A stretch of DNA of 64,000 bases from Lachnoanaerobaculum sp. ICM7 (GTDB taxonomy: Bacteria; Bacillota; Clostridia; Lachnospirales; Lachnospiraceae). Of this stretch, positions 1-64,000 are shown piece after piece. The number at the start of each line of letters is the position of its first letter. Within the stretch, counting starts at the first letter, position 1. The notes below the pieces were generated by a model. The model did not search any database. It worked only from the letters and a program-made list of their open reading frames with translations, and was not told the DNA's origin. Made by a program: the position numbers and the translations under genes. The DNA lies in contig NZ_ALJL01000023.1 in assembly GCF_000287675.1 (NCBI RefSeq), positions 1 through 64,000 on the forward strand, read 5' to 3'.

Positions 1-124
1 TAAGTGCTCTATCTCTTCTTTTTTCATTCAAATACTCTATGCCAACTATCACTATAAACACTAAAGTCAATATACTTGTAATTACTAGGATTACCTTAAG
101 TTTATTCTTCTCAATCGCATTCAT
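1..124 (-). CDS. Partial gene, membrane-anchored protein of unknown function (tandem copy 1)
   Basis: Only the first 41 codons lie inside the window; the gene runs off the left edge. The start codon is at 122-124 and the peptide begins MNAIEKNKLK, followed by a hydrophobic stretch (about residues 9-28) and then a charged segment. It is nearly identical, in DNA and protein, to the start of the intact gene at 174-830, and the alignment continues upstream of both start codons. This shows a recent tandem duplication. A single N-terminal membrane anchor with an outside domain is likely. I do not recognise the family and assign no function. Confidence 0.7.
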   Translation of the reverse strand, partial: MNAIEKNKLKVILVITSILTLVFIVIVGIEYLNEKRRDRAL

Positions 125-173
125 ATATTCCCCTTAGTTAAAATATTTCCATAATACTTTAATCGAAATTATT

Positions 174-830
174 TTAATATTTTTCGAATAAATCTCCTAA
201 ATACAATACCCCATATTCATATATGATTTTTTCTTCTCCAGTATCTGATTTATATGTTATTCTACCACTAAATCCCGTTCCGTCTAATCCAACCACATAA
301 AGAGCATACAGATAATATTCACCATTTTTTGTTAATTTGTGCATATATGTTGTCAGTTCATCTAAATTCTTTATTTCTTGAAACTCCTCCATTCCCTCTC
401 CCTCAGATATAGTCTTTGGTGGGATAGGAATTCCTGCTCCGTTCTCTCCACTTATTCTTATATGCTTCATATTGTCATTAAAATTATCTATATATTTCTG
501 TATATATTCATTTTTTATAATTTTGTAGTTGTAAAGACTCTGCTTCTCCCCTGATATATAATCTGTAATATCCTTAGTAACTATGTCAAGTAAACTTATA
601 TCACTCCCGTTTATAACCCAAGTATTCCCTTTATTATCACTGCATTCCAAGTCCATTCCCAGTGTACCTGCTAAAATTACTGTAGTAGATATTTCATTAT
701 AGTATTTAAGTGCTCTATCTCTTCTTTTTTCATTCAAATACTCTATGCCAACTATCACTATAAACACTAAAGTCAATATACTTGTAATTATTAGGATTAT
801 CTTAAGTTTATTTTTCTCAACCACATTCAT
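174..830 (-). CDS. Membrane-anchored protein of unknown function (tandem copy 2, intact)
   Basis: This is a 218-residue protein with one hydrophobic segment near residues 10-28 (ILIITSILTLVFIVIVGI), preceded by lysines. That pattern predicts an N-in membrane anchor with the remaining 185 or so residues outside the cell. The outer part is acidic and Tyr/Asn-rich. It has no cysteine pair, catalytic motif or repeat that I can name. The gene sits between a near-identical partial copy at 1-124 and a decayed copy at 855-947, so it belongs to a small tandem family. Base composition is AT-rich, as in accessory DNA. The start is ATG at 828-830, with a weak purine-rich stretch (AAGGAGAA) just upstream. 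Function unknown. Confidence 0.75.
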   Translation of the reverse strand: MNVVEKNKLKIILIITSILTLVFIVIVGIEYLNEKRRDRALKYYNEISTTVILAGTLGMDLECSDNKGNTWVINGSDISLLDIVTKDITDYISGEKQSLYNYKIIKNEYIQKYIDNFNDNMKHIRISGENGAGIPIPPKTISEGEGMEEFQEIKNLDELTTYMHKLTKNGEYYLYALYVVGLDGTGFSGRITYKSDTGEEKIIYEYGVLYLGDLFEKY

Positions 831-854
831 ATATTCTCCTTAGCCAAAACTGCT

Positions 855-947
855 TTAATACTTTTTGAATAGATCTCCCAAATACAATACCACATATTCA
901 TCTATGATTTTTCCTGCTCCATTTTCTCCACTTATCCTTATATGCTT
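855..947 (-). pseudogene. Decayed third copy of the 218-residue membrane protein gene
   Basis: Read on the minus strand, 855-928 encodes a C-terminus ending GDLFKKY-stop, which matches the GDLFEKY end of the intact neighbour. The match then jumps at about 928-947 to an internal part of the same gene (counterpart near 434-468). The rest is gone. The fragment has no start codon, so it is a remnant with an internal deletion, probably from recombination between tandem copies. The junction is placed by eye and may be off by several bases. Confidence 0.7.
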
Positions 948-1046
948 GGAAGTCCTATAAAAAACTTGACTCCTTCATTTTGAAAGGTTCTTATATACTC
1001 TTATCTTCATAGGTTTTAGCAATTATTTGTGTCAACTTTCTTATTA

Positions 1047-1856
1047 TTAACCTGCCCATGATATTTCTTCTCCATCAAAATAATCAACTAATCTCTCTTC
1101 CTCTATATAAAATTCACCTGTAGAACTTTCATAATCATCTTTTGTTGCATTAATATATCCCTTATCCCCATTCTCCGTTTTAAAATATATTAAGTTTTGC
1201 ATATCTGTTTCGTATAAATACAAAGCCTCCCCTTTATGATATGTAGTTATTTCATAAACAGCTGTTTTATCATTATACTTATATGCTTTAAGCTCTTTCA
1301 CTAATGTATGCTTAGAATCATTTATACTATAATTACCTTCTAAACTAAGCTTCAAATCAGAATTTATTAAATATATGCCTGTTGTATTTTGAAAGCCTAT
1401 AATATATTTTCTATCTTCCACATATAAACCCAAATTTTGATATGCAGATTTTATATATCCGTCTACAGCTGACATATATACTATATTTTCTTTATTCAAT
1501 CTATAGAACTCACTTATTCGTGTATCATTAACATAGTGAATTGCTATGCCAATACAATAATTACCATTGTTATCATTTATAATTACACTTTTCACACCCT
1601 CTTCACCATAGCCTATTGTTTTTTTATGATTATTTACCTCTACTGATATATAGCCATCCGCATCAATAAATACCTTTACTGAATCTGTCTCACCATCATT
1701 ATCAATGTCAATTTCGTATTTCTTATCATATTCTATAAAATTTACAGCATATCCCTCTTTATTAATTTCATTTGTAATATCTTTTTTATATATGCTACAG
1801 CTGGTTATTATAAATAAAAGCAATATTATTCTTTTCCTATTTTTATAATTCATCAT
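1047..1856 (-). CDS. Predicted surface lipoprotein of unknown function
   Basis: This is a 269-residue protein with a lipoprotein signal: basic start (NYKNRKR), hydrophobic core (IILLLFI) and a lipobox ITSC with the modifiable cysteine near residue 20. It should be lipid-anchored on the outer face of the membrane. Around residues 49-62 there is an Asp-rich loop (DIDNDGETDSVKV) of the type seen in calcium-binding beta-propeller or VCBS-like surface proteins. I cannot assign a family on that alone. The remainder is Tyr- and Asn-rich and looks like beta structure. It follows the tandem membrane-protein family on the same strand and may belong with it. AT-rich; no operon partner in the window. Confidence 0.6.
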   Translation of the reverse strand: MMNYKNRKRIILLLFIITSCSIYKKDITNEINKEGYAVNFIEYDKKYEIDIDNDGETDSVKVFIDADGYISVEVNNHKKTIGYGEEGVKSVIINDNNGNYCIGIAIHYVNDTRISEFYRLNKENIVYMSAVDGYIKSAYQNLGLYVEDRKYIIGFQNTTGIYLINSDLKLSLEGNYSINDSKHTLVKELKAYKYNDKTAVYEITTYHKGEALYLYETDMQNLIYFKTENGDKGYINATKDDYESSTGEFYIEEERLVDYFDGEEISWAG

Positions 1857-2240
1857 TTATTACCTCACATTTATAATATCTGATGCTATCTCTTTTAATT
1901 CCTCTATTATTACATATTTAATAGTATCTTATTATATTTAATAACATTTATGCCATAGCATTCTCCTACTACATAAATTTTTTTACACGCTCATAATATT
2001 ACCTTAATTATATCAAATCCTATGCTATTTTTCATTTGTTTTTTGTTCTATTTTTATAATGTATATTCATATAAAAATATCTCTCTGTCACAATAAGTCT
2101 CCACTATAATATTCTTACCAAAGATATTTCCGGTTGGTTCTGCAGGGAATAAAATTCATTATTTCCCGGTAGATTATTTAATTATTTAACATACTTGAAA
2201 TCATATTCACCTGCATTGTAAGATTTCACCAATTCTTCAC
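1857..2240. other. AT-rich intergenic stretch between divergent genes
   Basis: No convincing gene or RNA is visible. The left part should hold the promoter of the lipoprotein gene. Around 2143-2165 there is an imperfect inverted repeat (GGGAATAA versus TTATTTCCC) that could be a weak terminator or a relic. I looked for a T-box or trp leader ahead of the tryptophan synthase gene and did not find one. Confidence 0.4.
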
Positions 2241-2303
2241 TGGACTTAAATCTACTATCCATGTATACTTTAGAGTATAATATTTGCCGACATTCCGGCA
2301 AAT
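2241..2303 (+). promoter_or_regulatory. Probable trpB promoter with overlapping 8-bp inverted repeat
   Basis: A promoter-like pair is present: TGGACT at 2241-2246, 17 bases, then TATACT at 2264-2269. A second -10-like TATAAT lies at 2276-2281. Directly after it, ATTTGCCG (2282-2289) and CGGCAAAT (2296-2303) form a perfect 8-bp inverted repeat with a 6-base loop. The repeat lies where transcription would start, just upstream of the ribosome site AAAGGAGAG (2312-2320). It could be a repressor operator or a short 5' hairpin. No T-run follows, so it is not a terminator. Confidence 0.5.
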
Positions 2304-2325
2304 TTCACATGAAAGGAGAGAGTGT

Positions 2326-3690
2326 ATGGAGATACCTTATAAGATTTATTTAGAAGAAAATGAGATGCCAAAATATTGGTACAATGTAAGAGCTGATATG
2401 AAAAATAAGCCGGCTCCGCTTTTAAATCCCGGAACACATAAACCTGTGACTTATGAAGAGCTGTCACATGTATTCTGTGACGAGCTTGTTAAGCAGGAGC
2501 TTGATGATACCACCGCTTATTTTGAGATACCTGAGGCAATCAGATCATTTTACAGAATGTACAGACCTGCTCCACTTGTAAGAGCATACTGTCTGGAAGA
2601 AAAGCTGGGCACACCTGCAAAGATTTATTACAAATTTGAGGGAAATAATACCAGCGGAAGCCATAAGTTAAACTCAGCTATAGCTCAAGCCTACTATGCT
2701 AAAGAGCAGGGACTTAAAGGTGTTACCACAGAGACCGGTGCAGGACAATGGGGTACGGCACTTTCTATGGCATGTGCATACTTTGGACTTGACTGTAAGG
2801 TATATATGGTTAAGGTATCCTATGAGCAGAAGCCTTTCAGACGTGAGGTTATGAGAACATACGGTGCTACCGTCACACCTTCACCGTCTATGGAAACAGA
2901 AGTAGGAAGAAGAATTCTGGAAAGACATCCCGGCACCACAGGAAGTCTTGGATGTGCTATATCGGAGGCTGTAGAAAAGGCCACAACCACTGAAGGATAC
3001 AGATATGTTCTTGGCAGCGTACTTAACCAGGTTTTATTGCATCAATCAATTATCGGTCTTGAGACTAAGGCCGCACTTGATAAGTATAATATCAAACCTG
3101 ATATTATTATAGGCTGTGCAGGTGGCGGTTCAAACCTTGGCGGTCTTATATCTCCATTTATGGGTGAAAAGCTAAGAGGTGAAAGTGATGTAAGAATCAT
3201 TGCTATAGAACCCGCATCATGTCCAAGCTTTACAAGAGGAACATTTGCATATGACTTCTGTGATACAGGTATGATGACTCCGCTTGCAAAGATGTACACT
3301 TTGGGAAGTGATTTTATTCCTTCACCAAGCCATGCCGGCGGTCTCAGATATCATGGAATGAGTTCTACTCTCTCACAGCTTTATCATGACGGTTATATGG
3401 AGGCAGCTTCAGTAAATCAGACGGATGTATTTAAGGCTGCAGAATATTTTGCAAGAACTGAGGGTATTCTCCCTGCTCCTGAGAGCTCACATGCTATCTA
3501 TGCGGCTATTGAAGAAGCTAAGAAATGTAAAGAGAGCGGTGAAGAAAAAACCATCGTATTCGGACTTACAGGTACAGGCTACTTTGATATGGTTGCTTAT
3601 GAGAAATTCCATGACGGAAAGATGGATGACACTGTCCCATCAGATGAGGAACTTAAAAAATATGCAGCTATGTTGCCAAAGGTAGAGTAA
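2326..3690 (+). CDS. trpB: Tryptophan synthase beta chain, TrpB2-type
   Basis: The product is a PLP enzyme that joins indole and serine to make tryptophan. The GSHKLN motif at residues 111-116 carries the Schiff-base lysine (K114), and a glycine-rich loop GCAGGGSNLGG near residue 270 binds the PLP phosphate. The 454-residue length, with an N-terminal extension before the catalytic core, fits the long TrpB2 class rather than the roughly 400-residue TrpB1 that pairs tightly with TrpA. No trpA or other trp gene is in the window, which agrees with a stand-alone or indole-salvage role. I chose ATG at 2326 because AAAGGAGAG sits 5-6 bases upstream; a TTG 14 codons earlier would place the palindrome inside the gene. 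Confidence 0.9.
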   Translation: MEIPYKIYLEENEMPKYWYNVRADMKNKPAPLLNPGTHKPVTYEELSHVFCDELVKQELDDTTAYFEIPEAIRSFYRMYRPAPLVRAYCLEEKLGTPAKIYYKFEGNNTSGSHKLNSAIAQAYYAKEQGLKGVTTETGAGQWGTALSMACAYFGLDCKVYMVKVSYEQKPFRREVMRTYGATVTPSPSMETEVGRRILERHPGTTGSLGCAISEAVEKATTTEGYRYVLGSVLNQVLLHQSIIGLETKAALDKYNIKPDIIIGCAGGGSNLGGLISPFMGEKLRGESDVRIIAIEPASCPSFTRGTFAYDFCDTGMMTPLAKMYTLGSDFIPSPSHAGGLRYHGMSSTLSQLYHDGYMEAASVNQTDVFKAAEYFARTEGILPAPESSHAIYAAIEEAKKCKESGEEKTIVFGLTGTGYFDMVAYEKFHDGKMDDTVPSDEELKKYAAMLPKVE

Positions 3691-3698
3691 AGAATAAG

Positions 3699-3737
3699 GG
3701 GCTTTATTTCATAGTACAAGATTATGAAATAAAGCCC
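3699..3737. terminator. Bidirectional terminator between trpB and the ROK kinase gene
   Basis: A perfect 15-bp stem (3699-3713 with 3723-3737) encloses a 9-base loop. T-rich sequence follows on the plus strand, and a shorter T-rich tract follows on the minus strand. It lies between two convergent genes and can serve both. Confidence 0.85.
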
Positions 3738-3741
3738 TATT

Positions 3742-4692
3742 TTATTTATTCTCTATCAAATAATATATCGCACCGACAAGGCCGGCATCATTACCAAGTT
3801 TTGCAGGTACTATTTCAAGTCCTTCCAAGAATCTTGGCATTACCTTTTCATGTACCTTTTTACTCAAGACTTCTATAAACTCTTTTCTGCCGCTTACTCC
3901 ACCGCCTATAATAACCTGTTCAGGATTAAAGATATGAACAAGTGAAATAATTCCAAGTGAAATATCATCCACCCAATTATCAACTACCTGCCTTAACAGA
4001 CTGTTTGCAGGTAAGGCATCAAATATCTTTCTACCGTTGATATTTTCTTCAAAGTCTTTCGGAAAAGCTGTCGGATTTTCCTTTTGCAGTTTTGATACAC
4101 TCCTTACAAGCGCTGTTGTGGATGCATATCTTTCAAGACAACCTACATTTCCGCATGAACAGCCCTCTCCGCTTCCATGTATCACTATATGTCCTATCTC
4201 TCCTGCCAATCCTCTTTTACCAAGCAAGATCTTATCATCAACTATAATACCGCCGCCAACTCCGGTTCCTATGGTTATAGCAACGATATTTTTATAGCCT
4301 CTTCCCGCTCCTATCCATTTTTCACCGAGCGCTGCACTGTTTGCATCATTTATAACTATAGTTTTGACAGAATATTTCTTTTCAAAGCTTTCCTTTATCT
4401 TTGATCCTACCCAATTCTTTATATGTCCCGCGCTTCCGATAACTTCGCCTTTTTCGGAATCTATCTGCCCTGTAGCGGATACACCTATTCCTGATATTTC
4501 AGTGAAAGCAAGTCCGCTTGAAGCCACAAAATACTCCGTTTTTTCCAAAACAGTCTTAAGTATTGGAGTTTCATATCCGTCAAATGAAACCGAGAACTCA
4601 TCCTTGTGAAGTATGTTGCCGTTCTCATCAACAAGTCCGAACTTCGCTGCGGTTCCACCTATATCAATTCCCAAATACACTTTATTCATCAT
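3742..4692 (-). CDS. ROK-family sugar kinase (N-acetylmannosamine or glucose kinase)
   Basis: This is a 316-residue cytoplasmic sugar kinase of the ROK family. An N-terminal phosphate-binding motif DIGGT is at residues 10-14. A second ATP-contact loop, IGTGVGGGI, is near residue 140. The ROK zinc motif CSCGNVGCLE is near residues 180-190. Its start overlaps the stop of the lyase gene by ATGA (4689-4692), so the two are translationally coupled. That context favours phosphorylation of N-acetylmannosamine released from sialic acid (a NanK role). ROK specificity cannot be read from motifs, however, and glucokinase is the main alternative. Transcription ends at the shared hairpin at 3699-3737. Confidence 0.8.
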   Translation of the reverse strand: MMNKVYLGIDIGGTAAKFGLVDENGNILHKDEFSVSFDGYETPILKTVLEKTEYFVASSGLAFTEISGIGVSATGQIDSEKGEVIGSAGHIKNWVGSKIKESFEKKYSVKTIVINDANSAALGEKWIGAGRGYKNIVAITIGTGVGGGIIVDDKILLGKRGLAGEIGHIVIHGSGEGCSCGNVGCLERYASTTALVRSVSKLQKENPTAFPKDFEENINGRKIFDALPANSLLRQVVDNWVDDISLGIISLVHIFNPEQVIIGGGVSGRKEFIEVLSKKVHEKVMPRFLEGLEIVPAKLGNDAGLVGAIYYLIENK

Positions 4693-5603
4693 AAAAATTT
4701 CTTCTTGGCGTCAACTATCATTTTTGCCGCTGATTTTGCAATCTCTTTATCAGCATCTGTCAATGCAACCAAAGGTTTTCTTACGCTACCGATATCAAGT
4801 CCCTCATTAATTCTAAGAACTTCCTTTATCATAGCATACATATTTCCATATCCTGAAGTAAGAGCCGCTATAATGTCATTTACGCAGTACTGAATCTCAT
4901 TTGCCCTCTTCATATCGCCTGCCTCTATGCACTCATCCATTGCAAGAAAAAGCTCAGGCATTGCTCCATATGTTCCACCGATACCTGCTTTTGCGCCTAT
5001 TACTCTGCCTGAAACAAACTGCTCATCCGGACCGTTAAATACAATATAATCATCACCGCCGTCTCTTACAAAGCCTTGAATGTCAAATACAGGCATAGAA
5101 GAATTCTTTACACCTATAACATTCTTATTTTCTCTCATCTTTGCATAAAGGCCTCTGCTTAAAGCCACTCCGGCAAGCTGTGGTATATTGTATATAATAA
5201 AATCTGTATTCGGCGCGGCACTGCTGTAATCATTCCAATACTGTGCAATGGCATACTCGGGAAGCTTAAAATAAATAGGCGGAATCGCAGCAATTGCATC
5301 TACTTTAAGACTCTCTGCATGAGCTGCAAGCTCCATACCGTCCTTGGTATTATTACATGCTATATGGTTAATTATTGTAAGATCACCCTTAGCCTTCATT
5401 ACATTCTCAAGAACAACTTTTCTATCTTCAACGCTCTGATAAATACATTCACCCGAAGAACCGTTTACATATACTCCTCTGACCTTTTTATCCACAAAGT
5501 ACTCTGTAAGAGCTCTTACTCTCTCAGGACTGATCTCCCCGTTATCATCGTAACATGCATAAAATGCCGGAATGACTCCCTTGTACTTATCTAAATTTCT
5601 CAT
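4689..5603 (-). CDS. nanA: N-acetylneuraminate lyase / DHDPS-family aldolase
   Basis: This is a 304-residue (beta/alpha)8 aldolase of the DapA/NanA superfamily. Visible motifs are GSSGE near residue 50 (carboxylate binding), YNIP near residue 139 (catalytic Tyr) and GVKNSS near residue 165 (the Schiff-base Lys). GSSGE and NGPDEQ resemble sialic acid lyases more than dihydrodipicolinate synthases. It likely splits N-acetylneuraminate to pyruvate and N-acetylmannosamine, which the coupled kinase would then phosphorylate. No sialidase, nanE or sialic acid transporter is in the window, so the substrate is inferred. A palindrome at the predicted transcription start suggests repressor control. Confidence 0.8.
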   Translation of the reverse strand: MRNLDKYKGVIPAFYACYDDNGEISPERVRALTEYFVDKKVRGVYVNGSSGECIYQSVEDRKVVLENVMKAKGDLTIINHIACNNTKDGMELAAHAESLKVDAIAAIPPIYFKLPEYAIAQYWNDYSSAAPNTDFIIYNIPQLAGVALSRGLYAKMRENKNVIGVKNSSMPVFDIQGFVRDGGDDYIVFNGPDEQFVSGRVIGAKAGIGGTYGAMPELFLAMDECIEAGDMKRANEIQYCVNDIIAALTSGYGNMYAMIKEVLRINEGLDIGSVRKPLVALTDADKEIAKSAAKMIVDAKKKFL

Positions 5604-5633
5604 AATGCCTCCTTATTGTAGAGATAATACCAA

Positions 5634-5695
5634 GAGGGTCAAATATCTTTGACCCTCCATCATATAATTATAAGCTTAGAATATCACTCATTGAA
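5634..5695 (-). promoter_or_regulatory. nanA promoter with palindromic operator at the transcription start
   Basis: On the minus strand, TTCAAT (5690-5695), 17 bases, and a perfect TATAAT (5667-5672) form a promoter. Ten bases past the -10 is a perfect 10-bp inverted repeat, GAGGGTCAAA with TTTGACCCTC (5634-5643 and 5648-5657, 4-base gap). No T-run follows on either strand, so it is better read as an operator (RpiR- or GntR-like control would be usual for sialic acid genes) than as a terminator. Confidence 0.55.
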
Positions 5696-5780
5696 TAGTT
5701 TTTCAATAAAAATAATTATTTTGAAATCATTTTCTGAACTTTCTATGCTTTATTATTTTTATAAATTCTATCCTATGACT

Positions 5781-6131
5781 TTACTGCCATTTGTTCTGCC
5801 ACTCACTCTCCTTAAAACCTACCAAAGCAAAATCGTCTCCCAAAACTATAGGTCTTTTTATGAGCATTCCGTTTTCTGCAAGCAATTTAAGCTTTTCGTC
5901 ATCACTCATAGTATCCATTTTTTCTTTGATATTCAGCTCTCTGTAGAGCATACCGCTTGTATTAAAAAGCTTCTTTATAGGAAGGCCTGAATACTCCAAA
6001 ACCTTCTTTAACTCTTCCACGCTTGGAGTCTCCTCCACAATATTCTTTTCCGTAAACTCCACATTTTTATCTCTTAGCCACTTTCTTGCCTTCACACAAG
6101 TTGAACATTTCGGATAATGAAATACTAACAT
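5781..6131 (-). CDS. ArsC/Spx-family thioredoxin-fold protein
   Basis: This is a 116-residue thioredoxin-fold protein with an N-terminal CSTC motif (residues 9-12) and the KRPIVLGDD segment near residue 92, both typical of the ArsC/Spx/YffB family. Members are either glutaredoxin-linked arsenate reductase-like enzymes or Spx/MgsR-type regulators that bind the RNA polymerase alpha subunit under thiol stress. The CxxC form is found in Spx proteins. No arsenic genes are nearby, so a redox-regulator or unknown role is more likely than arsenate reduction. It is monocistronic, with RBS AAAGGAGGAG close to the ATG, and is preceded by the terminator of the chaperone cassette. Confidence 0.75.
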   Translation of the reverse strand: MLVFHYPKCSTCVKARKWLRDKNVEFTEKNIVEETPSVEELKKVLEYSGLPIKKLFNTSGMLYRELNIKEKMDTMSDDEKLKLLAENGMLIKRPIVLGDDFALVGFKESEWQNKWQ

Positions 6132-6157
6132 AAAATCTCCTCCTTTAATAAACTAAA

Positions 6158-6191
6158 AATAGTCCGGCTTAAAATAAAGCCAAACTATTTT
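6158..6191 (-). terminator. Terminator after the toxin-antitoxin-chaperone cassette
   Basis: The stem AAATAGT-nn-GGCTT (6158-6171) pairs with AAGCC-nn-ACTATTT (6178-6191), with one 2-base internal mismatch. T-runs follow on both strands. It lies just past the stop of the SecB-like gene. Confidence 0.75.
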
Positions 6192-6221
6192 TTTAATACT
6201 GTTTTTTAGATATACTATATA

Positions 6222-6599
6222 TCACTTTAACTTCTGCGTATTAATCGGCGGAAGTATAATCGGAGCCATACCGGGCTGCGATGTCAATAGGGTAACTTGA
6301 CTTCTAATAAATGGAAACATTATCGCAACCGTATTTGTATTTATTATTGACTCTTCTCTTGAATGATCCTCCGACTCATATAAAAATTGTGCTTCCGCTA
6401 CCAATTCTATGTTCATATCATCCTTCTCAATTTTAGTTGTCAATATTACATTGTATTCATGGTTACCGATAGGAATGATACCCTTCTTTATATCTGCATT
6501 AAGTTCACCATTTTTAATAACCTTATCCCTCACAAATGAAAATTTGCTAAAATAAAAGTTCTTCATTTGTAGGCTTGATCTAATGTCCTTAATATCCAT
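6222..6599 (-). CDS. SecB-like chaperone of a CmdTAC-like cassette
   Basis: This is a 125-residue protein resembling the export chaperone SecB. The C-terminal block runs NTVAIMFPFIRSQV, then LLTSQPGMAPIILPPIN, which matches the SecB pattern ([27 protein letters not shown]). Classical SecB is mainly proteobacterial. Outside that group SecB-like proteins often belong to toxin-antitoxin-chaperone modules, where the chaperone protects an unstable antitoxin. Here it is the third gene after an ADP-ribosyltransferase-like toxin candidate and a small acidic protein, so I read it as the chaperone of that cassette. The start is ATG at 6599 with GAGG about 5 bases upstream, 10 bases after the previous stop. 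A GTG two codons earlier is also possible. Transcription ends at 6158-6191. Confidence 0.75.
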   Translation of the reverse strand: MDIKDIRSSLQMKNFYFSKFSFVRDKVIKNGELNADIKKGIIPIGNHEYNVILTTKIEKDDMNIELVAEAQFLYESEDHSREESIINTNTVAIMFPFIRSQVTLLTSQPGMAPIILPPINTQKLK

Positions 6600-6609
6600 T
6601 CTCACCTCA

Positions 6610-6864
6610 CTAAGCAGCTAAGCCAATATCCTGTTGTATACAGCCATCATCTAAATATACTGTATCCATATTCGCTACTATAGCTGAATCATTCTTATAT
6701 ATAAATTTTTCATCATAGGATACTGCTGTATTTTCTTCTTCTGCGATGAAGCTTACTCCAAATAATGACTCAAATGTATCCGGAGTATCAGCTTCTGTCA
6801 GTGAAATATCATATCCAAACTGCTCTTTCGCATACATTATAAACTTGTCCATCAAACTATTCAC
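6610..6864 (-). CDS. Small acidic protein, candidate antitoxin of a CmdTAC-like cassette
   Basis: This is an 84-residue, strongly acidic protein (many Asp/Glu, few basic residues) with no recognisable DNA-binding motif. It starts with GTG at 6862-6864, inside the last codons of the upstream gene (8-base overlap), with a strong GGAGG 8 bases upstream. The two proteins should therefore be made in step. Its place between an ADP-ribosyltransferase-like gene and a SecB-like chaperone gene fits an antitoxin whose folding depends on the chaperone. In such systems the antitoxin's C-terminal tail is the chaperone-dependent part; here the tail (about residues 55-84) mixes hydrophobic and acidic residues. 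The antitoxin role is inferred from position and size only. Confidence 0.6.
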   Translation of the reverse strand: MNSLMDKFIMYAKEQFGYDISLTEADTPDTFESLFGVSFIAEEENTAVSYDEKFIYKNDSAIVANMDTVYLDDGCIQQDIGLAA

Positions 6865-7444
6865 CCTGCTTACCTCCTATTCGAATATTGCTGATTATAC
6901 CGGTATCTTTTACACAATATATTGTCTCTACTCCAAAAACCATGTCTAATGAATCTGCAAACTCAATTGTGTGCTCATATAATGGTTGTGGACGTTGTTT
7001 AAAATTACCTATTATCAACCTGTAATGTTTTTCTTCAGCATAAAACGAAATCAACATAGACCTCAATAAAATTTTCCTCTCTACTTCATCATCAACTCCT
7101 TCAATAATAATTTTATAATCATCTGATAACGTTGAATTGACAAAGCTTTCAAAATCGTCCACGTCTTTTTTTACCCTTAAGTCAAATGTTTCATCCTTGT
7201 ATATATCTTCTATATCAGCTAAAATAACTGTTGCCTTAATACTACCTTTGCCCTTTTGCTTTAACTCATTGCATTTTCTTTTAGCTGCCCACCAGGCTTT
7301 CGCCTTTATATCATAGAAATATACACCTTCTCCACACCAACTTGTCTTATCTCCTCTTAAAGTGAAGCCATTGGTTTTAATATCTTCTGCAGATGCAATA
7401 TCTGTCCCATGGCTTAGATTATAGTAGCTTTCAGTATATCTCAT
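6857..7444 (-). CDS. ADP-ribosyltransferase-like protein, candidate toxin (CmdT-like)
   Basis: This is a 195-residue protein whose N-terminal third has the pattern of small PARP/ART-fold enzymes. It has SHGT (H12-G13-T14), then a spaced segment ending in NGF (residues 25-27), then WCGEGVYFYD (36-45) with an Ala/Trp-rich helix after it. In ART-fold proteins the HGT and G-x-YF elements line the NAD site. The rest is charged and unfamiliar. It is followed by a small acidic protein and a SecB-like chaperone, the same three-part order as CmdTAC, where the toxin ADP-ribosylates mRNA during phage infection. I chose ATG at 7442-7444, with GGAG 5 bases upstream, over a TTG ten codons earlier that has no ribosome site. 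Activity and target are inferred. Confidence 0.65.
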   Translation of the reverse strand: MRYTESYYNLSHGTDIASAEDIKTNGFTLRGDKTSWCGEGVYFYDIKAKAWWAAKRKCNELKQKGKGSIKATVILADIEDIYKDETFDLRVKKDVDDFESFVNSTLSDDYKIIIEGVDDEVERKILLRSMLISFYAEEKHYRLIIGNFKQRPQPLYEHTIEFADSLDMVFGVETIYCVKDTGIISNIRIGGKQGE

Positions 7445-7482
7445 TATTTCTCCATGTGACCAATACTCTCTCAATAATATAT

Positions 7483-7509
7483 ATTATATTCTAACATTTT
7501 TCTATGTTA
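7483..7509 (-). promoter_or_regulatory. Putative promoter and operator of the CmdTAC-like cassette
   Basis: On the minus strand a TATAAT (7483-7488) precedes the toxin gene by about 40 bases. Just upstream, TAACAT and ATGTTA (7492-7497 and 7504-7509) form a 6-bp inverted repeat within the -35/-10 spacer, where an autorepressor could bind. The -35 box is poor, which would suit a weak or activated promoter. Confidence 0.4.
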
Positions 7510-7529
7510 TTATCTATACAATTAAAAAT

Positions 7530-7601
7530 TTATTTTCCCACTTCATGATACTCATTACAAAGCAGTCTGTAATACTTTTCACTTTCTTCTTTATTGCATT
7601 C
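7530..7601 (-). pseudogene. Remnant of a D-lyxose isomerase gene (C-terminal end only)
   Basis: On the minus strand 7530-7601 reads as about 23 codons ending RLLCNEYHEVGK-stop. This closely matches the end of the intact isomerase encoded at 12787-13470 (RLLCNEYPVAKD). It begins two bases after the GH31 stop codon and has no start or upstream body. I read it as the surviving tail of a second, deleted isomerase gene that once followed the glucosidase. Confidence 0.65.
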
Positions 7602-7602
7602 T

Positions 7603-9984
7603 CTATTTTGCAGATAAAAGCTCTATTATAGCTCCTCTAACAAACTCGTTTTCACAGACACTGTAAATTTCACCCATTACTTCACCTGCATTTTTGGAAT
7701 TATACTTTCGTACTACCTCCATTACCTTTGTCTTTAAATCATATTCTATCTGTGCCTTATTAAGTATATCAAATACTCTGCTCTGTATACTGCTATGTGA
7801 AGGGCTCTCTTTATCATCAATTTCCACTTCTAAAGCAGATGATGATGAAATCTCCGGCAATCTTATAATTAAAACATTTTTTGTTTCATCATATTCAATA
7901 CTTGCAGGTTCTATTTTCTTTTTATCGAGTAAAATATCAAATTCACTTTCTTTTCCTGCACCGTAGAAATAGAGATTATATCTTCTCTTCTCCCTTGCAG
8001 CATTTTTATTTCCCGAAACAGGGTTTATTCTAAATATTCTCTTTGCATTGCCTTCCAGAATCTCATATCCTGTATATGCCCAGTCAGACTCGACATACGT
8101 ATTAAATTCCTTTTCATCTTCGGCAAGAGTGAACTCTCCGTCCTTACCGGCAAAAATAAACAGATCCATTTCTGCAGGACTTGATATCTCATTTGTACTT
8201 ACATTTACATCAAGAGGCAAGATACTTCCCTCTCTTGCAAATACGGCGATATCTTCCAGATTTCTGTAGATTTCAAGTTCACGATTTCCTCTATACCTTA
8301 CTCCGGTAAAGATATCAAACCATTCACCCTCCGGAAGCCATATCCTGGTCTTTGCCAATCCGCTCTCTGCATCAATTTTTCTTGTCACAGGACATACTAT
8401 CAGATCCTCTCCGAAATAATACTCATTTTTATAATTATAAACCTTATCATTTGCAGGCTCATAGTAATAAAGTGGCAGTATCAAAGGAAGCTTATCCACA
8501 TTTGCTCTTTTGTTCATGGTATAAAGATATGGTATCAGTCTGTGACGAAGTCTCAAATATCTTTTAACTATTCTTTCGGCAATCTGATTGTACTTCCAAG
8601 GCTCTTTTCCGGAAAATTCATTGCAGGTACTGTGCAATCTCATTATCGGTGAGAATACTCCAAGTTGTACCCATCTTACAAACATCTCGTCATCTCTTAT
8701 ACCGTTCATATGTCCGCCGATATCATGACTCCACCATGCATATCCGATATTTGATGCTGTAGCTGTAAAATAAGGCTGAAAATCAAGACTTTCCCATGTG
8801 ATAATGGTATCTCCCGAAAAACCTATAGGATATTTATGGCTTCCCACTCCTGCATATCTTGAAAGTATAAGACCTCTTCCACGGTCTTCTCTCTCAGAAT
8901 CCTTATAGTGAAAATAGTTTAAAAGCCATAGAGGATCAAGTCCCTTATGTCCTGAATTTTCCCCCTGTTGCCAGTCTATCCACCAGTAATCGACTCCCTG
9001 CTTTTCAAGCGGATGATGAACATGTTTAAAATATCCTTCTCTGAATTTATCATTGGCAATATCAAAAAGTACAGGTTCTTCTTTTTTAATATCTACACCC
9101 ATAAATTCTCCCATATCCTTATAGCAATCTTCATATGCCCTTATACCGTCTGCCGGATGTACATTCAGTAAGACCTTATATCCTCTTGTATGCAGTTCAC
9201 TTAAAAATTCTTTTGGACTTGGGAAAAGTTCCTTATTCCATGTATAACCTGTCCATCCTGTACCGAATCTACCCTCCACATCCGTAATATGCCAATCCAT
9301 ATCGATAACCGCCACACTGAACGGAATATCTTCACTGTCAAATCTGTCCATCAAGTCCAGATATGACTTTTGAGTGTATTTATAATATCTGCTCCACCAG
9401 TTACCAAGAGTGAATCTTGGAAGCAGAGGAAGTTCTCCGCTGAGAGTGTAAAAGTCTTTAAGTGCTGTCAAATAGTCAAGGCCGTAACCAAAGAAATACA
9501 GATCTGTTTCTTCCTCATCCTCCCTCAGCTTAAATCCGTCCTTCGTTATAAGCATGGAACTGCTGTCATCCACCACAGACCACATCTGCCTTGAAACAAT
9601 TCCCTCTCCAAGCTCTGTTTCTCCATCTATGGCATCCAGTGTTCTGGTTGTTCCTTTTAAACTCTCATTCTTATCTCCATAATGCCATACACTTGAAGTT
9701 GTTCCGTAGTTACCGCTTACATTGATCCTTAAGCCTTCGCCTGAGAATTCTTTTTTATCATATATTACTCTTAGATAATCTGTAACTATAACCAGTTTGT
9801 CTTCACTGTCTAAAATATCAAACTTTACTTTCGGGAACTTTCTGTTTGTAACAGCCGCCGTCTCTTCATCAACAAATATATTTTTTTTACTGTATTCAAA
9901 CCTTATAAGTCTATCAGTAAGAATACTTATGCGATAATTATTTCCTTTAATTATTGAAGCTTCTGCCGCCTTTGTATTTACCAT
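7603..9984 (-). CDS. GH31 family alpha-glucosidase / alpha-glycosidase
   Basis: This is a 793-residue glycoside hydrolase of family 31, with the N-terminal beta-sandwich, catalytic barrel and C-terminal beta domains in the usual order. The catalytic region shows IDMDWH, then WWIDWQQG near residue 335 (nucleophile Asp), GFSGDT near residue 395 (acid/base Asp) and WWSHDIGGH. There is no signal peptide, so it should act on oligosaccharides inside the cell. It lies 12 bases after beta-phosphoglucomutase on the same strand, pointing to breakdown of alpha-linked glucosides. The WQQG form after the nucleophile differs from the common WxDMNE, so substrate specificity may be unusual. A remnant isomerase tail follows its stop. 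Confidence 0.85.
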   Translation of the reverse strand: MVNTKAAEASIIKGNNYRISILTDRLIRFEYSKKNIFVDEETAAVTNRKFPKVKFDILDSEDKLVIVTDYLRVIYDKKEFSGEGLRINVSGNYGTTSSVWHYGDKNESLKGTTRTLDAIDGETELGEGIVSRQMWSVVDDSSSMLITKDGFKLREDEEETDLYFFGYGLDYLTALKDFYTLSGELPLLPRFTLGNWWSRYYKYTQKSYLDLMDRFDSEDIPFSVAVIDMDWHITDVEGRFGTGWTGYTWNKELFPSPKEFLSELHTRGYKVLLNVHPADGIRAYEDCYKDMGEFMGVDIKKEEPVLFDIANDKFREGYFKHVHHPLEKQGVDYWWIDWQQGENSGHKGLDPLWLLNYFHYKDSEREDRGRGLILSRYAGVGSHKYPIGFSGDTIITWESLDFQPYFTATASNIGYAWWSHDIGGHMNGIRDDEMFVRWVQLGVFSPIMRLHSTCNEFSGKEPWKYNQIAERIVKRYLRLRHRLIPYLYTMNKRANVDKLPLILPLYYYEPANDKVYNYKNEYYFGEDLIVCPVTRKIDAESGLAKTRIWLPEGEWFDIFTGVRYRGNRELEIYRNLEDIAVFAREGSILPLDVNVSTNEISSPAEMDLFIFAGKDGEFTLAEDEKEFNTYVESDWAYTGYEILEGNAKRIFRINPVSGNKNAAREKRRYNLYFYGAGKESEFDILLDKKKIEPASIEYDETKNVLIIRLPEISSSSALEVEIDDKESPSHSSIQSRVFDILNKAQIEYDLKTKVMEVVRKYNSKNAGEVMGEIYSVCENEFVRGAIIELLSAK

Positions 9985-9996
9985 TTTTCTCTCTTT

Positions 9997-10641
9997 CTAT
10001 ATACAATACTTTTGCAAATCTTCAAAGCTTTCCAAACTGTAACTCACATCACCGAGCTTTTTTGCATCCCCTATTCCTGCAACTTGCATTCCGGCTCTTA
10101 TTGCCCCCTCTACTCCCGAAGCTGCATCTTCAACAACCAGACATTCGTTTGGTAAAAGTTTCAGACCTATCCCCGCTTTTTCAAACACTTCTTTGTCAGG
10201 CTTTGAATATTTTATATCATTTCCATCTACTATAATATCAAAAAAATCAATAAGATTTAACTTTGAAAGTATAAGCTTTGCATTTTTACTTGATGAAGCT
10301 ATTGCCGTCTTATATCCCCTTTGTTTTAAAATATCTAAAGTGTCTTTAACTTTTTTATCAAGATCTTTCTCACTCATCTCATTTAAAAGTTCTTTATACA
10401 GCTCATTTTTTTTATTTGCAAACTCTTCTTTTTCCTTGTTGCTGTACTTTTTATCAGACCTTTCAAGTATTATTTCCAGACTCTCCATACGGCTTACTCC
10501 CCTGAGTCTGTTATTTATTTCTTCATCAAAGTATATACCCAAACCGTCTGCCATGTTTTTCCATGCCATATAGTGATACCTGTCTGTATGGCATATTACT
10601 CCGTCAAGGTCGAATATTATGCCTTTATATTTTCTTTCCAT
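9997..10641 (-). CDS. pgmB: Beta-phosphoglucomutase (HAD superfamily)
   Basis: This is a 214-residue HAD-type phosphatase/mutase with the nucleophile motif DLDGV (D11 and D13) and a short helical cap. SSSKN near residue 107 supplies the motif II serine, and VVEDAASGV near 165 is the acidic motif IV. The family converts beta-glucose 1-phosphate to glucose 6-phosphate, usually after a maltose- or trehalose-type phosphorylase, none of which is in the window. It is coupled to the GH31 gene (12-base gap). I took ATG at 10641 because AAAGGGGTGG lies 8 bases upstream; the longer GTG start has no site. The 5' leader also has a small AAGGAG/CTCCTT hairpin at 10667-10683. Confidence 0.8.
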   Translation of the reverse strand: MERKYKGIIFDLDGVICHTDRYHYMAWKNMADGLGIYFDEEINNRLRGVSRMESLEIILERSDKKYSNKEKEEFANKKNELYKELLNEMSEKDLDKKVKDTLDILKQRGYKTAIASSSKNAKLILSKLNLIDFFDIIVDGNDIKYSKPDKEVFEKAGIGLKLLPNECLVVEDAASGVEGAIRAGMQVAGIGDAKKLGDVSYSLESFEDLQKYCI

Positions 10642-10725
10642 TACTGTAACCACCCCTTTACTTAATAAGGAGTTTCTCTCCTTTTACATAAATCGCTCTG
10701 CTTTTACTTGTAAGTTATAAAAATA

Positions 10726-10756
10726 AAAAGAGTAAATTAATTAAACTTACTCTTTT
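10726..10756 (-). terminator. Terminator after the ATPase-nuclease pair
   Basis: A perfect 10-bp stem (10726-10735 with 10747-10756) with an 11-base loop is followed on the minus strand by a T-rich tract. It closes the two-gene cassette just before the pgmB promoter region. Confidence 0.8.
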
Positions 10757-10798
10757 ATTTACTTATACAGCTATTTTATACATCAAATATACTCATTT

Positions 10799-11431
10799 TT
10801 ATCTACTGCAATTTTTTGAATAATATTCTAAAAATTCATTCACAGTATATGTATGAACCTCTGATACACAAATATCCTGCATTAATTCCAGGTCCCATAG
10901 AATGATTTCATTTTTTGCTAACCTAAATAGAGGCTTAACAAATCCTTCTATATACTCCTTACTAAGCGATTGGGACTTGTTTTGCTCTTCTCTTCTGTAT
11001 TTACCTTTTTCCTGTTCAACATACTTTTTATTTTTTTCGTAATTATATACCACAATATATTCTAAATATTTGCGACAGAATTTAAGGTCTACATCTACTA
11101 TATTAGAAAAAACAAGAAGTGAATCTTTAAGTTTCGTCTTAACATCTCTAACCTTACCATTCTTAAATTCTACAAATATAAGTTTGTTTTTAGTTTCACT
11201 ATAAAACAATGCATCTGCTGATTTAAAAACCTCATTAGATTTATGAAACTTTCTGCAGAAATCAGTTTTTACATCATCAAAATCAATTACAATATCTTTT
11301 GAAATATCTCTATCAATATCAACCATATTAACAGGATTTTTTTCATCCGAATCGTCCAAAGACACTTCAAATAAAGATTTTTTGTTTTTTATAAATATTT
11401 CTCTCTCAATTCTGTCGCTAATCTCTGTCAT
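10799..11431 (-). CDS. PD-(D/E)XK-like nuclease partner of the AAA ATPase
   Basis: This is a 210-residue protein with a likely PD-(D/E)XK nuclease core: SADALFY (D73) and, on the next strand, FVEFKNGK (E88-F89-K90), the D...ExK arrangement that binds metal. Basic helices follow, rich in Lys and Arg at about residues 130-155. There is no HNH or TOPRIM motif. The ATG at 11431 overlaps the end of the ATPase gene by 14 bases and has AGGGG 4 bases upstream, so the two are coupled and probably work as one complex. ATPase plus nuclease pairs of this layout (Septu, Gabija, PARIS) are phage-defence systems, but I cannot match this pair to a named one. The nuclease call rests on the short motif. Confidence 0.6.
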   Translation of the reverse strand: MTEISDRIEREIFIKNKKSLFEVSLDDSDEKNPVNMVDIDRDISKDIVIDFDDVKTDFCRKFHKSNEVFKSADALFYSETKNKLIFVEFKNGKVRDVKTKLKDSLLVFSNIVDVDLKFCRKYLEYIVVYNYEKNKKYVEQEKGKYRREEQNKSQSLSKEYIEGFVKPLFRLAKNEIILWDLELMQDICVSEVHTYTVNEFLEYYSKNCSR

Positions 11432-12674
11432 TATACCCCTCATTCTCAATTCGTTGTAACGGGCCGGACAATACTTTATAAATTTCAGAGATATTAAAAG
11501 TAACATCCTTCATTTTTGCATTATCACCTTCATTATATGAAAGGTAATATTTAATTACATCTTCTGTGTCATACTTTCCGGAAAACACCTCAATCGCACG
11601 TAAAAAATATGGGCTATGAGTATTTATCAAAATATGTAGTCCCATCTCTCTTTGTAGTAGTACTATAACCTCAGCCAGTGTAACCTGCCAATCAGGATGA
11701 AGATGAACCTCAGGCTCATCAAGTATTAAAGTTCCATTTTGCACTATGGTTCCGTTATCTATTAAGCTCTTAATCAAATAAAATGTTTTCATACCTGACG
11801 ATAAACTATCTAAAGATAAGCCTTTAGTTCTTGTAACTCTTGACATACCATCGTTATTGGTTTCAAACAATGACATATCAGAACCTAATATATTATTGAT
11901 TTTTTTGTAAACTAATGTCAATCTATCTTTTAAATTAGCCTTATCTACTAATGTTAAAGCTTTATTATTCATATAATGCGACAGCAATGACCTTCTGTGA
12001 TTAGTAGTATTTCCACTTGTCCTACTAAGAAATGAGTTAGTTTCACCATCTTTTCTGATATTATGAAAGTCTATAATAAACGGATCGTCAATATATACAA
12101 TCTCATGTTCCAGCTCTTTTCTTTCTTTTACCTCTAATAATTCATCATTATTATTAAAAATAATTTTTATTTTAAAGTCCTTTATTTTTAATTCTATTTT
12201 ACTATCTTTATGACTACGTATATTTGTAATATGTCCATTAAATTCATCTAAGAAAATTTCTGATATAATTTCGTTTTGAAGTAATTCATCTGCAGGAGCG
12301 TTTATTTTTATAATACCGGAAATTACATCATCCACAAATTTAGGCACATTGCAGTTTCTTACTAAGATGTCACGAATAATATTTTCATCAGTTTCTCCTG
12401 CTAAAATAGATGGTAATTCTTCAATCTTTTTATCCATTCCATTTATAACATATGCATCTGCAAAGTGTTGTGAAAGTAAAAACAACCTTTTAATAGCAAA
12501 TTCTTTCTCTAATTTCACTTTACCGGATATATTACTGAATGAATGGAACATTGCAAATAAACTACGACTAACTGTACTCTTTCCGGTGCCGTTCAGTCCT
12601 GCTATTATTGTGATCCCTTTAATTTCTATATCTGCCGAATCTATCTTTCCAACGTTTCTAATTTTTAATTCCAC
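11418..12674 (-). CDS. ABC-type AAA ATPase (OLD/RecF-like), putative defence protein
   Basis: This is a 418-residue ATPase of the SMC/RecF/OLD-like group. Walker A is GLNGTGKST (residues 26-34), the ABC-type signature LSSGMK starts at residue 291, Walker B is LILDEPEVHLHP (D319, E320), and a histidine switch lies in NTHSP (H353). The middle 200 residues are an unassigned, probably helical insertion. There is no TOPRIM domain, so any nuclease activity would come from the coupled partner. It starts with GTG at 12672-12674, with AGGAG 6 bases upstream. The cassette is flanked by terminators (12711-12751 and 10726-10756) and is visibly more AT-rich than the sugar genes on each side, suggesting acquisition by transfer. 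Confidence 0.75.
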   Translation of the reverse strand: MELKIRNVGKIDSADIEIKGITIIAGLNGTGKSTVSRSLFAMFHSFSNISGKVKLEKEFAIKRLFLLSQHFADAYVINGMDKKIEELPSILAGETDENIIRDILVRNCNVPKFVDDVISGIIKINAPADELLQNEIISEIFLDEFNGHITNIRSHKDSKIELKIKDFKIKIIFNNNDELLEVKERKELEHEIVYIDDPFIIDFHNIRKDGETNSFLSRTSGNTTNHRRSLLSHYMNNKALTLVDKANLKDRLTLVYKKINNILGSDMSLFETNNDGMSRVTRTKGLSLDSLSSGMKTFYLIKSLIDNGTIVQNGTLILDEPEVHLHPDWQVTLAEVIVLLQREMGLHILINTHSPYFLRAIEVFSGKYDTEDVIKYYLSYNEGDNAKMKDVTFNISEIYKVLSGPLQRIENEGYNDRD

Positions 12675-12710
12675 TATACTCTCCTGATATAACTATACTT
12701 CTATAAATAC

Positions 12711-12751
12711 AAAATCCCCTATCTATAAATATATCACAAAAAGGGGATTTT
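12711..12751 (-). terminator. Terminator after the D-lyxose isomerase operon
   Basis: A 10-bp stem, AAAATCCCCT (12711-12720) with AGGGGATTTT (12742-12751), encloses a 21-base loop, with modest T-richness after it on the minus strand. It separates the sugar operon from the ATPase-nuclease cassette. Confidence 0.65.
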
Positions 12752-12786
12752 ACATAATTTATTTATTTCTCAACCTATATATTTCC

Positions 12787-13470
12787 TCAATCCTTTGCTA
12801 CCGGATACTCATTGCAAAGTAGCCTGTAAGGCTCTTCATCCTCTTCTATCTCAGGGAATCTGCCTATATCTTCATAGAATCTGTTGTCTATATTGTCATC
12901 ATTACATTGGGAGACTTCACCTATAAGCACACTTCCGCTTCCCGGCTCCACATGGAACTCATGGTATTGATGCGGCCATATGGTGATGCTCTCTCCCGGC
13001 AAAAGTTTTACAAGACTTCCCGCCTTTACATAGTATGATCTTCCGTCTGAGTTTATAAGTACATCCGAGTCGGCAAGTCCGCCCTTACCGTCGTCATTAT
13101 ATACTTTTATAAGAAGTGTACCGCCACCTCTGTTTATGATATCCTCCGATTTAAACCAGTGGAAGTGCATAGGTGCCATCATATCGTCTCTTAAGAATAA
13201 AAGCTTCTCTGCATAGACTTTTTTATACTTCTCATTGTTTCTGTTTCCGTTTCTGAGTGTAATAAGTCCGAAACCGATCCTATCAAAATCTCCGAGTCCG
13301 AAGTCTGTGATATCCCATCCGAGCATATTATCTCTTATTTCATCATATTCATGACCTTTGTTTTCCCAATCTTTTGGTGTCCAGTTGCAAAATGGCGGCA
13401 GATGAAATCCGTTCTCTTTTATAAGCTCCTCCATCTCTCTTATGATGCTGTTAATTTGTGATCTCTTCAT
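12787..13470 (-). CDS. D-lyxose/D-mannose family sugar isomerase
   Basis: This is a 227-residue cupin-fold isomerase of the D-lyxose ketol-isomerase family, which converts D-lyxose to D-xylulose and often D-mannose to D-fructose. Metal-binding residues are visible in MHFHWFKSED near residue 110 (two His and a Glu) and in HEFHVEPG near residue 170. Its start overlaps the preceding binding-protein gene by ATGA (13467-13470), placing it last in the sugar-sensing and transport operon. With the PfkB kinase and class II aldolase at the head of the same run it suggests use of an uncommon ketose or pentose. A tail fragment of a second copy survives at 7530-7601. Confidence 0.85.
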   Translation of the reverse strand: MKRSQINSIIREMEELIKENGFHLPPFCNWTPKDWENKGHEYDEIRDNMLGWDITDFGLGDFDRIGFGLITLRNGNRNNEKYKKVYAEKLLFLRDDMMAPMHFHWFKSEDIINRGGGTLLIKVYNDDGKGGLADSDVLINSDGRSYYVKAGSLVKLLPGESITIWPHQYHEFHVEPGSGSVLIGEVSQCNDDNIDNRFYEDIGRFPEIEEDEEPYRLLCNEYPVAKD

Positions 13471-14774
13471 GTCTTTCCCCTTTCTTGTAACAAATATTTG
13501 CTCATTTGTCTTTGCAATATTCTAAGCGTATTTTCTATATCATCTCCCAGATTCAGCTTTGAAATTTTTGAATCCGCCAGAGATATCGCTCCTTCATAAC
13601 CGCTGAATTTCGGTTTTGCAATACCGTTTTCAAGTATATGGCATATCAGTTTGGAATCTATGATATCTTCATCTTCTTTAAATATATTCTCCGATTCCTT
13701 ACTTTCCATTACTTCCTTAAGCACCGATGCTACGGGCATCTCATTATACAATGTCTGCTGTATTTCAGTATCATAGGTGAGTGTTTTTAAGAATTCCCAT
13801 GCCAGTTTCTTCTTATTTGACCTTGAACTTATTGCAATATCAAGACTGTCTATCATACTTACATTATTACCCGAATTACCTGCCGGCATAGGTATGCAAT
13901 CCCATGCAAATCCGGTGTATTTTTTTATCTTGTAAGGATATGACTTATAAGTCCTGTATTCGGCAAGTGACATCTGACTGAAAGCCACCTTTCCGCTGTC
14001 AAACTGCTCCTTGGTTATATTCTTATTTCCGTTTAATGATTCCAGGCTCTTTACAAATCTTATTGACTCTGCAAACTTTTCTTGATTGAAATATGACTTC
14101 TTTCCGTCTTTTGAAAAAAGTACAACATTATTTGAAAGTGCCGCATTGATCCAGTCATATTTGTATATTCCAAAGTAATCCGGGCTGCCGTCAAGGTCCC
14201 TGTCCAAAGTTATCATTCTGCACATTCTGTAAAAATCATCAAATGTGTAGTCATTTCCCGGTATATCAACATGCAGCTTTTCAAGCAGTGTACGGTTTAC
14301 AAACATAAGAGTCGGCATGGCTTCATAAGGAAGAGCATATCTATGTCCCGAAAAAACTCCCGAGTTTGCAATTTCAGTATAATATTTGTCTATATCAAAG
14401 TCTTTATCTTCCATCACATATCTGTCCAGATTTTCTATAAGTCCGAGATTTATATAATTTTCAAAATCCTCGTCCAGTACCATAAATATATCCGGCATTT
14501 TATCCTTCAATATTCTCTCAGACATCCATTCGCTGTAGTCTTCCTTTTGTATTCCTCCGGAATAATTTATCTTTACACCCTTATGCTCTTTTTCAAACTT
14601 CTCTATTGCCTTATCAATTACAGAATAGCTTTCCTGTACAGCCACATCCCAATTGCTTCCGTTAAACATGGCAAATTCTATTACTGTTTCTTTGGGCCTA
14701 CATATATAAAAAAATATACCAAGTATCGCTATAAAAAGAATTGCTCCCAAAAAAAGTTTTCTTTTCTTTCTCAC
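13467..14774 (-). CDS. Extracellular sugar-binding protein (ABC family 1), membrane-anchored
   Basis: This is a 435-residue solute-binding protein of the MalE/UgpB type. After an N-terminal hydrophobic segment (residues 7-25, LFLGAILFIAILGIFFYIC) come typical features: IEKFEKEHKGVKI near residue 65, PDIFMV and LPYEAMP. The cysteine at the end of the hydrophobic stretch could be lipidated, though the lipobox is poor, so a retained transmembrane anchor is equally likely. No matching permease pair is nearby. It is coupled by 4-base overlaps to a response regulator before it and an isomerase after it. That context suggests a sensory or accessory role rather than ordinary transport. Confidence 0.75.
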   Translation of the reverse strand: MRKKRKLFLGAILFIAILGIFFYICRPKETVIEFAMFNGSNWDVAVQESYSVIDKAIEKFEKEHKGVKINYSGGIQKEDYSEWMSERILKDKMPDIFMVLDEDFENYINLGLIENLDRYVMEDKDFDIDKYYTEIANSGVFSGHRYALPYEAMPTLMFVNRTLLEKLHVDIPGNDYTFDDFYRMCRMITLDRDLDGSPDYFGIYKYDWINAALSNNVVLFSKDGKKSYFNQEKFAESIRFVKSLESLNGNKNITKEQFDSGKVAFSQMSLAEYRTYKSYPYKIKKYTGFAWDCIPMPAGNSGNNVSMIDSLDIAISSRSNKKKLAWEFLKTLTYDTEIQQTLYNEMPVASVLKEVMESKESENIFKEDEDIIDSKLICHILENGIAKPKFSGYEGAISLADSKISKLNLGDDIENTLRILQRQMSKYLLQERGKT

Positions 14775-15424
14775 AGTTCACCTCTGCCTATTGCCCATAT
14801 AGCAAGCTGCGTTCTGTCACGAAGTTCAAGTTTGTCAAGAATCGTTGATAAATAGTTTCTTACCGTACCCTCTGAAAAACTCAGGTCTTTTGCAATTTCT
14901 TTATTGCTCTTTCCCTTTGCCACCTCTTCTATTATAGCCCATTCATTCTTTGTAACAGTCTTTATATTCTCGGATTCTACATGTATGGTTTCATTGTTTA
15001 CAGCCAGCTTTGAGAAAAACTTCAAAACCTTTGAAGCGATATCGGGATTTATCATTGCCTGTCCCTGATATACCGTATTTATCGCCTCTACCAGGCTGTC
15101 CATGCTTATACCTTTTAAGAGATAACCGCTTGCCCCGTATTTTAAAGCGTTAAAAACATATTCATCATCATCAAATGTGGTGAGTATAATAATTTTTATA
15201 TCCGGATAACCTTCTTTTATAATCTTTGTGCAGGACACTCCGTCAAGTCTTGGCATTCTGATATCCAGAAGTATTATATCAGGCTTGTTTTCTCTGACAC
15301 TCCTGATTACTTCAAGTCCGTCAGACACGGCATCCGTTACCTCTATATCAGGTTTACTGTCAAGGATTATCTTTAAGCTTTCTCTTATCAATTCCTGATC
15401 GTCTGCAATTAAAACTTTAATCAT
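14771..15424 (-). CDS. NarL/LuxR-type response regulator
   Basis: This is a 217-residue two-component regulator. The receiver domain (residues 1-120) shows the acidic pair D9-D10, the phosphorylated Asp in ILLDIRMPR (about D55) and a Lys in GYLLKG (about K105). The C-terminal LuxR-type helix-turn-helix reads GKSNKEIAKDLSFSEGTVRNYLS. It overlaps the sensor kinase gene by 8 bases, so the pair is cognate. Likely targets are the promoters of the sugar operon in which it sits, including the region before rbsB with its 18-bp palindrome, but that link is inference. Confidence 0.9.
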   Translation of the reverse strand: MIKVLIADDQELIRESLKIILDSKPDIEVTDAVSDGLEVIRSVRENKPDIILLDIRMPRLDGVSCTKIIKEGYPDIKIIILTTFDDDEYVFNALKYGASGYLLKGISMDSLVEAINTVYQGQAMINPDIASKVLKFFSKLAVNNETIHVESENIKTVTKNEWAIIEEVAKGKSNKEIAKDLSFSEGTVRNYLSTILDKLELRDRTQLAIWAIGRGEL

Positions 15425-16748
15425 ATTCCTCTCCCCATCTTATCGGTATCATAGCTTCCACTTTAAAGCCATCTTCACTGCTGAAATTCACCTGTCCTTT
15501 TAGCATATTTACTCTTTCTCTGATATGCCTGAGTCCAAATCCTGCTTTGATATCTTCGCATCCTATTCCGTCATCACATATCAAAAGATTGATACTTCCA
15601 TAGTTTTTCTTAATGGATACATCTATATTTTTTGCTTTTCCATGCCTTATAGCATTTGTAAGACTTTCCTGTACTATCCTGTATATAGCCATCTCTTCGT
15701 CTTCATCAAACTTTAGATTAATAATATCACAATCAAGTTTTATATTTACACCGGCAACCCTTTTTGTATTCTCTACAAGTTCTTCTATTGCATTTTTCAA
15801 ATTCAGTCTTTCAGGTGCATCCGGTCTTAATGAACTTACACTCATTCTGATATCTTTTATACCGTTTCTGCTGACCTTTGAAAGTAAATCCAGCTGATTT
15901 CTTAAAGCCGGTTTATCATCTCCCGCCAATGCTATACAGGCATCTATACCTGCTGCCAACCCTGTGAGTGTATGTCCCAGAGTATCATGAATTTCTCTGG
16001 CAATACGGTTTCTCTCTCTGATTTCGGCAAGTCTTGCATTGTCCATCAAAGACTTCTCAAGTTCTTCATTTGTCCTTTGCAAATCTGTATTTGCTATCTC
16101 AAGTCTTTTATTCAGCTCCAGATTCTTTTCTATTATCTCTTCCTTACTTACTATTATAATAATACAGAATAATATAAAACATACCGCAGTCATAAGATTT
16201 AGCGCATTATATATAAAGTATATTAATGTCTGTATACTCTGACTGCATACCTCTATGTAAGTTGAAATATCGAAAACGTTTATAAAGAGTTTCACCAGCT
16301 CATGAGTTGTTAAAAGATAGCTTATCATAGCAATAATAACTACCATGAGCATATATTTATTTCTCTTTAAATACATCAGTGCATTTGCAAAAGTCCAAAG
16401 CAGTATTCCGTTATAATTAAAGTTTAACAGTACAATGCATATCAGCCCCAGTACAAATTCCAATACAAAGGTTGCAAATATAATTCCCGTATCATTTATT
16501 ATATTACTGTTTCTTATACAAAAGGTCAGTATGAAACATACTGATGAAATAATTGCAAATATAAATATATGCAGAGTATTGCCGGGCACATTTACAGCAT
16601 TTGATAAAAACAGCTTTGCCTCATGTATACTTACAACTCTTTGTGTAACTATCCATATAAAACCTGAAATCAAAATAACTGCCGCAAGAGATATGACCAG
16701 CATTATTTCCTGTATTGTATTTATTTTAAAGTTTCCTATACTTTTCAT
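15417..16748 (-). CDS. NarL-family sensor histidine kinase with multiple membrane segments
   Basis: This is a 443-residue sensor kinase. The first 200 residues hold about six hydrophobic segments with little extracytoplasmic loop, then a coiled-coil-like linker (NLELNKRLEIANTDLQ). The HisKA_3 box ERNRIAREIHDTLGH carries the phospho-His, and a HATPase domain follows with DDGIGCED and GFGLRHI. With no large sensing domain of its own, it may read the state of the anchored binding protein encoded just upstream. I chose ATG at 16748, two bases after the upstream stop, over a longer start inside the preceding gene. The ribosome site there (AAGTGG) is weak, consistent with coupling. Confidence 0.85.
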   Translation of the reverse strand: MKSIGNFKINTIQEIMLVISLAAVILISGFIWIVTQRVVSIHEAKLFLSNAVNVPGNTLHIFIFAIISSVCFILTFCIRNSNIINDTGIIFATFVLEFVLGLICIVLLNFNYNGILLWTFANALMYLKRNKYMLMVVIIAMISYLLTTHELVKLFINVFDISTYIEVCSQSIQTLIYFIYNALNLMTAVCFILFCIIIIVSKEEIIEKNLELNKRLEIANTDLQRTNEELEKSLMDNARLAEIRERNRIAREIHDTLGHTLTGLAAGIDACIALAGDDKPALRNQLDLLSKVSRNGIKDIRMSVSSLRPDAPERLNLKNAIEELVENTKRVAGVNIKLDCDIINLKFDEDEEMAIYRIVQESLTNAIRHGKAKNIDVSIKKNYGSINLLICDDGIGCEDIKAGFGLRHIRERVNMLKGQVNFSSEDGFKVEAMIPIRWGEEYD

Positions 16749-16749
16749 C

Positions 16750-17712
16750 TTATTGCCACTTCGATATATCAAATCTTGTTAAATTGCCTGCATTTATCAA
16801 GTCCACATTTATGCTTATGTCGGATTCTATTTCTTTTCCGTTTAGATAATCATATGCCGCTTTAGCCGCTTCCTTACCCATATATATGGGATGTTGTGCA
16901 ACTGTGGCTGTAAAAAGCCCCTGCCTTATCAGTTCCTTCGCATCGGGCGATCCGTCAACTCCGTAGATTAAAACCTTCTTTTCACTCGTTTCTCTAAGTG
17001 CCGCAACTGCACCGATTGCTGTAGGATCGTTCAGTCCGAATATAACATCAAAATCCTTATCATTATTTTCAATATAATCAATTACAGCATGATTTACAGT
17101 CTCGATCTCACTTACACCGTCTATTTCCTCTACAATCTCATACTTTTGATTATCCTTTATAGTGTCAATAAATCCCTGCCTTCTTTGTATCATGGATAAT
17201 GCTATGAGATTCTCAACAATAAGTATCTTTGCACCTTCAGGCTTTTTTCTTATCAAATCCTGTGCCAAGAGTACCCCGGCTTCATAATTATCCGATTGTA
17301 TTGCACTTATTACACCGATTCTGTTATCAACATCCGTATCAATTAAAATTATCGGAACCCCTCTTTTTTTGCATTCAAGCAATGCACTTTCTATTCCGCT
17401 CCTGTCCACGGCATTTACAAACAGAAAATCAATTCCTTCATTTAACATATCCATTATTTGAGCATTTTGTCTTTCCTGGCTTTGCGCCGGATCTCTTGTT
17501 ATAAGTATATCACCGTTTGCTTCAATAGTGTCTCTTATATTTTCATTGAGTACATTAAAGTAAGGATTATTCATTGTCATAAATGTCGATCCGAAAACAA
17601 TTTTCTTGTCTTCAGTTTTTAATTTAAGCAAAAATACCGATAAACACAATAAAAAAACATATGCTAAGAGCATATAAAATGCCCTTAGCCTGTTTTTGTC
17701 TATTTTTTTCAT
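16750..17712 (-). CDS. Membrane-anchored ribose-type periplasmic-binding protein (putative sensor)
   Basis: This is a 320-residue type I solute-binding protein (Peripla_BP_4). It has an uncleaved-looking N-terminal membrane segment (residues 12-30) and no lipobox. The fold is shown by VFGSTFMTMNNPYFNVL near residue 38, RDPAQSQERQNAQI, and ILIDTD then YGVDGSPDAKEL later on. It differs from the classic lipoprotein RbsB encoded at 20274-21284, to which it is related. It touches rbsC on one side (TAATG) and the histidine kinase on the other. XylFII in Clostridium beijerinckii is a known case of a binding protein that signals sugar to a histidine kinase; the order here suggests the same idea. Confidence 0.8.
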   Translation of the reverse strand: MKKIDKNRLRAFYMLLAYVFLLCLSVFLLKLKTEDKKIVFGSTFMTMNNPYFNVLNENIRDTIEANGDILITRDPAQSQERQNAQIMDMLNEGIDFLFVNAVDRSGIESALLECKKRGVPIILIDTDVDNRIGVISAIQSDNYEAGVLLAQDLIRKKPEGAKILIVENLIALSMIQRRQGFIDTIKDNQKYEIVEEIDGVSEIETVNHAVIDYIENNDKDFDVIFGLNDPTAIGAVAALRETSEKKVLIYGVDGSPDAKELIRQGLFTATVAQHPIYMGKEAAKAAYDYLNGKEIESDISINVDLINAGNLTRFDISKWQ

Positions 17713-18683
17713 TATTTACTCTTTTTTAAATTTCTAATATAGTCGATAAATACTGCAAGTAATATTACAATACCCTTTACAACAGTCTGCCAGAAAGAGT
17801 TTACATTCATAAGGTTAAGTCCGTTACTTAAAATTCCTATGATAAGGGCACCTACCAATGTACCTCCAAGCTTTCCATATCCACCTGACATTGATGTACC
17901 GCCGACTACTACCGCAGCTATGGCATCCATCTCGGCTCCGTCACCTGCTGTAGGCTGTCCGGAATACATACGTGAAGCTAAGATAACTCCTGCAAGACCT
18001 GCCATAAGTCCTGAATAAGTATACACCATGAATTTTACTTTTGAAACACTTATGCCTGAAAACTTTGCCGCAAGTGTATTTCCACCGACTGCATATATAT
18101 ATCTACCGATTTTTGTTCTGTTCATTATAAGAACCGATATTATAAATATAATTATCATTATAATAACAGGTACAGGGAAAATACCGATATATCCGGCACC
18201 CAGCCACTGCCATTCTTTGGAAACCACTCTTACCGGTGAACCTCCTGTATAAACACCTGCAAGACCTCTTGCAATATTCATTGTTGCCAGAGTCACGATA
18301 AATGGCGGGATCGTTGTTCTTGAAATAACAAAACCGTTAAATGCACCTATTACTATTCCGATAATTACTCCGATAAACATAGCAAGGTAAATATTCATGC
18401 CGTATCTGGATACACATCCTGCAGCAAATACGCCTGAAAGTGCTATTACGGAACCTACCGACAAGTCAATACCGCCAAGTATGATTACCATAGTCATTCC
18501 ACATGCAAGAAGCATATTTGTGGATATCTGTCTAAGTACATTGAAAACATTCTTTGTTGTAGGGAATGAACTGCTTGTAGCAGGAAATACCGTAAGGAAT
18601 ATTGCCAGCACCAGCAATGCGATTATGATTCCCATATTCTCTTTGAAAAAATTTAACGCCTTTAAATTATTCGCTTTTTTCAC
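17712..18683 (-). CDS. rbsC: Ribose-type ABC transporter permease
   Basis: This is a 323-residue permease of the RbsC/AraH family with eight or more hydrophobic segments. The family motif AMDAIAAVVVGGTSMSGGYG appears here as MDAIAAVVVGGTSMSGG near residue 250. It forms the membrane channel, as a dimer, of the sugar importer encoded with rbsA and rbsB. The stop overlaps the start of the anchored binding-protein gene by one base (TAATG), so expression of the sensor is tied to the transporter. Sugar specificity (ribose, xylose, lyxose or other) cannot be told from the sequence. Confidence 0.9.
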   Translation of the reverse strand: MKKANNLKALNFFKENMGIIIALLVLAIFLTVFPATSSSFPTTKNVFNVLRQISTNMLLACGMTMVIILGGIDLSVGSVIALSGVFAAGCVSRYGMNIYLAMFIGVIIGIVIGAFNGFVISRTTIPPFIVTLATMNIARGLAGVYTGGSPVRVVSKEWQWLGAGYIGIFPVPVIIMIIIFIISVLIMNRTKIGRYIYAVGGNTLAAKFSGISVSKVKFMVYTYSGLMAGLAGVILASRMYSGQPTAGDGAEMDAIAAVVVGGTSMSGGYGKLGGTLVGALIIGILSNGLNLMNVNSFWQTVVKGIVILLAVFIDYIRNLKKSK

Positions 18684-18695
18684 TTTTTACCTCCA

Positions 18696-20180
18696 TCATA
18701 TAGCTGCCAATGCCATAATACTCTCTTGTGATATTTCTTCATGATCTATACAGCCTCTTATTGTTCCTGCCGCCATAACATATACTCTGTCGCTCATGTT
18801 GATAATTTCCGGCAGTTCCGAGGATATCATAATGATTGAAACACCCTGCTTTACCAAATCATTCATTATTCTGTATATCTCTGATTTTGCTCCTACATCT
18901 ATTCCTCTTGTAGGCTCATCCATAATAAGGATTTTAGGATTTGTGGCAAGCCATCTTCCAATCATTACTTTCTGCTGATTTCCACCTGAGAGATTACCGA
19001 TCACCTGCTCCTGTGAAGGTGTCTTGGTCGCCATCATATCTATATATTTTTGTGTTATCTCAGACTCTTTTTTAGAGTTTACATTCAAATTTTTTATAAA
19101 CTTATCAAGAACTTCAATAGTGGTATTATATTTTATATCCTGAAGCAGATACAGTCCCTGTTCTTTTCTGCTCTCAGGTACAAGAGCAAGGCCGTTTTTT
19201 ATCGCATCTTTTGGATCTTTTATATTTACCTTTTTTCCCTCAATGTATATATCTCCGGAAACATCCTTTGACAGTCCGAATATCGCCTGCATAGCCTCGC
19301 TTCTTCCTGCACCTACAAGCCCTGCAAAACCTATTATCTCGCCTTTCTTTAACTCAAAGCTGACATCTTTTACCCTATCGCCGTCTTTTAAATTCTCTAC
19401 TTTAAGTATAACTTCCTTTGACGGTATAAAATCCCTTACATAGTAGTTTGTCAAAGTTCTTCCAACCATCATGGCGATGAGCTCGTCCTTGTTGGTCTCC
19501 TTTACAACCTTTGTTCCTACATATTCTCCGTCTCTCATTACCGTCACTCTGTCACATATTTCTTCAAGCTCGCTCATCTTATGTGATATGTAGATTATTC
19601 CGACACCCTTCTTTGTCAGATTCCTCATGATGTTGAAAAGATTTTCAACCTCTCTGTCACTTATGGAAGATGTAGGCTCATCCATAACCAGTATCTTTGC
19701 ATTTACCGATACCGCCTTTGTTATTTCCACCATCTGCTGCTTCGCTATAGGAAGGTTCATAACAAGTTCTCTTGCATCTATATCCATGCCCAAATCATCC
19801 AGAATCTTTTGAGCATCTTTTTCCATTTTTGAAATATTTACAGTAAATCCTTTTCCTGATTCTCTACCCAAATATATATTTTCCGCCACTGTCATATACG
19901 GCACCAAAACAAGTTCTTGATGTATTATCGCAATATTGTTTTTTGAGGCATCATGAACCGACTCAATCGATACTTTCTTGCCTTCGATCTCTATCTCTCC
20001 CTCATCAAGGCTGTATATTCCACCCAGCACTTTTATAAGAGTTGATTTTCCGGCACCATTTTCCCCCAACAGTGCATGCACTTCCCCGGACTTTAACTCG
20101 AGGTTTACTTTATCTAAGGCCTTAACTCCCGGGAAACTCTTAGATATGTTTTTCATTTTCAATAAAATATTGTCTGCCAC
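18696..20180 (-). CDS. rbsA: Ribose-type ABC transporter ATP-binding protein (double domain)
   Basis: This is a 494-residue cytoplasmic ATPase with two fused ABC domains, as in RbsA/MglA. The first half has GENGAGKST (Walker A, near residue 39), a degenerate LPIAKQQMVEI signature and VMDEPTSSIS. The second half has a divergent GLVGAGRSE Walker A, LSGGNQQKV and IMDEPTRGIDVGAKSEIY. It powers import through RbsC. The gene lies 12 bases before rbsC and 93 bases after rbsB, with a strong hairpin in the latter gap. Confidence 0.92.
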   Translation of the reverse strand: MADNILLKMKNISKSFPGVKALDKVNLELKSGEVHALLGENGAGKSTLIKVLGGIYSLDEGEIEIEGKKVSIESVHDASKNNIAIIHQELVLVPYMTVAENIYLGRESGKGFTVNISKMEKDAQKILDDLGMDIDARELVMNLPIAKQQMVEITKAVSVNAKILVMDEPTSSISDREVENLFNIMRNLTKKGVGIIYISHKMSELEEICDRVTVMRDGEYVGTKVVKETNKDELIAMMVGRTLTNYYVRDFIPSKEVILKVENLKDGDRVKDVSFELKKGEIIGFAGLVGAGRSEAMQAIFGLSKDVSGDIYIEGKKVNIKDPKDAIKNGLALVPESRKEQGLYLLQDIKYNTTIEVLDKFIKNLNVNSKKESEITQKYIDMMATKTPSQEQVIGNLSGGNQQKVMIGRWLATNPKILIMDEPTRGIDVGAKSEIYRIMNDLVKQGVSIIMISSELPEIINMSDRVYVMAAGTIRGCIDHEEISQESIMALAAI

Positions 20181-20206
20181 TGTTTCACCTGCTCTTATTT
20201 TCTAAA

Positions 20207-20230
20207 TAAGGCATCCCTTGGGATGCCTTA
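20207..20230 (-). terminator. Intercistronic hairpin between rbsB and rbsA
   Basis: TAAGGCATCCC (20207-20217) and GGGATGCCTTA (20220-20230) pair perfectly over 11 bp. Only a weak T-tract follows on the minus strand, so it probably acts as a leaky terminator or 3' stabiliser, giving more binding protein than transporter. Confidence 0.65.
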
Positions 20231-20273
20231 AATTGTGTTATTTAATAGTAGTTTCGTTAAATACCGCTAAAGC

Positions 20274-21284
20274 TTACTGCCAGCCGTCTGTTCCGTACTT
20301 TGCTACATTGTCTGATGTGATAAGGAATGTTTCTACAGGATATCTCTCTTCAACCTGCTTTCCTTCTACATAATCATACATAATCTTAACTGCCTTCTCT
20401 GCGATAGAAACAGGAGATTGAGCACCGGTACCCTCTATTAAAGAATTACCTGATGCAAGCTCCGACTTTATGTCAGGTGAACCGTCAACACCGTAAATCA
20501 TACAATTCTTGATGCCTGCCGCATTTGCCGCTGCCAATGCACCGAGAGCTGTAGGATCGTTTCCACCGAAGATTGCAACAACATCAGGATTTGACTGTAA
20601 AAGATCCTCTGCAATACCCATTGCTACCTGAAGATTTCCCTTTGCATCCTGCTGTGCTACAACTTCAAATCCATGATCTTTTATAGCATCCATAAAACCG
20701 TTTGTTCTGTCTACAACAGACTGCATAGTAGGTGAGTCAAGAACTATAATCTTTCCTCCGTTAGGTGCCTTCTTAACAAGGTCCTCTCCAACTACTTTTC
20801 CTGCATTGTAGTTATCAGATCCTGTGTATGATACAAGGTATGACATATCTCCTACTTCTGTATCAAATCCCACCATAGGAACTCCTGCATCCTTTGCAAG
20901 ATCAAGTGCAGGTATAATACCCTGTGCATCCACCGGATTCATAAACAATCCGTCAAGATTTTGTGAAAGCATATCCTCAACCTGTGAAATCTGCTTTGTA
21001 ACATCATTTCCCGGATCTGTTACTATAAGTTCGTCACCGTTTGCCTCTACCATTTCCTTGATTTTATCCTGAATGGTAACGAAGAATGGGTTTGTTCCGT
21101 CCATACATGTGTATCCGAACTTATAATGCTTCTTTTCTCCGCTTTTGCTTTCACTACTCTGTGCTGTTGTAGCAGCCTCTTTGCTCTCTCCCTCGGATGC
21201 GGCCTTTTTCTCTCCGCCACCACAAGCCACCAAACTACCTGCCATTGCGAGTGCCAATGCACCTGCCATTAATTTTCTTCTCAT
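20274..21284 (-). CDS. rbsB: Ribose-type sugar-binding lipoprotein
   Basis: This is a 336-residue solute-binding lipoprotein. The signal peptide ends with the lipobox LVAC (Cys21), followed by a Ser/Lys/Glu-rich linker to about residue 52 and then a Peripla_BP_4 domain starting FGYTCMDGTNPFF. Other family motifs are VGFDTE and IYGVDGSPD. It delivers sugar to RbsAC on the cell surface. It has its own strong ribosome site (AAAAGGAGG) and follows a 105-base gap with a perfect palindrome, so an internal promoter is likely. A hairpin after the gene should raise its level over rbsA and rbsC. Confidence 0.92.
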   Translation of the reverse strand: MRRKLMAGALALAMAGSLVACGGGEKKAASEGESKEAATTAQSSESKSGEKKHYKFGYTCMDGTNPFFVTIQDKIKEMVEANGDELIVTDPGNDVTKQISQVEDMLSQNLDGLFMNPVDAQGIIPALDLAKDAGVPMVGFDTEVGDMSYLVSYTGSDNYNAGKVVGEDLVKKAPNGGKIIVLDSPTMQSVVDRTNGFMDAIKDHGFEVVAQQDAKGNLQVAMGIAEDLLQSNPDVVAIFGGNDPTALGALAAANAAGIKNCMIYGVDGSPDIKSELASGNSLIEGTGAQSPVSIAEKAVKIMYDYVEGKQVEERYPVETFLITSDNVAKYGTDGWQ

Positions 21285-21370
21285 AAGACCTCCTTTTAAT
21301 GCCCTCAGGCTGATGATGTAATAATATCAATAAAAGTTTTTTCATATAATTGTTTTTTGTAATGGGTATC

Positions 21371-21388
21371 ATATGACAATTGTCATAT
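21371..21388. promoter_or_regulatory. Perfect 18-bp palindrome upstream of rbsB
   Basis: ATATGACAATTGTCATAT is a perfect palindrome that ends one base before the aldolase stop codon (21390) and lies 87 bases upstream of rbsB. It is not followed by a T-run. It is a good candidate operator for the response regulator or a repressor controlling an internal rbsB promoter. Confidence 0.55.
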
Positions 21389-21389
21389 A

Positions 21390-22229
21390 CTATTTTTCAT
21401 TCTTAAATACTCTTATAGCATCCCTGTAAGTCTGCTTCATACTCTCTCTTGCAGTAACAAATACATCATGTGAATACAGATTTCCTCTTGTCTCCTCGGC
21501 CATTTTTCTTATCGCATCTCCTGCAAATTTTGCCGCATAGGTATAGAAGTTTATCTTTCTTACTCCACGGTCAATACATCTTCTGAAGTCTTCATCACTT
21601 ATGCCGGATCCTCCATGCATTACAACAGGAACTCCTGTCAGTTCTCTGATATTTTCTATTCTTTCAAAATCAAGCTTGGGTTCACTCTTGTATATTCCAT
21701 GTACCGTTCCGAATGAGGCCGCCAGCGCATCGATACCTGTTTCCTCTACAAAGATTTTTGCAAGCTCCGGATCCGTATAGGCGCCCATAACATTCTCTTC
21801 TGCACCTTCAGCCCCCATAGCACCAAGCTCAGCCTCTATACTTGCACCGTATTCATCTGCAAGAGCCGTCGCATATCTTGTATTTGCCACATTTTCTTTA
21901 AAAGGCAATGCGGATCCGTCATACATTATTCCTGTAAATCCAAGATCCAGTGCAGTCTTTATCTCAGAAAAATTATCACCATGATCCAGATGTACACATA
22001 CAGGTACCTTTGCCTCATCAGCAAGCATCACCATTATTTTTCCAATCTTTTCAAGCGGTACATATTTTCCATGTGCGGCATTGGCAAACTGCAATATTAC
22101 AGGTGCATTTTCCTCTTCGGCAGCCTCTATTACAGCCATTATACCCTCAAGTGAAGTTGCATTAAATGCAGCCACAGCCATATTTTTACTTTCCGCTATA
22201 TCCAAAATATTCCTAAGTGTTATTAACAT
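21390..22229 (-). CDS. Class II ketose-bisphosphate aldolase
   Basis: This is a 279-residue class II (zinc) aldolase of the FbaA/GatY/KbaY family. Zinc and catalytic residues are seen in VHLDHGDN (near residue 82), IEAELGAMG (near 132), FGTVHGIY (near 178) and VMHGGSG (near 207). It cleaves a ketose 1-phosphate or 1,6-bisphosphate to dihydroxyacetone phosphate and an aldehyde. It lies 4 bases after a PfkB-type kinase gene, which would supply the phosphorylated substrate. Fructose, tagatose or a related ketose are all possible, and sequence motifs do not decide. Confidence 0.85.
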   Translation of the reverse strand: MLITLRNILDIAESKNMAVAAFNATSLEGIMAVIEAAEEENAPVILQFANAAHGKYVPLEKIGKIMVMLADEAKVPVCVHLDHGDNFSEIKTALDLGFTGIMYDGSALPFKENVANTRYATALADEYGASIEAELGAMGAEGAEENVMGAYTDPELAKIFVEETGIDALAASFGTVHGIYKSEPKLDFERIENIRELTGVPVVMHGGSGISDEDFRRCIDRGVRKINFYTYAAKFAGDAIRKMAEETRGNLYSHDVFVTARESMKQTYRDAIRVFKNEK

Positions 22230-22233
22230 AATC

Positions 22234-23349
22234 TTACTCCTTTATAAAATCCTGAGTTTCCCAGTTGTTTTTTATCTTTTCTTCAAGTTCCTTTATATCA
22301 ATTAAACCGCTATAAGTATCGTATTCCGTAATACACATCGCACCTGTACCTGCCGCTATCTCTATAGTGGATTTTGGAGAATATTCATTTACTATTCCGT
22401 AAATAAATGCCGCTATAGCAGTATCTCCCGCTCCTATTGCAGATTTTATCCTGTCAGGTTTAAAGCTCTTTTGAAAATATTTAAAGCTGTCCCATTCTCT
22501 GCCAAGTCCAAGCTTTTTTGAAACATCATCTGCTGTACAAAGATACATACCTGCCACACCGCATTTTATAAGCAAAATTGAAACTCCAAATTCCATGATC
22601 TTTTTTGCAAGCGGCAGCACATCCTTTTCAAGGCTTAAGCACATGCACACATCTTCTTCTCCCGCTCTTTCCAAAAGATCTTCATATGCTTCTTCATCCG
22701 TCATACATAAAAGTTCTTCAAAACTCGGCTCAAATACATCCACAAAGGGAAGTACCTGCTTTAGGATTTCTTTCCAGTCAAGTTTTCCGGCATCGCCCTC
22801 AGGGTCTATAGCCGCCACATCAAGACTTGTAATAAGTCCGGCTTCCTTTATACTCTTATACATTTCTATAAGATCTTTTGCATTGTTTTTATAAAATCCG
22901 GCCATCAATGTGGGATAACCGAAGTGGAAGAAATAAGCATTTTTTATTTTTTCCATATTTAAATCTGAAAATTTAAAGGTATCATTTGTTCCGGGGAAAT
23001 GTAAGAAACTTCTGTCAAAGCCCGGTGGTGATAATACTATAGTATATGAAGTATCTTCCCCCACAGCCTTTATAAAGTTTGTCTTTGCTCCCTTTTCTTC
23101 ACATTTTTCTATTATCTGACGACCGAACTCATCATCTCCGACCTTGGCAATAAGATCAACATTTGCTCCGAATTTGTGCAATGCCATACCTGTATTGTTT
23201 ACAGCTCCGCCATTTGCCACTGTCGCCCTACCCACATTTATAAGTTTTCCGGGTTTTAAAAGCTTGCCGAAGTTTTTCCCTTTTGTATCATATATTTGAG
23301 GTGTAATATCATAGGATATATGGCCTGCAACTATTATTTTTCTGTCCAT
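22234..23349 (-). CDS. PfkB-family carbohydrate kinase
   Basis: This is a 371-residue ribokinase-like sugar kinase. The N-terminal region has ATVANGGAVNNTGMALHKFG (the glycine-rich lid of the family). The C-terminal signature AIGAGDTAIAAF carries the catalytic Asp of GAGDT. It heads the run of sugar genes on the minus strand. It probably phosphorylates the sugar imported by RbsABC before the aldolase step. I chose ATG at 23349, with AAGGGGG 6 bases upstream, over a TTG five codons earlier that overlaps that site. It is longer than ribokinase (about 305 residues), mainly through a middle insertion around residues 185-230. Confidence 0.8.
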   Translation of the reverse strand: MDRKIIVAGHISYDITPQIYDTKGKNFGKLLKPGKLINVGRATVANGGAVNNTGMALHKFGANVDLIAKVGDDEFGRQIIEKCEEKGAKTNFIKAVGEDTSYTIVLSPPGFDRSFLHFPGTNDTFKFSDLNMEKIKNAYFFHFGYPTLMAGFYKNNAKDLIEMYKSIKEAGLITSLDVAAIDPEGDAGKLDWKEILKQVLPFVDVFEPSFEELLCMTDEEAYEDLLERAGEEDVCMCLSLEKDVLPLAKKIMEFGVSILLIKCGVAGMYLCTADDVSKKLGLGREWDSFKYFQKSFKPDRIKSAIGAGDTAIAAFIYGIVNEYSPKSTIEIAAGTGAMCITEYDTYSGLIDIKELEEKIKNNWETQDFIKE

Positions 23350-23391
23350 ATTGCCCCCTTTCAAAAATAATTTACTAAAATTTGCAAAAAA

Positions 23392-23436
23392 ATAATAGTT
23401 ACATTAGTCATTCTTTTTGACTGATATAACTATTAT
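23392..23436 (-). terminator. Terminator after corA
   Basis: The outer arms ATAATAGTTA (23392-23401) and TAACTATTAT (23427-23436) pair perfectly, with a further inner AGTCA/TGACT pairing. The minus strand continues into a run of seven T. Confidence 0.75.
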
Positions 23437-23441
23437 CTTTA

Positions 23442-24338
23442 TTAAAGTTTATTCCAAATAAATTTCCACATCGCCCATAACAAAACTGCGGTTATTACAG
23501 TTATAATTATCCATCCACCCTCTACTTTTGCCAGAGGCAGATCAACATTCATACCGAAAAATCCCGATATAACTGTAGGTATTGTCATAAGAAGTGACCA
23601 TATGGTCATAATACGCATTGTTTCATTCAACTTTATATTTATCAGGTTATTGTACATACCGCTCATCTGCTCCACTATGCTTGTCGCCATCTCGGCCATA
23701 TCACTTGCCTGCTTTGCCTCTATGTACGCATCTTCCAGCTCTTCTTTTTCCGCTTCATTACATTTTTTAATTGCCGAAGTTATCCTCATCTGTCTTATTG
23801 CAACAACATTCTGTCTTGTTGCGGCACCAAGATAGATAAGACCTACCTCAAGGTCTGACAGATCCCAGATTCCCTTATCATTTGTGTTCATTCTGAGTCT
23901 TCTGTTAAGATGCAATCTCTCTTCATTCAGCTTATCCAGTATCGGTAAAAATGAATCCGATATAACAAAAAGGCTTAAAAACAAAAGCATCATAGGACTG
24001 CTTGCTTCTTCAGCCTGTATATACTTTTCAATAAGCGGAACTATATAGTTCGTATCATAGGTAACGAACATAAATATACTCTCTGAATCTACAAAAAACT
24101 TTATTGACCTTGTCTCATAATGTCCGTTGTTTTGTGTAAATGCCGGCACATGTATTACCACAAGCAGATTTTTTCCGTCATATTCCACTCTCGCTCTTTC
24201 ATTTGAGTCAAGAACATATTCAGCCATTTCCTCTGTCAAATCAAATTTTGTTTCCAAAGTCTCCACATCGGCAATATTACTGACATCTACGACTTTCCAA
24301 TAATACTTTTTTCCCTCTTCTCCCAAATATAACTGCAT
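23442..24338 (-). CDS. corA: CorA-family magnesium/cobalt transporter
   Basis: This is a 298-residue CorA-type divalent metal channel. A long soluble and helical N-terminal part is followed by two C-terminal membrane helices. The signature GMN, in the context GFFGMNVDL near residue 262, sits between them. It forms a pentamer that passes Mg2+ (some members carry Co2+ or Zn2+) down the membrane potential. It is in a line of unrelated housekeeping genes, with its own terminator at 23392-23436. Confidence 0.9.
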   Translation of the reverse strand: MQLYLGEEGKKYYWKVVDVSNIADVETLETKFDLTEEMAEYVLDSNERARVEYDGKNLLVVIHVPAFTQNNGHYETRSIKFFVDSESIFMFVTYDTNYIVPLIEKYIQAEEASSPMMLLFLSLFVISDSFLPILDKLNEERLHLNRRLRMNTNDKGIWDLSDLEVGLIYLGAATRQNVVAIRQMRITSAIKKCNEAEKEELEDAYIEAKQASDMAEMATSIVEQMSGMYNNLINIKLNETMRIMTIWSLLMTIPTVISGFFGMNVDLPLAKVEGGWIIITVITAVLLWAMWKFIWNKL

Positions 24339-24368
24339 CTATTAAACCTCTGAGTGTATTAACCTTTT

Positions 24369-25013
24369 CTATTTGTATTCCTTATACCATTTATCATCAA
24401 CTGTAATATATTTTATCTTTTCAATAAGTAATTGTTCTATATTGGCATCGGTCTCTTCCACAAGCTTCTTTTGAAGTCTTTCGCAAGTCTCCTTTTCAAA
24501 TATCAGACTTATGGTCACCATCTCATCAAATACGGTATCTTCTATAACTATATTTTCACTGTCTGCTATATACTTTATCTTTCCGTAAAAATCATATCCG
24601 AATTTATACTGTACTCTAAAACCGTCTCTGATCTCTCCTGTTTTAGTATTGACAAGCGCCTCTATAACCGCTCCCTGATATGCACGTATAAGTCCGCCCA
24701 CACCAAGCAAAGTTCCTCCGAAATATCTCGTAACCACTGCCACTATATCAAAATAACCTTGATTTTCCAGTACTTCCATCATAGGCATTCCGGCACTTCT
24801 TTGCGGTTCACCGTCGTCCGAACATTTTTTCTTATTTCCTTCTTCTCCTATGATATATGCATAGCAATTATGCCTGGCATCATAGTACTTTTTCTTTATT
24901 TTATCTATAAATTCAAGTGCCTCTTCTTCAGAGCTTACCATAGCAATATTTGCTATAAATCTTGATTTCTTTTCTACAATCTCGGCTTCATTATTTTCCA
25001 GAATGATTTTCAT
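24369..25013 (-). CDS. YigZ/IMPACT-family protein
   Basis: This is a 214-residue protein of the UPF0029/IMPACT family. The N-terminal domain carries the typical blocks KKSRFIA, DARHNCYAY, DDGEPQRSAGMPM and VTRYFGGTLLGVGGL. The bacterial proteins are cytoplasmic, and their biochemical role is not settled; eukaryotic IMPACT acts in translation control. I chose ATG at 25013, with CAGGAGAG 7 bases upstream. The longer reading from TTG has no site of its own. Confidence 0.85.
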   Translation of the reverse strand: MKIILENNEAEIVEKKSRFIANIAMVSSEEEALEFIDKIKKKYYDARHNCYAYIIGEEGNKKKCSDDGEPQRSAGMPMMEVLENQGYFDIVAVVTRYFGGTLLGVGGLIRAYQGAVIEALVNTKTGEIRDGFRVQYKFGYDFYGKIKYIADSENIVIEDTVFDEMVTISLIFEKETCERLQKKLVEETDANIEQLLIEKIKYITVDDKWYKEYK

Positions 25014-25082
25014 AGACCTACTCTCCTGTTTCACCAAGGTATTATAACAAATGTTTGATAAAATAAAAAGGCTAATAAAAAA

Positions 25083-25110
25083 AGCCTCCGGGTTAAAAAA
25101 CCCGAAAGCT
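25083..25110 (-). terminator. Terminator after the LRAT-domain gene
   Basis: CGGGTT and AACCCG form the stem core around an A-rich loop, with outer AGC/GCT pairs. A run of seven T follows on the minus strand. Confidence 0.75.
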
Positions 25111-25120
25111 CTTAAACTTA

Positions 25121-25822
25121 CTATATTGAAAGTACCATATCCACCTGACGTGAAAAAGATACTCCTGTTTTACACCAAAGTGCAAAATGCTCACAATTGT
25201 TTCTGGTAAAATTGTAGGCTCTTTCTCCAAGCCTTGATTTTGCCCTCTCTATAGTCTCCTCCGGTGAAAACAGCTTATACTTTGCTTTAAATAAAAAATC
25301 AAATATGCCGGTCTGTTCTCTCGGATTTTTATCAAAGTTTGTACTGCTCCTGAGTTTCCTTGGCGGGCCGCCCGTCTTTGGAAAATGAAGTACAAAATAA
25401 TCCTGTGACCCTTCGGTAAATTCCTTTAAATCAGTCTCGTATATGCTGACATTCCTTCCAAAATCCTTGGTTTTGTCCGCATAATGAATAACTTTACCGT
25501 CTCCTATATAAATACCGTAGTGATCATATAATGCTCTGGATACTCCAATCACATCTCCGGGCTTTAGGAAACTGCCTGAAACCAATCTTTCAAATTTCTC
25601 TTCCATAGCACTCATTGTACCGGTAGCTTTTCTTATATTATTTTTATCAAGAATCCTTGCATGACCGTCAAGAAGACTGTACTGCAATCTATAGCCCATT
25701 TCTTCTTTTTTATCTCTCCAAAAATGTTGCTTACCGTAAATTTTCTCTTCTCTGTTCGGTCTGTCACCACCGGTTCCCATCAACATCTTACCGGCAATCA
25801 AAAGTGCTAATAACATATCCAC
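25121..25822 (-). CDS. LRAT-domain (NC domain) protein
   Basis: This is a 233-residue protein with an LRAT/NlpC-P60-like cysteine-hydrolase domain. GDVIGVSRALYDHYGIYIGDG (about residues 93-113) holds the catalytic His. RNNCEHFALWC near residue 212 holds the nucleophile Cys in the family NCEHFA motif. Eukaryotic LRAT proteins are thiol acyltransferases or phospholipases; the bacterial members are largely uncharacterised. A short hydrophobic start (MLLALLIAGKML) may anchor it at the membrane. It is monocistronic, with an unusual repeat-rich upstream region (25828-25888). The acyl substrate is unknown. Confidence 0.75.
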   Translation of the reverse strand: MDMLLALLIAGKMLMGTGGDRPNREEKIYGKQHFWRDKKEEMGYRLQYSLLDGHARILDKNNIRKATGTMSAMEEKFERLVSGSFLKPGDVIGVSRALYDHYGIYIGDGKVIHYADKTKDFGRNVSIYETDLKEFTEGSQDYFVLHFPKTGGPPRKLRSSTNFDKNPREQTGIFDFLFKAKYKLFSPEETIERAKSRLGERAYNFTRNNCEHFALWCKTGVSFSRQVDMVLSI

Positions 25823-25827
25823 TCCAA

Positions 25828-25888
25828 GTAATATATAACATTTACCAAGTTAGGCTTTGCTAAGTTAGGTAATACTAATATATATTAC
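25828..25888. repeat. Nested repeats upstream of the LRAT-domain gene
   Basis: GTAATATATA (25828-25837) and TATATATTAC (25879-25888) form a 10-bp inverted repeat. Inside it, AAGTTAGG occurs twice in direct orientation (25847-25854 and 25862-25869), 15 bases apart. The block lies within 70 bases of the start codon and could be a regulator-binding region. Confidence 0.5.
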
Positions 25889-25901
25889 ATATGTTAATTT
25901 T

Positions 25902-27149
25902 TCAAGTGGAAATTACTTTTCCGAAAATTTCAGCCGGAATATATGCTTTTATACTGATTCCTTCGTCAATATATTCTTCACTGAGAATTTCACCGAATTT
26001 TCTGACAATTGCTATTTTACCGGCATCCTTATACGGGAATACATGCTCAAGATAAACTCTTTGCTTTTGTAAAATATCTTCAACAGTCTTTTTTAAATCC
26101 TCTATACCCTCTCCGGTCTTTGCCGACATCTTTAAAACTTTATCTGCGTGGAAATCTCTTGGAAGCTCCATATTCTCTTCCATCAAATCTGTCTTATTAA
26201 ATACTGTAATTATGTCCTTATCAACCACATCAAGGCTCCTTAGTGTATCGTATACCACCAACATCTGTGATGATGCCTCTTCATTTGAAGCATCCACCAT
26301 ATGTATCAGAAGATTTGCATACTTTGCCTCTTCCAGAGTGGATTTGAATGCTTCTATAAGGTGATGCGGAAGTTTTCTTATAAAACCTACAGTATCTGTT
26401 ACCAGTATTTCCTGACCGCTTCCAAGTTTTAACTTTCTGGTAGTGGGGTCAAGAGTTGCAAAGAGCTTGTCCTCTGCCAAAATATTTGCATCTGTGAGCT
26501 TATTGAGCAAAGTGGATTTTCCGGCATTGGTATATCCCACTATTGCCACATTAAAGGCAAGATTTTCATCTCTGGATTTTCTTATCAGATCTCTATGGTT
26601 TTCAACCTTTTTGAGCTCTGCTTTCAACTGAGAAATTCTCTCATGAATAAGTCTTCTATCCATCTCAAGCTTCTTCTCTCCCGGGCCTCTGGTACCGATA
26701 CCGCCACCAAGTCTTGAGAGACTGCTTCTAAGTCCTACCAGTCTTGCAGAAGAAAATTTTAACTGTGCCAATTCTACCTGAATCTTTCCTTCACTTGTTG
26801 TTGCTCTCTTTGCAAATATATCCAGAATGACCATTGTTCTGTCCATTACCTTGGTGTCTAAAAGATCCTCAAGATTTCTCAGCTGTGCAGGTGTAAGCTC
26901 ATCATCGCATACCACTCCGGTAGCTCCAAGTTCTATAACTCTGTCTTTGACTTCCTCTATCTTACCCTTACCTATGTAGGTGCCGGGATGCATCCTTTCT
27001 CTGGATTGTATAATACTGTCAAGAACTGTTGCACCTGCAGTATCCACAAGCTCTGCCAGTTCTTTCATGGATTCCTTTGTATCATCACCCACATCAACTC
27101 CCAGCAAAACTACCTTTTCAACTATTTCTTTTGTTTCATATGTACTCAT
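25902..27149 (-). CDS. hflX: GTPase HflX
   Basis: This is a 415-residue ribosome-associated GTPase. The N-terminal HflX domain includes MHPGTYIGKGK near residue 53 and GPGEKKLEMDRR near 150. The G domain has G1 GYTNAGKST (near 205), G3 DTVGF, and G4 NKTD. HflX splits or rescues stalled 70S ribosomes under heat and other stress. It lies 7 bases after a TPR lipoprotein gene and probably shares its transcript. Confidence 0.93.
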   Translation of the reverse strand: MSTYETKEIVEKVVLLGVDVGDDTKESMKELAELVDTAGATVLDSIIQSRERMHPGTYIGKGKIEEVKDRVIELGATGVVCDDELTPAQLRNLEDLLDTKVMDRTMVILDIFAKRATTSEGKIQVELAQLKFSSARLVGLRSSLSRLGGGIGTRGPGEKKLEMDRRLIHERISQLKAELKKVENHRDLIRKSRDENLAFNVAIVGYTNAGKSTLLNKLTDANILAEDKLFATLDPTTRKLKLGSGQEILVTDTVGFIRKLPHHLIEAFKSTLEEAKYANLLIHMVDASNEEASSQMLVVYDTLRSLDVVDKDIITVFNKTDLMEENMELPRDFHADKVLKMSAKTGEGIEDLKKTVEDILQKQRVYLEHVFPYKDAGKIAIVRKFGEILSEEYIDEGISIKAYIPAEIFGKVIST

Positions 27150-27156
27150 ATACTAC

Positions 27157-28002
27157 CTATCTGATTCTGGACTTTAAAAAAGCCACCTCATGAGAAACCT
27201 CTTCATCCTCGCCGTATTTTTCAATATATGCATTGAAACATTCCAAAGCCTTATTATAATCGCTCATATATTCATAGCATGATCCTTTTGAAAACATCAA
27301 AGACTTTAAGGTCTCATCATCATGTGCATTTAAAGTCTTATTTTCCAAAAGTGCCATACCTTCTTCCACAGCTTCAAGTGCCTTGTCATAATCTTCTCTC
27401 TTTGACAAATGCTTTGCATAAACAGCCAGCACTTTGGCGCTCTTTCTATTGGTTTCTTTTAACTGTTTTTCTAAAAACTCTTCCGCCTTATCAAGATATG
27501 ATGAATCTGAACTCTTATCATACATATCCTCATAATACTGTACTATACTGATACCGGCATTGATATGTAATTCACCTCTGTCATCCAGACTCTGTGCCTT
27601 ATCATACATTGCCACGGCATCTGCTATATCTATATCCATATCTACATTGCTGAGTTTAGTATATATGATAGCCAGCATATCCAAGTATTCCATTCTTTCT
27701 TCATCTGCAGATATAAGAAGTCTGTATGTATGCTCTGCAGCCTTGTAATCTCCGGCTTTATACTCGGCTTCCGCTCTGTATCTGAGTATATCTATTTCAA
27801 GACCTCTGATATTTTTGCTTCCATGTACGCCTATAGCCTTATCAAAGACTTCTACAGCTTGTGCATATTTACCTTCTTCAAGTAGGGCCTTGCCGCTTTC
27901 AAAGTATTTCTTTTCATTTACGCCACAGCCGCTTAGTAAAACAAGAGATAATATGCCTAATACAAATATATTTTTAATTTTTCCCTGTACTGCCAAAGCC
28001 AC
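27157..28002 (-). CDS. TPR-repeat lipoprotein
   Basis: This is a lipoprotein of up to 281 residues. A hydrophobic stretch ([12 protein letters not shown]) and lipobox LSGC (Cys27 from the longest start) are followed by repeated 34-residue TPR-like helices. Examples are [27 protein letters not shown] and [14 protein letters not shown]. It should act as a protein-protein scaffold outside the membrane; partners are unknown. The start lies inside the dUTPase gene: GTG at 28002 or, better placed behind AGAGG, TTG at 27996. The overlap implies translational coupling with dut. Confidence 0.75.
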
Positions 28003-28405
28003 CTCTGTCTACTCCATCCAATTTATTCACTTCTTCAAATTCAAATGCATCCTGATGCTTTATTATTCTAAACTGGCATATTCTGTCATTTACTTCTATA
28101 ACAGTATCTCTCATTGCCAATGCCGGAAATCTCCATTCATCATTGTCACCGCAATATGACTCATCGATAACTCCCATTGAGTTGGTCTGTAAGATTCCGA
28201 AGTTTTTGAAAGTGGAACTTCTGGGTACCACCAATGCTTCATATCCGGACGGCAATTCCATTCCCACTCCAAGTCTGATAAGCTTGTAATCTCCCGACTT
28301 CATCTCAACTCTTTCAGCGGCTCTTAAATCTATCCAGTCACTTTTTCCATCTATAAATTTCAGTTTTTCAATCTCTTCACTGAAATATTTTATCTTTATC
28401 TTCAT
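27974..28405 (-). CDS. dut: dUTP diphosphatase
   Basis: This is a 143-residue trimeric dUTPase with all five motifs in order: [28 protein letters not shown] (catalytic Asp), RICQFRI and the C-terminal arm RGGFGSTGK. It hydrolyses dUTP to dUMP and pyrophosphate, keeping uracil out of DNA. It follows scpB by one base and overlaps the TPR lipoprotein gene, giving the apparent order scpA-scpB-dut-lipoprotein-hflX. Confidence 0.93.
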
Positions 28406-28406
28406 A

Positions 28407-29012
28407 TTAATTATCTTCCCCTACTCCGTTTACTTCACTTTCAAAGCCGAACTTCCATCCGGTCTCTTCCTCAACCTCATGCACTATCTCGGCTTCAAGA
28501 TCCGAATTGAGTCTTGGCAATGATTCTTTTGACTCAACTCCAAATCTTCTTAGGAATTCTTCGGTAGTTGCAAACTGTGAAGGTCTTCCGGGTGCATCAA
28601 GTTTTCCGGCTTCATAAACAAGTCCGAACTCTACCAGCCTGCTAACCACATGGTCCGATGAGACACCTCTTATACGTTCTATTTCAGCCTTTGTAATAGG
28701 CTGTTTGTAGGCAATAATTGATAATGTCTCAAGCAGGGCATCGGTAAGCACCTGCTTTTTGGGTGTCTTACATACCTTTATAAGTTGTTCATAGTACTCT
28801 GTCTTTGTACACATCTGAACACAATCTCCCAGATCAATTATCTGTATTCCTCTATTATCATTATTATACTTTACTTTTAATGATTCGAGATTTTGAATCA
28901 CTTCATTCTCTTTCATATCAAGAGCGGCACATAATTGTCTTATTTCTACAGATGTTCCCAAGGCAAAAAGTATTGCCTCAATCGCCGCTTCTGTTTTACT
29001 TAATTTAGCCAT
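28407..29012 (-). CDS. scpB: Segregation and condensation protein B
   Basis: This is a 201-residue winged-helix protein of the SMC-ScpAB condensin complex. Family features are [12 protein letters not shown] at the start, [14 protein letters not shown] in the form [14 protein letters not shown], and the [17 protein letters not shown] block. It binds ScpA and helps load SMC onto DNA for chromosome organisation. Its start overlaps the end of scpA by 8 bases. Confidence 0.94.
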
Positions 29013-29799
29013 CTAATATATCGCTAAGATCCAGCGTCTCCTCCTTTCCCTCTTCTTCCAAAGTTTCTATTTGCATTTCTCCGAAAGTCTCCTCCTGTAA
29101 AAGAGCTATTTTACCTATTTTCATAAGTTCCAATACGCTTAAAAATGTAACAACAACTTCAAGCTTGCTTACCTGACTTTCAAGGAGTGATTTAAAGGTA
29201 AATTTTCTGTGCTTTCTGGCATATGCCATAACCTCCGTTATCTTGGTTTCCAAAGATACAGGTTCCTTTTTTATAGTGCCGAAATTACTTCTTACCTTAT
29301 CTATCCTGTTTTCCTTTTGCTTCATTACACGGTCAAATACTTCTTTTAACTTGTGTAAATTTAAACCGCCGAAAAGCTCATCCAGGTTTACAGGCTCCTT
29401 ATATTCTTCCACTTCAGCCGGAATACTTGGCTCCTTAAAAAGTATTTTACCGGCGTCAAAATATCTTCCGGCAAGCTCATTTGCCATCATCTTGTATTTT
29501 TTATATTCAAGCAGTCTTGCCACAAGCTCCGCTCTCGGGTCAATGATCTCCTTTGTCTCCTCATCTTCTTCAAGCGGTAAAAGCATCTTTGCCTTTATAT
29601 CAAGAAGCGTGGTAGCCATTACAATAAATTCACTCATCAAGTCAAGGTCATCGGTTTCCAGCTCGTTCATATAGTTTAAATACTGCTCCGTAATACTCAC
29701 AATCGGAATATCATATATATCTACTCTATCCCTTTCTATAAGATATAAAAGCAAATCAAGCGGTCCTTCAAACCTCTCCAATTTGTATGAAATCTCCAT
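29005..29799 (-). CDS. scpA: Segregation and condensation protein A
   Basis: This is a 264-residue kleisin of the SMC-ScpAB complex. It starts with the usual block FEGPLDLLLYLIERDRVDIYDI, and EFIVMATTLLDIKAKMLLP follows. The C-terminal winged helix ends near VTFLSVLELMK. It bridges the SMC dimer heads. I chose ATG at 29799, with GAGAGG 5 bases upstream, over a GTG two codons earlier. Confidence 0.94.
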   Translation of the reverse strand: MEISYKLERFEGPLDLLLYLIERDRVDIYDIPIVSITEQYLNYMNELETDDLDLMSEFIVMATTLLDIKAKMLLPLEEDEETKEIIDPRAELVARLLEYKKYKMMANELAGRYFDAGKILFKEPSIPAEVEEYKEPVNLDELFGGLNLHKLKEVFDRVMKQKENRIDKVRSNFGTIKKEPVSLETKITEVMAYARKHRKFTFKSLLESQVSKLEVVVTFLSVLELMKIGKIALLQEETFGEMQIETLEEEGKEETLDLSDILDG

Positions 29800-29849
29800 A
29801 CTCACCTCTCATATATAGATATCACTCAACCTTACTATTGTAACAAATT

Positions 29850-30710
29850 TCAAGCTTTATTGCGACACTTAAGATTAATCACAATCAGCTCCGACATATC
29901 ATTCAATCTGATATTTATACTGTGAGTTCCAAGTCCCGCTCCTATTATCTGAACCATATTTCCCACTTTTTTCATTCCTACAACCAATCTGTTAAAGAAA
30001 TGAAACTGTGGTGTCATTACGCCTATACCGCCGGGAAGCCTTATCGTTCCACCGTGAAAATGCCCTGCAAGTGCCAAATCCACATGACTGTCTGCATAGT
30101 CTTTTACAAACAGTGGTGAATGTGCCAATAATATATTAAACTTTGATTCATCTATACTTATGCGCTTATCTATATAACCCTGATCCAGAGGCTTTTTAAA
30201 TCTTCTCAAATAATATTTTTTCTCGAGGTCCAATCCGTGAACGCATATATTATCATCCGAATCATAGCTTTTATTTGAAAGATATACTATTCCCATATCC
30301 TCAATTATCTGCTTATATTGCCTGTAATTTAATCCGAATCTGTTCTCACTCAGTCTTTGTTCATGATTTCCGTTGGCATATATACATTTATACTTACTCG
30401 AAAGTCTTTTTAAAAGCACAAGCACATTTTCTATACCAAGTCGCCCCTTTACAGTTATCATATCACCGCCTATAAGTACCAAATCAGGTGATATATCATC
30501 TATAGCCGCAAAAAGCTTTTCATTGTTTTTTCCGAAACTGTTATTATGTAAATCTGTTAAAAAGACTATTTTCTTTTCACTCTTAATCTTTTCACTGCTT
30601 ATACTGTATTGTACCGTTTTAAAGTTCTTTCTTTCATAAAAAGAACGGAGCAGCAAGGAAATACTCCCCACTGCTCCTAATCCTATAATTTTAGAAAATA
30701 TATTTTTCAT
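29850..30710 (-). CDS. Membrane-associated metallophosphoesterase (YkuE/YaeI-like)
   Basis: This is a 286-residue calcineurin-type phosphoesterase. An N-terminal hydrophobic helix precedes the metal-binding motifs in order: TDLHNN, GGDM, NGNHE, LAHSP and AGHFHGG. The two-metal site hydrolyses phosphoesters; related proteins act on UDP-sugars, lipid or cell-wall phosphates, and the substrate here is unknown. It starts 7 bases after the dacA stop, with GGAG in the gap, so it is probably co-transcribed with that cell-wall gene. A TTG one codon upstream of the chosen ATG is an alternative start. Confidence 0.82.
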   Translation of the reverse strand: MKNIFSKIIGLGAVGSISLLLRSFYERKNFKTVQYSISSEKIKSEKKIVFLTDLHNNSFGKNNEKLFAAIDDISPDLVLIGGDMITVKGRLGIENVLVLLKRLSSKYKCIYANGNHEQRLSENRFGLNYRQYKQIIEDMGIVYLSNKSYDSDDNICVHGLDLEKKYYLRRFKKPLDQGYIDKRISIDESKFNILLAHSPLFVKDYADSHVDLALAGHFHGGTIRLPGGIGVMTPQFHFFNRLVVGMKKVGNMVQIIGAGLGTHSINIRLNDMSELIVINLKCRNKA

Positions 30711-30717
30711 CAAACTC

Positions 30718-32103
30718 CTAGCTTACCCAAACGCCGTCACTGTTTAAAGTGTATCCGTCAGGTGTGGTGGTATTTGTCAACATTTTACCATCACTTCCCA
30801 AATAATACCATAGTCCGTTGTACTTAAGCCAGCCTGAAGAATTCATCGCTCCGGAATCCTCCATAAAATACCAGGATCCGCTTGTATCCTGTCTCCAGCC
30901 TTTTGCCATTCTTCCGTCCGCATCAAACCAGTATTTTTTTCCGTTAATATTTAAAACTTCCGCTCTGGCACTTGTTCTATCTGATTTTACATAAAACCAG
31001 CTTCCATTGCTCTCTTTCCAACCTATATCCGGTGCCATACCCGGACCGTAGTTTTCAGCCCTTACATCAGATGTGGCAATTGACTTCGGTGCGGCATCCA
31101 CTTTTGCACTGTCCGCATTTGTTACCTGAACTTGCTGTGCAGATTCTGTTCTTGCCACCACTTCCTTTTTTGCAGCCTGCACTGCGACCCCGGTAATGCT
31201 CTTTTTCACACTTACATCTTTTGATGCGATATCCACACCGCCTGTTGAAGCTATCTCAAAGCCGTAGTCAAGCAAGGCTCTTGTGTCGGTATAGTGAGTT
31301 CCCTGGCTCTTTAGTATTACAACTACCAGTCTTACACCGTTTCTCTCCGCACATGTTACCAAAGTATTTCCCGCACTCTTTGTATATCCGGTCTTTCCGC
31401 CTATTACACCCGGATAATATCTGTTGTCATTGGTCTGAATCATCTTATGATGCATTGCAATTGAAGTGGCAGGTTTTCCCTTTGTTGCGGGAAATGTATA
31501 ATTTCTTGTACTTGCAATAGCTCTGAAATTAGGATTCCTAAACGCTTCAGCGGCAATCAATGCCATATCCTTAGCTGTAGTCTTATGGTTTTGATTGTTC
31601 AAACCGCTCGGATTTACAAAATTTGTGTTTTTTGCACCTATTTCTCTGGCTCTCGCATTCATCATATTTGCAAAGCCCGGTATTGAACCTCCGACATGCT
31701 CGGCAAGTCCGTTTGCAACTTCATTTGCCGAGGCAAGCATTGTTCCGTAAAGCGCATCTCTTACACTTATTCTGTCACCTTCCACTACACCTAAGTTTGT
31801 AGCTCCCGATTCCAGATTTGTAGTTGCACTCTTTGAAAACACCACAGTGTCATCAAGATCCGCCTGCTCCAAAGCAAGCAATGTTGTCATAATCTTAGTG
31901 ATCGAGGCAGGGAAAAACTGCTTATTCCCATCTTTTTCATACAGGAATTCACCTGTATTTGCATTGTAAAGTGCAGCTCCCTGCGATGCTATGTTTGGAG
32001 GAGTAGCTGCATATGTTACCATTCCGTTCCCCGGTGCAAAGCTTATCGCTCCTACCGCCAATAATATTGACAGTCCACCGGCTATAATTTTTTTGATTTT
32101 CAT
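30718..32103 (-). CDS. dacA: D-alanyl-D-alanine carboxypeptidase with cell-wall-binding repeats
   Basis: This is a 461-residue secreted penicillin-binding protein (peptidase S11). After a signal peptide (residues 1 to about 32) come the active-site motifs SITK (nucleophile Ser, near residue 67), SAN in ASANEVA, and KTG in GGKTGYTKSAGNT. It trims the terminal D-Ala of peptidoglycan stem peptides. From about residue 360 to the end there are Trp/Tyr-rich CW_binding-type repeats (NGSWFYV, GKKYWFDADGRMAKGW, GSWYFM, GLWYYLGSDGKML), which attach it to wall polymers. This S11-plus-repeats design is common in Lachnospiraceae. It is followed by the phosphoesterase gene. Confidence 0.9.
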   Translation of the reverse strand: MKIKKIIAGGLSILLAVGAISFAPGNGMVTYAATPPNIASQGAALYNANTGEFLYEKDGNKQFFPASITKIMTTLLALEQADLDDTVVFSKSATTNLESGATNLGVVEGDRISVRDALYGTMLASANEVANGLAEHVGGSIPGFANMMNARAREIGAKNTNFVNPSGLNNQNHKTTAKDMALIAAEAFRNPNFRAIASTRNYTFPATKGKPATSIAMHHKMIQTNDNRYYPGVIGGKTGYTKSAGNTLVTCAERNGVRLVVVILKSQGTHYTDTRALLDYGFEIASTGGVDIASKDVSVKKSITGVAVQAAKKEVVARTESAQQVQVTNADSAKVDAAPKSIATSDVRAENYGPGMAPDIGWKESNGSWFYVKSDRTSARAEVLNINGKKYWFDADGRMAKGWRQDTSGSWYFMEDSGAMNSSGWLKYNGLWYYLGSDGKMLTNTTTPDGYTLNSDGVWVS

Positions 32104-32344
32104 TTTTTATACTCACTTTAATTCTAAAATTTACCCTCTAACTTATTAATACTATATCACAAATATGGCACATAAGTATTAAGTAAATCTTACATACCTA
32201 TGACATTCTGCTAAACTGCATTTCCCGGGTAAAGTATCTCTAACAGTCTAATAAAAACTTATCTGAAAATCAATGAACATTTGTCTTTAAATCCGTCTTA
32301 TATTTATAATCTAAAACTCCGCGCTTTCAAAATCAAATGCAAAA

Positions 32345-32368
32345 ATTCGGACCTTTTAAAGTCCGAAT
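32345..32368 (-). terminator. Terminator of the fatty acid synthesis operon
   Basis: ATTCGGAC (32345-32352) pairs with GTCCGAAT (32361-32368), and a run of five T follows on the minus strand. It lies 20 bases after the last gene of the fab operon. Confidence 0.85.
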
Positions 32369-32387
32369 CTTATCAAATCTTAATTAT

Positions 32388-33569
32388 TTATTTTTCCGTA
32401 AGCTCTTTCATTATATCTTCAACATGCTCCAGCGCTGTAGCTCTGTAGGCATTTGAACCGCAAAAAAGCAATGCGTGACTTTCATCCGAGTTTGCTGCAG
32501 AACACAGTGCATCGGTTATACAATATGGTATTGTCTTTCTGTCACATACAGACAATGCCAAACAGTTATGACAATGTCTTATCGGTATAGGACCCGTCTT
32601 CAGTCTGTCCATAAAGTCGTTTCTTATGGCTCTTCCCGGCATACCTACAGGTGATTTTGTGATAACTATATCTTCTTCTTTTGCATCAATATATGTCTGC
32701 TTGTAATCATCAGGTGCATCACATTCATATGTGGTAACAAATCTTGTACCCATCTGTACTCCGTCCGCACCCAAACTTATGGCATGATCCATATCTTCTT
32801 TTGTGTATATACCGCCTGCTACAAATACCGGAATCTTTTTACCGAACTTTTCTTCATAGATTCTTACTTCCTCTATGATTTCTTTTATTTCGGCATCATA
32901 TTTTTCTCTTTTATAATTTTTACTTGCCATAGTATCAGCACCAAGCTCATGAAGCTCATCATAGGAAAATCCAAGATGTCCTCCCGCAAGCGGTCCTTCT
33001 ATTACTACAGCATCAGCTGTGGTGTTATATTTTCTGTCCCACATCTTTAAAATAACTTTTGCACTTTTTCTGCTTGATACTATCGGTGCAATACAGGTCT
33101 TTTTTGCGTTTTCGCTTAGCGCCTGTCCCTTTGCTACAAGCTCCGGCAATTCTATAGGCAGTCCGGCTCCGGATATTATAATATCCGCACCGGCTTTTAC
33201 GGCTTCTATTACATAGTCCGCATATTTATTCGTTGCCACCATTATATTGAAGCCTATAAAAGGATTATAATTTTTTAATTTTTCCAAAAATTTAGAAGCC
33301 TGTTTTGAAACCTTAAATCTGTTTTCAAATACTTCCGCCGCAATATCTCTGGCTTTTTGAAGTTCGGTCTTTACGGCACGAAGATTTGCTTCTATAGGAT
33401 TTTTATAAAAATCATCCTCTCTGAATCCAATCTGTGCTGTTGATATGATTCCCATTCCTCCATTGCCTGCCACATGTGCCGCAAGGGATGAAAGGCTTAT
33501 TCCTACACCCATACCGCCTTGGATAATGGGATAGAGCAAACTTTTATCACCTATTTTTAAGAATTCCAT
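32388..33569 (-). CDS. Nitronate monooxygenase / FabK-like flavoprotein with Cys-rich C-terminus
   Basis: This is a 393-residue FMN-dependent TIM-barrel protein of the 2-nitropropane dioxygenase/FabK superfamily. It starts with PIIQGGMGVG, and later blocks are ISGAGLP, EGPLAGGHLGF, VFVAGGIYT and DGVQMGTRFV. It is related to, but longer than, the true FabK encoded at 40465-41403. The extra C-terminus (about residues 335-375) has HCHNCLALSVCDRKTIPYC, a cysteine cluster that could hold metal. It is the last gene of the fab operon (17 bases after accDA), so a role in lipid metabolism or detoxification linked to it is likely, but the substrate is unknown. Confidence 0.75.
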   Translation of the reverse strand: MEFLKIGDKSLLYPIIQGGMGVGISLSSLAAHVAGNGGMGIISTAQIGFREDDFYKNPIEANLRAVKTELQKARDIAAEVFENRFKVSKQASKFLEKLKNYNPFIGFNIMVATNKYADYVIEAVKAGADIIISGAGLPIELPELVAKGQALSENAKKTCIAPIVSSRKSAKVILKMWDRKYNTTADAVVIEGPLAGGHLGFSYDELHELGADTMASKNYKREKYDAEIKEIIEEVRIYEEKFGKKIPVFVAGGIYTKEDMDHAISLGADGVQMGTRFVTTYECDAPDDYKQTYIDAKEEDIVITKSPVGMPGRAIRNDFMDRLKTGPIPIRHCHNCLALSVCDRKTIPYCITDALCSAANSDESHALLFCGSNAYRATALEHVEDIMKELTEK

Positions 33570-33586
33570 ATTCCCCTTTCAGCTAT

Positions 33587-35287
33587 TTAAAACTTTCTGA
33601 ATCTGTTGTATCTGTCCTCTGCAATTTCTTCCTTGGATTTTGAAGAATTCTTCTCAAAGAAATCGTCCATATTTGAAACCATCTCTTCTATTACAGTATC
33701 CATAGTGTCTACAGTCAAAGGTATATCTTCCTTTATAACTCTGTCTATTACACCCAAAGCTAAGAGTTCCTTTGAGGTGATTTTCATAACCTCAGCAGCT
33801 TCTTTGCTCTTTTTTGCATCTTTATATAATATGGAAGCGAAACCTTCCGGTGAAAGTATTGAGTATATTGAATGTTCAAGCATCCAAACTTCATTGGCTA
33901 CGGCAAGTGCAAGTGCACCTCCGGATCCGCCTTCACCTATTACAACAGAGAGTATAGGTACTGTCATATCGCTCATTTCAAAGAGTGCTCTGGCTATTGC
34001 CTCGGCCTGTCCCTTCTCCTCGGCTTCTATTCCGCAAAATGCTCCCGGGGTATCCACTATGCAAATGATTGGCATATTAAACTTCTGCGCATGCTTCATA
34101 AGTCTTAGCGCCTTACGATATCCGCTTGGATTTGGCATACCGAAATTTCTGATTTTATTTTCTTTTATGCTCTTACCCTTTTGCTCTGCCACAACCATTA
34201 CAGGTTTTCCATAATAGTTTGCTATACCTCCGACAATGGCACCGTCATCTCCTGAGAGTCTGTCACCATGTAATTCCAAAAAGAAACTGAACATTCTGTC
34301 AATATAATCCTTTGCAGTAGGTCTGTCAGGTCTTCTTGATAAGAGTACACTGTCCCAGGCAGTCTTAGGTGCCTTTACCTTCTGGCGCTTCTCTGCGACC
34401 TTTTCGGTGTTTTCATCCTGACTTTCCTGACGTGCAACCTTCTTAAATCCTGAGGTATGAGCTCTTAGTATCTTCTTTAATACGCTTCTTTGTTCAGATC
34501 TTTCCACTATAGCATCTATAAATCCATGCTCAAGTAAAAACTCTGCACTCTGGAAACCTTCCGGCAGCTTTGTTCCTATAGTCTGTGCAATTACTCTCGG
34601 GCCTGCAAATCCTATAAGTGCCTTAGGCTCTGCCAGTATAATATCACCAAGCATTGCAAATGAAGCACTTACTCCACCCATTGTGGGATCTGTGAGGAAG
34701 CTTATAAAAAGCTGTCCTGCCTCATGATGTCTTTTTAATGCCGCTGAGGTCTTTGCCATCTGCATAAGTGAAATCATACCCTCCTGCATTCTGGCACCGC
34801 CTGAACATGAGAAAATAATAATCGGCATTTTCTCTTCTGTAGCCTTTTCCACTGCTGCCGTTATCTTTTCTCCAACCACTCTTCCCATGGAAGACATCAT
34901 AAATCTTGCATCACATACGGCTATAGCTGTTCTTACATTACCTATAGTAGCCTCTCCGGTAACTACAGCTTCATTGAGCTTACTCTTTTGTCTTTCCTCT
35001 TCCAGCTTAGTCTCATAATCCGGGAAATCCAAAGGATTTGATATAGGCATTGTCTTATTCCACTCGATGAAGCTTCCGTCATCCACAAGCATTTCTATTC
35101 TTCTGTATGCATGAACTCTAAAATATCCGCCGCATTTCGGACATGTATAAAGATTTGACTTTACATCTTCAGCAAAAATCGGCTCTTTACAGATTCTGCA
35201 CTTTTTCCAAAGTCCCTCCGGGATATCTATCTTTTCACTTTCCGGTTCTATCTTTGCATATGTCTTTTTAAACATATTTCTAAACAT
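33587..35287 (-). CDS. accDA: Fused acetyl-CoA carboxylase carboxyltransferase (AccD-AccA)
   Basis: This is a 566-residue single polypeptide carrying both carboxyltransferase halves. Residues 1 to about 285 are the beta subunit, with a four-Cys zinc ribbon (CRIC and CPKC), then [12 protein letters not shown] and [16 protein letters not shown] charged linker (about 286-315) leads to the alpha subunit, with [29 protein letters not shown] and [12 protein letters not shown]. It moves the carboxyl group from biotin on AccB to acetyl-CoA, making malonyl-CoA for the fatty acid genes around it. In most bacteria accD and accA are separate genes. The frame is open throughout with a single ribosome site (GAGGTG) at the start. 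Confidence 0.92.
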
Positions 35288-35311
35288 GACAACACCTCAA
35301 AACTTTCATTG

Positions 35312-36655
35312 CTACATTTTAAACTGTTTTTCTATAAATGAAGTATCTATATCAGCATCTATAAAGTAAGGATTATTAATAATCTCATAGTTAAAGTCTA
35401 TATTTGTATCCACACCTTCAATTACTATCTCACCAAGAGCGGATCTCATCTTTGCAATAGCTTCCTGTCTTGTTTTTCCATGAACTATCAATTTTAAAAG
35501 CATGGAATCGTAAAAAGGTGATACTGTGTAATCTTCATAAATATGTGTATCTATTCTTACACCGTTACCGCCCGGCAAATGCATACTCTCAATTCTTCCC
35601 GGTGAAGGCGCAAAATTCTTATCGGGGTTTTCGGCATTAATTCTACACTCTATGGAATGTCCTTCAATCTTTACATCCTTTTGAGTAAGGGAAAGCTTCT
35701 CTCCCGCAGCTACTCTGATCTGCTCCTTTATAAGATCTATACCGGTGATCATCTCTGTTACAGGATGCTCTACCTGAATTCTTGTATTCATCTCCATAAA
35801 GTAAAAGTTCTTGTTCTTATCCACCAAAAACTCAATGGTGCCGGCATTCTCATATCCGGCAGCCTTTGCCGCACTTACAGCAGCCTTTCCCATCTTTTCT
35901 CTGAGCTTACTGTCAAGGAATACTGATGGGGCCTCCTCCAACACCTTTTGATGTCTTCTTTGTATGGAGCAATCTCTTTCGCCAAGATGTATTACATTTC
36001 CATAGCTGTCGGCCAAAATCTGGAACTCGATATGTCTCGGTCTTTCTATATATTTTTCAATATACATTGAGTCGTCCGAAAAGCCTTTAAGAGCCTCAGC
36101 CTTTGCAGTCATAAAGTTCTCGGCAAAATCATCTTCGCTCCTTGATATTCTCATACCCTTTCCGCCACCGCCAAGAGCCGCCTTTATCATTACAGGGAAG
36201 CCTACTTTTTTGGCAAGCTTTAATGCCTCATTCACATCCTTGACACTTCCGTCAGTTCCCGGTATTACAGGAATATGTGCTTTTTGCATAGTTGCTCTGG
36301 CTACAGCCTTATCACCAAGCTTAGCAATTGTTTCAGATTTAGGTCCGATAAACTTTATTCCGACTTCAGTACAAAGTCTTGCGAATTTCTCATTCTCCGA
36401 TAAAAATCCGAATCCCGGATGAATAGCCTCGGCACCCGTTGTAATAGCCGCACTGAGTATTCTCTCCATATCCAGATAGCTCTTCATCGCAGGTGCAGGT
36501 CCTATACAAATAGCCTCATCTGCGAGCATAGTATGTAAGCTGTCTCTATCCGCCTCAGAATATACGGCAACACTTATGATACCCATTTCTCTAAGTGCTC
36601 TGATTATTCTGACTGCAATCTCTCCTCTGTTTGCTATCAATACTTTTCTAAACAT
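35312..36655 (-). CDS. accC: Acetyl-CoA carboxylase, biotin carboxylase subunit
   Basis: This is a 447-residue ATP-grasp enzyme that carboxylates the biotin of AccB using bicarbonate and ATP. Landmarks are the N-terminal LIANRGEIAVRIIRA, the glycine-rich lid KAALGGGGKGMR, and the active-site segment MNTRIQVEHPVTEMI. It starts directly after the fabZ stop (no gap) and is followed by accDA, so all carboxylase parts are in one operon with accB. Confidence 0.95.
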   Translation of the reverse strand: MFRKVLIANRGEIAVRIIRALREMGIISVAVYSEADRDSLHTMLADEAICIGPAPAMKSYLDMERILSAAITTGAEAIHPGFGFLSENEKFARLCTEVGIKFIGPKSETIAKLGDKAVARATMQKAHIPVIPGTDGSVKDVNEALKLAKKVGFPVMIKAALGGGGKGMRISRSEDDFAENFMTAKAEALKGFSDDSMYIEKYIERPRHIEFQILADSYGNVIHLGERDCSIQRRHQKVLEEAPSVFLDSKLREKMGKAAVSAAKAAGYENAGTIEFLVDKNKNFYFMEMNTRIQVEHPVTEMITGIDLIKEQIRVAAGEKLSLTQKDVKIEGHSIECRINAENPDKNFAPSPGRIESMHLPGGNGVRIDTHIYEDYTVSPFYDSMLLKLIVHGKTRQEAIAKMRSALGEIVIEGVDTNIDFNYEIINNPYFIDADIDTSFIEKQFKM

Positions 36656-37081
36656 TTATTCTCCAATGATAAAGGTAAGTTCGGCATCTACCGCTATCTC
36701 ACCGTCTACACTTGCTATAGCTTTACCTATTCCTATTCTTCCTTTTGATCTGATTATCTCACAGGAAAGTTTCAACTTATCTCCCGGAACAACTTTTCTT
36801 TTGAACTTAGCGGAATTTATAGCTCCGAAATATGCTGTCTTACCCTTATTCTCAGGTACTGACAATATAGCAACAGCGCCTGTCTGCGCCAATGCCTCTA
36901 TCATAAGTACTCCCGGCATTACAGGCTCTTCGGGAAAATGTCCCAAAAACTGAGACTCATTATATGTTATACATTTATATCCGACACTTTTTTTGCCGGG
37001 CTCCAGCTCCTCAATACAATCAATAAGTAAAAACGGATGTCTGTGAGGTATTATCTCTTGAATTTCCTTGATTCCCAACAT
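36656..37081 (-). CDS. fabZ: 3-hydroxyacyl-ACP dehydratase
   Basis: This is a 141-residue hot-dog-fold dehydratase. It has PHRHPFLLID near the start with the catalytic His, GHFPEEPVMPGVL with the catalytic Glu, and EALAQTGA. It removes water from 3-hydroxyacyl-ACP to give trans-2-enoyl-ACP, the substrate of FabK. It sits between accB and accC, as in the streptococcal fab operon. No FabM isomerase or FabN is visible here, so the route to unsaturated fatty acids is not shown. Confidence 0.94.
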   Translation of the reverse strand: MLGIKEIQEIIPHRHPFLLIDCIEELEPGKKSVGYKCITYNESQFLGHFPEEPVMPGVLMIEALAQTGAVAILSVPENKGKTAYFGAINSAKFKRKVVPGDKLKLSCEIIRSKGRIGIGKAIASVDGEIAVDAELTFIIGE

Positions 37082-37086
37082 ATTCC

Positions 37087-37521
37087 TTACTCCAAAATAA
37101 ACAGCGGCTGTCCGAACTCTACCACATCCTCATCCTTAACAAGGATCTCTTTTACAACACCGTCAAAATCACTCTCAAGCTCATTCATAAGTTTCATTGC
37201 CTCAATGATACCTATTACCTGGCCTTTCTTTACTCTGTCACCTACATTTACAAAGCTTGGTGAATCAGGTGAAGGTGCACTGTAGAAAGTTCCTACAAGC
37301 GGTGATGTTACGGTATGACCTGCAACCTTTGTGTTCTCTACCGTGTTTGCAGCTTCAAAACTTACACTCTGTGCTACCGGTACGGCCTGAACCTCTCCTG
37401 CTACAAGTTTTGTTTTATTTTTCTTTATAACAATTTTTTCAGAATCTGTAGCATAGTTTAATGTATCAACATCATTCTTACTTACTGTCTCTATAAGTTT
37501 TATAATCTCATCTATCTTCAT
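37087..37521 (-). CDS. accB: Biotin carboxyl carrier protein
   Basis: This is a 144-residue carrier. A variable Ala/Val-rich linker precedes the C-terminal biotinyl domain, with IEAMKLMNE as the biotinylation motif (Lys near residue 110) and the usual SPLVGTFYSAPSPDSP start. It shuttles carboxybiotin between AccC and AccDA. It lies 4 bases after fabF and 5 before fabZ. Confidence 0.94.
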   Translation of the reverse strand: MKIDEIIKLIETVSKNDVDTLNYATDSEKIVIKKNKTKLVAGEVQAVPVAQSVSFEAANTVENTKVAGHTVTSPLVGTFYSAPSPDSPSFVNVGDRVKKGQVIGIIEAMKLMNELESDFDGVVKEILVKDEDVVEFGQPLFILE

Positions 37522-37525
37522 AGGT

Positions 37526-38761
37526 TTACTCCACGAATTTTTTTATAACTATACTTGCATTGTGACCGCCAAAGCCAAGGGAGTTGCTTATTGTTCCGTT
37601 AACTTCCACCTCTTTTGACTCTGTCAAAAAGTCCAGATCGCACTCCGGATCCTTGTTTATAAGCCCCACATTCTTGTGCATAAATCCGTCTTCTATAGAT
37701 TTTACACATACAATTGCCTCAACACCTCCGGCTGCACCAAGAAGATGTCCGACCATTGACTTTGTAGAACTTATTCCGACTTTATCTGCATGCTCACCAA
37801 GAGCTGTCTTTATTGCCTTTGTCTCAAATAAATCATTGTGATGAGTTCCTGTACCATGTGCATTAACATAGTCAATATCCTCAGGCTTCATACCTGCATC
37901 CTTTATTGCAAGCTCCATAGCCTTTGCAGCGCCCGAGCCGTCCTCTGCAGGTGAAGTAATATGGAATGCATCACAGGTTGCACCATATCCTGCCATCTCG
38001 GCGTATATATGTGCACCTCTTTTTTTAGCATGCTCAAGTTCTTCTAAAACTAAAACTCCTGCTCCCTCTCCCATGATAAATCCGTTTCTGTCCTTATCAA
38101 AAGGTATTGATGCTCTGTCAGGGTCATCTACAGTATTAAGTGCTGTGAGTGAAGTAAATCCTGCCACACCTATAGGAGTAATGGAACTTTCCGTACCTCC
38201 GGCAAGCATTACATCAGCCTCTCCGTAAACAATAGATCTGAATGCCTCACCTATACAGTTTGTTCCTGTGGCACAAGCCGTTACTACATTTATATTCTTT
38301 CCCTTACATCCATAGGCAATCGCTACATTACCTGCCGCCATATTTGAAATCATCATAGGTACCAAAAGTGGTGCCACTCTGCTTGGCCCTTTTTCCAAAA
38401 GTTTTCCGTATTCCTTTTCCATAGACTGCAGTGATCCGATTCCCGATCCTACCGCAACCCCTACCATATAAGGATCTTCCTTTGACATATCAAGCTTAGC
38501 ATCTTCAATGGCCTCTTTTGTTGCCGCTACGGCAAACTGTGAAAACTGCTCCATTCTTCTGGCAGATTTTGGATCCATATAGTTCTTGGCATCAAAGCCC
38601 TTTACTTCAGCTGCCAGCTTTGCCTTATAGTCTGTTGTATCAAAGTATGTTATAGGTCCTATACCGTGTACACCCGCTTTTATGTTTTTCCAAAAATCAT
38701 TGACATTAAGACCTATCGGTGTGATAGCGCCCAAACCTGTAATAACAACTCTTCTTCTCAT
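37526..38761 (-). CDS. fabF: 3-oxoacyl-ACP synthase II
   Basis: This is a 411-residue condensing enzyme of the KAS II type. The nucleophile Cys is in VTACATGTNCIGEA (near residue 163), and the two catalytic His are in NAHGTGTHHND (near 303) and STKSMVGHLLGAAG (near 340). It elongates acyl-ACP with malonyl-ACP. I chose ATG at 38761, with AGAGG 5 bases upstream, over a GTG two codons earlier. Confidence 0.95.
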   Translation of the reverse strand: MRRRVVITGLGAITPIGLNVNDFWKNIKAGVHGIGPITYFDTTDYKAKLAAEVKGFDAKNYMDPKSARRMEQFSQFAVAATKEAIEDAKLDMSKEDPYMVGVAVGSGIGSLQSMEKEYGKLLEKGPSRVAPLLVPMMISNMAAGNVAIAYGCKGKNINVVTACATGTNCIGEAFRSIVYGEADVMLAGGTESSITPIGVAGFTSLTALNTVDDPDRASIPFDKDRNGFIMGEGAGVLVLEELEHAKKRGAHIYAEMAGYGATCDAFHITSPAEDGSGAAKAMELAIKDAGMKPEDIDYVNAHGTGTHHNDLFETKAIKTALGEHADKVGISSTKSMVGHLLGAAGGVEAIVCVKSIEDGFMHKNVGLINKDPECDLDFLTESKEVEVNGTISNSLGFGGHNASIVIKKFVE

Positions 38762-38800
38762 AGTCACCTCTTTTTTAGTTGTTCTTTCAATCCTTCTTGA

Positions 38801-39547
38801 TTACATACTCATTCCGCCATCTATTTTGATGACCTGACCTGTAATATATCTGCCCTCTTCACCGGCAAGGTATGCTACCATATTTGCAATATCCTCTACC
38901 TCACCTTGATATCCCAACGGAATAAATGAATTTATTTTTGCCTTGGCATCATCCGTCATGGCATCCGTCATATCTGTTCTTATATATCCCGGTGCTATGG
39001 CATTTACGGTAATATTTCTGCTTGCCATCTCTCTTGCCGCAGTCTTTGTCATTCCTATAACTCCAGCCTTTGATGCCGCATAGTTTATCTGACCTGCATT
39101 GCCCATCACACCGCTAACGGAAGAAATATTTATTATTCTTCCGGCTCTTTTCTTAATCATGTATTTTGAAACCACCTGCATGGTATTAAAGCTTCCCTTT
39201 AAATTGGTGGCTATTACCGCATCAAACTCTTCAGGTTTCATTCTCATCATCAGATTATCTTTTGTAATACCGGCATTGTTTACCAGTATATCTACAGCGC
39301 CATCCTCTGAAATGATATTTTCGATCATCTGCTTGGTACTCTCATAATCTGATATATCACATTGGCAGATTTTTGCCCTTCCGCCATTATCCTCTATCTC
39401 TTTTGCAACACTTTTTGCAGCCTCACTTGATGCCGCATAATTTACATATACCAGTGCTCCGTCAGCTGCCAGTTTCTTTGCTATAGCGGCTCCGATGCCT
39501 CTGCCCGCACCTGTTACCAAAGCTGTTTTGCCTTCTAATCTTTTCAT
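38801..39547 (-). CDS. fabG: 3-oxoacyl-ACP reductase
   Basis: This is a 248-residue short-chain dehydrogenase. The NADPH site is TGAGRGIGAAIA near residue 12. The catalytic residues are in NNAGIT, ISSVSG (Ser) and YAASKAG (Tyr and Lys). It reduces 3-oxoacyl-ACP during fatty acid elongation. Its start overlaps the fabD stop by 4 bases. Confidence 0.95.
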   Translation of the reverse strand: MKRLEGKTALVTGAGRGIGAAIAKKLAADGALVYVNYAASSEAAKSVAKEIEDNGGRAKICQCDISDYESTKQMIENIISEDGAVDILVNNAGITKDNLMMRMKPEEFDAVIATNLKGSFNTMQVVSKYMIKKRAGRIINISSVSGVMGNAGQINYAASKAGVIGMTKTAAREMASRNITVNAIAPGYIRTDMTDAMTDDAKAKINSFIPLGYQGEVEDIANMVAYLAGEEGRYITGQVIKIDGGMSM

Positions 39548-40461
39548 TTTGCCTCCAAAATCTGACTACAAACACTTGCCACATCCGCATACTCTTCAAT
39601 GTTGAACATTTTTACCTGTGCATCAATTTTCTTTACAAAACCTGCCATGGTCTTACCGGGACCGATTTCTACAAATGTATCAACTCCCCATTCAATCATT
39701 TTTCTTATGCTCTGTTCCAAATGTACACTTCCGGATACCTGATCTATCAAATTTTTCTTGATTTCATTCTTATCTGTAACAATTTGCGCATTGATATTTG
39801 CCACATAAGGTATCTGAATATCTCTTATTTCGACACCGTCGAGTACTTTTGAAAGTTTTTCTCCGGCTTCCTTCATAAGTCCCGAGTGAAAAGCACCGCT
39901 TACCTTTAAAGGCAGTACTCTTTTTGCACCGGCTTCTTTTAATTTTTCACCTGCAAGAGCAACCGCTTCCTCAGTGCCTGATATTACAGTCTGTCCCGGG
40001 CAGTTATAATTTGCCACCCAACATCCGTCTATGTCATCAACTACAGACTTGATGGTCTCGTTGGAAAGTGAAAGTACGGCACTCATTGCACCACCCTTTA
40101 TTTCCGACATGTACTGACCTCTTTTATCCACTACCGAAATGGCATCCTCAGCACTTATGGCACCGCTTAAATACAGTGCTTCATATTCTCCAAGGCTTAA
40201 ACCTGCACATATATCAGCCTTAAGTCCCGTTTTTTCTACAGCCTTTAACATGGCAATACCTGTTGCCACCATGGCTATCTGTGTATATCTTGTATTGTTT
40301 AATTCATCATTTTCTTTGAAAATCAGATCACATGCATCTATCCCCGTGACTGTTTTGACACTGTCAAAAACCGCCCTTGAATCCGCATCATTTTCATAAA
40401 AACTCTTGCCCATATTTTGTTTTTGAGCTCCCTGTCCCGGGAATAAAAATGCTATCTTCAT
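39544..40461 (-). CDS. fabD: Malonyl-CoA:ACP transacylase
   Basis: This is a 305-residue transacylase that loads malonyl groups from CoA onto acyl carrier protein. FPGQGAQ is near residue 7, the nucleophile serine lies in GLSLGEY near residue 92, and SGAFHS near 193 holds the catalytic His. It overlaps fabG and follows fabK by 3 bases. Confidence 0.95.
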   Translation of the reverse strand: MKIAFLFPGQGAQKQNMGKSFYENDADSRAVFDSVKTVTGIDACDLIFKENDELNNTRYTQIAMVATGIAMLKAVEKTGLKADICAGLSLGEYEALYLSGAISAEDAISVVDKRGQYMSEIKGGAMSAVLSLSNETIKSVVDDIDGCWVANYNCPGQTVISGTEEAVALAGEKLKEAGAKRVLPLKVSGAFHSGLMKEAGEKLSKVLDGVEIRDIQIPYVANINAQIVTDKNEIKKNLIDQVSGSVHLEQSIRKMIEWGVDTFVEIGPGKTMAGFVKKIDAQVKMFNIEEYADVASVCSQILEAK

Positions 40462-40464
40462 AAT

Positions 40465-41403
40465 TTATACTAAGCTCCCTGCATTCTTTAAAAGATTAGT
40501 TGCCTCACTTATTATCTCGTCAATGATTTCTTTTGCACTTTGCTTTTTGTTTATAAGTCCTGCTATCTGACCTGCCATAACGGTTCCGTTTACAACATCA
40601 CCTTCCATAACAGCCTTTCTGAGTGTACCGAGAGTCAAATACTCAAGTTCCTCAAAACTCTTACCCTCAGCCTCAAGCTTCGTGTATTCTCTGGTCATGG
40701 CATTTCTTAGACTTCTTACAGGATGTCCGTGACTTCTGCCTGTTACGGCAGAATCGATGTCCTTTGCGGCGATTACTCTGTCTTTGTAGTTTTCATGTAC
40801 AATAGACTCATTTGCAACCACAAATCTTGTGCCTATCTGTACAGCCTTTGCTCCAAGCATAAGTGCCGCAGCCAAACCTCTTCCGTCTGCAATACCGCCT
40901 GCCGCAATAACAGGAATATCTACCGCATTTACAACCTGTGGAACCAAGGTCATTGTAGTAGCTTCACCTATATGTCCGCCACTCTCGGTACCTTCCGCCA
41001 CAACGGCATCCGCTCCGCATCTTTCCATTCTTCTTGCAAGTGCAACACTCGCAACTACAGGAATTACCACTATTCCGGCTTCCTTCCACATCTGCATATA
41101 CTTTTCAGGTGAACCTGCGCCTGTAGTAACTACCTTTATACCTTCTTCCACAACTACCTTGGCAATTTCTTCCGCATGAGGTGACATAAGCATTACATTT
41201 ACTCCAAAAGGCTTATCTGTAAGCTTTCTTGCCTCTCTTATTTCATTTCTTACAACCTCTGCCGGTGCATTTGCTCCGCCAATAAGTCCAAGTCCGCCTG
41301 CCGCACTTACCGCTGCAGCCAAATGATGCTCGGCAACCCACGCCATACCGCCTTGAATTATCGGATATTCTATACCTAATAGTTTTGTTATTTCTGTTTG
41401 CAT
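40465..41403 (-). CDS. fabK: Enoyl-ACP reductase II (FabK)
   Basis: This is a 312-residue FMN-dependent enoyl-ACP reductase. PIIQGGMAWVAEH at the N-terminus, TTGAGSP, EGTESGGHIGE and AAGGIADGRG are typical of FabK, which replaces FabI in streptococci and many Clostridia and is insensitive to triclosan. It performs the last reduction in each elongation round. It is separated from acpP by a hairpin (41427-41446) that may reduce its transcription relative to acpP. Confidence 0.92.
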   Translation of the reverse strand: MQTEITKLLGIEYPIIQGGMAWVAEHHLAAAVSAAGGLGLIGGANAPAEVVRNEIREARKLTDKPFGVNVMLMSPHAEEIAKVVVEEGIKVVTTGAGSPEKYMQMWKEAGIVVIPVVASVALARRMERCGADAVVAEGTESGGHIGEATTMTLVPQVVNAVDIPVIAAGGIADGRGLAAALMLGAKAVQIGTRFVVANESIVHENYKDRVIAAKDIDSAVTGRSHGHPVRSLRNAMTREYTKLEAEGKSFEELEYLTLGTLRKAVMEGDVVNGTVMAGQIAGLINKKQSAKEIIDEIISEATNLLKNAGSLV

Positions 41404-41426
41404 TAATTTCCTCTGCCTTTTTTAAG

Positions 41427-41446
41427 AAAACGCCCGTAGGCGTTTT
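41427..41446 (-). terminator. Attenuator-like hairpin between acpP and fabK
   Basis: AAAACGCC (41427-41434) and GGCGTTTT (41439-41446) form an 8-bp stem with a 4-base loop, and the stem's own T-tract reads out on the minus strand. It is inside the fab operon, so partial termination is implied, not a full stop. Confidence 0.65.
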
Positions 41447-41453
41447 TTATTTT

Positions 41454-41690
41454 TTATAAATTGTCTACGCCCTTGTCCTTAAGGTAATTTACCACATCAC
41501 CTACAGTTAAAAGCTTCTCTAAATCCTCAGAAGGTATTTCAACACCGTAGTTATCCTCAAGTGCCATTACCATCTCAAAAAGGTCAAGTGAGTCTGCATT
41601 TAAATCATCCTTGAAGCTTGACTCCAATGTGATTTCTGACGCATCGATATTTAACTGCTCTGCAATAATTGATTTCATTTTCTCTGACAT
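41454..41690 (-). CDS. acpP: Acyl carrier protein
   Basis: This is a 78-residue acidic carrier. The phosphopantetheine serine lies in the invariant [13 protein letters not shown] block near residue 37. It carries growing acyl chains through the enzymes encoded around it. I chose ATG at 41690, with GGAG 6 bases upstream; an ATG four codons earlier has its ribosome site touching the start codon. The hairpin after the gene should favour acpP over the enzyme genes. Confidence 0.94.
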
Positions 41691-41744
41691 AATTTTCTCC
41701 ATCCTTTTAAATGTTTATTTTATTTATATTTAAGTTGTAAAATA

Positions 41745-42686
41745 TTACAATCTTAATACACAAGTTCCCCAGGTTAATCCTGCTCCGAATCCACAAAGCA
41801 AAATCAAATCACCTTTTTTTGCAATACCTTTTTTTATTACCTCATCAAGAAGTAAAGGTATGCTTCCTGCCGAAGTATTTCCGGTATTTTCCAGATTGTG
41901 CGGTAACTTTTCAATAGGTATATCCAGCTTTTTGGATACGGCCTCAAGTATTCTCAAATTTGCCTGATGTAAAAGATATAAATCTATATCATCCTTATGT
42001 ACCCCGGCCTTTTGTATAGCATTTTCAATGCTGTGAGGCACCGTTCTGACAGTGAATTTAAAGACCTCTTGTCCGTCCATTCTTATATATCTGTCATCAC
42101 CGTAAGAATTATCATACAGTGCAAATCCCTTACTTCCGTCAGCTCCGATATCAAAGCTTAAAAATCCCTCTTCGATATCCGCTTTTTTCAGTACTGCCGC
42201 TCCCACACCGTCACCAAAAAGTACACAGGTGGTTCTGTCAGTCCAATCCATCTCTCTTGAAAGTACATCGCCGCCTACTACAAGAGCATACTCAATATCC
42301 AGAGTATTCATCATGGAATATGCAATACTCAGTGCATATATAAATCCGGAACACGCGGAGCTTACATCCATACATGCACAGTCCTTTGCACCAAGTAGAG
42401 GCTGCAACTCACATGCGGTATTTGGAAGTCTCTTATCCTGAGTGGAGGTACCCACTATAATAAGTCCCAAATCCTTACCGTCAATATTTGCAGATTCTAA
42501 TGCTTCTTTTCCGGCTGCAAATGCCAGACTTACCAGATTTTCGTTTTCACCTATGATATGTCTTTTTTTGATTCCGGTTCTTTGGCTGATCCACTCATCA
42601 CTTGTATCTACGATTTTACTCAAATCATCATTTGTCAAAACCTTAGAAGGCAGCTTTGAGCCTGTTCCTGCAAGTGCTATCTTCAT
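41745..42686 (-). CDS. fabH: 3-oxoacyl-ACP synthase III
   Basis: This is a 313-residue KAS III that starts fatty acid synthesis by condensing a short acyl-CoA with malonyl-ACP. The nucleophile Cys is in DVSSACSGFIYAL near residue 112. The catalytic His and Asn are in LLHQANLRI (near 240) and LENTGNTSAGSIPLLL (near 270). It is the first gene of the fab operon. Two FabT-like palindromes lie 45-90 bases upstream. Confidence 0.94.
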   Translation of the reverse strand: MKIALAGTGSKLPSKVLTNDDLSKIVDTSDEWISQRTGIKKRHIIGENENLVSLAFAAGKEALESANIDGKDLGLIIVGTSTQDKRLPNTACELQPLLGAKDCACMDVSSACSGFIYALSIAYSMMNTLDIEYALVVGGDVLSREMDWTDRTTCVLFGDGVGAAVLKKADIEEGFLSFDIGADGSKGFALYDNSYGDDRYIRMDGQEVFKFTVRTVPHSIENAIQKAGVHKDDIDLYLLHQANLRILEAVSKKLDIPIEKLPHNLENTGNTSAGSIPLLLDEVIKKGIAKKGDLILLCGFGAGLTWGTCVLRL

Positions 42687-42724
42687 CCTTCATAAGTCCT
42701 TTCATAAGACTTTCATCAAAACAA

Positions 42725-42772
42725 AAAATACTTTGAATACCAAAGCAAATAGTTTGATACTCAAAGTATTTT
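42725..42772. promoter_or_regulatory. Twin FabT-like operators upstream of fabH
   Basis: Two short palindromes lie side by side: CTTTGAATACCAAAG (42731-42745) and TTTGATACTCAAA (42753-42765). The second matches the core of the streptococcal FabT box (TTTGA-nnn-TCAAA). Together they also form 12-bp outer arms (42725-42736 with 42761-42772). The position just upstream of fabH is where FabT binds in streptococci. No fabT gene is in the window. Confidence 0.65.
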
Positions 42773-42805
42773 AATTTTACTACATAAATTTGTCAAGTGA
42801 TTTGT

Positions 42806-43732
42806 TCATTCAGTTCCGTATGCTATTAATGCATCTTTCTTTCTTACCCCCAAGGATAATGTATAGTACAACACAGTGGCATCAAATTTTGCTTCGACTC
42901 TTTGCAGTTCATCACCTTCTATATTTTTTAAAACTCCAAGCAGTTCTCCCTTTTTTACTCTCTGTTCATGTTTAACATAAGGATACCAAAGCCCGTCACA
43001 CTCCGCCTCTACATACTCCGCACTCACTATCTCTTTTTGTTTTTTATTTACACTTATATCATGTCCTTCTTTTATTATCCCAAGTATCTCCATAAGCTTA
43101 AACATATCTTTCTTTTCGGCAAGCACATCCTCTTCACTCCATATACCATGTGCCCCCCTTTCATAGAGCATTGCGGGAATATTTTTCTTTGCAGCATAGC
43201 TGTACAGACCATTATCCGCATATGATCCTACTCTAAAATTCACGCTCATTCTCGAAGCTATATCTCTCACATAGTTTTTCATATCTTCACCGGAGCCGTA
43301 AGGAAAGAAGATAAGAGGAATGAGATTCTCATTAATATCTCCCCCATGCAAATCCACTATAAAATCAGCTGTCGGGTAGAGATATTTTTCTATATCAAAA
43401 GCCATCCTTTGTGTACTTGTACCTTTTTCATCACCCGGAAATTCCCTGTTTAAATTTTTATAATCCGATGTTGATATCTGTTTTACCCCGTCATAAAATC
43501 CTTCGGTATTTAAAACAGGGCAGATAATAATATTTCCGGATAATTTTTCAGCTTCAAGTTCTTTTATAAGTCTTAGAGCAGTTTCTATTCCCACATATTC
43601 TCCGCCATGTACTCCTGCAGTTATAACTAAAGTTTTCCCTGTATTTCTCCCACAAAAAGCTGTTCCGCTTATATTCCCAAGTGTGAATTTTTTCTTTTCC
43701 CCTTTATTTATCAGAATATCTCCTATTTTCAC
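42806..43732 (-). CDS. Succinylglutamate desuccinylase/aspartoacylase-family deacylase
   Basis: This is a 308-residue zinc carboxypeptidase-like (M14) amidohydrolase of the AstE/AspA group. Zinc ligands are in GVHGGEYVG (His and Glu, near residue 41) and FIVDLHGGD (His, near 130), with PVLNTEGFYDG between them. It removes acyl groups from N-acylated amino acids or related amides; the exact substrate is unclear. It is monocistronic, just upstream of the fab operon on the same strand. Confidence 0.82.
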   Translation of the reverse strand: MKIGDILINKGEKKKFTLGNISGTAFCGRNTGKTLVITAGVHGGEYVGIETALRLIKELEAEKLSGNIIICPVLNTEGFYDGVKQISTSDYKNLNREFPGDEKGTSTQRMAFDIEKYLYPTADFIVDLHGGDINENLIPLIFFPYGSGEDMKNYVRDIASRMSVNFRVGSYADNGLYSYAAKKNIPAMLYERGAHGIWSEEDVLAEKKDMFKLMEILGIIKEGHDISVNKKQKEIVSAEYVEAECDGLWYPYVKHEQRVKKGELLGVLKNIEGDELQRVEAKFDATVLYYTLSLGVRKKDALIAYGTE

Positions 43733-43835
43733 AGATTCCTCCTTTCCGAATACACTACGTTTTTATGTTATATTAGCATAGTTAGCAGCCTCTAACCATA
43801 CATTTTTTCATTAATTATTATTTACTTAAATAAAA

Positions 43836-43925
43836 GACAGCTGTCTGCTTTTCTATAATTTTTATTTTTTTATGAAAGATATTTCCATGTTTTATTAAAA
43901 AAACTTGAAAAACTTATTTTCAAGT
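43836..43925. promoter_or_regulatory. Palindromes in the cstA promoter region
   Basis: Two inverted repeats stand out in the divergent gap. GACAGCTGTC is a perfect 10-bp palindrome (43836-43845). ACTTGAAAA with TTTTCAAGT (43903-43911 and 43917-43925) is a 9-bp repeat with a 5-base gap. The second includes a TTGAAA that could be a -35 box (17 bases before TATGTT), so a regulator bound there would block the cstA promoter. Confidence 0.45.
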
Positions 43926-43977
43926 AGTATGTTTATTATGTATTAATTAAACATAGATAGAAAGAGAGGAATTTTCT

Positions 43978-45522
43978 ATGGCAACATTTATGATCGGCCT
44001 TGTGATTCTAATCGTAGGCGGACTTATCATGGGCAAGTTATGTGACCATGTTTTTCAGCCTGACGACAGAGAAACACCGGCCTATTCTAAGCAGGACGGT
44101 GTAGATTATGTGCCTATGCCTACATGGAAAAATGCACTTATCAACCTACTTAATATCGCAGGAACAGGACCGATTCTCGGACCTATTCAGGGTATTCTTT
44201 TCGGACCTATAGCACTTCTTACAATACCGATAGGTAATGTAATCGGCGGTGCAGTTCATGACTATTTTGCAGGTATGATTTGTACAAGAGACGGCGGCGC
44301 TCAGATGCCTGAGATGGTTCGCAAATATACAAGTAAAACCGTATTCTGGATTTATGATGTATTTGTATGCCTCTTACTTTTACTTGTAGGTACAGTATTT
44401 ATTTATACACCCGGTGATATAGCAGCAACTCAGGTTTTCGGTTTCAGCGGTGCTCCTACAGAAGTTTCTACATGGGTCATTTACGCTGTGATTTTTGCTT
44501 ATTACCTTATTGCAACAGTATTCCCGATTGATAAGATTATCGGACGTGTATATCCTATCTTCGGTGCGATTTTGGTATTCTCTGCACTTGGTGTATTCGG
44601 TGCAATGGTTATCTTCCATTATCCGCTTGTAGATATTTGGGGAAGCTGGGCAACACAGTCATTTGACTATGCCGCATATTTTAAAGCAGGACATTTTATT
44701 CCGATTTTCTTCGTTACTGTAGCCTGCGGTATCCTTTCAGGATTCCATTCATCACAGACAGCTCTTGTAGCTCGTACAATTAAGAGCGAAAAAGAAGGTC
44801 GTATGACTTTCTACAATATGATGGTTGTTGAAGGATTTATCGCTATGGTATGGGCTGCCGGCACAATGGCACTTATCCAGTTCACAGCCGAGCATGGCGG
44901 TATCACAATGCAGCTTAGTGACAAGGGTGTATGGCAGTATATGATCCAAAAAGGAGGCGAGCTTGTTGCTATTTCTCCTACCAGTGTTGTAGGTGTAGTA
45001 TGTAGATATGCTCTTGGACCTATCGGAGGTGCCGTAGCACTTATCGGTATTATTATACTTCCTATAACATCAGGAGATACAGCACTTCGTGCACTTAGAC
45101 TTACTATTGCAGATACTTTCCATATCAAGCAGGATAACAATGCAAGAAGACTAAGTCTTGCCGTTCCTATTTTCGTTATAGTAGGTGCAATCCTTGTTTG
45201 GGCAAAGATTGATCCTAAGGGATTCAATATTCTTTGGAGATATTTCGCATGGTCTAACCAGACAATGGCACTCTTCCCACTTGCCGCCGCTACTATTTAT
45301 TTGATAATAAATAAGAGAGGAAAGTGGGCATGGATGACTCTCATACCGGGTGTCTTCTACACATTTATTTGTGCATGCTATATCTTGAATGCAAAGCTTG
45401 GCTTCGGTTTAAGCTGGAATATTGCTTATATCGGCGGTGCTGTAATTGCCGCTTTATACGCAGTTCTTACTATCCTGAGAGGTAAAAAGGGTGGATACAC
45501 TCCTGCCGATCCTGTAAAGTAA
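43978..45522 (+). CDS. cstA: CstA-family transporter (pyruvate/peptide uptake)
   Basis: This is a 514-residue integral membrane protein with about 13 hydrophobic segments. It shows the CstA family pattern: the N-terminal block GPILGPIQGILFGP, HDYFAGM near residue 98, and PITSGDTALRALRL in the second half. E. coli CstA and BtsT import pyruvate or peptides when carbon runs short. This protein is shorter than the E. coli members (about 700 residues), as is usual in Clostridia. RBS GAGAGGA lies upstream of the ATG, and a strong terminator follows. Confidence 0.88.
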   Translation: MATFMIGLVILIVGGLIMGKLCDHVFQPDDRETPAYSKQDGVDYVPMPTWKNALINLLNIAGTGPILGPIQGILFGPIALLTIPIGNVIGGAVHDYFAGMICTRDGGAQMPEMVRKYTSKTVFWIYDVFVCLLLLLVGTVFIYTPGDIAATQVFGFSGAPTEVSTWVIYAVIFAYYLIATVFPIDKIIGRVYPIFGAILVFSALGVFGAMVIFHYPLVDIWGSWATQSFDYAAYFKAGHFIPIFFVTVACGILSGFHSSQTALVARTIKSEKEGRMTFYNMMVVEGFIAMVWAAGTMALIQFTAEHGGITMQLSDKGVWQYMIQKGGELVAISPTSVVGVVCRYALGPIGGAVALIGIIILPITSGDTALRALRLTIADTFHIKQDNNARRLSLAVPIFVIVGAILVWAKIDPKGFNILWRYFAWSNQTMALFPLAAATIYLIINKRGKWAWMTLIPGVFYTFICACYILNAKLGFGLSWNIAYIGGAVIAALYAVLTILRGKKGGYTPADPVK

Positions 45523-45537
45523 ATAAAATTATTGCTC

Positions 45538-45574
45538 CTCCCAAGACAGTTGTAATATAATACTGTCTTGGGAG
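45538..45574 (+). terminator. Terminator after cstA
   Basis: A perfect 13-bp stem, CTCCCAAGACAGT (45538-45550) with ACTGTCTTGGGAG (45562-45574), is followed by six T. Confidence 0.92.
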
Positions 45575-45606
45575 TTTTTTATTATTTTTTATTAGACAGA
45601 GGAAAT

Positions 45607-46524
45607 ATGGAAATTTTAGAATTTTTAAAACAGGAAAATATATCGGATAAAATCATTTCAGAGATAAAGTCGTTCAGAAGCTTTTATAAGCTTGAAGCCG
45701 AGGATGAAAGAAGAATCCCGAAGGATTCATATCTTTACTACGGAAAAGAGATTTGGGAAGAAGCAGCTACAGCTATAATAGCAGGTGAAAATATCTTGCT
45801 TGACGGTCCTAAAGCTACAGGAAAGAACGTATTGGCACAAAATCTTGCCATGGCATTTGCAAGACCTCAGTGGGACATATCACTTTATATAAATACAGAC
45901 GCTTCATCTCTTATAGGCTCGGACACCTTTGAAAACGGTGAAGTCAAGCTTAGAAAAGGACCTATATTAAACTGTGCCATAAAGGGAGGTTTCGGCGTGC
46001 TTGATGAAATAAATATGGCAAAGAATGAATCTCTTGCCGTACTTCATGCGGTACTTGACTTTAGAAGAACCATTGATTTACCTGGATATGACAGAATAAA
46101 TCTTCATGAAGCCACAAGATTTATAGGTACAATGAACTACGGCTATGCCGGCACCAGAGAGATGAACGAAGCTCTTGCTTCAAGATTTATGGTACTTCAT
46201 ATGCCTGTTATATCGGCAGAAAACTTACAAAAGCTTATAAAGGATAAATATCCTACTCTAAAACCTGAGTACATATCACAATTTGCCACTCTCTTTGATG
46301 AAATAAGAAAAAAATGTGAGGGTGGCGAAATCTCTACAAGAAGCCTTGATCTTAGAGGTCTTATCTCCTGTATAGGAATGATGAAAAAGGGACTTGGAGT
46401 TACAAAGGCTCTCGAAATGGGACTTATCAATAAATGCTTTGATGAGTATGAAAGACAGCTTGTACTTGATATTGTAAGCGCCAGATTGCCTGAAAGTCTT
46501 TTGGGGGAGAGTATCTTTTCATGA
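45607..46524 (+). CDS. MoxR-type AAA+ ATPase
   Basis: This is a 305-residue AAA+ ATPase of the MoxR group. Walker A is GPKATGKN near residue 73 (a Gly-x4-GK form), Walker B is FGVLDEINMA, and sensor 1 is FIGTMNYGYAGTREMNEAL. MoxR ATPases work with von Willebrand A proteins to mature or remodel other proteins, and the next gene encodes one. I chose ATG at 45607 behind GAGGAA; the longer frame begins inside the cstA terminator. The stop overlaps the next start by 4 bases. Confidence 0.82.
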   Translation: MEILEFLKQENISDKIISEIKSFRSFYKLEAEDERRIPKDSYLYYGKEIWEEAATAIIAGENILLDGPKATGKNVLAQNLAMAFARPQWDISLYINTDASSLIGSDTFENGEVKLRKGPILNCAIKGGFGVLDEINMAKNESLAVLHAVLDFRRTIDLPGYDRINLHEATRFIGTMNYGYAGTREMNEALASRFMVLHMPVISAENLQKLIKDKYPTLKPEYISQFATLFDEIRKKCEGGEISTRSLDLRGLISCIGMMKKGLGVTKALEMGLINKCFDEYERQLVLDIVSARLPESLLGESIFS

Positions 46525-48221
46525 TCTTGACGGAGTTTGAAAAAAAGAGAGCCGCAAACATGATTTGGAATGCTGCAGGAAATTATGATGTTTCCGTCGG
46601 ATTTCGTATGTATGACAATGATGCGAAAGCGGATCTTTACTGGAATACCATACTTGGCGGCAGCTATGCACATTTTGACTGGAAAAGGTTAAAAGAGTTT
46701 TACAATACCTTCCATGAAACAATAGGGCAGGGAACCTATGAAGCATTGTTTTGGATTGCACTTGAAAATTCCACCTTTGAAAAGGAAAAGGATTCAAGAC
46801 CAAGTCTTCCACTCCTTAGGAAAGAGTACTGCAAACAAAAGCTTATAGAGTTTATGCCGAGTATTGCTGAAAGCAGAGAGGGATGGATACTTGAAGGGCA
46901 TTACAGAACCTCTATGGGTGAGGACAGCGGGCTGCCCGATTTGGTAGACAGGAAGCTCTTAAGTGAGGTTGAAATCGGTGCGGATGTGGATACTGAAGGT
47001 TTTATTCGGAGTCTCTCCAATACTCTTGCAAAGTATTTTACCTATCTTCCCGGTGTCAGTGCAAAGGGTCAAAAGCGCAGATTTAAAATCCCTGTTCCAA
47101 GACTCTTCTTCGGCAAAAAGGCAGGCGTATCAAATGAAATTGAAGGCGTCACCAAGCTTGTACTTGGCTATGTCGAAAATCAGGGAGGAACCGACGCCTC
47201 CGCATTTGAAACAGACTCTGAAAAATTTAACAGAATCACGGAAGAAGGACTTAGAAAATATATCAGCAGCTATTTCGGAAAGTCCATCTATGATGATAAG
47301 ACTTCAGAGAAAATACAAAGAGAGTGCTGTACCGGTAATCACGAAGGTACCAGAATATTTTTTACAAGAGGTGAAAGTGAAGACAAGGTAAGCGGATTTG
47401 CCGCAAAGATGCGAAAAGAAATGCAAAAGCAGTATACTAAAAACAAAGAATTTTTCTCTGACAATATAGGAAGTAATAATGCTGTCATCTTGGAACTTAC
47501 AAATCGTATCAAAAATGCTCTGCTGACTCAGCTTGAGCCTACTACAGTTTATTCAAAGACAGGTAAATTAAATCCTGCTCTTGTCTGGAAGGCTCTGTAT
47601 CTTAACAATAATAAAATTTTTGAAAAGCAGGTTGCGGAAGGTAGCGGCAATATAAGTGTCGATATTTTACTGGATGCCTCGGCTTCACAGATTCATCGTA
47701 TGGACACAGTATCCACACAGGGCTATATTATTTCAAAAGCACTTGATAACTGCCATGTTCCTGTAAGGGTATGGGGATATTCATCTATGAACGGCTACAC
47801 TGTAATGAATCTTTACAGAGATTACAATGAGACCTCAAAGAACAATGAAATATTCAGATTCTTTACAACAGGTGCCAACAGAGACGGGCTTGCGCTTAAC
47901 GCTTTAATGGAGCAGATGAAGAAAAACAATGCTTCTCACAGAGTTGTGATATGGCTTACAGATATAAAGCCGAATGATATGCTCGAGGTCAAGGGTAAAT
48001 CAAGAAATTACAGCGGTGATATCGCTATAGAGGATATGACTGAGCTTGTGCATAAAGCAAAGCTTGAAAACATTTATGTCCTCTGCGCCTTTACAGGTGA
48101 TGACGCCGACCTGCCGAATGTCCAGAAAATCTTCGGCCGAAGTTTTGTAAAAGTAAAATCGCTTAATAATTTTGCCTCATTGGTAGGAAATATGATACAG
48201 GCGGAAATAAGGAGAATGTAA
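46521..48221 (+). CDS. VWA-domain protein, partner of the MoxR ATPase
   Basis: This is a 566-residue protein with an N-terminal helical part and a C-terminal von Willebrand A domain from about residue 370. The metal-binding MIDAS motif reads LLDASAS (DxSxS), and WLTDIKPND later supplies the Asp. It lacks a signal peptide and should be cytoplasmic. It is coupled to the MoxR gene by an ATGA overlap. Such pairs (CbbQ/CbbO, NorQ/NorD, RavA/ViaA) activate metal enzymes or act in stress; the client here is unknown. The CooS gene downstream is on the other strand, so any link to it is speculation. Confidence 0.8.
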   Translation: MILTEFEKKRAANMIWNAAGNYDVSVGFRMYDNDAKADLYWNTILGGSYAHFDWKRLKEFYNTFHETIGQGTYEALFWIALENSTFEKEKDSRPSLPLLRKEYCKQKLIEFMPSIAESREGWILEGHYRTSMGEDSGLPDLVDRKLLSEVEIGADVDTEGFIRSLSNTLAKYFTYLPGVSAKGQKRRFKIPVPRLFFGKKAGVSNEIEGVTKLVLGYVENQGGTDASAFETDSEKFNRITEEGLRKYISSYFGKSIYDDKTSEKIQRECCTGNHEGTRIFFTRGESEDKVSGFAAKMRKEMQKQYTKNKEFFSDNIGSNNAVILELTNRIKNALLTQLEPTTVYSKTGKLNPALVWKALYLNNNKIFEKQVAEGSGNISVDILLDASASQIHRMDTVSTQGYIISKALDNCHVPVRVWGYSSMNGYTVMNLYRDYNETSKNNEIFRFFTTGANRDGLALNALMEQMKKNNASHRVVIWLTDIKPNDMLEVKGKSRNYSGDIAIEDMTELVHKAKLENIYVLCAFTGDDADLPNVQKIFGRSFVKVKSLNNFASLVGNMIQAEIRRM

Positions 48222-48258
48222 AAAGAGCAGTTTACCGCAAAAGGTAAACTGCTCTTTT
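48221..48258. terminator. Bidirectional terminator after the VWA gene
   Basis: A 16-bp stem, AAAAGAGCAGTTTACC (48221-48236) with GGTAAACTGCTCTTTT (48243-48258), encloses a 6-base loop. T-runs lie on both strands. It can also end transcripts of the small gene and cooS on the minus strand. Confidence 0.92.
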
Positions 48259-48291
48259 TAATACAAGATATAAATCTGTTTTGCTGTTTTA

Positions 48292-48411
48292 TTATCTCTT
48301 AGACTTTACTATAAACCACCTTATAAGAAGTCCAAGGGCAACCCAAGATCCTATATATCCGACTACACTGACAACTGTTATTACAGAGTCCCAAAACAAC
48401 TGCATATCCAT
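48292..48411 (-). CDS. Small 39-residue membrane protein
   Basis: A short open frame encodes 39 residues starting MDMQLFWDSV, with one long hydrophobic segment (about residues 9-34) and a basic end (VKSKR). A very strong ribosome site, GAGGAGGAA, lies 4-5 bases upstream of the ATG, and a terminator follows at 48221-48258. This supports a real gene. It should be a single-pass membrane microprotein. It is encoded 140 bases after the cooS stop on the same strand. I do not recognise it. A regulatory subunit of a membrane complex is one possibility. Confidence 0.65.
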   Translation of the reverse strand: MDMQLFWDSVITVVSVVGYIGSWVALGLLIRWFIVKSKR

Positions 48412-48550
48412 AAGATTCCTCCTCATTCCCCATACAAACTTTCACGAAGCTTTTATTTAATTTCATTGTACATCTTATAAATCAGTTGTCAATAGCTGTG
48501 TCTTATTTGTAGGCTTTATGTATTTTTAATTCAATCTATTTCTGACCGAC

Positions 48551-50716
48551 TTATACTAAGGCTAATTCTTCATCTTTATGCACTATCTTATCAGGTACCA
48601 CCCAACCGAGGGCCTTTCTCTTTTCAATGATATCTGCAACTATTTTTTCTCCCAGAGAGTCGGGATTTGTATCTACAACCATCACAGAACCAAGTAATTC
48701 CTTTGTGCCCTCTTTCAAAAATTCTATTACATTCTTTGAACCGTGAATTTGAGCTTCCACACAGTGATATGAATTGATTCCCATAAGTCTGAAGCCAAGA
48801 GCCGCATCTATTCCCTTTTCATTACTCCACTCAGGAGATGAAAATGCAAAAGGCATTTCATAAAGCGGCTTACCGGCCTCACCTGCTACACCTGCAAAGA
48901 TTCCGCTTGACTTGGTATTGTCTATACACTCACCCACATGCCATACCGGTGGTAAATCTCCAAGGAATTCTTTTAAACTCTCACCTGCATGCTCCTGTCC
49001 CGAAACATTGCAATATCCCATCTTCATAAGCGGGAATGAGGCACATCCGTTTGTAAGTATCAAAATATTGTTTCTAAGAAGTGCATTTGCTACATCAATA
49101 ACACATTTCTCATATACAACCTTAGGATTGTTACAGCCCACTATGTTTACAATACCGAGTATCTTACCTTCCTTTACAGCCTCATATAAAGGCTTCATAG
49201 AGCCGTAGTGCTTATGCACATACTCAGGTGAAAATCCGACTTCGGCATCCACCTCATATGGCGGAATGTATACAGGTATACCCTGTCTGTCTTTAAAGCT
49301 TTCTATACCTCTGAGCACTATTTTTTCTGCAAGTTCTCTTGTCTCTCCTATATTTGAATGATGATGATCATATTCAAATCTCTCGGCACCCGGTAATCTT
49401 GCAGACTCACTGGTTGTAACAACTGTAGTTCTGAAGCATTTTGCAACTTCCATTATTGACGGGAATACATCCTGAACATCGGCAATCCAAAGATCAAGTG
49501 CTCCGGTACCAAGTACAAGCTCAGCAGATACTGCATTTGAAAGAGGAATAACTCCTGCATAGCGATACATTGCTGAAAGTCCTGAACAGCAGATTCCGTA
49601 GAATCTTATTCCCTTTGCACCCGCTTCTTTTGCAAGATTTATAAACTTCTCTTCCTGACCGACTCTTACAATCTCACTTACCAGGGTAGGCAGATGACCG
49701 TGAACCGCAATATTCACATATCCTTTTTTCAAAGCACCGATATTTACCTTTGATGTAACTCTGTCTCCAACTCCGAAAAGACCGTCAGTTGCTATTGATG
49801 TACTTACAACACCCGAGTATGTGAATGCAAGTCCACAACGAAGAAACTGTTGCATAATGCTCTTCCAGTCACCGTCAGTACCTACACCTGTTTTATGATA
49901 AGCCTCAAATACCTCATGGTAGGCGCTGATAGGTAGAATATCAAGCTCCTTCCACACTTTTTTCCTTTCCTCTGAACCAAGTGCCTCTATGATTTTATAA
50001 TCTCCCGGTACTGTACGGCTCATATCCTCTAAAAGTATATCTGCAAGTTCTGAAGCAATCTTTTTTATACTTCTTCTTTCCGTCTTTATTCCGAATGCTT
50101 TTGCGGTATCCTTTATCTTTTGTTGTCCCAGTATAGGTAAATCAAGCTTTCCTTCAGCAGCCCACTTTAGAGACAGAATAACTTCTCTACCGTGCATACC
50201 GTGTTGAGCCGCACCTGCAGCAGCTGAACGAAGCAAATTTCTTGCCACTATTAAGTCTGCATCCGCACCACAGACTCCCTTGGGACTCTTTGAAGTTATC
50301 TTACATGGACCCATATTACAGATCTTACAGCATATTCCGGCCATACCGAAACCACACTGTGGCTGCTGACTGTCAAATCTGTCAAATGTAGTATCAAATC
50401 CCAGCTGATTCTGGCGCAAAATCATCTCTCTTACTGCCGGATCCGGAGTATTTTCCAAAACCTCATCCTTTGACGGAAAAGTCTTTCTGTACTCAGATAC
50501 AGCATTCATATAATCTCTGATAAATGCTTTATCGTCTCCGTCCTCTTCATGGTCCGACTTTAATGTAATTGTCGGCACTCCATGTTCATCAAATCCTATC
50601 AAATTTCTATGGCTGTGAATATGGTCAACTCCATGCTTATGTTCATGATTATGTTCGTGACTATGATTGTGTTCGTGATTATGATTATGTTCGTGACTGA
50701 GTTCTTTCTTTCCCAT
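48551..50716 (-). CDS. cooS: CooS-family carbon monoxide dehydrogenase-like protein with His-rich N-terminus
   Basis: This is a 721-residue Ni-Fe carbon monoxide dehydrogenase catalytic subunit homologue (typical length about 640). Cysteines for the B and D clusters are present (PQCGFG, ICCKICNMGPC, VCGAD). C-cluster ligands seen are VHGH, ICCSG, VGCNN, TNGC and GECIDN. One expected ligand is missing: the family DVQC/DYQC motif here is DVQD (Asp416). The extra N-terminus holds 14 His in residues 8-36, alternating with Glu and Asn, a likely nickel-binding tail like CooJ. No cooF, cooC or acetyl-CoA synthase genes are nearby. CO oxidation is therefore uncertain. I chose the second ATG (50716), 6 bases after AAGGA. 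Confidence 0.82.
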   Translation of the reverse strand: MGKKELSHEHNHNHEHNHSHEHNHEHKHGVDHIHSHRNLIGFDEHGVPTITLKSDHEEDGDDKAFIRDYMNAVSEYRKTFPSKDEVLENTPDPAVREMILRQNQLGFDTTFDRFDSQQPQCGFGMAGICCKICNMGPCKITSKSPKGVCGADADLIVARNLLRSAAAGAAQHGMHGREVILSLKWAAEGKLDLPILGQQKIKDTAKAFGIKTERRSIKKIASELADILLEDMSRTVPGDYKIIEALGSEERKKVWKELDILPISAYHEVFEAYHKTGVGTDGDWKSIMQQFLRCGLAFTYSGVVSTSIATDGLFGVGDRVTSKVNIGALKKGYVNIAVHGHLPTLVSEIVRVGQEEKFINLAKEAGAKGIRFYGICCSGLSAMYRYAGVIPLSNAVSAELVLGTGALDLWIADVQDVFPSIMEVAKCFRTTVVTTSESARLPGAERFEYDHHHSNIGETRELAEKIVLRGIESFKDRQGIPVYIPPYEVDAEVGFSPEYVHKHYGSMKPLYEAVKEGKILGIVNIVGCNNPKVVYEKCVIDVANALLRNNILILTNGCASFPLMKMGYCNVSGQEHAGESLKEFLGDLPPVWHVGECIDNTKSSGIFAGVAGEAGKPLYEMPFAFSSPEWSNEKGIDAALGFRLMGINSYHCVEAQIHGSKNVIEFLKEGTKELLGSVMVVDTNPDSLGEKIVADIIEKRKALGWVVPDKIVHKDEELALV

Positions 50717-50844
50717 GAGCATTCCTTCCTACTTTACAACAAGAAACCTATTTACCTATTAATTTAGTATGTTTTAAGGTTTTTTGATTATAAAATATTT
50801 TTCATTCCATGTCAAGCAGTAATTTGTACTCTTTTAAAAACAAA

Positions 50845-50882
50845 AAATCGCTATAAAACCGGTTCTCGGTTTATAGCGATTT
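50845..50882 (-). terminator. Terminator after etfA
   Basis: A 13-bp stem, AAATCGCTATAAA (50845-50857) with TTTATAGCGATTT (50870-50882), encloses a short loop. T-rich sequence follows on the minus strand. Confidence 0.88.
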
Positions 50883-50914
50883 ATTTTATATGTCTATATT
50901 AATCTTATTTAGCA

Positions 50915-51967
50915 TTAATCTTCTTTAGCAAGCTCTGCTTTTATCTTCTCTGTAAGTGCAGGAACTATCTTGTTCAAATCACCTACTATACCGTAGTCTG
51001 CAACACTGAAGATAGGCGCATTCTCATCCTTATTGATAGCGATGATAATGTCACTCTCTTCCATACCTGCCAAATGCTGTATAGCACCTGAAATACCTAT
51101 TGCAAAATAAAGATGTGGACGAACTGTCTTACCTGTCTGTCCTACCTGAATATCCTTTGACATCCAACCTGCATCAACTACAGCTCTTGAACAGCTAACA
51201 GTACCGTGAAGTGCATCTGCCAAATCCTTAAGTATCTTAAAGTTATCAGCAGAACCTACACCTCTACCGCCTGATACCAAAATCTTTGCAGCCATGATAT
51301 CTTCTGTTGTCTTGGCATTCTTTACAATCTCCAAGATTTCAACATACTTGCTGTTCTCTTCAAGCTTGGCATCAAAGTCTATTACCTCCGCCTTTGCTCC
51401 TGCAACTCTTTCCTTCTTTTGCATAACACCCGGACGAACTGTTGCCATCTGCGGTCTGTTCTCCGGACATGCAATAGTAGCTATTGTATTTCCACCAAAT
51501 GCAGGTCTTGTCATAAGAAGCTGATTATGCTTCTGCTCTCTTCCTGCAATAGCCACTAAAGGATAATCACCGATTTCAAGCTGTGTACAGTCTGCTGTAA
51601 GTCCTGTTCCGACTCTTGCTGATACTCTGGGTCCCAAATCTCTACCGATTGCTGTAGCTCCAATAATGAATATCTCAGGCTTAAACTCGTTTATAACTGC
51701 TGATAATGCCTGTGTATAAGGCTCTGTACGGTACTCTTTAAGTTTAGGATCATCTACAACTATTATCTTATCAGCACCGTGCTCGGCGAGTTCTTCAACC
51801 AGTCCTTTTATATCAGATCCAAGTAATACTGCTGTAACCTCGGTATTGAGATCAGCAGCCAAATCCTTACCTTTTCCTATAAGTTCAAGGGAAATACCGC
51901 TCAATTTGCCGTCTACCTGCTGGGCAAATGTAAACACTCCCCTGTATTCTTCTGTATTTTGTCTCAT
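50915..51967 (-). CDS. etfA: Electron transfer flavoprotein alpha subunit
   Basis: This is a 350-residue FAD-binding subunit. The C-terminal FAD domain has SGGRGVGS (near residue 231), GWMSKDIQVGQTGKTVRPHLY and AIGISGAIQHLAGM. With EtfB and butyryl-CoA dehydrogenase it is expected to bifurcate electrons: NADH reduces crotonyl-CoA and ferredoxin together. It is third in the bcd-etfB-etfA operon. Confidence 0.94.
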   Translation of the reverse strand: MRQNTEEYRGVFTFAQQVDGKLSGISLELIGKGKDLAADLNTEVTAVLLGSDIKGLVEELAEHGADKIIVVDDPKLKEYRTEPYTQALSAVINEFKPEIFIIGATAIGRDLGPRVSARVGTGLTADCTQLEIGDYPLVAIAGREQKHNQLLMTRPAFGGNTIATIACPENRPQMATVRPGVMQKKERVAGAKAEVIDFDAKLEENSKYVEILEIVKNAKTTEDIMAAKILVSGGRGVGSADNFKILKDLADALHGTVSCSRAVVDAGWMSKDIQVGQTGKTVRPHLYFAIGISGAIQHLAGMEESDIIIAINKDENAPIFSVADYGIVGDLNKIVPALTEKIKAELAKED

Positions 51968-51980
51968 AAACGACTCCTTT

Positions 51981-52763
51981 TTAGATGATATGTGTTTCTT
52001 TTAACTTGCCTATGATGTAGTCAACAGACTCTGATGCACCAAGGTTTACCTGCTCTCCTGCACCCTTTCTTACCTTATCGGATGCTTTTGCAATCTGTGT
52101 CGGTGAACCCTTAAGACCGATATTTGAATCATCTACATCTATAAGGTCCGCTCTTGAGAGTACAGTTACTTCTTTGTCATAAGCATCAAAAATACCACCC
52201 GGAGTCATATATCTTGGCTCATTAAGCTCTGATAAAGCTGTAATAAGTACAGGCATTTTTGCTTTTAAAACATGATATCTGTCATCAAACTGACGCTCTA
52301 CCACAACACTGTCTCCATCAATCTCTATCTTTTGTGCATAGCTGATAACAGGTAAATCCAGATGTTCTGAAATCTGCGGTCCTACCTGTGCAGTATCTCC
52401 GTCTATAGCCTGACGACCTGTAATAATAAGATCATACTCTAATTTTCTAAGTGCTCCGGCTATAGTCTGTGATGTAGCCCATGTATCGGCTCCGCCAAGC
52501 ACTCTGTCTGTTATAAGTACAGCATTGTCGGCTCCCATTGCCAAAGCTTCTCTAAGTACTTCATCAGCCTTTGGAAGTCCCATAGTAACTACTGTAACTT
52601 CTGCACCGTATTTATCTTTAAGTCTAAGAGCAGCCTCAAGACCCGCCTTGTCATCCGGGTTCATAATTGTAAGCATAGCTCCTCTGTTTAATGTGCCGTC
52701 AGGGTTAAAAACAACACCGCCCTTTGTATCCGGCACTTGTTTAATACAAACAACTATCTTCAT
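51981..52763 (-). CDS. etfB: Electron transfer flavoprotein beta subunit
   Basis: This is a 260-residue nucleotide-binding subunit. It starts MKIVVCIKQVPDT and has the signature VERQFDDRYHVLKAKMP region near residue 165. ATG at 52763 is preceded by GGAGG 5 bases upstream; two earlier in-frame starts are less well placed. It lies between bcd and etfA, forming the electron-bifurcating complex. Confidence 0.94.
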   Translation of the reverse strand: MKIVVCIKQVPDTKGGVVFNPDGTLNRGAMLTIMNPDDKAGLEAALRLKDKYGAEVTVVTMGLPKADEVLREALAMGADNAVLITDRVLGGADTWATSQTIAGALRKLEYDLIITGRQAIDGDTAQVGPQISEHLDLPVISYAQKIEIDGDSVVVERQFDDRYHVLKAKMPVLITALSELNEPRYMTPGGIFDAYDKEVTVLSRADLIDVDDSNIGLKGSPTQIAKASDKVRKGAGEQVNLGASESVDYIIGKLKETHII

Positions 52764-52789
52764 GACATCCTCCATTCGTAATAGCACAA

Positions 52790-53944
52790 TTATTTAAGCA
52801 ATGCGCCTGAAATTACCATTCTTTGTACTTCGCTTGTACCTTCGTATACTTCTGTAATCTTCGCATCACGCATCATTCTTTCAATTTCGTATTCTCTTGT
52901 ATATCCATATCCACCGTGAAGCTGTACTGCCTTTGTGGTAACTTCCATTGCCACTTCTGCAGCAAATAACTTAGCCATAGCCGCTTCCTCTGAATATGTC
53001 TTCTGTGTTGCCTTAGCCATAGCTGCTCTATATACAAGCATCTGTGCCGCCTTTACTTTGGTTGCCATATTTGCAAGCTCAAACTGAGTATTCTGGAATG
53101 CTCCGATGGATCTTCCGAATTGCTTTCTCTCTTTTACATAGTTGATAGTTCTCTCAAGTGCTCCCTCAGCGATACCAAGTGCCTGTGCGGCAATACCGAT
53201 ACGACCACCGTCAAGAGTATGCATTGCAATACCGAATCCCTTACCTGCAGGACCGAGCATATTTTCCTTCGGAACTCTGCAATCTGTAAAAATAAGTTCA
53301 TAAGTAGATGAACCTCTGATACCCATCTTCTTTTCCTTTGTTCCGAATCCGAATCCCGGTGTATCTTTCTCAACTATGAATGCGGAGAAGATCTTCTTTT
53401 GTCTGCCCTTTGCATCCACCTTTATCTCTGTACATGCAATTACAACATAGATATCCGCCTCTTTACCGTTTGTAATAAAAATCTTTGAACCGTTAAGTAC
53501 ATACTCGTCACCGTCAAGCACAGCCTTTGTAACCGCACCCTGTGCATCCGTACCTGCATTAGGCTCTGTAAGTGCGAAAGCGCCAAGTTTCTCTCCCTTT
53601 GCCAAAGGAACAAGATATTTTTCCTTCTGCTCAGGTGTACCGTACATAGCGATAGGATCTGCACAAAGTGATGTATGAGCGGAAACAATAACACCTGTTG
53701 TCGCACAAACCTTTGACAACTCTTCTACACACATTACATATGCAAGAGGATCGGCTCCCTGTCCTCCATACTCCTTTGCTACAGGAATACCAAGGAAACC
53801 GTACTTTGCCATCTTTGTTACAGTCTCTCTTGGAAATATTTCCGTTTCATCCACCTCTATTGCAAGAGGTTTTACTTCCTTTTCAGCAAACTCCCTGAAA
53901 AGGGATCTTGCCATCTCATGTTTCTTGTCTAAAGTAAAATCCAT
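52790..53944 (-). CDS. bcd: Butyryl-CoA dehydrogenase (acyl-CoA dehydrogenase)
   Basis: This is a 384-residue FAD-dependent acyl-CoA dehydrogenase. Blocks include FALTEPNAGTDAQGA, the substrate region QLHGGYGYTREYEIERMMRDAKI, and the catalytic Glu in VYEGTSEVQRMVI near the end. Next to etfBA it reduces crotonyl-CoA to butyryl-CoA. The start has AGTAGG 8 bases upstream. The 174-base gap before hbd holds a GCAAACA/TGTTTGC repeat (53974-53980 and 53998-54004) in the likely leader. Confidence 0.93.
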   Translation of the reverse strand: MDFTLDKKHEMARSLFREFAEKEVKPLAIEVDETEIFPRETVTKMAKYGFLGIPVAKEYGGQGADPLAYVMCVEELSKVCATTGVIVSAHTSLCADPIAMYGTPEQKEKYLVPLAKGEKLGAFALTEPNAGTDAQGAVTKAVLDGDEYVLNGSKIFITNGKEADIYVVIACTEIKVDAKGRQKKIFSAFIVEKDTPGFGFGTKEKKMGIRGSSTYELIFTDCRVPKENMLGPAGKGFGIAMHTLDGGRIGIAAQALGIAEGALERTINYVKERKQFGRSIGAFQNTQFELANMATKVKAAQMLVYRAAMAKATQKTYSEEAAMAKLFAAEVAMEVTTKAVQLHGGYGYTREYEIERMMRDAKITEVYEGTSEVQRMVISGALLK

Positions 53945-54078
53945 GAATCATACCTACTTGAATAAATCCAAGTGCAAACATAAATAGTGAAAGTCTTTGT
54001 TTGCGTTATCCTTTCTTAGTTTTCTTTCACCTATATAGTAAATACAAACCCGCCTTTTGTATCTATCTCACATTAAAA

Positions 54079-54109
54079 CCCCTTTCTACATTTTAACTGT
54101 AAAAAGGGG
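54079..54109 (-). terminator. Weak terminator-like hairpin after hbd
   Basis: CCCCTTT (54079-54085) pairs with AAAGGGG (54103-54109) around a 17-base loop, and four T follow on the minus strand. It may end the hbd transcript before the bcd promoter. Confidence 0.5.
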
Positions 54110-54118
54110 ATAAATATT

Positions 54119-54955
54119 TTACTTATAAGAGAATATTCCTTCTCCGGTCTTCTTACCAAGCTTACCTGCAGCTACAAGCTCTTTTAACTTTGGAGCCGGT
54201 AAATACTTGTCATCCCCTGTCTCATTGTGAATAACTTCCATAATGGCAAGGCAAATATCAAGTCCGATAAGGTCTGCCAAATGAAGAGGTCCCATAGGAT
54301 GTGCACATCCCAGAATCATAGCTGTGTCTACACCTTCAGCATCTGCTGTACCTGCAGCCCATACATTGATTGCTTCATTGATCATTGGAACAAGGATACG
54401 GTTTACTACAAATCCCGGTGCTTCTTTAACCTGTACAGGAGTCTTTCCGATATCTTCAGATATCTTCTTAATCTTTTCCACCAATTCTGCAGGTGTCTTC
54501 TCTCCACCGATTACTTCAACAAGTTTCATCCTGTCCGCAGGGTTAAAGAAATGCATACCTACTACAGGTCTGTCAAGTGCCTCACCGATTCTTGTGATAG
54601 AAAGTGATGAAGTATTTGAAGCGAAAATGCAATCCTTAGGAACTATATTCTGAAGCTCTTTGAAAATCTGCTGCTTAACTTCCATCTTTTCAAGCGCTAC
54701 TTCCACGATCAAATCACAGTCACTGCAGATATCGTTAAGGCCTACTTTTATTTTTGAAATAATTGCATCTCCGGCCTCTTTTGATATTTTCTCTTTTCCT
54801 ACAAGGAAATTGATGTTCTTTTGAATCTTTGCAAAACCTGCCTGTGCGTATTCTTCCTTAATATCGCAAAGTCTTACTTCATATCCTTCTGTCATTGCAA
54901 AAGCCTGAGCAATTCCTGAACCCATTGTACCTGCACCGATAATACCAACTTTCAT
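54119..54955 (-). CDS. hbd: 3-hydroxybutyryl-CoA dehydrogenase
   Basis: This is a 278-residue NAD(P)-dependent dehydrogenase. GAGTMGSGIAQ at residues 7-17 forms the Rossmann loop. ASNTSSLSIT, VGMHFFNPADRMKLVE (catalytic His) and GFVVNRILVP follow. It reduces acetoacetyl-CoA to 3-hydroxybutyryl-CoA. It is one gene after crt on the same strand and may share its transcript. Confidence 0.94.
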   Translation of the reverse strand: MKVGIIGAGTMGSGIAQAFAMTEGYEVRLCDIKEEYAQAGFAKIQKNINFLVGKEKISKEAGDAIISKIKVGLNDICSDCDLIVEVALEKMEVKQQIFKELQNIVPKDCIFASNTSSLSITRIGEALDRPVVGMHFFNPADRMKLVEVIGGEKTPAELVEKIKKISEDIGKTPVQVKEAPGFVVNRILVPMINEAINVWAAGTADAEGVDTAMILGCAHPMGPLHLADLIGLDICLAIMEVIHNETGDDKYLPAPKLKELVAAGKLGKKTGEGIFSYK

Positions 54956-55022
54956 TTTTTTATCCTTTCTGAATTAAAACATATATTTTGACTTTAATTA
55001 TATTTTTATATTAAACCGGTAT

Positions 55023-55799
55023 TTATGAATTAGTAAAATTCTTCTCTTTTCTCTTTTCAAGGAAAGCGTTCATACCCTCTATCTGATCATGTGTTTCAAA
55101 GCAACTTCCAAAGAGCTTCTCTTCAATCACAATTGCATCGTCCATCTTTGCGTCAAGTCCGTCATTTATAGCTTTCTTACATGCACGAACTGCAATAGGA
55201 GCATTCTGTGCTATAGCAGCCGCCATCTTCTTTGCAACTCCAAGCAGCTCTTCCTGTGTATATACGGCATTTACAAGACCTATTCTTAAAGCTTCTTCAG
55301 CCTTTATTGTCTTAGCTGTATAAATCAACTGCTTTGCCATTCCTACGCCGACTATTCTTGCAAGTCTTTGTGTTCCGCCGAATCCAGGTGTGATTCCAAG
55401 TCCCACCTCAGGTTGACCGAACATTGCATTATCCGAGCATATACGAATATCACAGCTCATAGCAATCTCACATCCTCCGCCAAGTGCAAATCCGTTTACG
55501 GCAGCTATCACAGGAACAGGGAAAGTCTCTATCTTTCTGAATACATCATTTCCCTTCTTACCGAAAGCCTCACCCTCTGCCGGACTTAATTTGCTCATTT
55601 CACCTATATCGGCACCTGCTACAAAAGACTTATCTCCTGAACCTGTCAAAATGACGGCTCTGATTGTATTAGTGTCAATACTGTCAAAGCAAGCATCAAG
55701 CTCAGCCAGTACTTCAGAGTTCAAAGCATTGAGCGCCTTCGGTCTGTCTATTGTAACAATACCTACGGCACCTTCTGTATCAAACCTTACAAAACCCAT
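55023..55799 (-). CDS. crt: Crotonase / 3-hydroxybutyryl-CoA dehydratase
   Basis: This is a 258-residue enoyl-CoA hydratase family protein. The oxyanion-hole and catalytic segments are AGADIGEMS, NGFALGGGCEIAMSCDIR (catalytic Glu) and QPEVGLGITPGFGGTQRL (second Glu). It dehydrates 3-hydroxybutyryl-CoA to crotonyl-CoA. I chose ATG at 55799, with AAGGAGG 6 bases upstream. It faces thlA across a 473-base divergent region. Confidence 0.94.
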   Translation of the reverse strand: MGFVRFDTEGAVGIVTIDRPKALNALNSEVLAELDACFDSIDTNTIRAVILTGSGDKSFVAGADIGEMSKLSPAEGEAFGKKGNDVFRKIETFPVPVIAAVNGFALGGGCEIAMSCDIRICSDNAMFGQPEVGLGITPGFGGTQRLARIVGVGMAKQLIYTAKTIKAEEALRIGLVNAVYTQEELLGVAKKMAAAIAQNAPIAVRACKKAINDGLDAKMDDAIVIEEKLFGSCFETHDQIEGMNAFLEKRKEKNFTNS

Positions 55800-55822
55800 A
55801 AAACACCTCCTTGTCAATATTG

Positions 55823-55893
55823 CATGTCAGGAATCAAGCTTGACATGTAAATCCATATGATAAAAATATAACATATATGTATCCGACAATCAA
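55823..55893 (-). promoter_or_regulatory. crt promoter with downstream inverted repeat
   Basis: On the minus strand TTGATT (55888-55893), 17 bases, then TATATT (55865-55870) form a good promoter. Past the expected start is CATGTCA with TGACATG (55823-55829 and 55841-55847), a 7-bp inverted repeat that could be an operator in the leader. Confidence 0.55.
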
Positions 55894-56202
55894 TCAGTTT
55901 TTTTGATTAATTATTATATCTATTTTGCATAACAATATTCTAAAATCGAAATATCATCATGCTTAAAACATATATTTTTTTCATTTATATTGAGCAAAAT
56001 TATTTTGCTGTCCTTTTTATTATCCATAAAAGATTAAACACGACTCATCTTTAATATTTTTTACATATCAATATTTTTATTTATTATAACACATTGTTTA
56101 AATAAGATATATATAAAAACATATTATTTTTTTTATAGCAATTTTGAATAACCAAGGGGTGGATAATTGATTTCACTTGTGATATGCTATAGGTGATACA
56201 TA
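55894..56202. other. AT-rich divergent spacer between crt and thlA
   Basis: No open frame or structured RNA is convincing here. The stretch is very AT-rich, with long T and A runs that may bend. A single half-match to a Rex site is present near 56090. The useful elements are at its two edges. Confidence 0.4.
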
Positions 56203-56242
56203 TATCTGACAATACAAAAAAGTTTACTCAATCGGTATTGTC
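56203..56242. promoter_or_regulatory. Inverted repeat upstream of thlA, sharing a motif with the crt promoter
   Basis: GACAATAC (56208-56215) and GTATTGTC (56235-56242) are perfect 8-bp arms 19 bases apart. The left arm is part of TATCTGACAAT (56203-56213), which recurs as TATCCGACAAT in the crt promoter (55880-55890). This suggests one regulator for both sides. Confidence 0.5.
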
Positions 56243-56272
56243 CACTTTTATAGAATAAGTGAGGTGAAAAAT

Positions 56273-57460
56273 ATGAAAGAAGTAGTTATCGTCAGTGCTG
56301 CAAGAACAGCTATTGGTAGTTTCGGCGGTTCATTGGCAGGTGTAAGTGCAGTAGACCTCGGTATAACTGCAGCAAAGGGAGCTATTGAACGTGCAGGCAT
56401 TGACGCTTCTCTTATCGACGAAGCCGTTATAGGAAATGTTTTAGGCGCAGGACTTGGCCAGAATATCGCTCGTCAGGTAATACTCGGAGCGGGATTGCCA
56501 AATACAACACCCGCATTTTCAATAAATAAGGTTTGCGGTTCAGGTCTTAGAACTGTTGAACTTGCAGCACAGATTATAAAGGCCGGTGATGCGGATATCA
56601 TTCTTGCAGGCGGTACGGAGAGCATGTCAAACGCTCCATATCTTGTTAAAGGCGCAAGATTCGGCGTTAAGATGGGTAATCAAACATTGATTGACGAGAT
56701 GATTACAGACGGTCTTTGGGATGCTTACAACAACTACCACATGGGCGTGACAGCGGAAAATATTGCTGAACAAAAAGGAATAACAAGAGAAGATCAGGAT
56801 GTATTCTCTGTTGAAAGCCAGAGAAGAGCACAGGTAGCTATAGAGACCGGAAGATTAAAAGATGAAATAGTTCCTGTACTTATTCCACAAAGAAAAGGCG
56901 ATCCTAAGGTATTTGATACAGACGAATATCCTAAGTTCAATACTACAATCGAAAATCTTGCAAAGCTTAAACCGGCATTTAAAAAAGACGGTACTGTAAC
57001 TGCAGGTAATGCTTCAGGTATCAATGACGGTGCCGCAATGTTCATTATCGCATCAAAGGAAAAGGCACTTGAGCTTAAACTTCCTATTATGGCTACTATA
57101 AAGGGATATGCTTCAGGAGGTGTTGACCCAAGCGTAATGGGACTCGGAGTAATTCCGGCATCACAAAAAGCAATGCAAAAAGCAGGTATCACAGCCGACG
57201 ATCTTGAACTTATAGAGGCAAACGAAGCTTTTGCGGCACAAGCTCTTGCAGTATGCAACGAACTTGGATTTAAGAGAGAAATTACAAATGTAAACGGCGG
57301 TGCAATCGCACTTGGACATCCTATCGGAGCATCAGGTGCAAGAATACTCACCACTTTACTCTTTGAGATGCAAAAAAGAGATGTTAAATGTGGCCTTGCT
57401 ACACTGTGTATAGGTGGTGGAATGGGCACAGCAATTGTTGTAGAAAGGGAGACAAAATGA
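56273..57460 (+). CDS. thlA: Acetyl-CoA acetyltransferase (thiolase)
   Basis: This is a 395-residue thiolase. The acylated Cys is in [14 protein letters not shown] near residue 88. The C-terminal catalytic His and Cys are in [19 protein letters not shown] and [11 protein letters not shown]. It condenses two acetyl-CoA to acetoacetyl-CoA, the first step to butyrate. ATG at 56273 follows AGGTGA; a GTG three codons earlier is less likely. It is coupled to atoD by an ATGA overlap. Confidence 0.94.
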
Positions 57461-58107
57461 AAATAGTTTCAATCAAAGATGCTATTGCAGGTATCAATGA
57501 CGGCGCCACAATCATGGTAGGCGGATTTTTAGCATGTGGTACACCCGAACCGATTATTGATGCATTAGTTGAAAAAGGTGTAAAGGACTTAACACTTATT
57601 TGTAATGATACCGCCACTCCTACCACAGGTATCGGTAAACTGGTTGCCAACAATCAGGTAAAAAAAGTTATTGCAACACATATAGGTACAAATCCTATAA
57701 CAGGACAAAAGATGAATGACGGTACTATGGAGGTTGAGCTTTCTCCTCAGGGTACACTTGCAGAGAGAATACGTTCAGGCGGCGCAGGACTTGGCGGTGT
57801 ACTTACACCTACCGGTGTGGGTACCGAGGTTGCCGAAGGTAAGCAGGTTTTAAATATTGACGGTAAAGATTATCTTTTGGAAAAACCTTTAAGAGCCGAC
57901 TTTGCACTTATCGGTGCTACAATAGCCGATGAGAAGGGAAATCTTTATTTTACGGCTACAAGCAAAAACTTCAATACAGTTATGGCAACCGCTGCCGATG
58001 TTGTTATTGCGGGCGCTGAACTTATAGTTCCTGTAGGCGATATCCAGCCTGAAAATGTTGCAATACCTGCAATATTTGTAGATTATCTTGTAGGAGGTGA
58101 GTCATAA
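57457..58107 (+). CDS. atoD: Acetate/butyrate-acetoacetate CoA-transferase alpha subunit
   Basis: This is a 216-residue subunit of a family I CoA-transferase. [16 protein letters not shown] near residue 17 and [21 protein letters not shown] near 90 are family landmarks. With AtoA it moves CoA between butyryl- or acetoacetyl-CoA and acetate. Its place between thlA and atoA fits butyrate release or acetoacetate use. The ATG at 57457 overlaps the thlA stop. Confidence 0.93.
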
Positions 58108-58751
58108 TGTCAAAAGAGAGAATTGCAAGACGTGTTGCAAGAGATTTAAACGATGGTGACGTAGTAAACTTAGGTATAGGACTTCCTACTATGGTGGCTG
58201 ACTATGTACCTGAGGGTATAGAAATTACACTTCAGTCAGAGAACGGTATTCTCGGTATGGGTCCCTTGGCTTCAAGTGCAACAGCAAATAAACATTTAAT
58301 TAATTCCGGCGGACAAAATGTTACCGTACTTCCCGGTGCCGCATACTTTGACAGTGCATTCTCATTTATGATTATTCGAGGCGGCCATGTTGATATGACT
58401 GTTTTAGGTGCATTGCAGGTAGATGCTCACGGAAATCTTGCAAGCCATATAGTTCCGGGCAAGATGGTTCCGGGTATGGGCGGTGCTATGGATCTTGTTA
58501 CAGGTTCAAAGAAAGTTGTTGTCGCTATGACACATACCGCAAAAGACGGTGCTCCAAAGATTTTAAAGGACATCACACTCCCTGCTACCGCTATTCATGC
58601 AGTTGATGAAATTGTCACCGAATTAGCTGTAATAAAGGTTACCGATGAAGGTCTTGTGCTTACAGAATTAGCTGAGGGCGTAAGTGTGGAAGATGTTATA
58701 GCAAAGACAGAGGCACCTCTTAAGGTTGCAGATGATTTAAAGACATTCTAA
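58107..58751 (+). CDS. atoA: Acetate/butyrate-acetoacetate CoA-transferase beta subunit
   Basis: This is a 214-residue subunit that carries the active-site Glu, in LQSENGILGMGP near residue 48. VNLGIGLPTMVADY and HVDMTVLGALQVD are other family blocks. The start overlaps the atoD stop by one base (TAATG), behind GGAGGTGA. A terminator follows at 58780-58833. Confidence 0.94.
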   Translation: MSKERIARRVARDLNDGDVVNLGIGLPTMVADYVPEGIEITLQSENGILGMGPLASSATANKHLINSGGQNVTVLPGAAYFDSAFSFMIIRGGHVDMTVLGALQVDAHGNLASHIVPGKMVPGMGGAMDLVTGSKKVVVAMTHTAKDGAPKILKDITLPATAIHAVDEIVTELAVIKVTDEGLVLTELAEGVSVEDVIAKTEAPLKVADDLKTF

Positions 58752-58779
58752 TTTATTTTAGTATAATTTAAATTCCCAT

Positions 58780-58833
58780 GACCGGGATGCCGTATTTAAA
58801 GGACTGTTCTCTTTTAAGATCGGCATTCCGGTC
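58780..58833 (+). terminator. Terminator after atoA
   Basis: GACCGGGATGCCG (58780-58792) pairs with CGGCATTCCGGTC (58821-58833) through 13 bp with one G-T pair. The 28-base loop has its own small TTAAA/TTTAA pairing, and a T-rich tail follows. Confidence 0.82.
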
Positions 58834-59009
58834 TTTTATAATCTCATATCGGATGATTTCAGTATCAGAAAATACTAATTATAAAGATATTTTTGTGTGA
58901 TATATATAATATATTTATACATTTTCGTTATTTTTCAGACTGGAAAAACGGATATCGGATTGATATAATAATGTTAATAATTAAACAATTTGCAAAAGGA
59001 GGCAGATAA

Positions 59010-60377
59010 ATGTTTAAGAAATTTACAAACGCATGTGTAAATATAGTTCAAAAATTTTTGCCTGATGCATTTATTTTTTGTATCGTACTTACTATCCTTG
59101 TTTTTGTCGCTGCAATGCCGGTAAGTAAAATGAACCCATTTGAAATAGCCAATGCTTGGGGCGATAGTATGTGGTTATTGCTCGGATTCTCAATGCAGAT
59201 GGCTTTGGTGCTTGTTCTCGGCACGGCACTTGCTACCGCACCGCTGGTAAAGAAAGCTATAAATGCGGCTGCGGAAGTTCCAAAATCTCCTACATCGGCA
59301 ATTATTTTTATTACCGTTGTTTCAATGATTGCCTGCTGGCTTAACTGGGGATTCGGACTTGTAGTCGGTGCCATACTTGCAAAGGAAATTGCAAAAAAAG
59401 TAAAAGGCGTTGACTACAGACTTCTTATCGCATCGGCTTATTCAGGTTTCGTAATATGGCATGCAGGTTTCTCAGGTTCCATACCTCTTCAACTTGCGTC
59501 ATACAGTGAAGCTATAGGTACACAAACAGCAGGTGCTGTAACAGAATCAATACCTACTTCACAGACAATATTCTCAGCTTGGAATCTTATAATTGTTATA
59601 GCTATAATTATAGTTATAGCATTTGTAAATGCACAGATGCATCCCACTCCTGAGGATACCGTTACTGTAGATCCTAAGCTATTGGCAGAAACCGAAACTG
59701 CCAAAGTTACGGATAAAACAGTGACACCGGCTGAATGGCTTGAGAGATTCCCTCTGCTTTCAATACTTGTGGCAATACTTGCCATATTGTATTTAGTGTA
59801 TACATTTAAAACCAAGGGAAGTATCACACTCTCTCTTAATGTAGTAAATTTAATTTTCTTAACACTTGGAATTATATTCCACGGAACACCTATAAGTTAT
59901 GTAAACGCTATTACAGATGCCGCAAAGAGTGCCGGAGGTATTATATTACAGTTCCCGTTCTATGCAGGTATCATGGGCATTATGACTGCTACAGGTCCTA
60001 CAGGTCAGTCACTTGCAGGTGCCATAAGTGATTTCTTTGTAAATATATCAAATCAGACTACATTCCCGTTGTTTACTTTCCTCTCAGCAGGTATTGTAAA
60101 CTTCTTCGTACCTTCAGGTGGCGGTCAGTGGGCTGTACAGGCTCCTATCGTAATGCCTGCCGGAAACGCTCTCGGTGTTTCTCCTGCAGTATCAGCCATG
60201 GCTATTGCATGGGGTGATGCATGGACAAATATGCTTCAGCCGTTCTGGGCTCTCCCGGCTCTCGGTATAGCAGGTCTCGGTGCAAGAGATATTATGGGAT
60301 ATTGTGCTATAGTTCTTATTGTAACAGGAATAATCATAGGATGCGGATTCCTATTCCTCGTCCCGTTCCTGGCATAA
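59010..60377 (+). CDS. atoE: Short-chain fatty acid transporter, AtoE family
   Basis: This is a 455-residue membrane protein with about 12 hydrophobic segments. Family blocks are SMIACWLNWGFGLVVGA near residue 110 and VPSGGGQWAVQAPIVMP near residue 370. AtoE-type carriers move acetoacetate or short-chain fatty acids, so it may export butyrate or import acetoacetate for AtoDA. It follows atoA after a terminator and has its own RBS (AAAGGAGG), so it may be a separate unit. Confidence 0.88.
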   Translation: MFKKFTNACVNIVQKFLPDAFIFCIVLTILVFVAAMPVSKMNPFEIANAWGDSMWLLLGFSMQMALVLVLGTALATAPLVKKAINAAAEVPKSPTSAIIFITVVSMIACWLNWGFGLVVGAILAKEIAKKVKGVDYRLLIASAYSGFVIWHAGFSGSIPLQLASYSEAIGTQTAGAVTESIPTSQTIFSAWNLIIVIAIIIVIAFVNAQMHPTPEDTVTVDPKLLAETETAKVTDKTVTPAEWLERFPLLSILVAILAILYLVYTFKTKGSITLSLNVVNLIFLTLGIIFHGTPISYVNAITDAAKSAGGIILQFPFYAGIMGIMTATGPTGQSLAGAISDFFVNISNQTTFPLFTFLSAGIVNFFVPSGGGQWAVQAPIVMPAGNALGVSPAVSAMAIAWGDAWTNMLQPFWALPALGIAGLGARDIMGYCAIVLIVTGIIIGCGFLFLVPFLA

Positions 60378-60381
60378 ACAT

Positions 60382-60412
60382 AAAAAGTACCGGCTCACAA
60401 CCGGTACTTTTT
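60382..60412. terminator. Bidirectional terminator between atoE and the antiporter gene
   Basis: A 12-bp stem, AAAAAGTACCGG (60382-60393) with CCGGTACTTTTT (60401-60412), encloses a 7-base loop. Symmetric A and T runs let it serve both convergent genes. Confidence 0.9.
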
Positions 60413-60414
60413 TC

Positions 60415-61341
60415 TTATCTTAAAATAATATATACAGTATACGCTATATAGGACGCTACCATTGCGAGGCCTTCTTTTTTTGATATCTCACCGTCATTCT
60501 TGGCAAGTATATATACCATCAAACTTGCACAAAGCAAAAAGAATGTATCGTATACAGCCACAACTTCCGCACCTATAGGATTAAGTACTGATGAAAATGC
60601 CAGAATAAATATTATATTGAATATATTTGAACCTACCACATTGCCAAGGGCGAGCGCATTCTCTCCCTTGCTTGATGCTACAATACTTGTCACAAGCTCA
60701 GGAAGTGATGTTCCTATGGCGACTATTGTAAGTCCGACCAAAGTCTCACTCATTCCGAACATCAATGCTATTTCGGAAGCGGACTCCACTACCTTGTCAC
60801 CGCCAAACACTACAAGAGCAAGTCCCCCTACTATATAAACAATGGCCAAAGGTATAGGTAAATTCTTTTTCTTTTCATCCTTTGCATCATTGCTTCCCTT
60901 TAATGCAATTCTTATAGTGTATATCATATACGCTATAAAAATCAGCAGGAAAATAACTCCGGCAATTCTGTCTATGCCGCTTAAAAAGAACACAAATCCA
61001 AGCAACAATATTGTTATAACAATATTTACAATATAATCAAATTTTAAAAGTGCCTTATCCACCGGCATAGCATGTATTATTCCGCAAATTCCCACAACAG
61101 CCAGAAGATTAAATATATTCGATCCGATTACATTATTCAAAGCTATTGCATTGCTGCCCTTTAATGCAGCATCAATACTTACCGCCGCCTCAGGTGCACT
61201 TGTTCCGAAAGCCACTATAGTAAGCCCTATTACAACCGAAGGGACATTCAACTTTCTTGCTACTCCCGAAGCACCCTCAACAAAAAAATTAGCTCCTCCC
61301 ACAAGACATACGAAGCCCAAAATAAGCCATATATATACCAT
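60415..61341 (-). CDS. Calcium/sodium antiporter (CaCA family)
   Basis: This is a 308-residue membrane protein made of two inverted five-helix repeats. Each holds the alpha-repeat ion site: GLTIVAFGTSAPEAAVS (first) and GLTIVAIGTSLPELVTS (second), each followed by a GNVVGSNIFN or NNVIGSNIFN block. It is a YrbG/NCX_Mj-type exchanger that expels Ca2+ against Na+ or H+. It is monocistronic and ends at the shared terminator. Confidence 0.9.
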   Translation of the reverse strand: MVYIWLILGFVCLVGGANFFVEGASGVARKLNVPSVVIGLTIVAFGTSAPEAAVSIDAALKGSNAIALNNVIGSNIFNLLAVVGICGIIHAMPVDKALLKFDYIVNIVITILLLGFVFFLSGIDRIAGVIFLLIFIAYMIYTIRIALKGSNDAKDEKKKNLPIPLAIVYIVGGLALVVFGGDKVVESASEIALMFGMSETLVGLTIVAIGTSLPELVTSIVASSKGENALALGNVVGSNIFNIIFILAFSSVLNPIGAEVVAVYDTFFLLCASLMVYILAKNDGEISKKEGLAMVASYIAYTVYIILR

Positions 61342-61627
61342 AAAACCATTCCTTTACATTAAAAACTGAACACAGACATAATATCTATATATTTTCAGAT
61401 TGTCAACATAAGTATTAAAAATAAACTTTATTTCTATTCATCTACTAATTAAAGAGCAATTACATATTCCTTTAAAAGTATTTAAGAAATTTATCAACAC
61501 AAATATAGTATTATCTGCTATACTAGGTAAATGTATCGAATACTCTGTATGTCATCTACATCTTATATTTTGTCTATCGTAGATTCCACACAACTCAGGG
61601 CATTCAATTTATCTAAGGAAGGTAGAA

Positions 61628-62518
61628 ATGAAAAAGAGAAGTAGAAGAAGACGAAAAAATATTTTTGTCCCAATTGTAGTTTTAATTTTTTGTTGTATTT
61701 TTACGGCAATGGTTGCCTATGGATGGCAGTCACGTAAAAAAAATGTAAAAGTAGCCGATTCCTCAAAGAATGCAAATGAAACTGTAGAAGTAAATCAAAG
61801 CGAAACTTCAACCGACGGCGAAATCAATGCAATATCTGAGAGTGAGACGGATACAACGGCTGAAACCACCACAGTACCTGCAAGCAATCCCGGTCCGGAT
61901 GAAAAGGTTGTTTATTTCACATTTGACGACGGTCCTTGGACAGGTACTCCAAGACTTTTGGATATCTTGGATAAGTACAATATCAAGGCTTGTTTCTTTG
62001 TTACCGCACAGTATATGGATACTGAACCTCTGATAAATATGCTTAAGCAGATAAAAGACAGAGGACATAATGTAGCCGTTCACAGTTTGACACATAACTA
62101 TAAGCAGATATATGCTTCTGTGGATGCTTTTATGGCAGACTATGACGCTATGGACGATCTTATATTTAAGGCTACAGGTCAGCACAGTACTATGCTTCGC
62201 TTCCCGGGCGGAAGCAATGCAAGCTATAATAAAGCTATCAGACCTCAGCTTTTACAGGCTGTAAGAGACAGAGGAATAGTATACTTTGACTGGAATTCAT
62301 TTGACGGTGACGTAGAGGGCAAGAGAGGTCAGGAACTTATCGACCAGACTATCAGACAGGTAAATGAGAATACTCACTCTATTTTACTTATGCATGATAT
62401 GCCGAATACAGCATTCGTACACGATGCTCTCCCTACAATCATTGAGAGACTTCAGGCTGACGGATATAAGTTTGAGCTTCTTAATGAAAATACACCACCA
62501 AGACAGTTTGCAAAATAA
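61628..62518 (+). CDS. Membrane-anchored polysaccharide deacetylase (peptidoglycan GlcNAc deacetylase-like)
   Basis: This is a 296-residue protein. A very basic start (KKRSRRRRK) and one membrane helix (residues 12-30) are followed by a Ser/Thr/Glu-rich linker to about residue 90 and then a NodB domain. Its motifs in order are FTFDDGPW, HSLTHNY, RFPGGSN, YFDWNSFDGD and LLMHD. It should remove acetyl groups from wall N-acetylglucosamine outside the cell, which gives lysozyme resistance in other Firmicutes. AAGGAAGG lies upstream of the ATG, and a strong terminator follows. Confidence 0.9.
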   Translation: MKKRSRRRRKNIFVPIVVLIFCCIFTAMVAYGWQSRKKNVKVADSSKNANETVEVNQSETSTDGEINAISESETDTTAETTTVPASNPGPDEKVVYFTFDDGPWTGTPRLLDILDKYNIKACFFVTAQYMDTEPLINMLKQIKDRGHNVAVHSLTHNYKQIYASVDAFMADYDAMDDLIFKATGQHSTMLRFPGGSNASYNKAIRPQLLQAVRDRGIVYFDWNSFDGDVEGKRGQELIDQTIRQVNENTHSILLMHDMPNTAFVHDALPTIIERLQADGYKFELLNENTPPRQFAK

Positions 62519-62523
62519 TATAT

Positions 62524-62573
62524 AAAGGTCTTAATTTTTCCGTTTTATTGCTTCGGAATGAATTAAGACCTTT
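62524..62573 (+). terminator. Terminator after the deacetylase gene
   Basis: AAAGGTCTTAATT (62524-62536) pairs with AATTAAGACCTTT (62561-62573), with an inner TCCG/CGGA pairing. Further T residues follow. Confidence 0.88.
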
Positions 62574-62596
62574 TTTCAATACACACAATATAAAAA

Positions 62597-62621
62597 AGAG
62601 AAAACCGAAATGATTTTCTCT
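62597..62621 (-). terminator. Terminator after the 3D-domain gene
   Basis: AGAGAAAA (62597-62604) pairs with TTTTCTCT (62614-62621), and six T follow on the minus strand. It lies 150 bases after the stop, so the transcript would have a long 3' end. Confidence 0.7.
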
Positions 62622-62770
62622 CTAATATCCCTTTTGCAAATGTATTAACTATATTACCCCTTCTTTATAAAGAGGCCTCTGAGCTATATATACTTTAATA
62701 TTGCTCACGTTACCTGCTGTAACTATGTATAACTGTTCTTTTATATTAACTTATTTGCTGTATTCTATTT

Positions 62771-63364
62771 TTACTGATTCTGTCCGGCCTGTCTTTCAGC
62801 TCTTCTTGCCAAGATTGCATCAATCTTTTGCTGAGCTTCCTTCGCATCGCCTTCAACAATATAAAGTTCCGGATATCTTACTCCGTGCGCTCTGGCTTCA
62901 CTATCATTGTTCATATAGATATCAATGGTCTTTCCCTTAATATTGCCGCCTGTATCCTCAACAACATAGATAGTATCACTATTTCCGATGCGGACTCTTG
63001 TACCCCTTGGGAGCACTGACCAGTCAGCCGCAATAGTCCTTCCAACAACCGGTGTTGTACCTGACTTTGTTATATTTGAAGGATCACAATCATGTGAGTA
63101 GGCATAGGCTTTAAATTTACCTACGGATCTTCCCTTAGCCGCTTCTCTAAGAGCAGCTATTTCTGCATCCTCCTTTGCTACAAGCTCAGCTTCCTGCTGT
63201 TGTTTATATGAGTCAAGCGTTGTTTCATACTGATCGGCATTCAAACCGAATGCAGGACCTGTAACTTTATCAACCTCCGCCTGTGTAGCCGCATAAGCAC
63301 TTCCTGCCATCAATGCGGAAAATACAAATGCTGCTAAAGTAACCTTTTTTATTTTATTTATCAT
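62771..63364 (-). CDS. Secreted 3D-domain protein (cell-wall associated)
   Basis: This is a 197-residue secreted protein. The signal peptide has a clear AYAA cleavage site near residue 26. An acidic helical stretch (about residues 50-75) leads to a 3D domain: ADWSVLPRGTRVRIG and VVEDTGGNIKGKTIDIYM carry the aspartates that name the domain. Related domains occur in resuscitation-promoting and lytic transglycosylase-like proteins (MltA and YocH type), so a role in peptidoglycan turnover is likely. The usual LysM or G5 domains are absent. It has an almost ideal promoter. Confidence 0.85.
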   Translation of the reverse strand: MINKIKKVTLAAFVFSALMAGSAYAATQAEVDKVTGPAFGLNADQYETTLDSYKQQQEAELVAKEDAEIAALREAAKGRSVGKFKAYAYSHDCDPSNITKSGTTPVVGRTIAADWSVLPRGTRVRIGNSDTIYVVEDTGGNIKGKTIDIYMNNDSEARAHGVRYPELYIVEGDAKEAQQKIDAILARRAERQAGQNQ

Positions 63365-63414
63365 TTACTTCCTTTCTTGCAAAGAACGAATCTTTTGTTC
63401 GTCGGGATACACTA

Positions 63415-63442
63415 ATTATATTACATAAATGTTAAATGTCAA
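63415..63442 (-). promoter_or_regulatory. Consensus sigma-A promoter of the 3D-domain gene
   Basis: On the minus strand TTGACA (63437-63442), 16 bases, then TATAAT (63415-63420). Both boxes match the consensus exactly. The start codon is about 50 bases downstream. Confidence 0.8.
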
Positions 63443-63523
63443 TAAGAAAATGTTGCATTCTCTTTGCAAAGCATTAAAAAAGGCTCAGCCACTCTATTTT
63501 TTTCGGTTTTTATGCATAAAAAA

Positions 63524-63562
63524 ATCACGTTAAAATACATTAATTATATATAATAACGTGAT
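63524..63562 (-). terminator. Terminator after the DsbA-family gene
   Basis: ATCACGTTA (63524-63532) pairs with TAACGTGAT (63554-63562) over 9 bp with a 21-base loop. A run of seven T follows on the minus strand. Confidence 0.8.
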
Positions 63563-63638
63563 ATCTCTTATGTTATCTATAAAACTTTGTTAAATATTTT
63601 TTAAGTAACTTTTGTAAATTTCTACACAAAATCACATT

Positions 63639-64000
63639 TTATTCACCCTTTGAAGCAAGCTTAAAAAGCTCTGCAACTTTGGTGATAGGAACCAAAAGTC
63701 CGCCTCCCGATGCCGCCATCTTATCGCCATATACATAAGAAGGTACAGCCTGAATCTCCAGAGTCTGCCAAACTTCAATGTTTGAATCTTCCACCTTCTT
63801 TGCATTCCTGTTCTCATTAAGTAAGGCAATGATATCTTCTTTCTTTGCTCCTGCAGCTTCAGCCAAATCCGCCAAAAGCTCTATATCATCAATTCTTTGC
63901 TGATTCTCAAAATGTGCTTCAAATACGGAATCATTGTACTTTTTGATATTCAAGCCGTTTTCCGACAAATAAAATCCTACCTGTGCGGCCAAATCCGAAT
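63639..64000 (-). CDS. DsbA-family oxidoreductase, C-terminal part (runs off the window)
   Basis: The visible 120 or so residues match the C-terminal half of FrnE-like DsbA proteins: a helical insert with LADLAEAAGAKKEDIIALL, then VPSYVYGDKMAASGG with the cis-Pro loop of the thioredoxin fold. The N-terminal CxxC region lies beyond the right edge, and the frame stays open to base 64000. It is probably cytoplasmic, acting in thiol exchange or as a 2-hydroxychromene isomerase-like enzyme. The ATG-less first codons show the gene continues upstream. Confidence 0.75.
   Translation of the reverse strand, partial: SDLAAQVGFYLSENGLNIKKYNDSVFEAHFENQQRIDDIELLADLAEAAGAKKEDIIALLNENRNAKKVEDSNIEVWQTLEIQAVPSYVYGDKMAASGGGLLVPITKVAELFKLASKGE

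What the first reader, a model, noticed from the sequence alone, without database searches (positions are those of the whole stretch)
10726..12751. Unnamed ATPase plus PD-(D/E)XK-like nuclease pair, likely a defence system
A GTG-started ABC-type ATPase with all motifs is coupled by a 14-base overlap to a 210-residue protein with D73...E88-F-K90. The pair is AT-rich, flanked by its own terminators and inserted between sugar genes. Septu uses HNH, PARIS uses TOPRIM and Gabija uses an OLD nuclease with a helicase; none fits this partner. It may be a variant not yet named.
Basis: partly seen in the sequence, partly recalled or inferred. Interest (0 to 1): 0.78.

Follow-up and report, generated by a model that had tools for sequence, protein, structure and literature searches.

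The report
ABC-ATPase–nuclease phage-defence gene pair
Two overlapping genes in an oral Lachnoanaerobaculum-type bacterium encode an ATP-driven sensor and a small nuclease; the pair travels together between unrelated bacteria, prophages and plasmids, and is most likely a switch that shuts down phage-infected cells, of a kind recently shown to work in cholera bacteria (WonAB) but with a nuclease no library names and a sensor segment that changes unusually fast.

Summary
On the minus strand, a GTG-started 418-aa ABC/AAA_21 ATPase (12674-11418) overlaps by 14 nt a 210-aa protein (11431-10799) with D73...E88-F-K90. I found 22 intact loci with this pair, in Lachnospiraceae, other Clostridia, Streptococcus oralis, prophage and viral contigs, a MobL element, and Klebsiella and Acinetobacter plasmids. 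D52, D73, E88, F89, K90 and K100 are invariant in the 18 nucleases aligned. An AlphaFold2 model of the small protein retrieves mostly PD-(D/E)XK nucleases, weakly (Z<5). The ATPase resembles Septu PtuA and Rad50/SMC heads. Three of six sister species lack the pair. 'Not yet named' is only half right: WonAB (proven abortive infection), PD-T4-4, the predicted 'OLD-ABC ATPase + Novel REase' operons and PADLOC candidate HEC-02 are the same kind of pair. No Pfam, NCBIfam or PADLOC model identifies this nuclease (best HEC-02B, E=0.001). New detail: the ATPase's middle third (aa ~61-235) is hypervariable between sister species and looks exchanged by recombination (dS 1.21, against 0.12 and 0.28 on either side), as expected of a phage-sensing region. 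Anti-phage function, trigger and target are inferred, not shown.

The parts
11418..12674 (-). gene A: ABC/OLD-type ATPase, 418 aa, GTG start, no TOPRIM or other nuclease domain
   Evidence: AAA_21 E=1.4e-16; motifs invariant in 9-19 homologues; model pLDDT 80, Foldseek best hits PtuA and SMC/Rad50 heads E ~1e-8 to 1e-6
10799..11431 (-). gene B: small PD-(D/E)XK-like nuclease, 210 aa, 14-nt overlap with gene A
   Evidence: conserved ATG start and D52/D73/E88/F89/K90/K100 in 18 homologues; AF2 model and fold comparison
11162..11215 (-). predicted catalytic motif D73-x14-E88-F-K90 of gene B
   Evidence: invariant columns in alignment A3
11991..12494 (-). hypervariable middle of the ATPase (residues ~61-228 of the window protein), candidate sensor region
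   Evidence: 45% aa identity and dS 1.21 between sister species against 98%/93% and dS 0.12/0.28 on either side
10728..10754 (-). hairpin followed by U-rich tail downstream of gene B, probable terminator
   Evidence: fold z -2.96; not detected by the strict scan
12710..12752 (.). hairpin between D-lyxose isomerase and gene A; probable end of the upstream operon
   Evidence: fold z -5.0

Best explanation
The pair is a two-gene phage-defence (abortive-infection type) system. Gene A is an ABC-type ATPase of the OLD/Septu/Rad50-like branch. It most likely works as an ATP-bound dimer that holds and controls the small partner and senses infection through its variable middle insert. Gene B is a PD-(D/E)XK phosphodiesterase (D73, E88, K90) acting as the effector. 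On infection the ATPase changes state and licenses the nuclease, which cuts a nucleic acid (by analogy with WonAB possibly tRNA or rRNA rather than the chromosome) and stops growth before phage are made. Shown here: the pairing, the conserved motifs, the probable fold, the mobile and variable distribution, and the hypervariable middle. Inferred from relatives: sensing, activation, target, abortive outcome.
For: 22 intact nuclease loci all have the ATPase gene immediately upstream. ATPase and nuclease distances track each other (r 0.93, 0/5000 permutations). Catalytic residues are invariant while overall identity falls to 15-20%. The loci include viral and prophage contigs, integrase and recombinase neighbours, a MobL element, two plasmids and one C5-methyltransferase neighbour. 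The pair is absent at the same site in 3 of 6 sister species, with an isomerase-GH31 junction in G695. Nuclease dN/dS is about 0.12-0.25. The nearest PADLOC profiles are all defence ATPases. The same architecture is experimentally anti-phage in WonAB, where Walker and nuclease-lysine mutants abolish defence and translation stops (PMC12137116).
Against: No plaque or toxicity data for this family. Several chromosomal copies sit among housekeeping genes with no visible mobile element or defence island; in one small genus 4 of 5 genomes have it, between a purH-like gene and ylxM-ffh where the flanks were read. The fold match of the nuclease is weak (Foldseek best E 0.07, prob 0.28; VIA Z<5). WonA and WonB could not be aligned to it directly.
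Confidence: 0.76

Rival explanations
1. A restriction-like system: ATPase-gated nuclease that cuts invading DNA directly, telling self from foreign by modification or DNA ends, without killing the host.
For: PD-(D/E)XK folds are common in restriction enzymes and the best fold matches are restriction or repair nucleases; the S. oralis copy is next to a C5-methyltransferase; the ATPase fold matches Rad50/SMC heads, which bind DNA.
Against: The methyltransferase neighbour is seen in one locus only; no modification partner in the window; the studied relative WonAB does not degrade phage or host DNA (PMC12137116).
Confidence: 0.15
2. A plasmid/prophage-stabilising toxin-antitoxin pair, with the nuclease as toxin and the ATPase as antitoxin, not primarily anti-phage.
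For: Overlapping genes, small plasmids and prophages as carriers; the Pfam name of the ATPase domain is 'putative AbiEii toxin, Type IV TA'.
Against: In WonAB the nuclease is toxic only when the active ATPase is present, the opposite of an antitoxin (PMC12137116); gene order puts the ATPase first; many copies are stably chromosomal.
Confidence: 0.06
3. A host DNA-repair or recombination accessory (Rad50-like ATPase plus nuclease) maintained for housekeeping.
For: Rad50/SMC-like head fold; 4 of 5 genomes of one small genus have it, beside purH-like and ylxM-ffh genes where read.
Against: Patchy in about 1-2% of genomes, presence/absence between sister species, carriage on phage-like and plasmid DNA, hypervariable middle: none typical of housekeeping.
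Confidence: 0.03

Closest known systems
WonAB (Vibrio cholerae WASA-1 prophage; PMC12137116)
   Same: Two-gene operon, OLD-ABC ATPase without TOPRIM plus small PD-(D/E)xK nuclease; Walker-B-E to H-loop-H spacing 33 residues in both (WonA E300-H333; here E320-H353); carried on prophage.
   Different: WonA motifs lie closer together (K34-E300 against K32-E320), so the insert differs; WonB lysine is K71, here K90; WonAB homologues are reported mainly from Gram-negative bacteria; no direct sequence alignment was possible.
OLD-ABC ATPase + Novel REase operons (Krishnan et al. 2020, as cited in PMC12137116; example from Anaerovibrio lipolyticus)
   Same: Described as a predicted OLD-ABC ATPase with a novel restriction-enzyme fold in one operon, found in 0.96% of genomes and containing all WonAB homologues; probably the class the window pair belongs to.
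PADLOC HEC-02 (candidate system)
   Same: ATPase + ~170-aa nuclease pair; HEC-02A model PDLC04214 hits all 19 family ATPases at E<=1e-8; HEC-02B nuclease aligns with the catalytic motif and the K-x2-DS helix in register.
   Different: HEC-02B does not recognise the window nuclease convincingly (E 0.001) and genome scans with two HEC-02B models leave G000 unmatched.
PD-T4-4 (Vassallo et al. 2022)
   Same: ATPase + PD-(D/E)XK-type pair; PD-T4-4_A profiles are among the best hits of the ATPase.
   Different: The window nuclease gives no PD-T4-4_B hit even at E<=1.
Septu PtuAB / retron Ec78-Ec83 PtuAB
   Same: Same ATPase superfamily; PtuA among the top fold matches.
   Different: Septu's partner is HNH; motif spacing 31 instead of 33; the window partner has no HNH motif.

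Membership tests
[quoted passage not shown]
[quoted passage not shown]
   invariant D73/E88/K90; fold comparison dominated by PD-(D/E)XK enzymes though weak, Z<5
[quoted passage not shown]
   sequences not held; the wonAB primer sequences had no match in the viral collection
WonAB | anti-phage abortive infection needing both proteins, translation arrest | not testable with these tools
   needs bench work
HEC-02 (PADLOC) | ATPase matches HEC-02A model | tested here: met
   PDLC04213 9e-20, PDLC04214 1.3e-16; PDLC04214 matches 19/19 homologues; other defence ATPase models score similarly, so not specific
HEC-02 (PADLOC) | nuclease matches HEC-02B model | tested here: inconclusive
   E=0.001 against PDLC04226; genome scans with two HEC-02B models leave G000 unmatched; hhalign prob 16.5, E 0.0015 with motif in register
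PD-T4-4 | nuclease matches the PD-T4-4_B model | tested here: not met
   no hit at E<=1 for the window protein; the model rang nowhere, own genome included
Septu | HNH nuclease partner (PtuB) | tested here: not met
   no HNH family hit or motif in gene B
PARIS / Gabija / OLD | TOPRIM nuclease domain (and a UvrD-like helicase for Gabija) | tested here: not met
   ATPase is 418 aa with 65 residues after the H-loop histidine and no TOPRIM hit; gene B is not TOPRIM
Shedu (SduA) | SduA_C nuclease domain | tested here: not met
   E=0.031, below the Pfam cut-off, in 1 of 9 members

The most novel reading that the evidence does not exclude
The family is a separate branch of ATPase-nuclease defence, mostly of Bacillota and mobile elements, in which sister species keep an almost identical nuclease and ATPase core and exchange the sensor insert by recombination, so that phage specificity is swapped as a cassette.
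Probability: 0.35. Interest if true: 0.62.

Novelty: new variant of a known kind. Interest (0 to 1): 0.42.

Why it matters
The class of ABC-ATPase sensors paired with small nuclease effectors is described as largely uncharacterised. This family adds a group of at least 22 loci across Bacillota, Gram-negative plasmids and mobile elements whose nuclease no current model names, so it is missed by annotation pipelines. It also points to the part of the ATPase most likely to recognise the phage. Natural near-isogenic alleles that differ mainly in that segment make a direct swap test of sensor specificity possible.

Tried and rejected
Protein look-ups of gene B in PDB sequences gave only chance hits. 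Pfam and NCBIfam give gene B no family. Scans for the wonAB primer sequences in viral contigs found nothing, so WonAB could not be aligned. A scan with the PD-T4-4_B model rang nowhere and says nothing about absence. The Klebsiella pair has no match in E. coli genomes at DNA level. Most ATPase-only viral hits with a readable downstream gene are Septu with HNH partners and were set aside. Considered and rejected: Septu, PARIS, Gabija, OLD, Shedu (membership table). Krishnan 2020 and the PADLOC 'embedding' preprint were not available; they are known only through citing papers. No paper defining the PADLOC name NsnB was found.

Full report
What is there. On the minus strand, gene A (12674-11418) starts GTG after an AGGAGA-like ribosome site and encodes a 418-aa ATPase. 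Gene B (11431-10799) starts at an ATG inside the end of gene A (14-nt overlap) and encodes 210 aa. The longer 235-aa reading of gene B in the ORF list is not supported: close homologues keep the MTEI start. Gene A belongs to AAA_21 (E 1.4e-16). Gene B has no family in Pfam or NCBIfam at a meaningful score; the only leads are SduA_C 0.031, HEC-02B 0.001 and DruK 0.011, all nuclease families of the PD-(D/E)XK type.

The pair is real and conserved as a unit. tblastn, profile and pattern searches brought relatives from three other Lachnospiraceae genomes, Lachnospiraceae oral taxon 107, Lachnoanaerobaculum saburreum and Streptococcus oralis, viral contigs, a 'phage' record carrying a MobL relaxase next to the pair, plasmids of Klebsiella and Acinetobacter and further Clostridia-class and same-phylum genomes. 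Counting intact nuclease genes, 22 loci have the ATPase gene directly upstream. The exceptions are a second, shortened copy without an ATPase (L105), a remnant (L104), and one viral locus whose nuclease reading frame is broken (L014). Pairwise distances of the two proteins correlate at r 0.93 (0 of 5000 permutations as high). In the 18-sequence nuclease alignment D52, D73, E88, F89, K90 and K100 are invariant. Between sister species gene B has dN/dS of about 0.12-0.25, so it is under purifying selection. Prevalence is about 1-2% of genomes searched (4/299, 6/398, 6/391).

Fold. The AF2 model of gene B (7 sequences; mean pLDDT 70, 70-89 over most of residues 11-130, the 151-187 loop poor) has the strand-helix-strand-strand-helix-strand order expected, with D73 at the start of one strand and E88/K90 at the end of the next. 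Foldseek alone is not significant (best EcoO109I, E 0.07). VIA-align's best rows are mostly PD-(D/E)XK enzymes (PspGI 4.7, EndoMS 4.4, Can2, McrC, BstEII, SgrAI, LmuA, Avs3/4 nuclease domains), all with Z below 5. This is supportive because of the consistent enrichment plus the motif, not because of any single score. The ATPase model (pLDDT 80) matches PtuA of Septu and retrons and SMC/Rad50 heads (Foldseek E about 1e-8 to 1e-6, Z up to 19). It has only 65 residues after the H-loop histidine and no TOPRIM hit.

Mobility. In six genomes of the genus the D-lyxose isomerase is always present. It is absent in G695, G088 and G692. In G695 the isomerase stop is followed directly by the GH31 gene, so the HAD gene and the pair (about 10003-12783) are missing there. 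Elsewhere the pair lies before a terminase gene in a viral contig (L008), beside a serine recombinase (L012), downstream of a phage-type integrase (L011), beside a C5 DNA methyltransferase (L007), or on plasmids. Some chromosomal copies sit among housekeeping genes with no mobile gene nearby; in one small genus 4 of 5 genomes carry it.

A hypervariable middle. Comparing L. saburreum (L006) and oral taxon 107 (L005), ATPase residues 1-60 are 98% identical (dS 0.12) and residues 236-425 are 93% identical (dS 0.28), but residues 61-235 are 45% identical with dN 0.43 and dS 1.21 (alignment numbering). Nucleotide identity drops to 0.51-0.78 there while the isomerase, the ATPase ends and the nuclease stay at about 0.8-1.0. 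Raised synonymous divergence points to exchange of the segment by recombination, or to anciently split alleles, rather than to point selection alone. The same dip occurs in all eight pairs examined, weakest in the small ATPases, and ATPases of about 299-322 aa in some relatives have much of this region missing. The best reading is a sensor insert; this is an inference.

What it works like. WonAB of the V. cholerae WASA-1 prophage is an OLD-ABC ATPase plus a PD-(D/E)xK nuclease. Both are needed, mutating the Walker residues or the nuclease lysine K71 abolishes defence, the nuclease is toxic only with an active ATPase, and activation stops translation without degrading DNA (PMC12137116). Its authors place it in the OLD-ABC ATPase + Novel REase class and note similarity to PD-T4-4. 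The Walker-B-E to H-loop-H spacing is 33 residues in WonA and here, and 31 in the Septu ATPases found. I therefore propose the same logic: ATPase dimer as sensor and gate, nuclease as effector, abortive infection. Steps shown here are pairing, motifs, probable folds, distribution and the variable insert; trigger, activation and target are inferred.

Membership and novelty. Septu, PARIS, Gabija, Shedu and PD-T4-4 are not met on their nuclease criterion. HEC-02 is met for the ATPase (not specific) and inconclusive for the nuclease. WonAB-class architecture is met, but sequence homology could not be tested. I call it a new variant of a known kind. If the untested alignment places it inside the Novel REase clade, it is simply a new member.

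Noticed in passing
window 6222-7474 (-): Three-gene PD-T4-9 / CmdTAC-like toxin-antitoxin-chaperone defence system (gene 1 PD-T4-9_A 2.7e-4 and PARP-like 0.024; SecB-like chaperone PD-T4-9_C 3e-13, Pfam SecB 2.3e-6) about 3.3 kb from the pair; the ART-like and SecB-like genes are also present in sister genome G695.
   Followed up: partly
window 9997-10653 (-): HAD-family phosphatase gene that is absent together with the pair in G695, so the variable segment is larger than the pair.
   Followed up: partly
L009 (MT835532.1) 6706-7872: Record labelled 'Bacteriophage sp.' carries a MobL relaxase directly upstream of the pair and is probably a mobilizable or conjugative element rather than a phage.
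   Followed up: no
L068-L071, L095: In a small-genome genus (4 of 5 genomes) a variant of the pair is carried, between a purH-like gene and ylxM-ffh where the flanks were read; its ATPases are short (~319 aa) and have ILSHP in place of HLHP.
   Followed up: partly
L105 (G975:C2): Shortened second copy of the nuclease with no ATPase beside it, next to a MatE-like transporter gene.
   Followed up: no

Follow-up and report, generated by a model that had tools for sequence, protein, structure and literature searches.

Is a CO dehydrogenase (CODH) homologue that has aspartate in place of a cluster-binding cysteine an accident, a relic or an enzyme of its own kind? This question is raised by a cooS-like gene of the oral bacterium Lachnoanaerobaculum sp. 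ICM7, located in a stretch of 64,000 nucleotides (positions 1 to 64,000 of contig NZ_ALJL01000023.1; hereinafter, the window):

48551-50722, minus strand: cooS homologue of 723 amino acids, assigned to Ni-CODH clade B, structural group B-1 (TIGR01702, PF03063, phmmer, tree)

The product scores 499 bits against TIGR01702 (NCBIfam anaerobic CO dehydrogenase; cut-off 478), matches PF03063 in a profile search and is aligned by phmmer, over its core, with solved CODH structures including CooSII. An AF2 model of middling quality (mean pLDDT 66), suitable for use at the level of the fold only, finds its best matches in CooS-V and other CODHs (Z 33-36), while HCPs reach 20-24; as modelled, the protein has a CODH fold. 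Its agreement with the proteins of L. gingivalis and L. orale (96-97%) places the window in Lachnoanaerobaculum, all six genomes of which contain the homologue. Either of two start codons may be the right one: (i) ATG 50722, from which the aspartate is residue 418; or (ii) ATG 50716, which is better spaced from the Shine-Dalgarno sequence and gives residue 416, the number used in the preliminary description. Residues are counted here from ATG 50722, and the segment of the 723-residue product that carries Asp418 is LWIADVQDVFPSIMEVAKCF.

The preliminary description held that this aspartate replaces ligand Cys333 of CooSII, the active clade F enzyme of Carboxydothermus hydrogenoformans, and that the remaining C-cluster ligands are kept. 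Both statements are borne out. The residues concerned are the following:

49469-49471, minus strand: Asp418 (Asp416 from the second ATG), at the ligand position of CooSII Cys333 (codon read, phmmer, alignment)
50270-50356, minus strand: D- and B-cluster Cys123, 131, 132, 135, 140 and 151, with a type II D-cluster (invariant in the alignment)
50201-50203, minus strand: His174, equivalent to the acid-base residue His93 of CooSII (alignment)
49700-49702, minus strand: His341, equivalent to ligand His261 (alignment)
49586-49588, minus strand: Cys379, equivalent to ligand Cys295 (alignment)
49436-49438, minus strand: Cys429 (AKCF), equivalent to CooSII Cys344 (alignment)
49133-49135, minus strand: Cys530, equivalent to ligand Cys446 (alignment)
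49043-49045, minus strand: Cys560, equivalent to ligand Cys476 (alignment)
48926-48931, minus strand: Glu598-Cys599, where Cys599 is equivalent to Cys526 and Glu598 replaces Ser525 (alignment)
48815-48817, minus strand: Lys636, equivalent to the acid-base residue Lys563 (alignment)

On the minus strand, codon 49469-49471 is GAT, and the gap-free phmmer alignment puts Asp418 on the DYQC/DVQC motif of solved CODHs, CooSII among them. In an alignment of 168 rows (100 with Asp or Glu at this position, hereinafter carboxylate-333, and 68 with Cys333), the column of Asp418 is that of CooSII Cys333. The same alignment retains the equivalents of His261, Cys295, Cys446, Cys476 and Cys526, together with the B- and D-cluster cysteines, His93 and Lys563; the spacing C123-x7-C131-C132 corresponds to the type II pattern C-x(7-13)-CC. 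Thus, CooSII and the window protein have in common the fold, the B and D clusters, five of the six C-cluster ligands, His93 and Lys563, but they differ in that Cys333 has become Asp, Asp219 Phe, Ile567 Ala, Ser525 Glu and Gly581 Cys. Canonical Ni-CODHs (clades E/F) have the complete C-cluster motif, Cys333 included, whereas the window protein has Asp418.

A sequencing error or chance is excluded, since Asp occupies the 333 position in all 80 of the nearest loci, which come from other genome records. A separate sub-branch of eight loci (L152-L159) has Glu, and carboxylates are the only residues found at this position in the 100 rows of the carboxylate clade. Decay of cooS is likewise excluded, because Asp418 has been kept through synonymous codon changes (GAT 51, GAC 40) and the dN/dS of the gene against sister species is 0.03-0.06. 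That the protein is a degenerate, non-functional CODH, as the missing canonical ligand and the largely orphan gene might suggest, is hardly credible and has been largely refuted: not only is dN/dS that low, but the ligand columns stand at 100% (with the acid-base His and Lys in 100/100 carboxylate-333 rows), the promoter is conserved and the gene is present throughout the genus. In the tree, all carboxylate-333 rows, with the window protein among them, form one clade (SH-aLRT 100), whose sister is a group with Cys333 and Tyr219. Judging from this one split, Asp219 may have been lost before the carboxylate at 333 appeared.

The substitution had been taken for a peculiarity of one gene; it is instead the defining trait of a published group. 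According to Inoue et al. (2019; PMC6344411), structural group B-1 is characterised by (i) Asp or Glu at the second C-cluster cysteine and (ii) a His-rich N-terminus with 4-48 His and HxH repeats; its members retain both acid-base residues (His and Lys) and a D-cluster of type II. Its representative, WP_026514536 of Butyrivibrio (PMC6344411), is itself outside our sequence set, which includes Butyrivibrio loci of 77-78% identity. The window protein shares with this representative the carboxylate, the His tail, the type II D-cluster and the acid-base pair: Asp418, 16 His, the type II D-cluster, His174/Lys636, the other C-cluster ligands and a position within clade B are all found in it. By these traits the protein is a member of group B-1 and, hence, the case is not new; as far as the alignment and codon comparisons go, Asp418 is a real, selected and published variant. 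CODHs of clade B are widespread in rumen, gut and oral anaerobes, and account for 493 of 1380 human-gut genes (PMC11338639). A 2026 survey describes its genes as mostly solitary or beside transporters, with maturases largely missing, considers the clade perhaps non-canonical or degenerate, and states that none of the clade's enzymes has yet been characterised (PMC13056359).

CooS-V, which had been offered as a precedent, is, like the window protein, built on a CODH scaffold in which a cluster ligand has changed. Nevertheless, it is a poor precedent: in group D-1 (the CooS-V type), Glu replaces Cys295, Tyr replaces the acid-base His and the D-cluster is of type III (PMC6344411), whereas the window protein keeps Cys295 (as Cys379), both acid-base residues and a D-cluster of type II. 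Something similar applies to the HCPs, which belong to the same superfamily, with the same fold and most ligand positions in common, but combine Glu at 295 with Cys at 333 where the window protein combines Cys295 with a carboxylate at 333. The Cys333 equivalent is kept in Mm HCP (Cys261; PMC10502027), and the host's own ordinary HCP has an aligned Cys there. An HCP-like active site can then be ruled out, since Glu295 is absent from the window protein and HCPs keep the Cys333 equivalent; by alignment, clade B departs at a position held by both CODHs and HCPs.

These comparisons bear on the proposal that a Ni,Fe or Fe-only cluster has been kept while the reaction has changed altogether (with hydroxylamine, NO or some other small molecule as the substrate, for example), as in CooS-V and HCP. 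We regard it as rather unlikely. The protein retains the acid-base His and Lys of the CO type, Glu at 295 (the hallmark of HCP and D-1) is absent, the retained cysteine of HCPs makes the window protein unlike them, and an ordinary HCP is already present in the genome. Pointing the other way are the replacement, as a set, of residues around the site (see below), the absence of CO-metabolism partners from the neighbourhood, the non-canonical function suggested for the clade (PMC13056359) and the hydroxylamine reductase activity gained by the C295E variant of CooSII, as cited in PMC6344411.

Besides Asp418, several residues set the carboxylate-333 proteins apart:

49823-49825, minus strand: Phe300, replacing CooSII Asp219 (alignment)
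48803-48805, minus strand: Ala640, replacing CooSII Ile567 (alignment)
48761-48766, minus strand: His653-Cys654, replacing Ile580-Gly581 (invariant in the carboxylate-333 group)

Phe stands at position 219 in 100/100 carboxylate-333 rows and in 0/68 Cys333 rows. The carboxylate-333 rows also share Glu for Ser525, which is not found in the Cys333 rows and directly precedes Cys526, a Ni ligand in CooSII. Further changes specific to the group are Ala for Ile567, Gly for Ala564 (directly after Lys563) and Leu for Asn298. Asp219 and Ile567 adjoin the C-cluster in CooSII. This residue set arose only once, so that its covariation is beyond statistical test, and fixed differences are to be expected in any diverged clade; several of the changes, however, adjoin ligand or catalytic residues in sequence, and this adjacency is what, in the alignment, marks out the set from ordinary clade divergence. 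The set, which is added here to the published definition of B-1, offers concrete substitution tests; the text of Inoue et al. (PMC6344411) makes no mention of Asp219.

The doubt cast beforehand on ordinary CO oxidation was fair and gains further reasons from Asp219 to Phe and the other changes; the loss of Asp219 and Ile567 argues against ordinary CO turnover. Loss of function, on the other hand, finds no support, in view of the strong purifying selection and of the His tail or CooC found across the group. The reported absence of acetyl-CoA synthase was confirmed, with no PF03598 match in the organism's own genome (98.6% complete), which differs in this from CODH/ACS systems of the Wood-Ljungdahl type.

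The replacement of Gly581 by a cysteine invites the alternative that the iron is bound by another Cys (the AKCF residue Cys429, or Cys654, which is specific to the group), with Asp418 as a bystander. Cys654 is indeed invariant (100/100 carboxylate-333 rows). But Cys429, formerly proposed as a stand-in, cannot be called one: its equivalent Cys344 coexists with Cys333 in canonical enzymes. Moreover, the strict Asp/Glu at 418 suggests a role for the carboxylate, and we hold the bystander alternative to be quite improbable. A bolder proposal is that of a new C-cluster type, in which the iron would be held by Asp/Glu, an extra His653-Cys654 pair would stand at the site, the pocket would do without Asp219, nickel would be loaded by a His tail replacing CooC, and the reaction would be other than CO/CO2 exchange; this combination seems unlikely to us.

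Nickel loading brings in the N-terminus of the protein:

50609-50695, minus strand: His-rich tail with 16 His, putatively Ni-binding (sequence, alignment; B-1 trait in PMC6344411)

Inoue et al. (2019; PMC6344411) proposed that such a tail inserts Ni. A search of the organism's own genome for CooC yielded short P-loop matches but no ortholog. Among the carboxylate-333 loci, cooC adjoins cooS in just three (L120, L121 and L160), all of them without the His tail. These three group B-2-like loci resemble the window in having Asp at 333, Phe at 219 and Cys at 581, but they differ from it in lacking the tail and in having cooC directly upstream, on the same strand. Their CooC is 35-40% identical to the acs-type protein; that of L160 has the Walker motif GKGGVGKT and a CxC motif, and its NCBIfam label is only that of a general MinD/ParA-type ATPase. 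Fewer than four His occur in one other row only, L037, which begins at the end of a contig. Since the three loci form one clade (support 99), the pattern amounts to a single contrast, to which an additional search contributed no new independent tail-less carboxylate-333 enzyme; a plasmid search gave one close relative, in Ruminococcus albus. For the Glu loci and the other loci taken from the genome search, the flank is about 1.5 kb and a more distant cooC is possible, and the flanks of the Cys333/Tyr219 sister group are too short to judge cooC.

Within these bounds, the His tail and CooC look mutually exclusive. The presence of CooC where the tail is missing suggests that carboxylate-333 enzymes still need Ni, which fits the insertion role proposed by Inoue et al. 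(PMC6344411), and it speaks against a loss of maturases through repurposing of the protein. This contrast is a second addition made here to the published B-1 definition. If the tail does stand in for CooC, these proteins would be self-maturing nickel enzymes. Following the variable tail, most carboxylate-333 proteins have a conserved block, HIHxHRxxIGFDxxGxP (residues 36-50 of the window protein, about 50573-50617, minus strand), which may be a defined metal site as opposed to a mere loose tail.

As for transcription, the region upstream of cooS contains three elements:

50787-50815, minus strand: sigma-70-type promoter of cooS, TTGACA-17-TATAAT (12/12 match; kept in six Lachnoanaerobaculum loci, the window included)
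50747-50773, minus strand: leader element of 27 bases, AACATACTAAATTAATAGGTAAATAGG, between the promoter and the cooS start (kept in six Lachnoanaerobaculum loci)
50841-50880, minus strand: hairpin resembling a terminator, between etfA and the cooS promoter (read from the sequence; stem kept in relatives)

Because of this hairpin and the conserved promoter that follows it, cooS is probably outside the bcd-etf operon, and membership in it is unlikely. The leader element, which occurs once in the window, is possibly an operator or an RNA element; an Rfam scan of the window gave no match.

The gene neighbourhood names neither CO-metabolism partners nor an electron partner. In most relatives, an NMT1-type ABC transporter lies beside cooS (36 of the 44 loci with full flanks). 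It is not beside cooS in Lachnoanaerobaculum, and a search of the genus for its binding protein found none (marginal matches only in the organism's own genome); accordingly, the window departs from the usual clade B arrangement, with no NitT/TauT ABC transporter adjoining cooS. In three sister species (L003, L004 and L005), cooS is followed after 350-410 bp by the start of a urease cluster (UreI, UreA, UreC and further genes), near which lies a gene for a CbiM-family transporter. Urease is another nickel enzyme. In the window genome, a MoxR-type ATPase and a second gene take the place of the cluster, and urease was not found in that genome beyond marginal matches.

Transporter, urease cluster and His-rich tail would all suit a nickel store, chaperone or sensor without an enzyme role, whose tail and CODH scaffold would capture Ni in order to report it or pass it on. 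This seems very improbable, given that a store would have no need of invariant B, D and five C-cluster ligands or of the catalytic His/Lys, and that the organism keeps cooS with neither urease nor the NMT1-type transporter.

The sequence, alignment, phylogeny, covarying changes, tail-versus-CooC pattern and gene context are observed, whereas metal content, ligation by Asp and reaction are what we infer from them. The cooS product is a self-standing clade B Ni-CODH homologue of group B-1, with the CooS fold, and its gene is probably transcribed alone from its own promoter. The carboxylate at 333 would most likely bind the iron that Cys333 holds in the Fe3S4 portion of the C-cluster, and the pocket surrounding it differs in several residues together (Phe for Asp219, Glu for Ser525, Ala for Ile567, Cys for Gly581), most likely a rebuilt one. 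Nickel would still be used, loaded in cis by the His-rich tail where CooC is absent, and electrons would leave via the D-cluster to a soluble carrier. CO chemistry is possible for the window protein: we see about even chances that its C-cluster, loaded with Ni and ligated by a carboxylate, has remained active on CO/CO2 or on a small molecule much like them, at an altered rate or potential. If such a cluster is catalytic, it shows how much change in the C-cluster is compatible with Ni binding.

Two minor observations concern the surroundings of the gene. Between cooS and the next gene (about 48290-48495, minus strand), a good promoter match, TTGACA-16-TACAAT at 48492-48465, is followed by a possible 39-aa membrane peptide (MDMQLFWDSV...), which recurs in part in L006 and L016, and then by a strong terminator. 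In addition, two families of small membrane proteins without a Pfam match (representatives of 137 and 108 aa) adjoin cooS in about 30 clade B loci, for instance L027 and L022.
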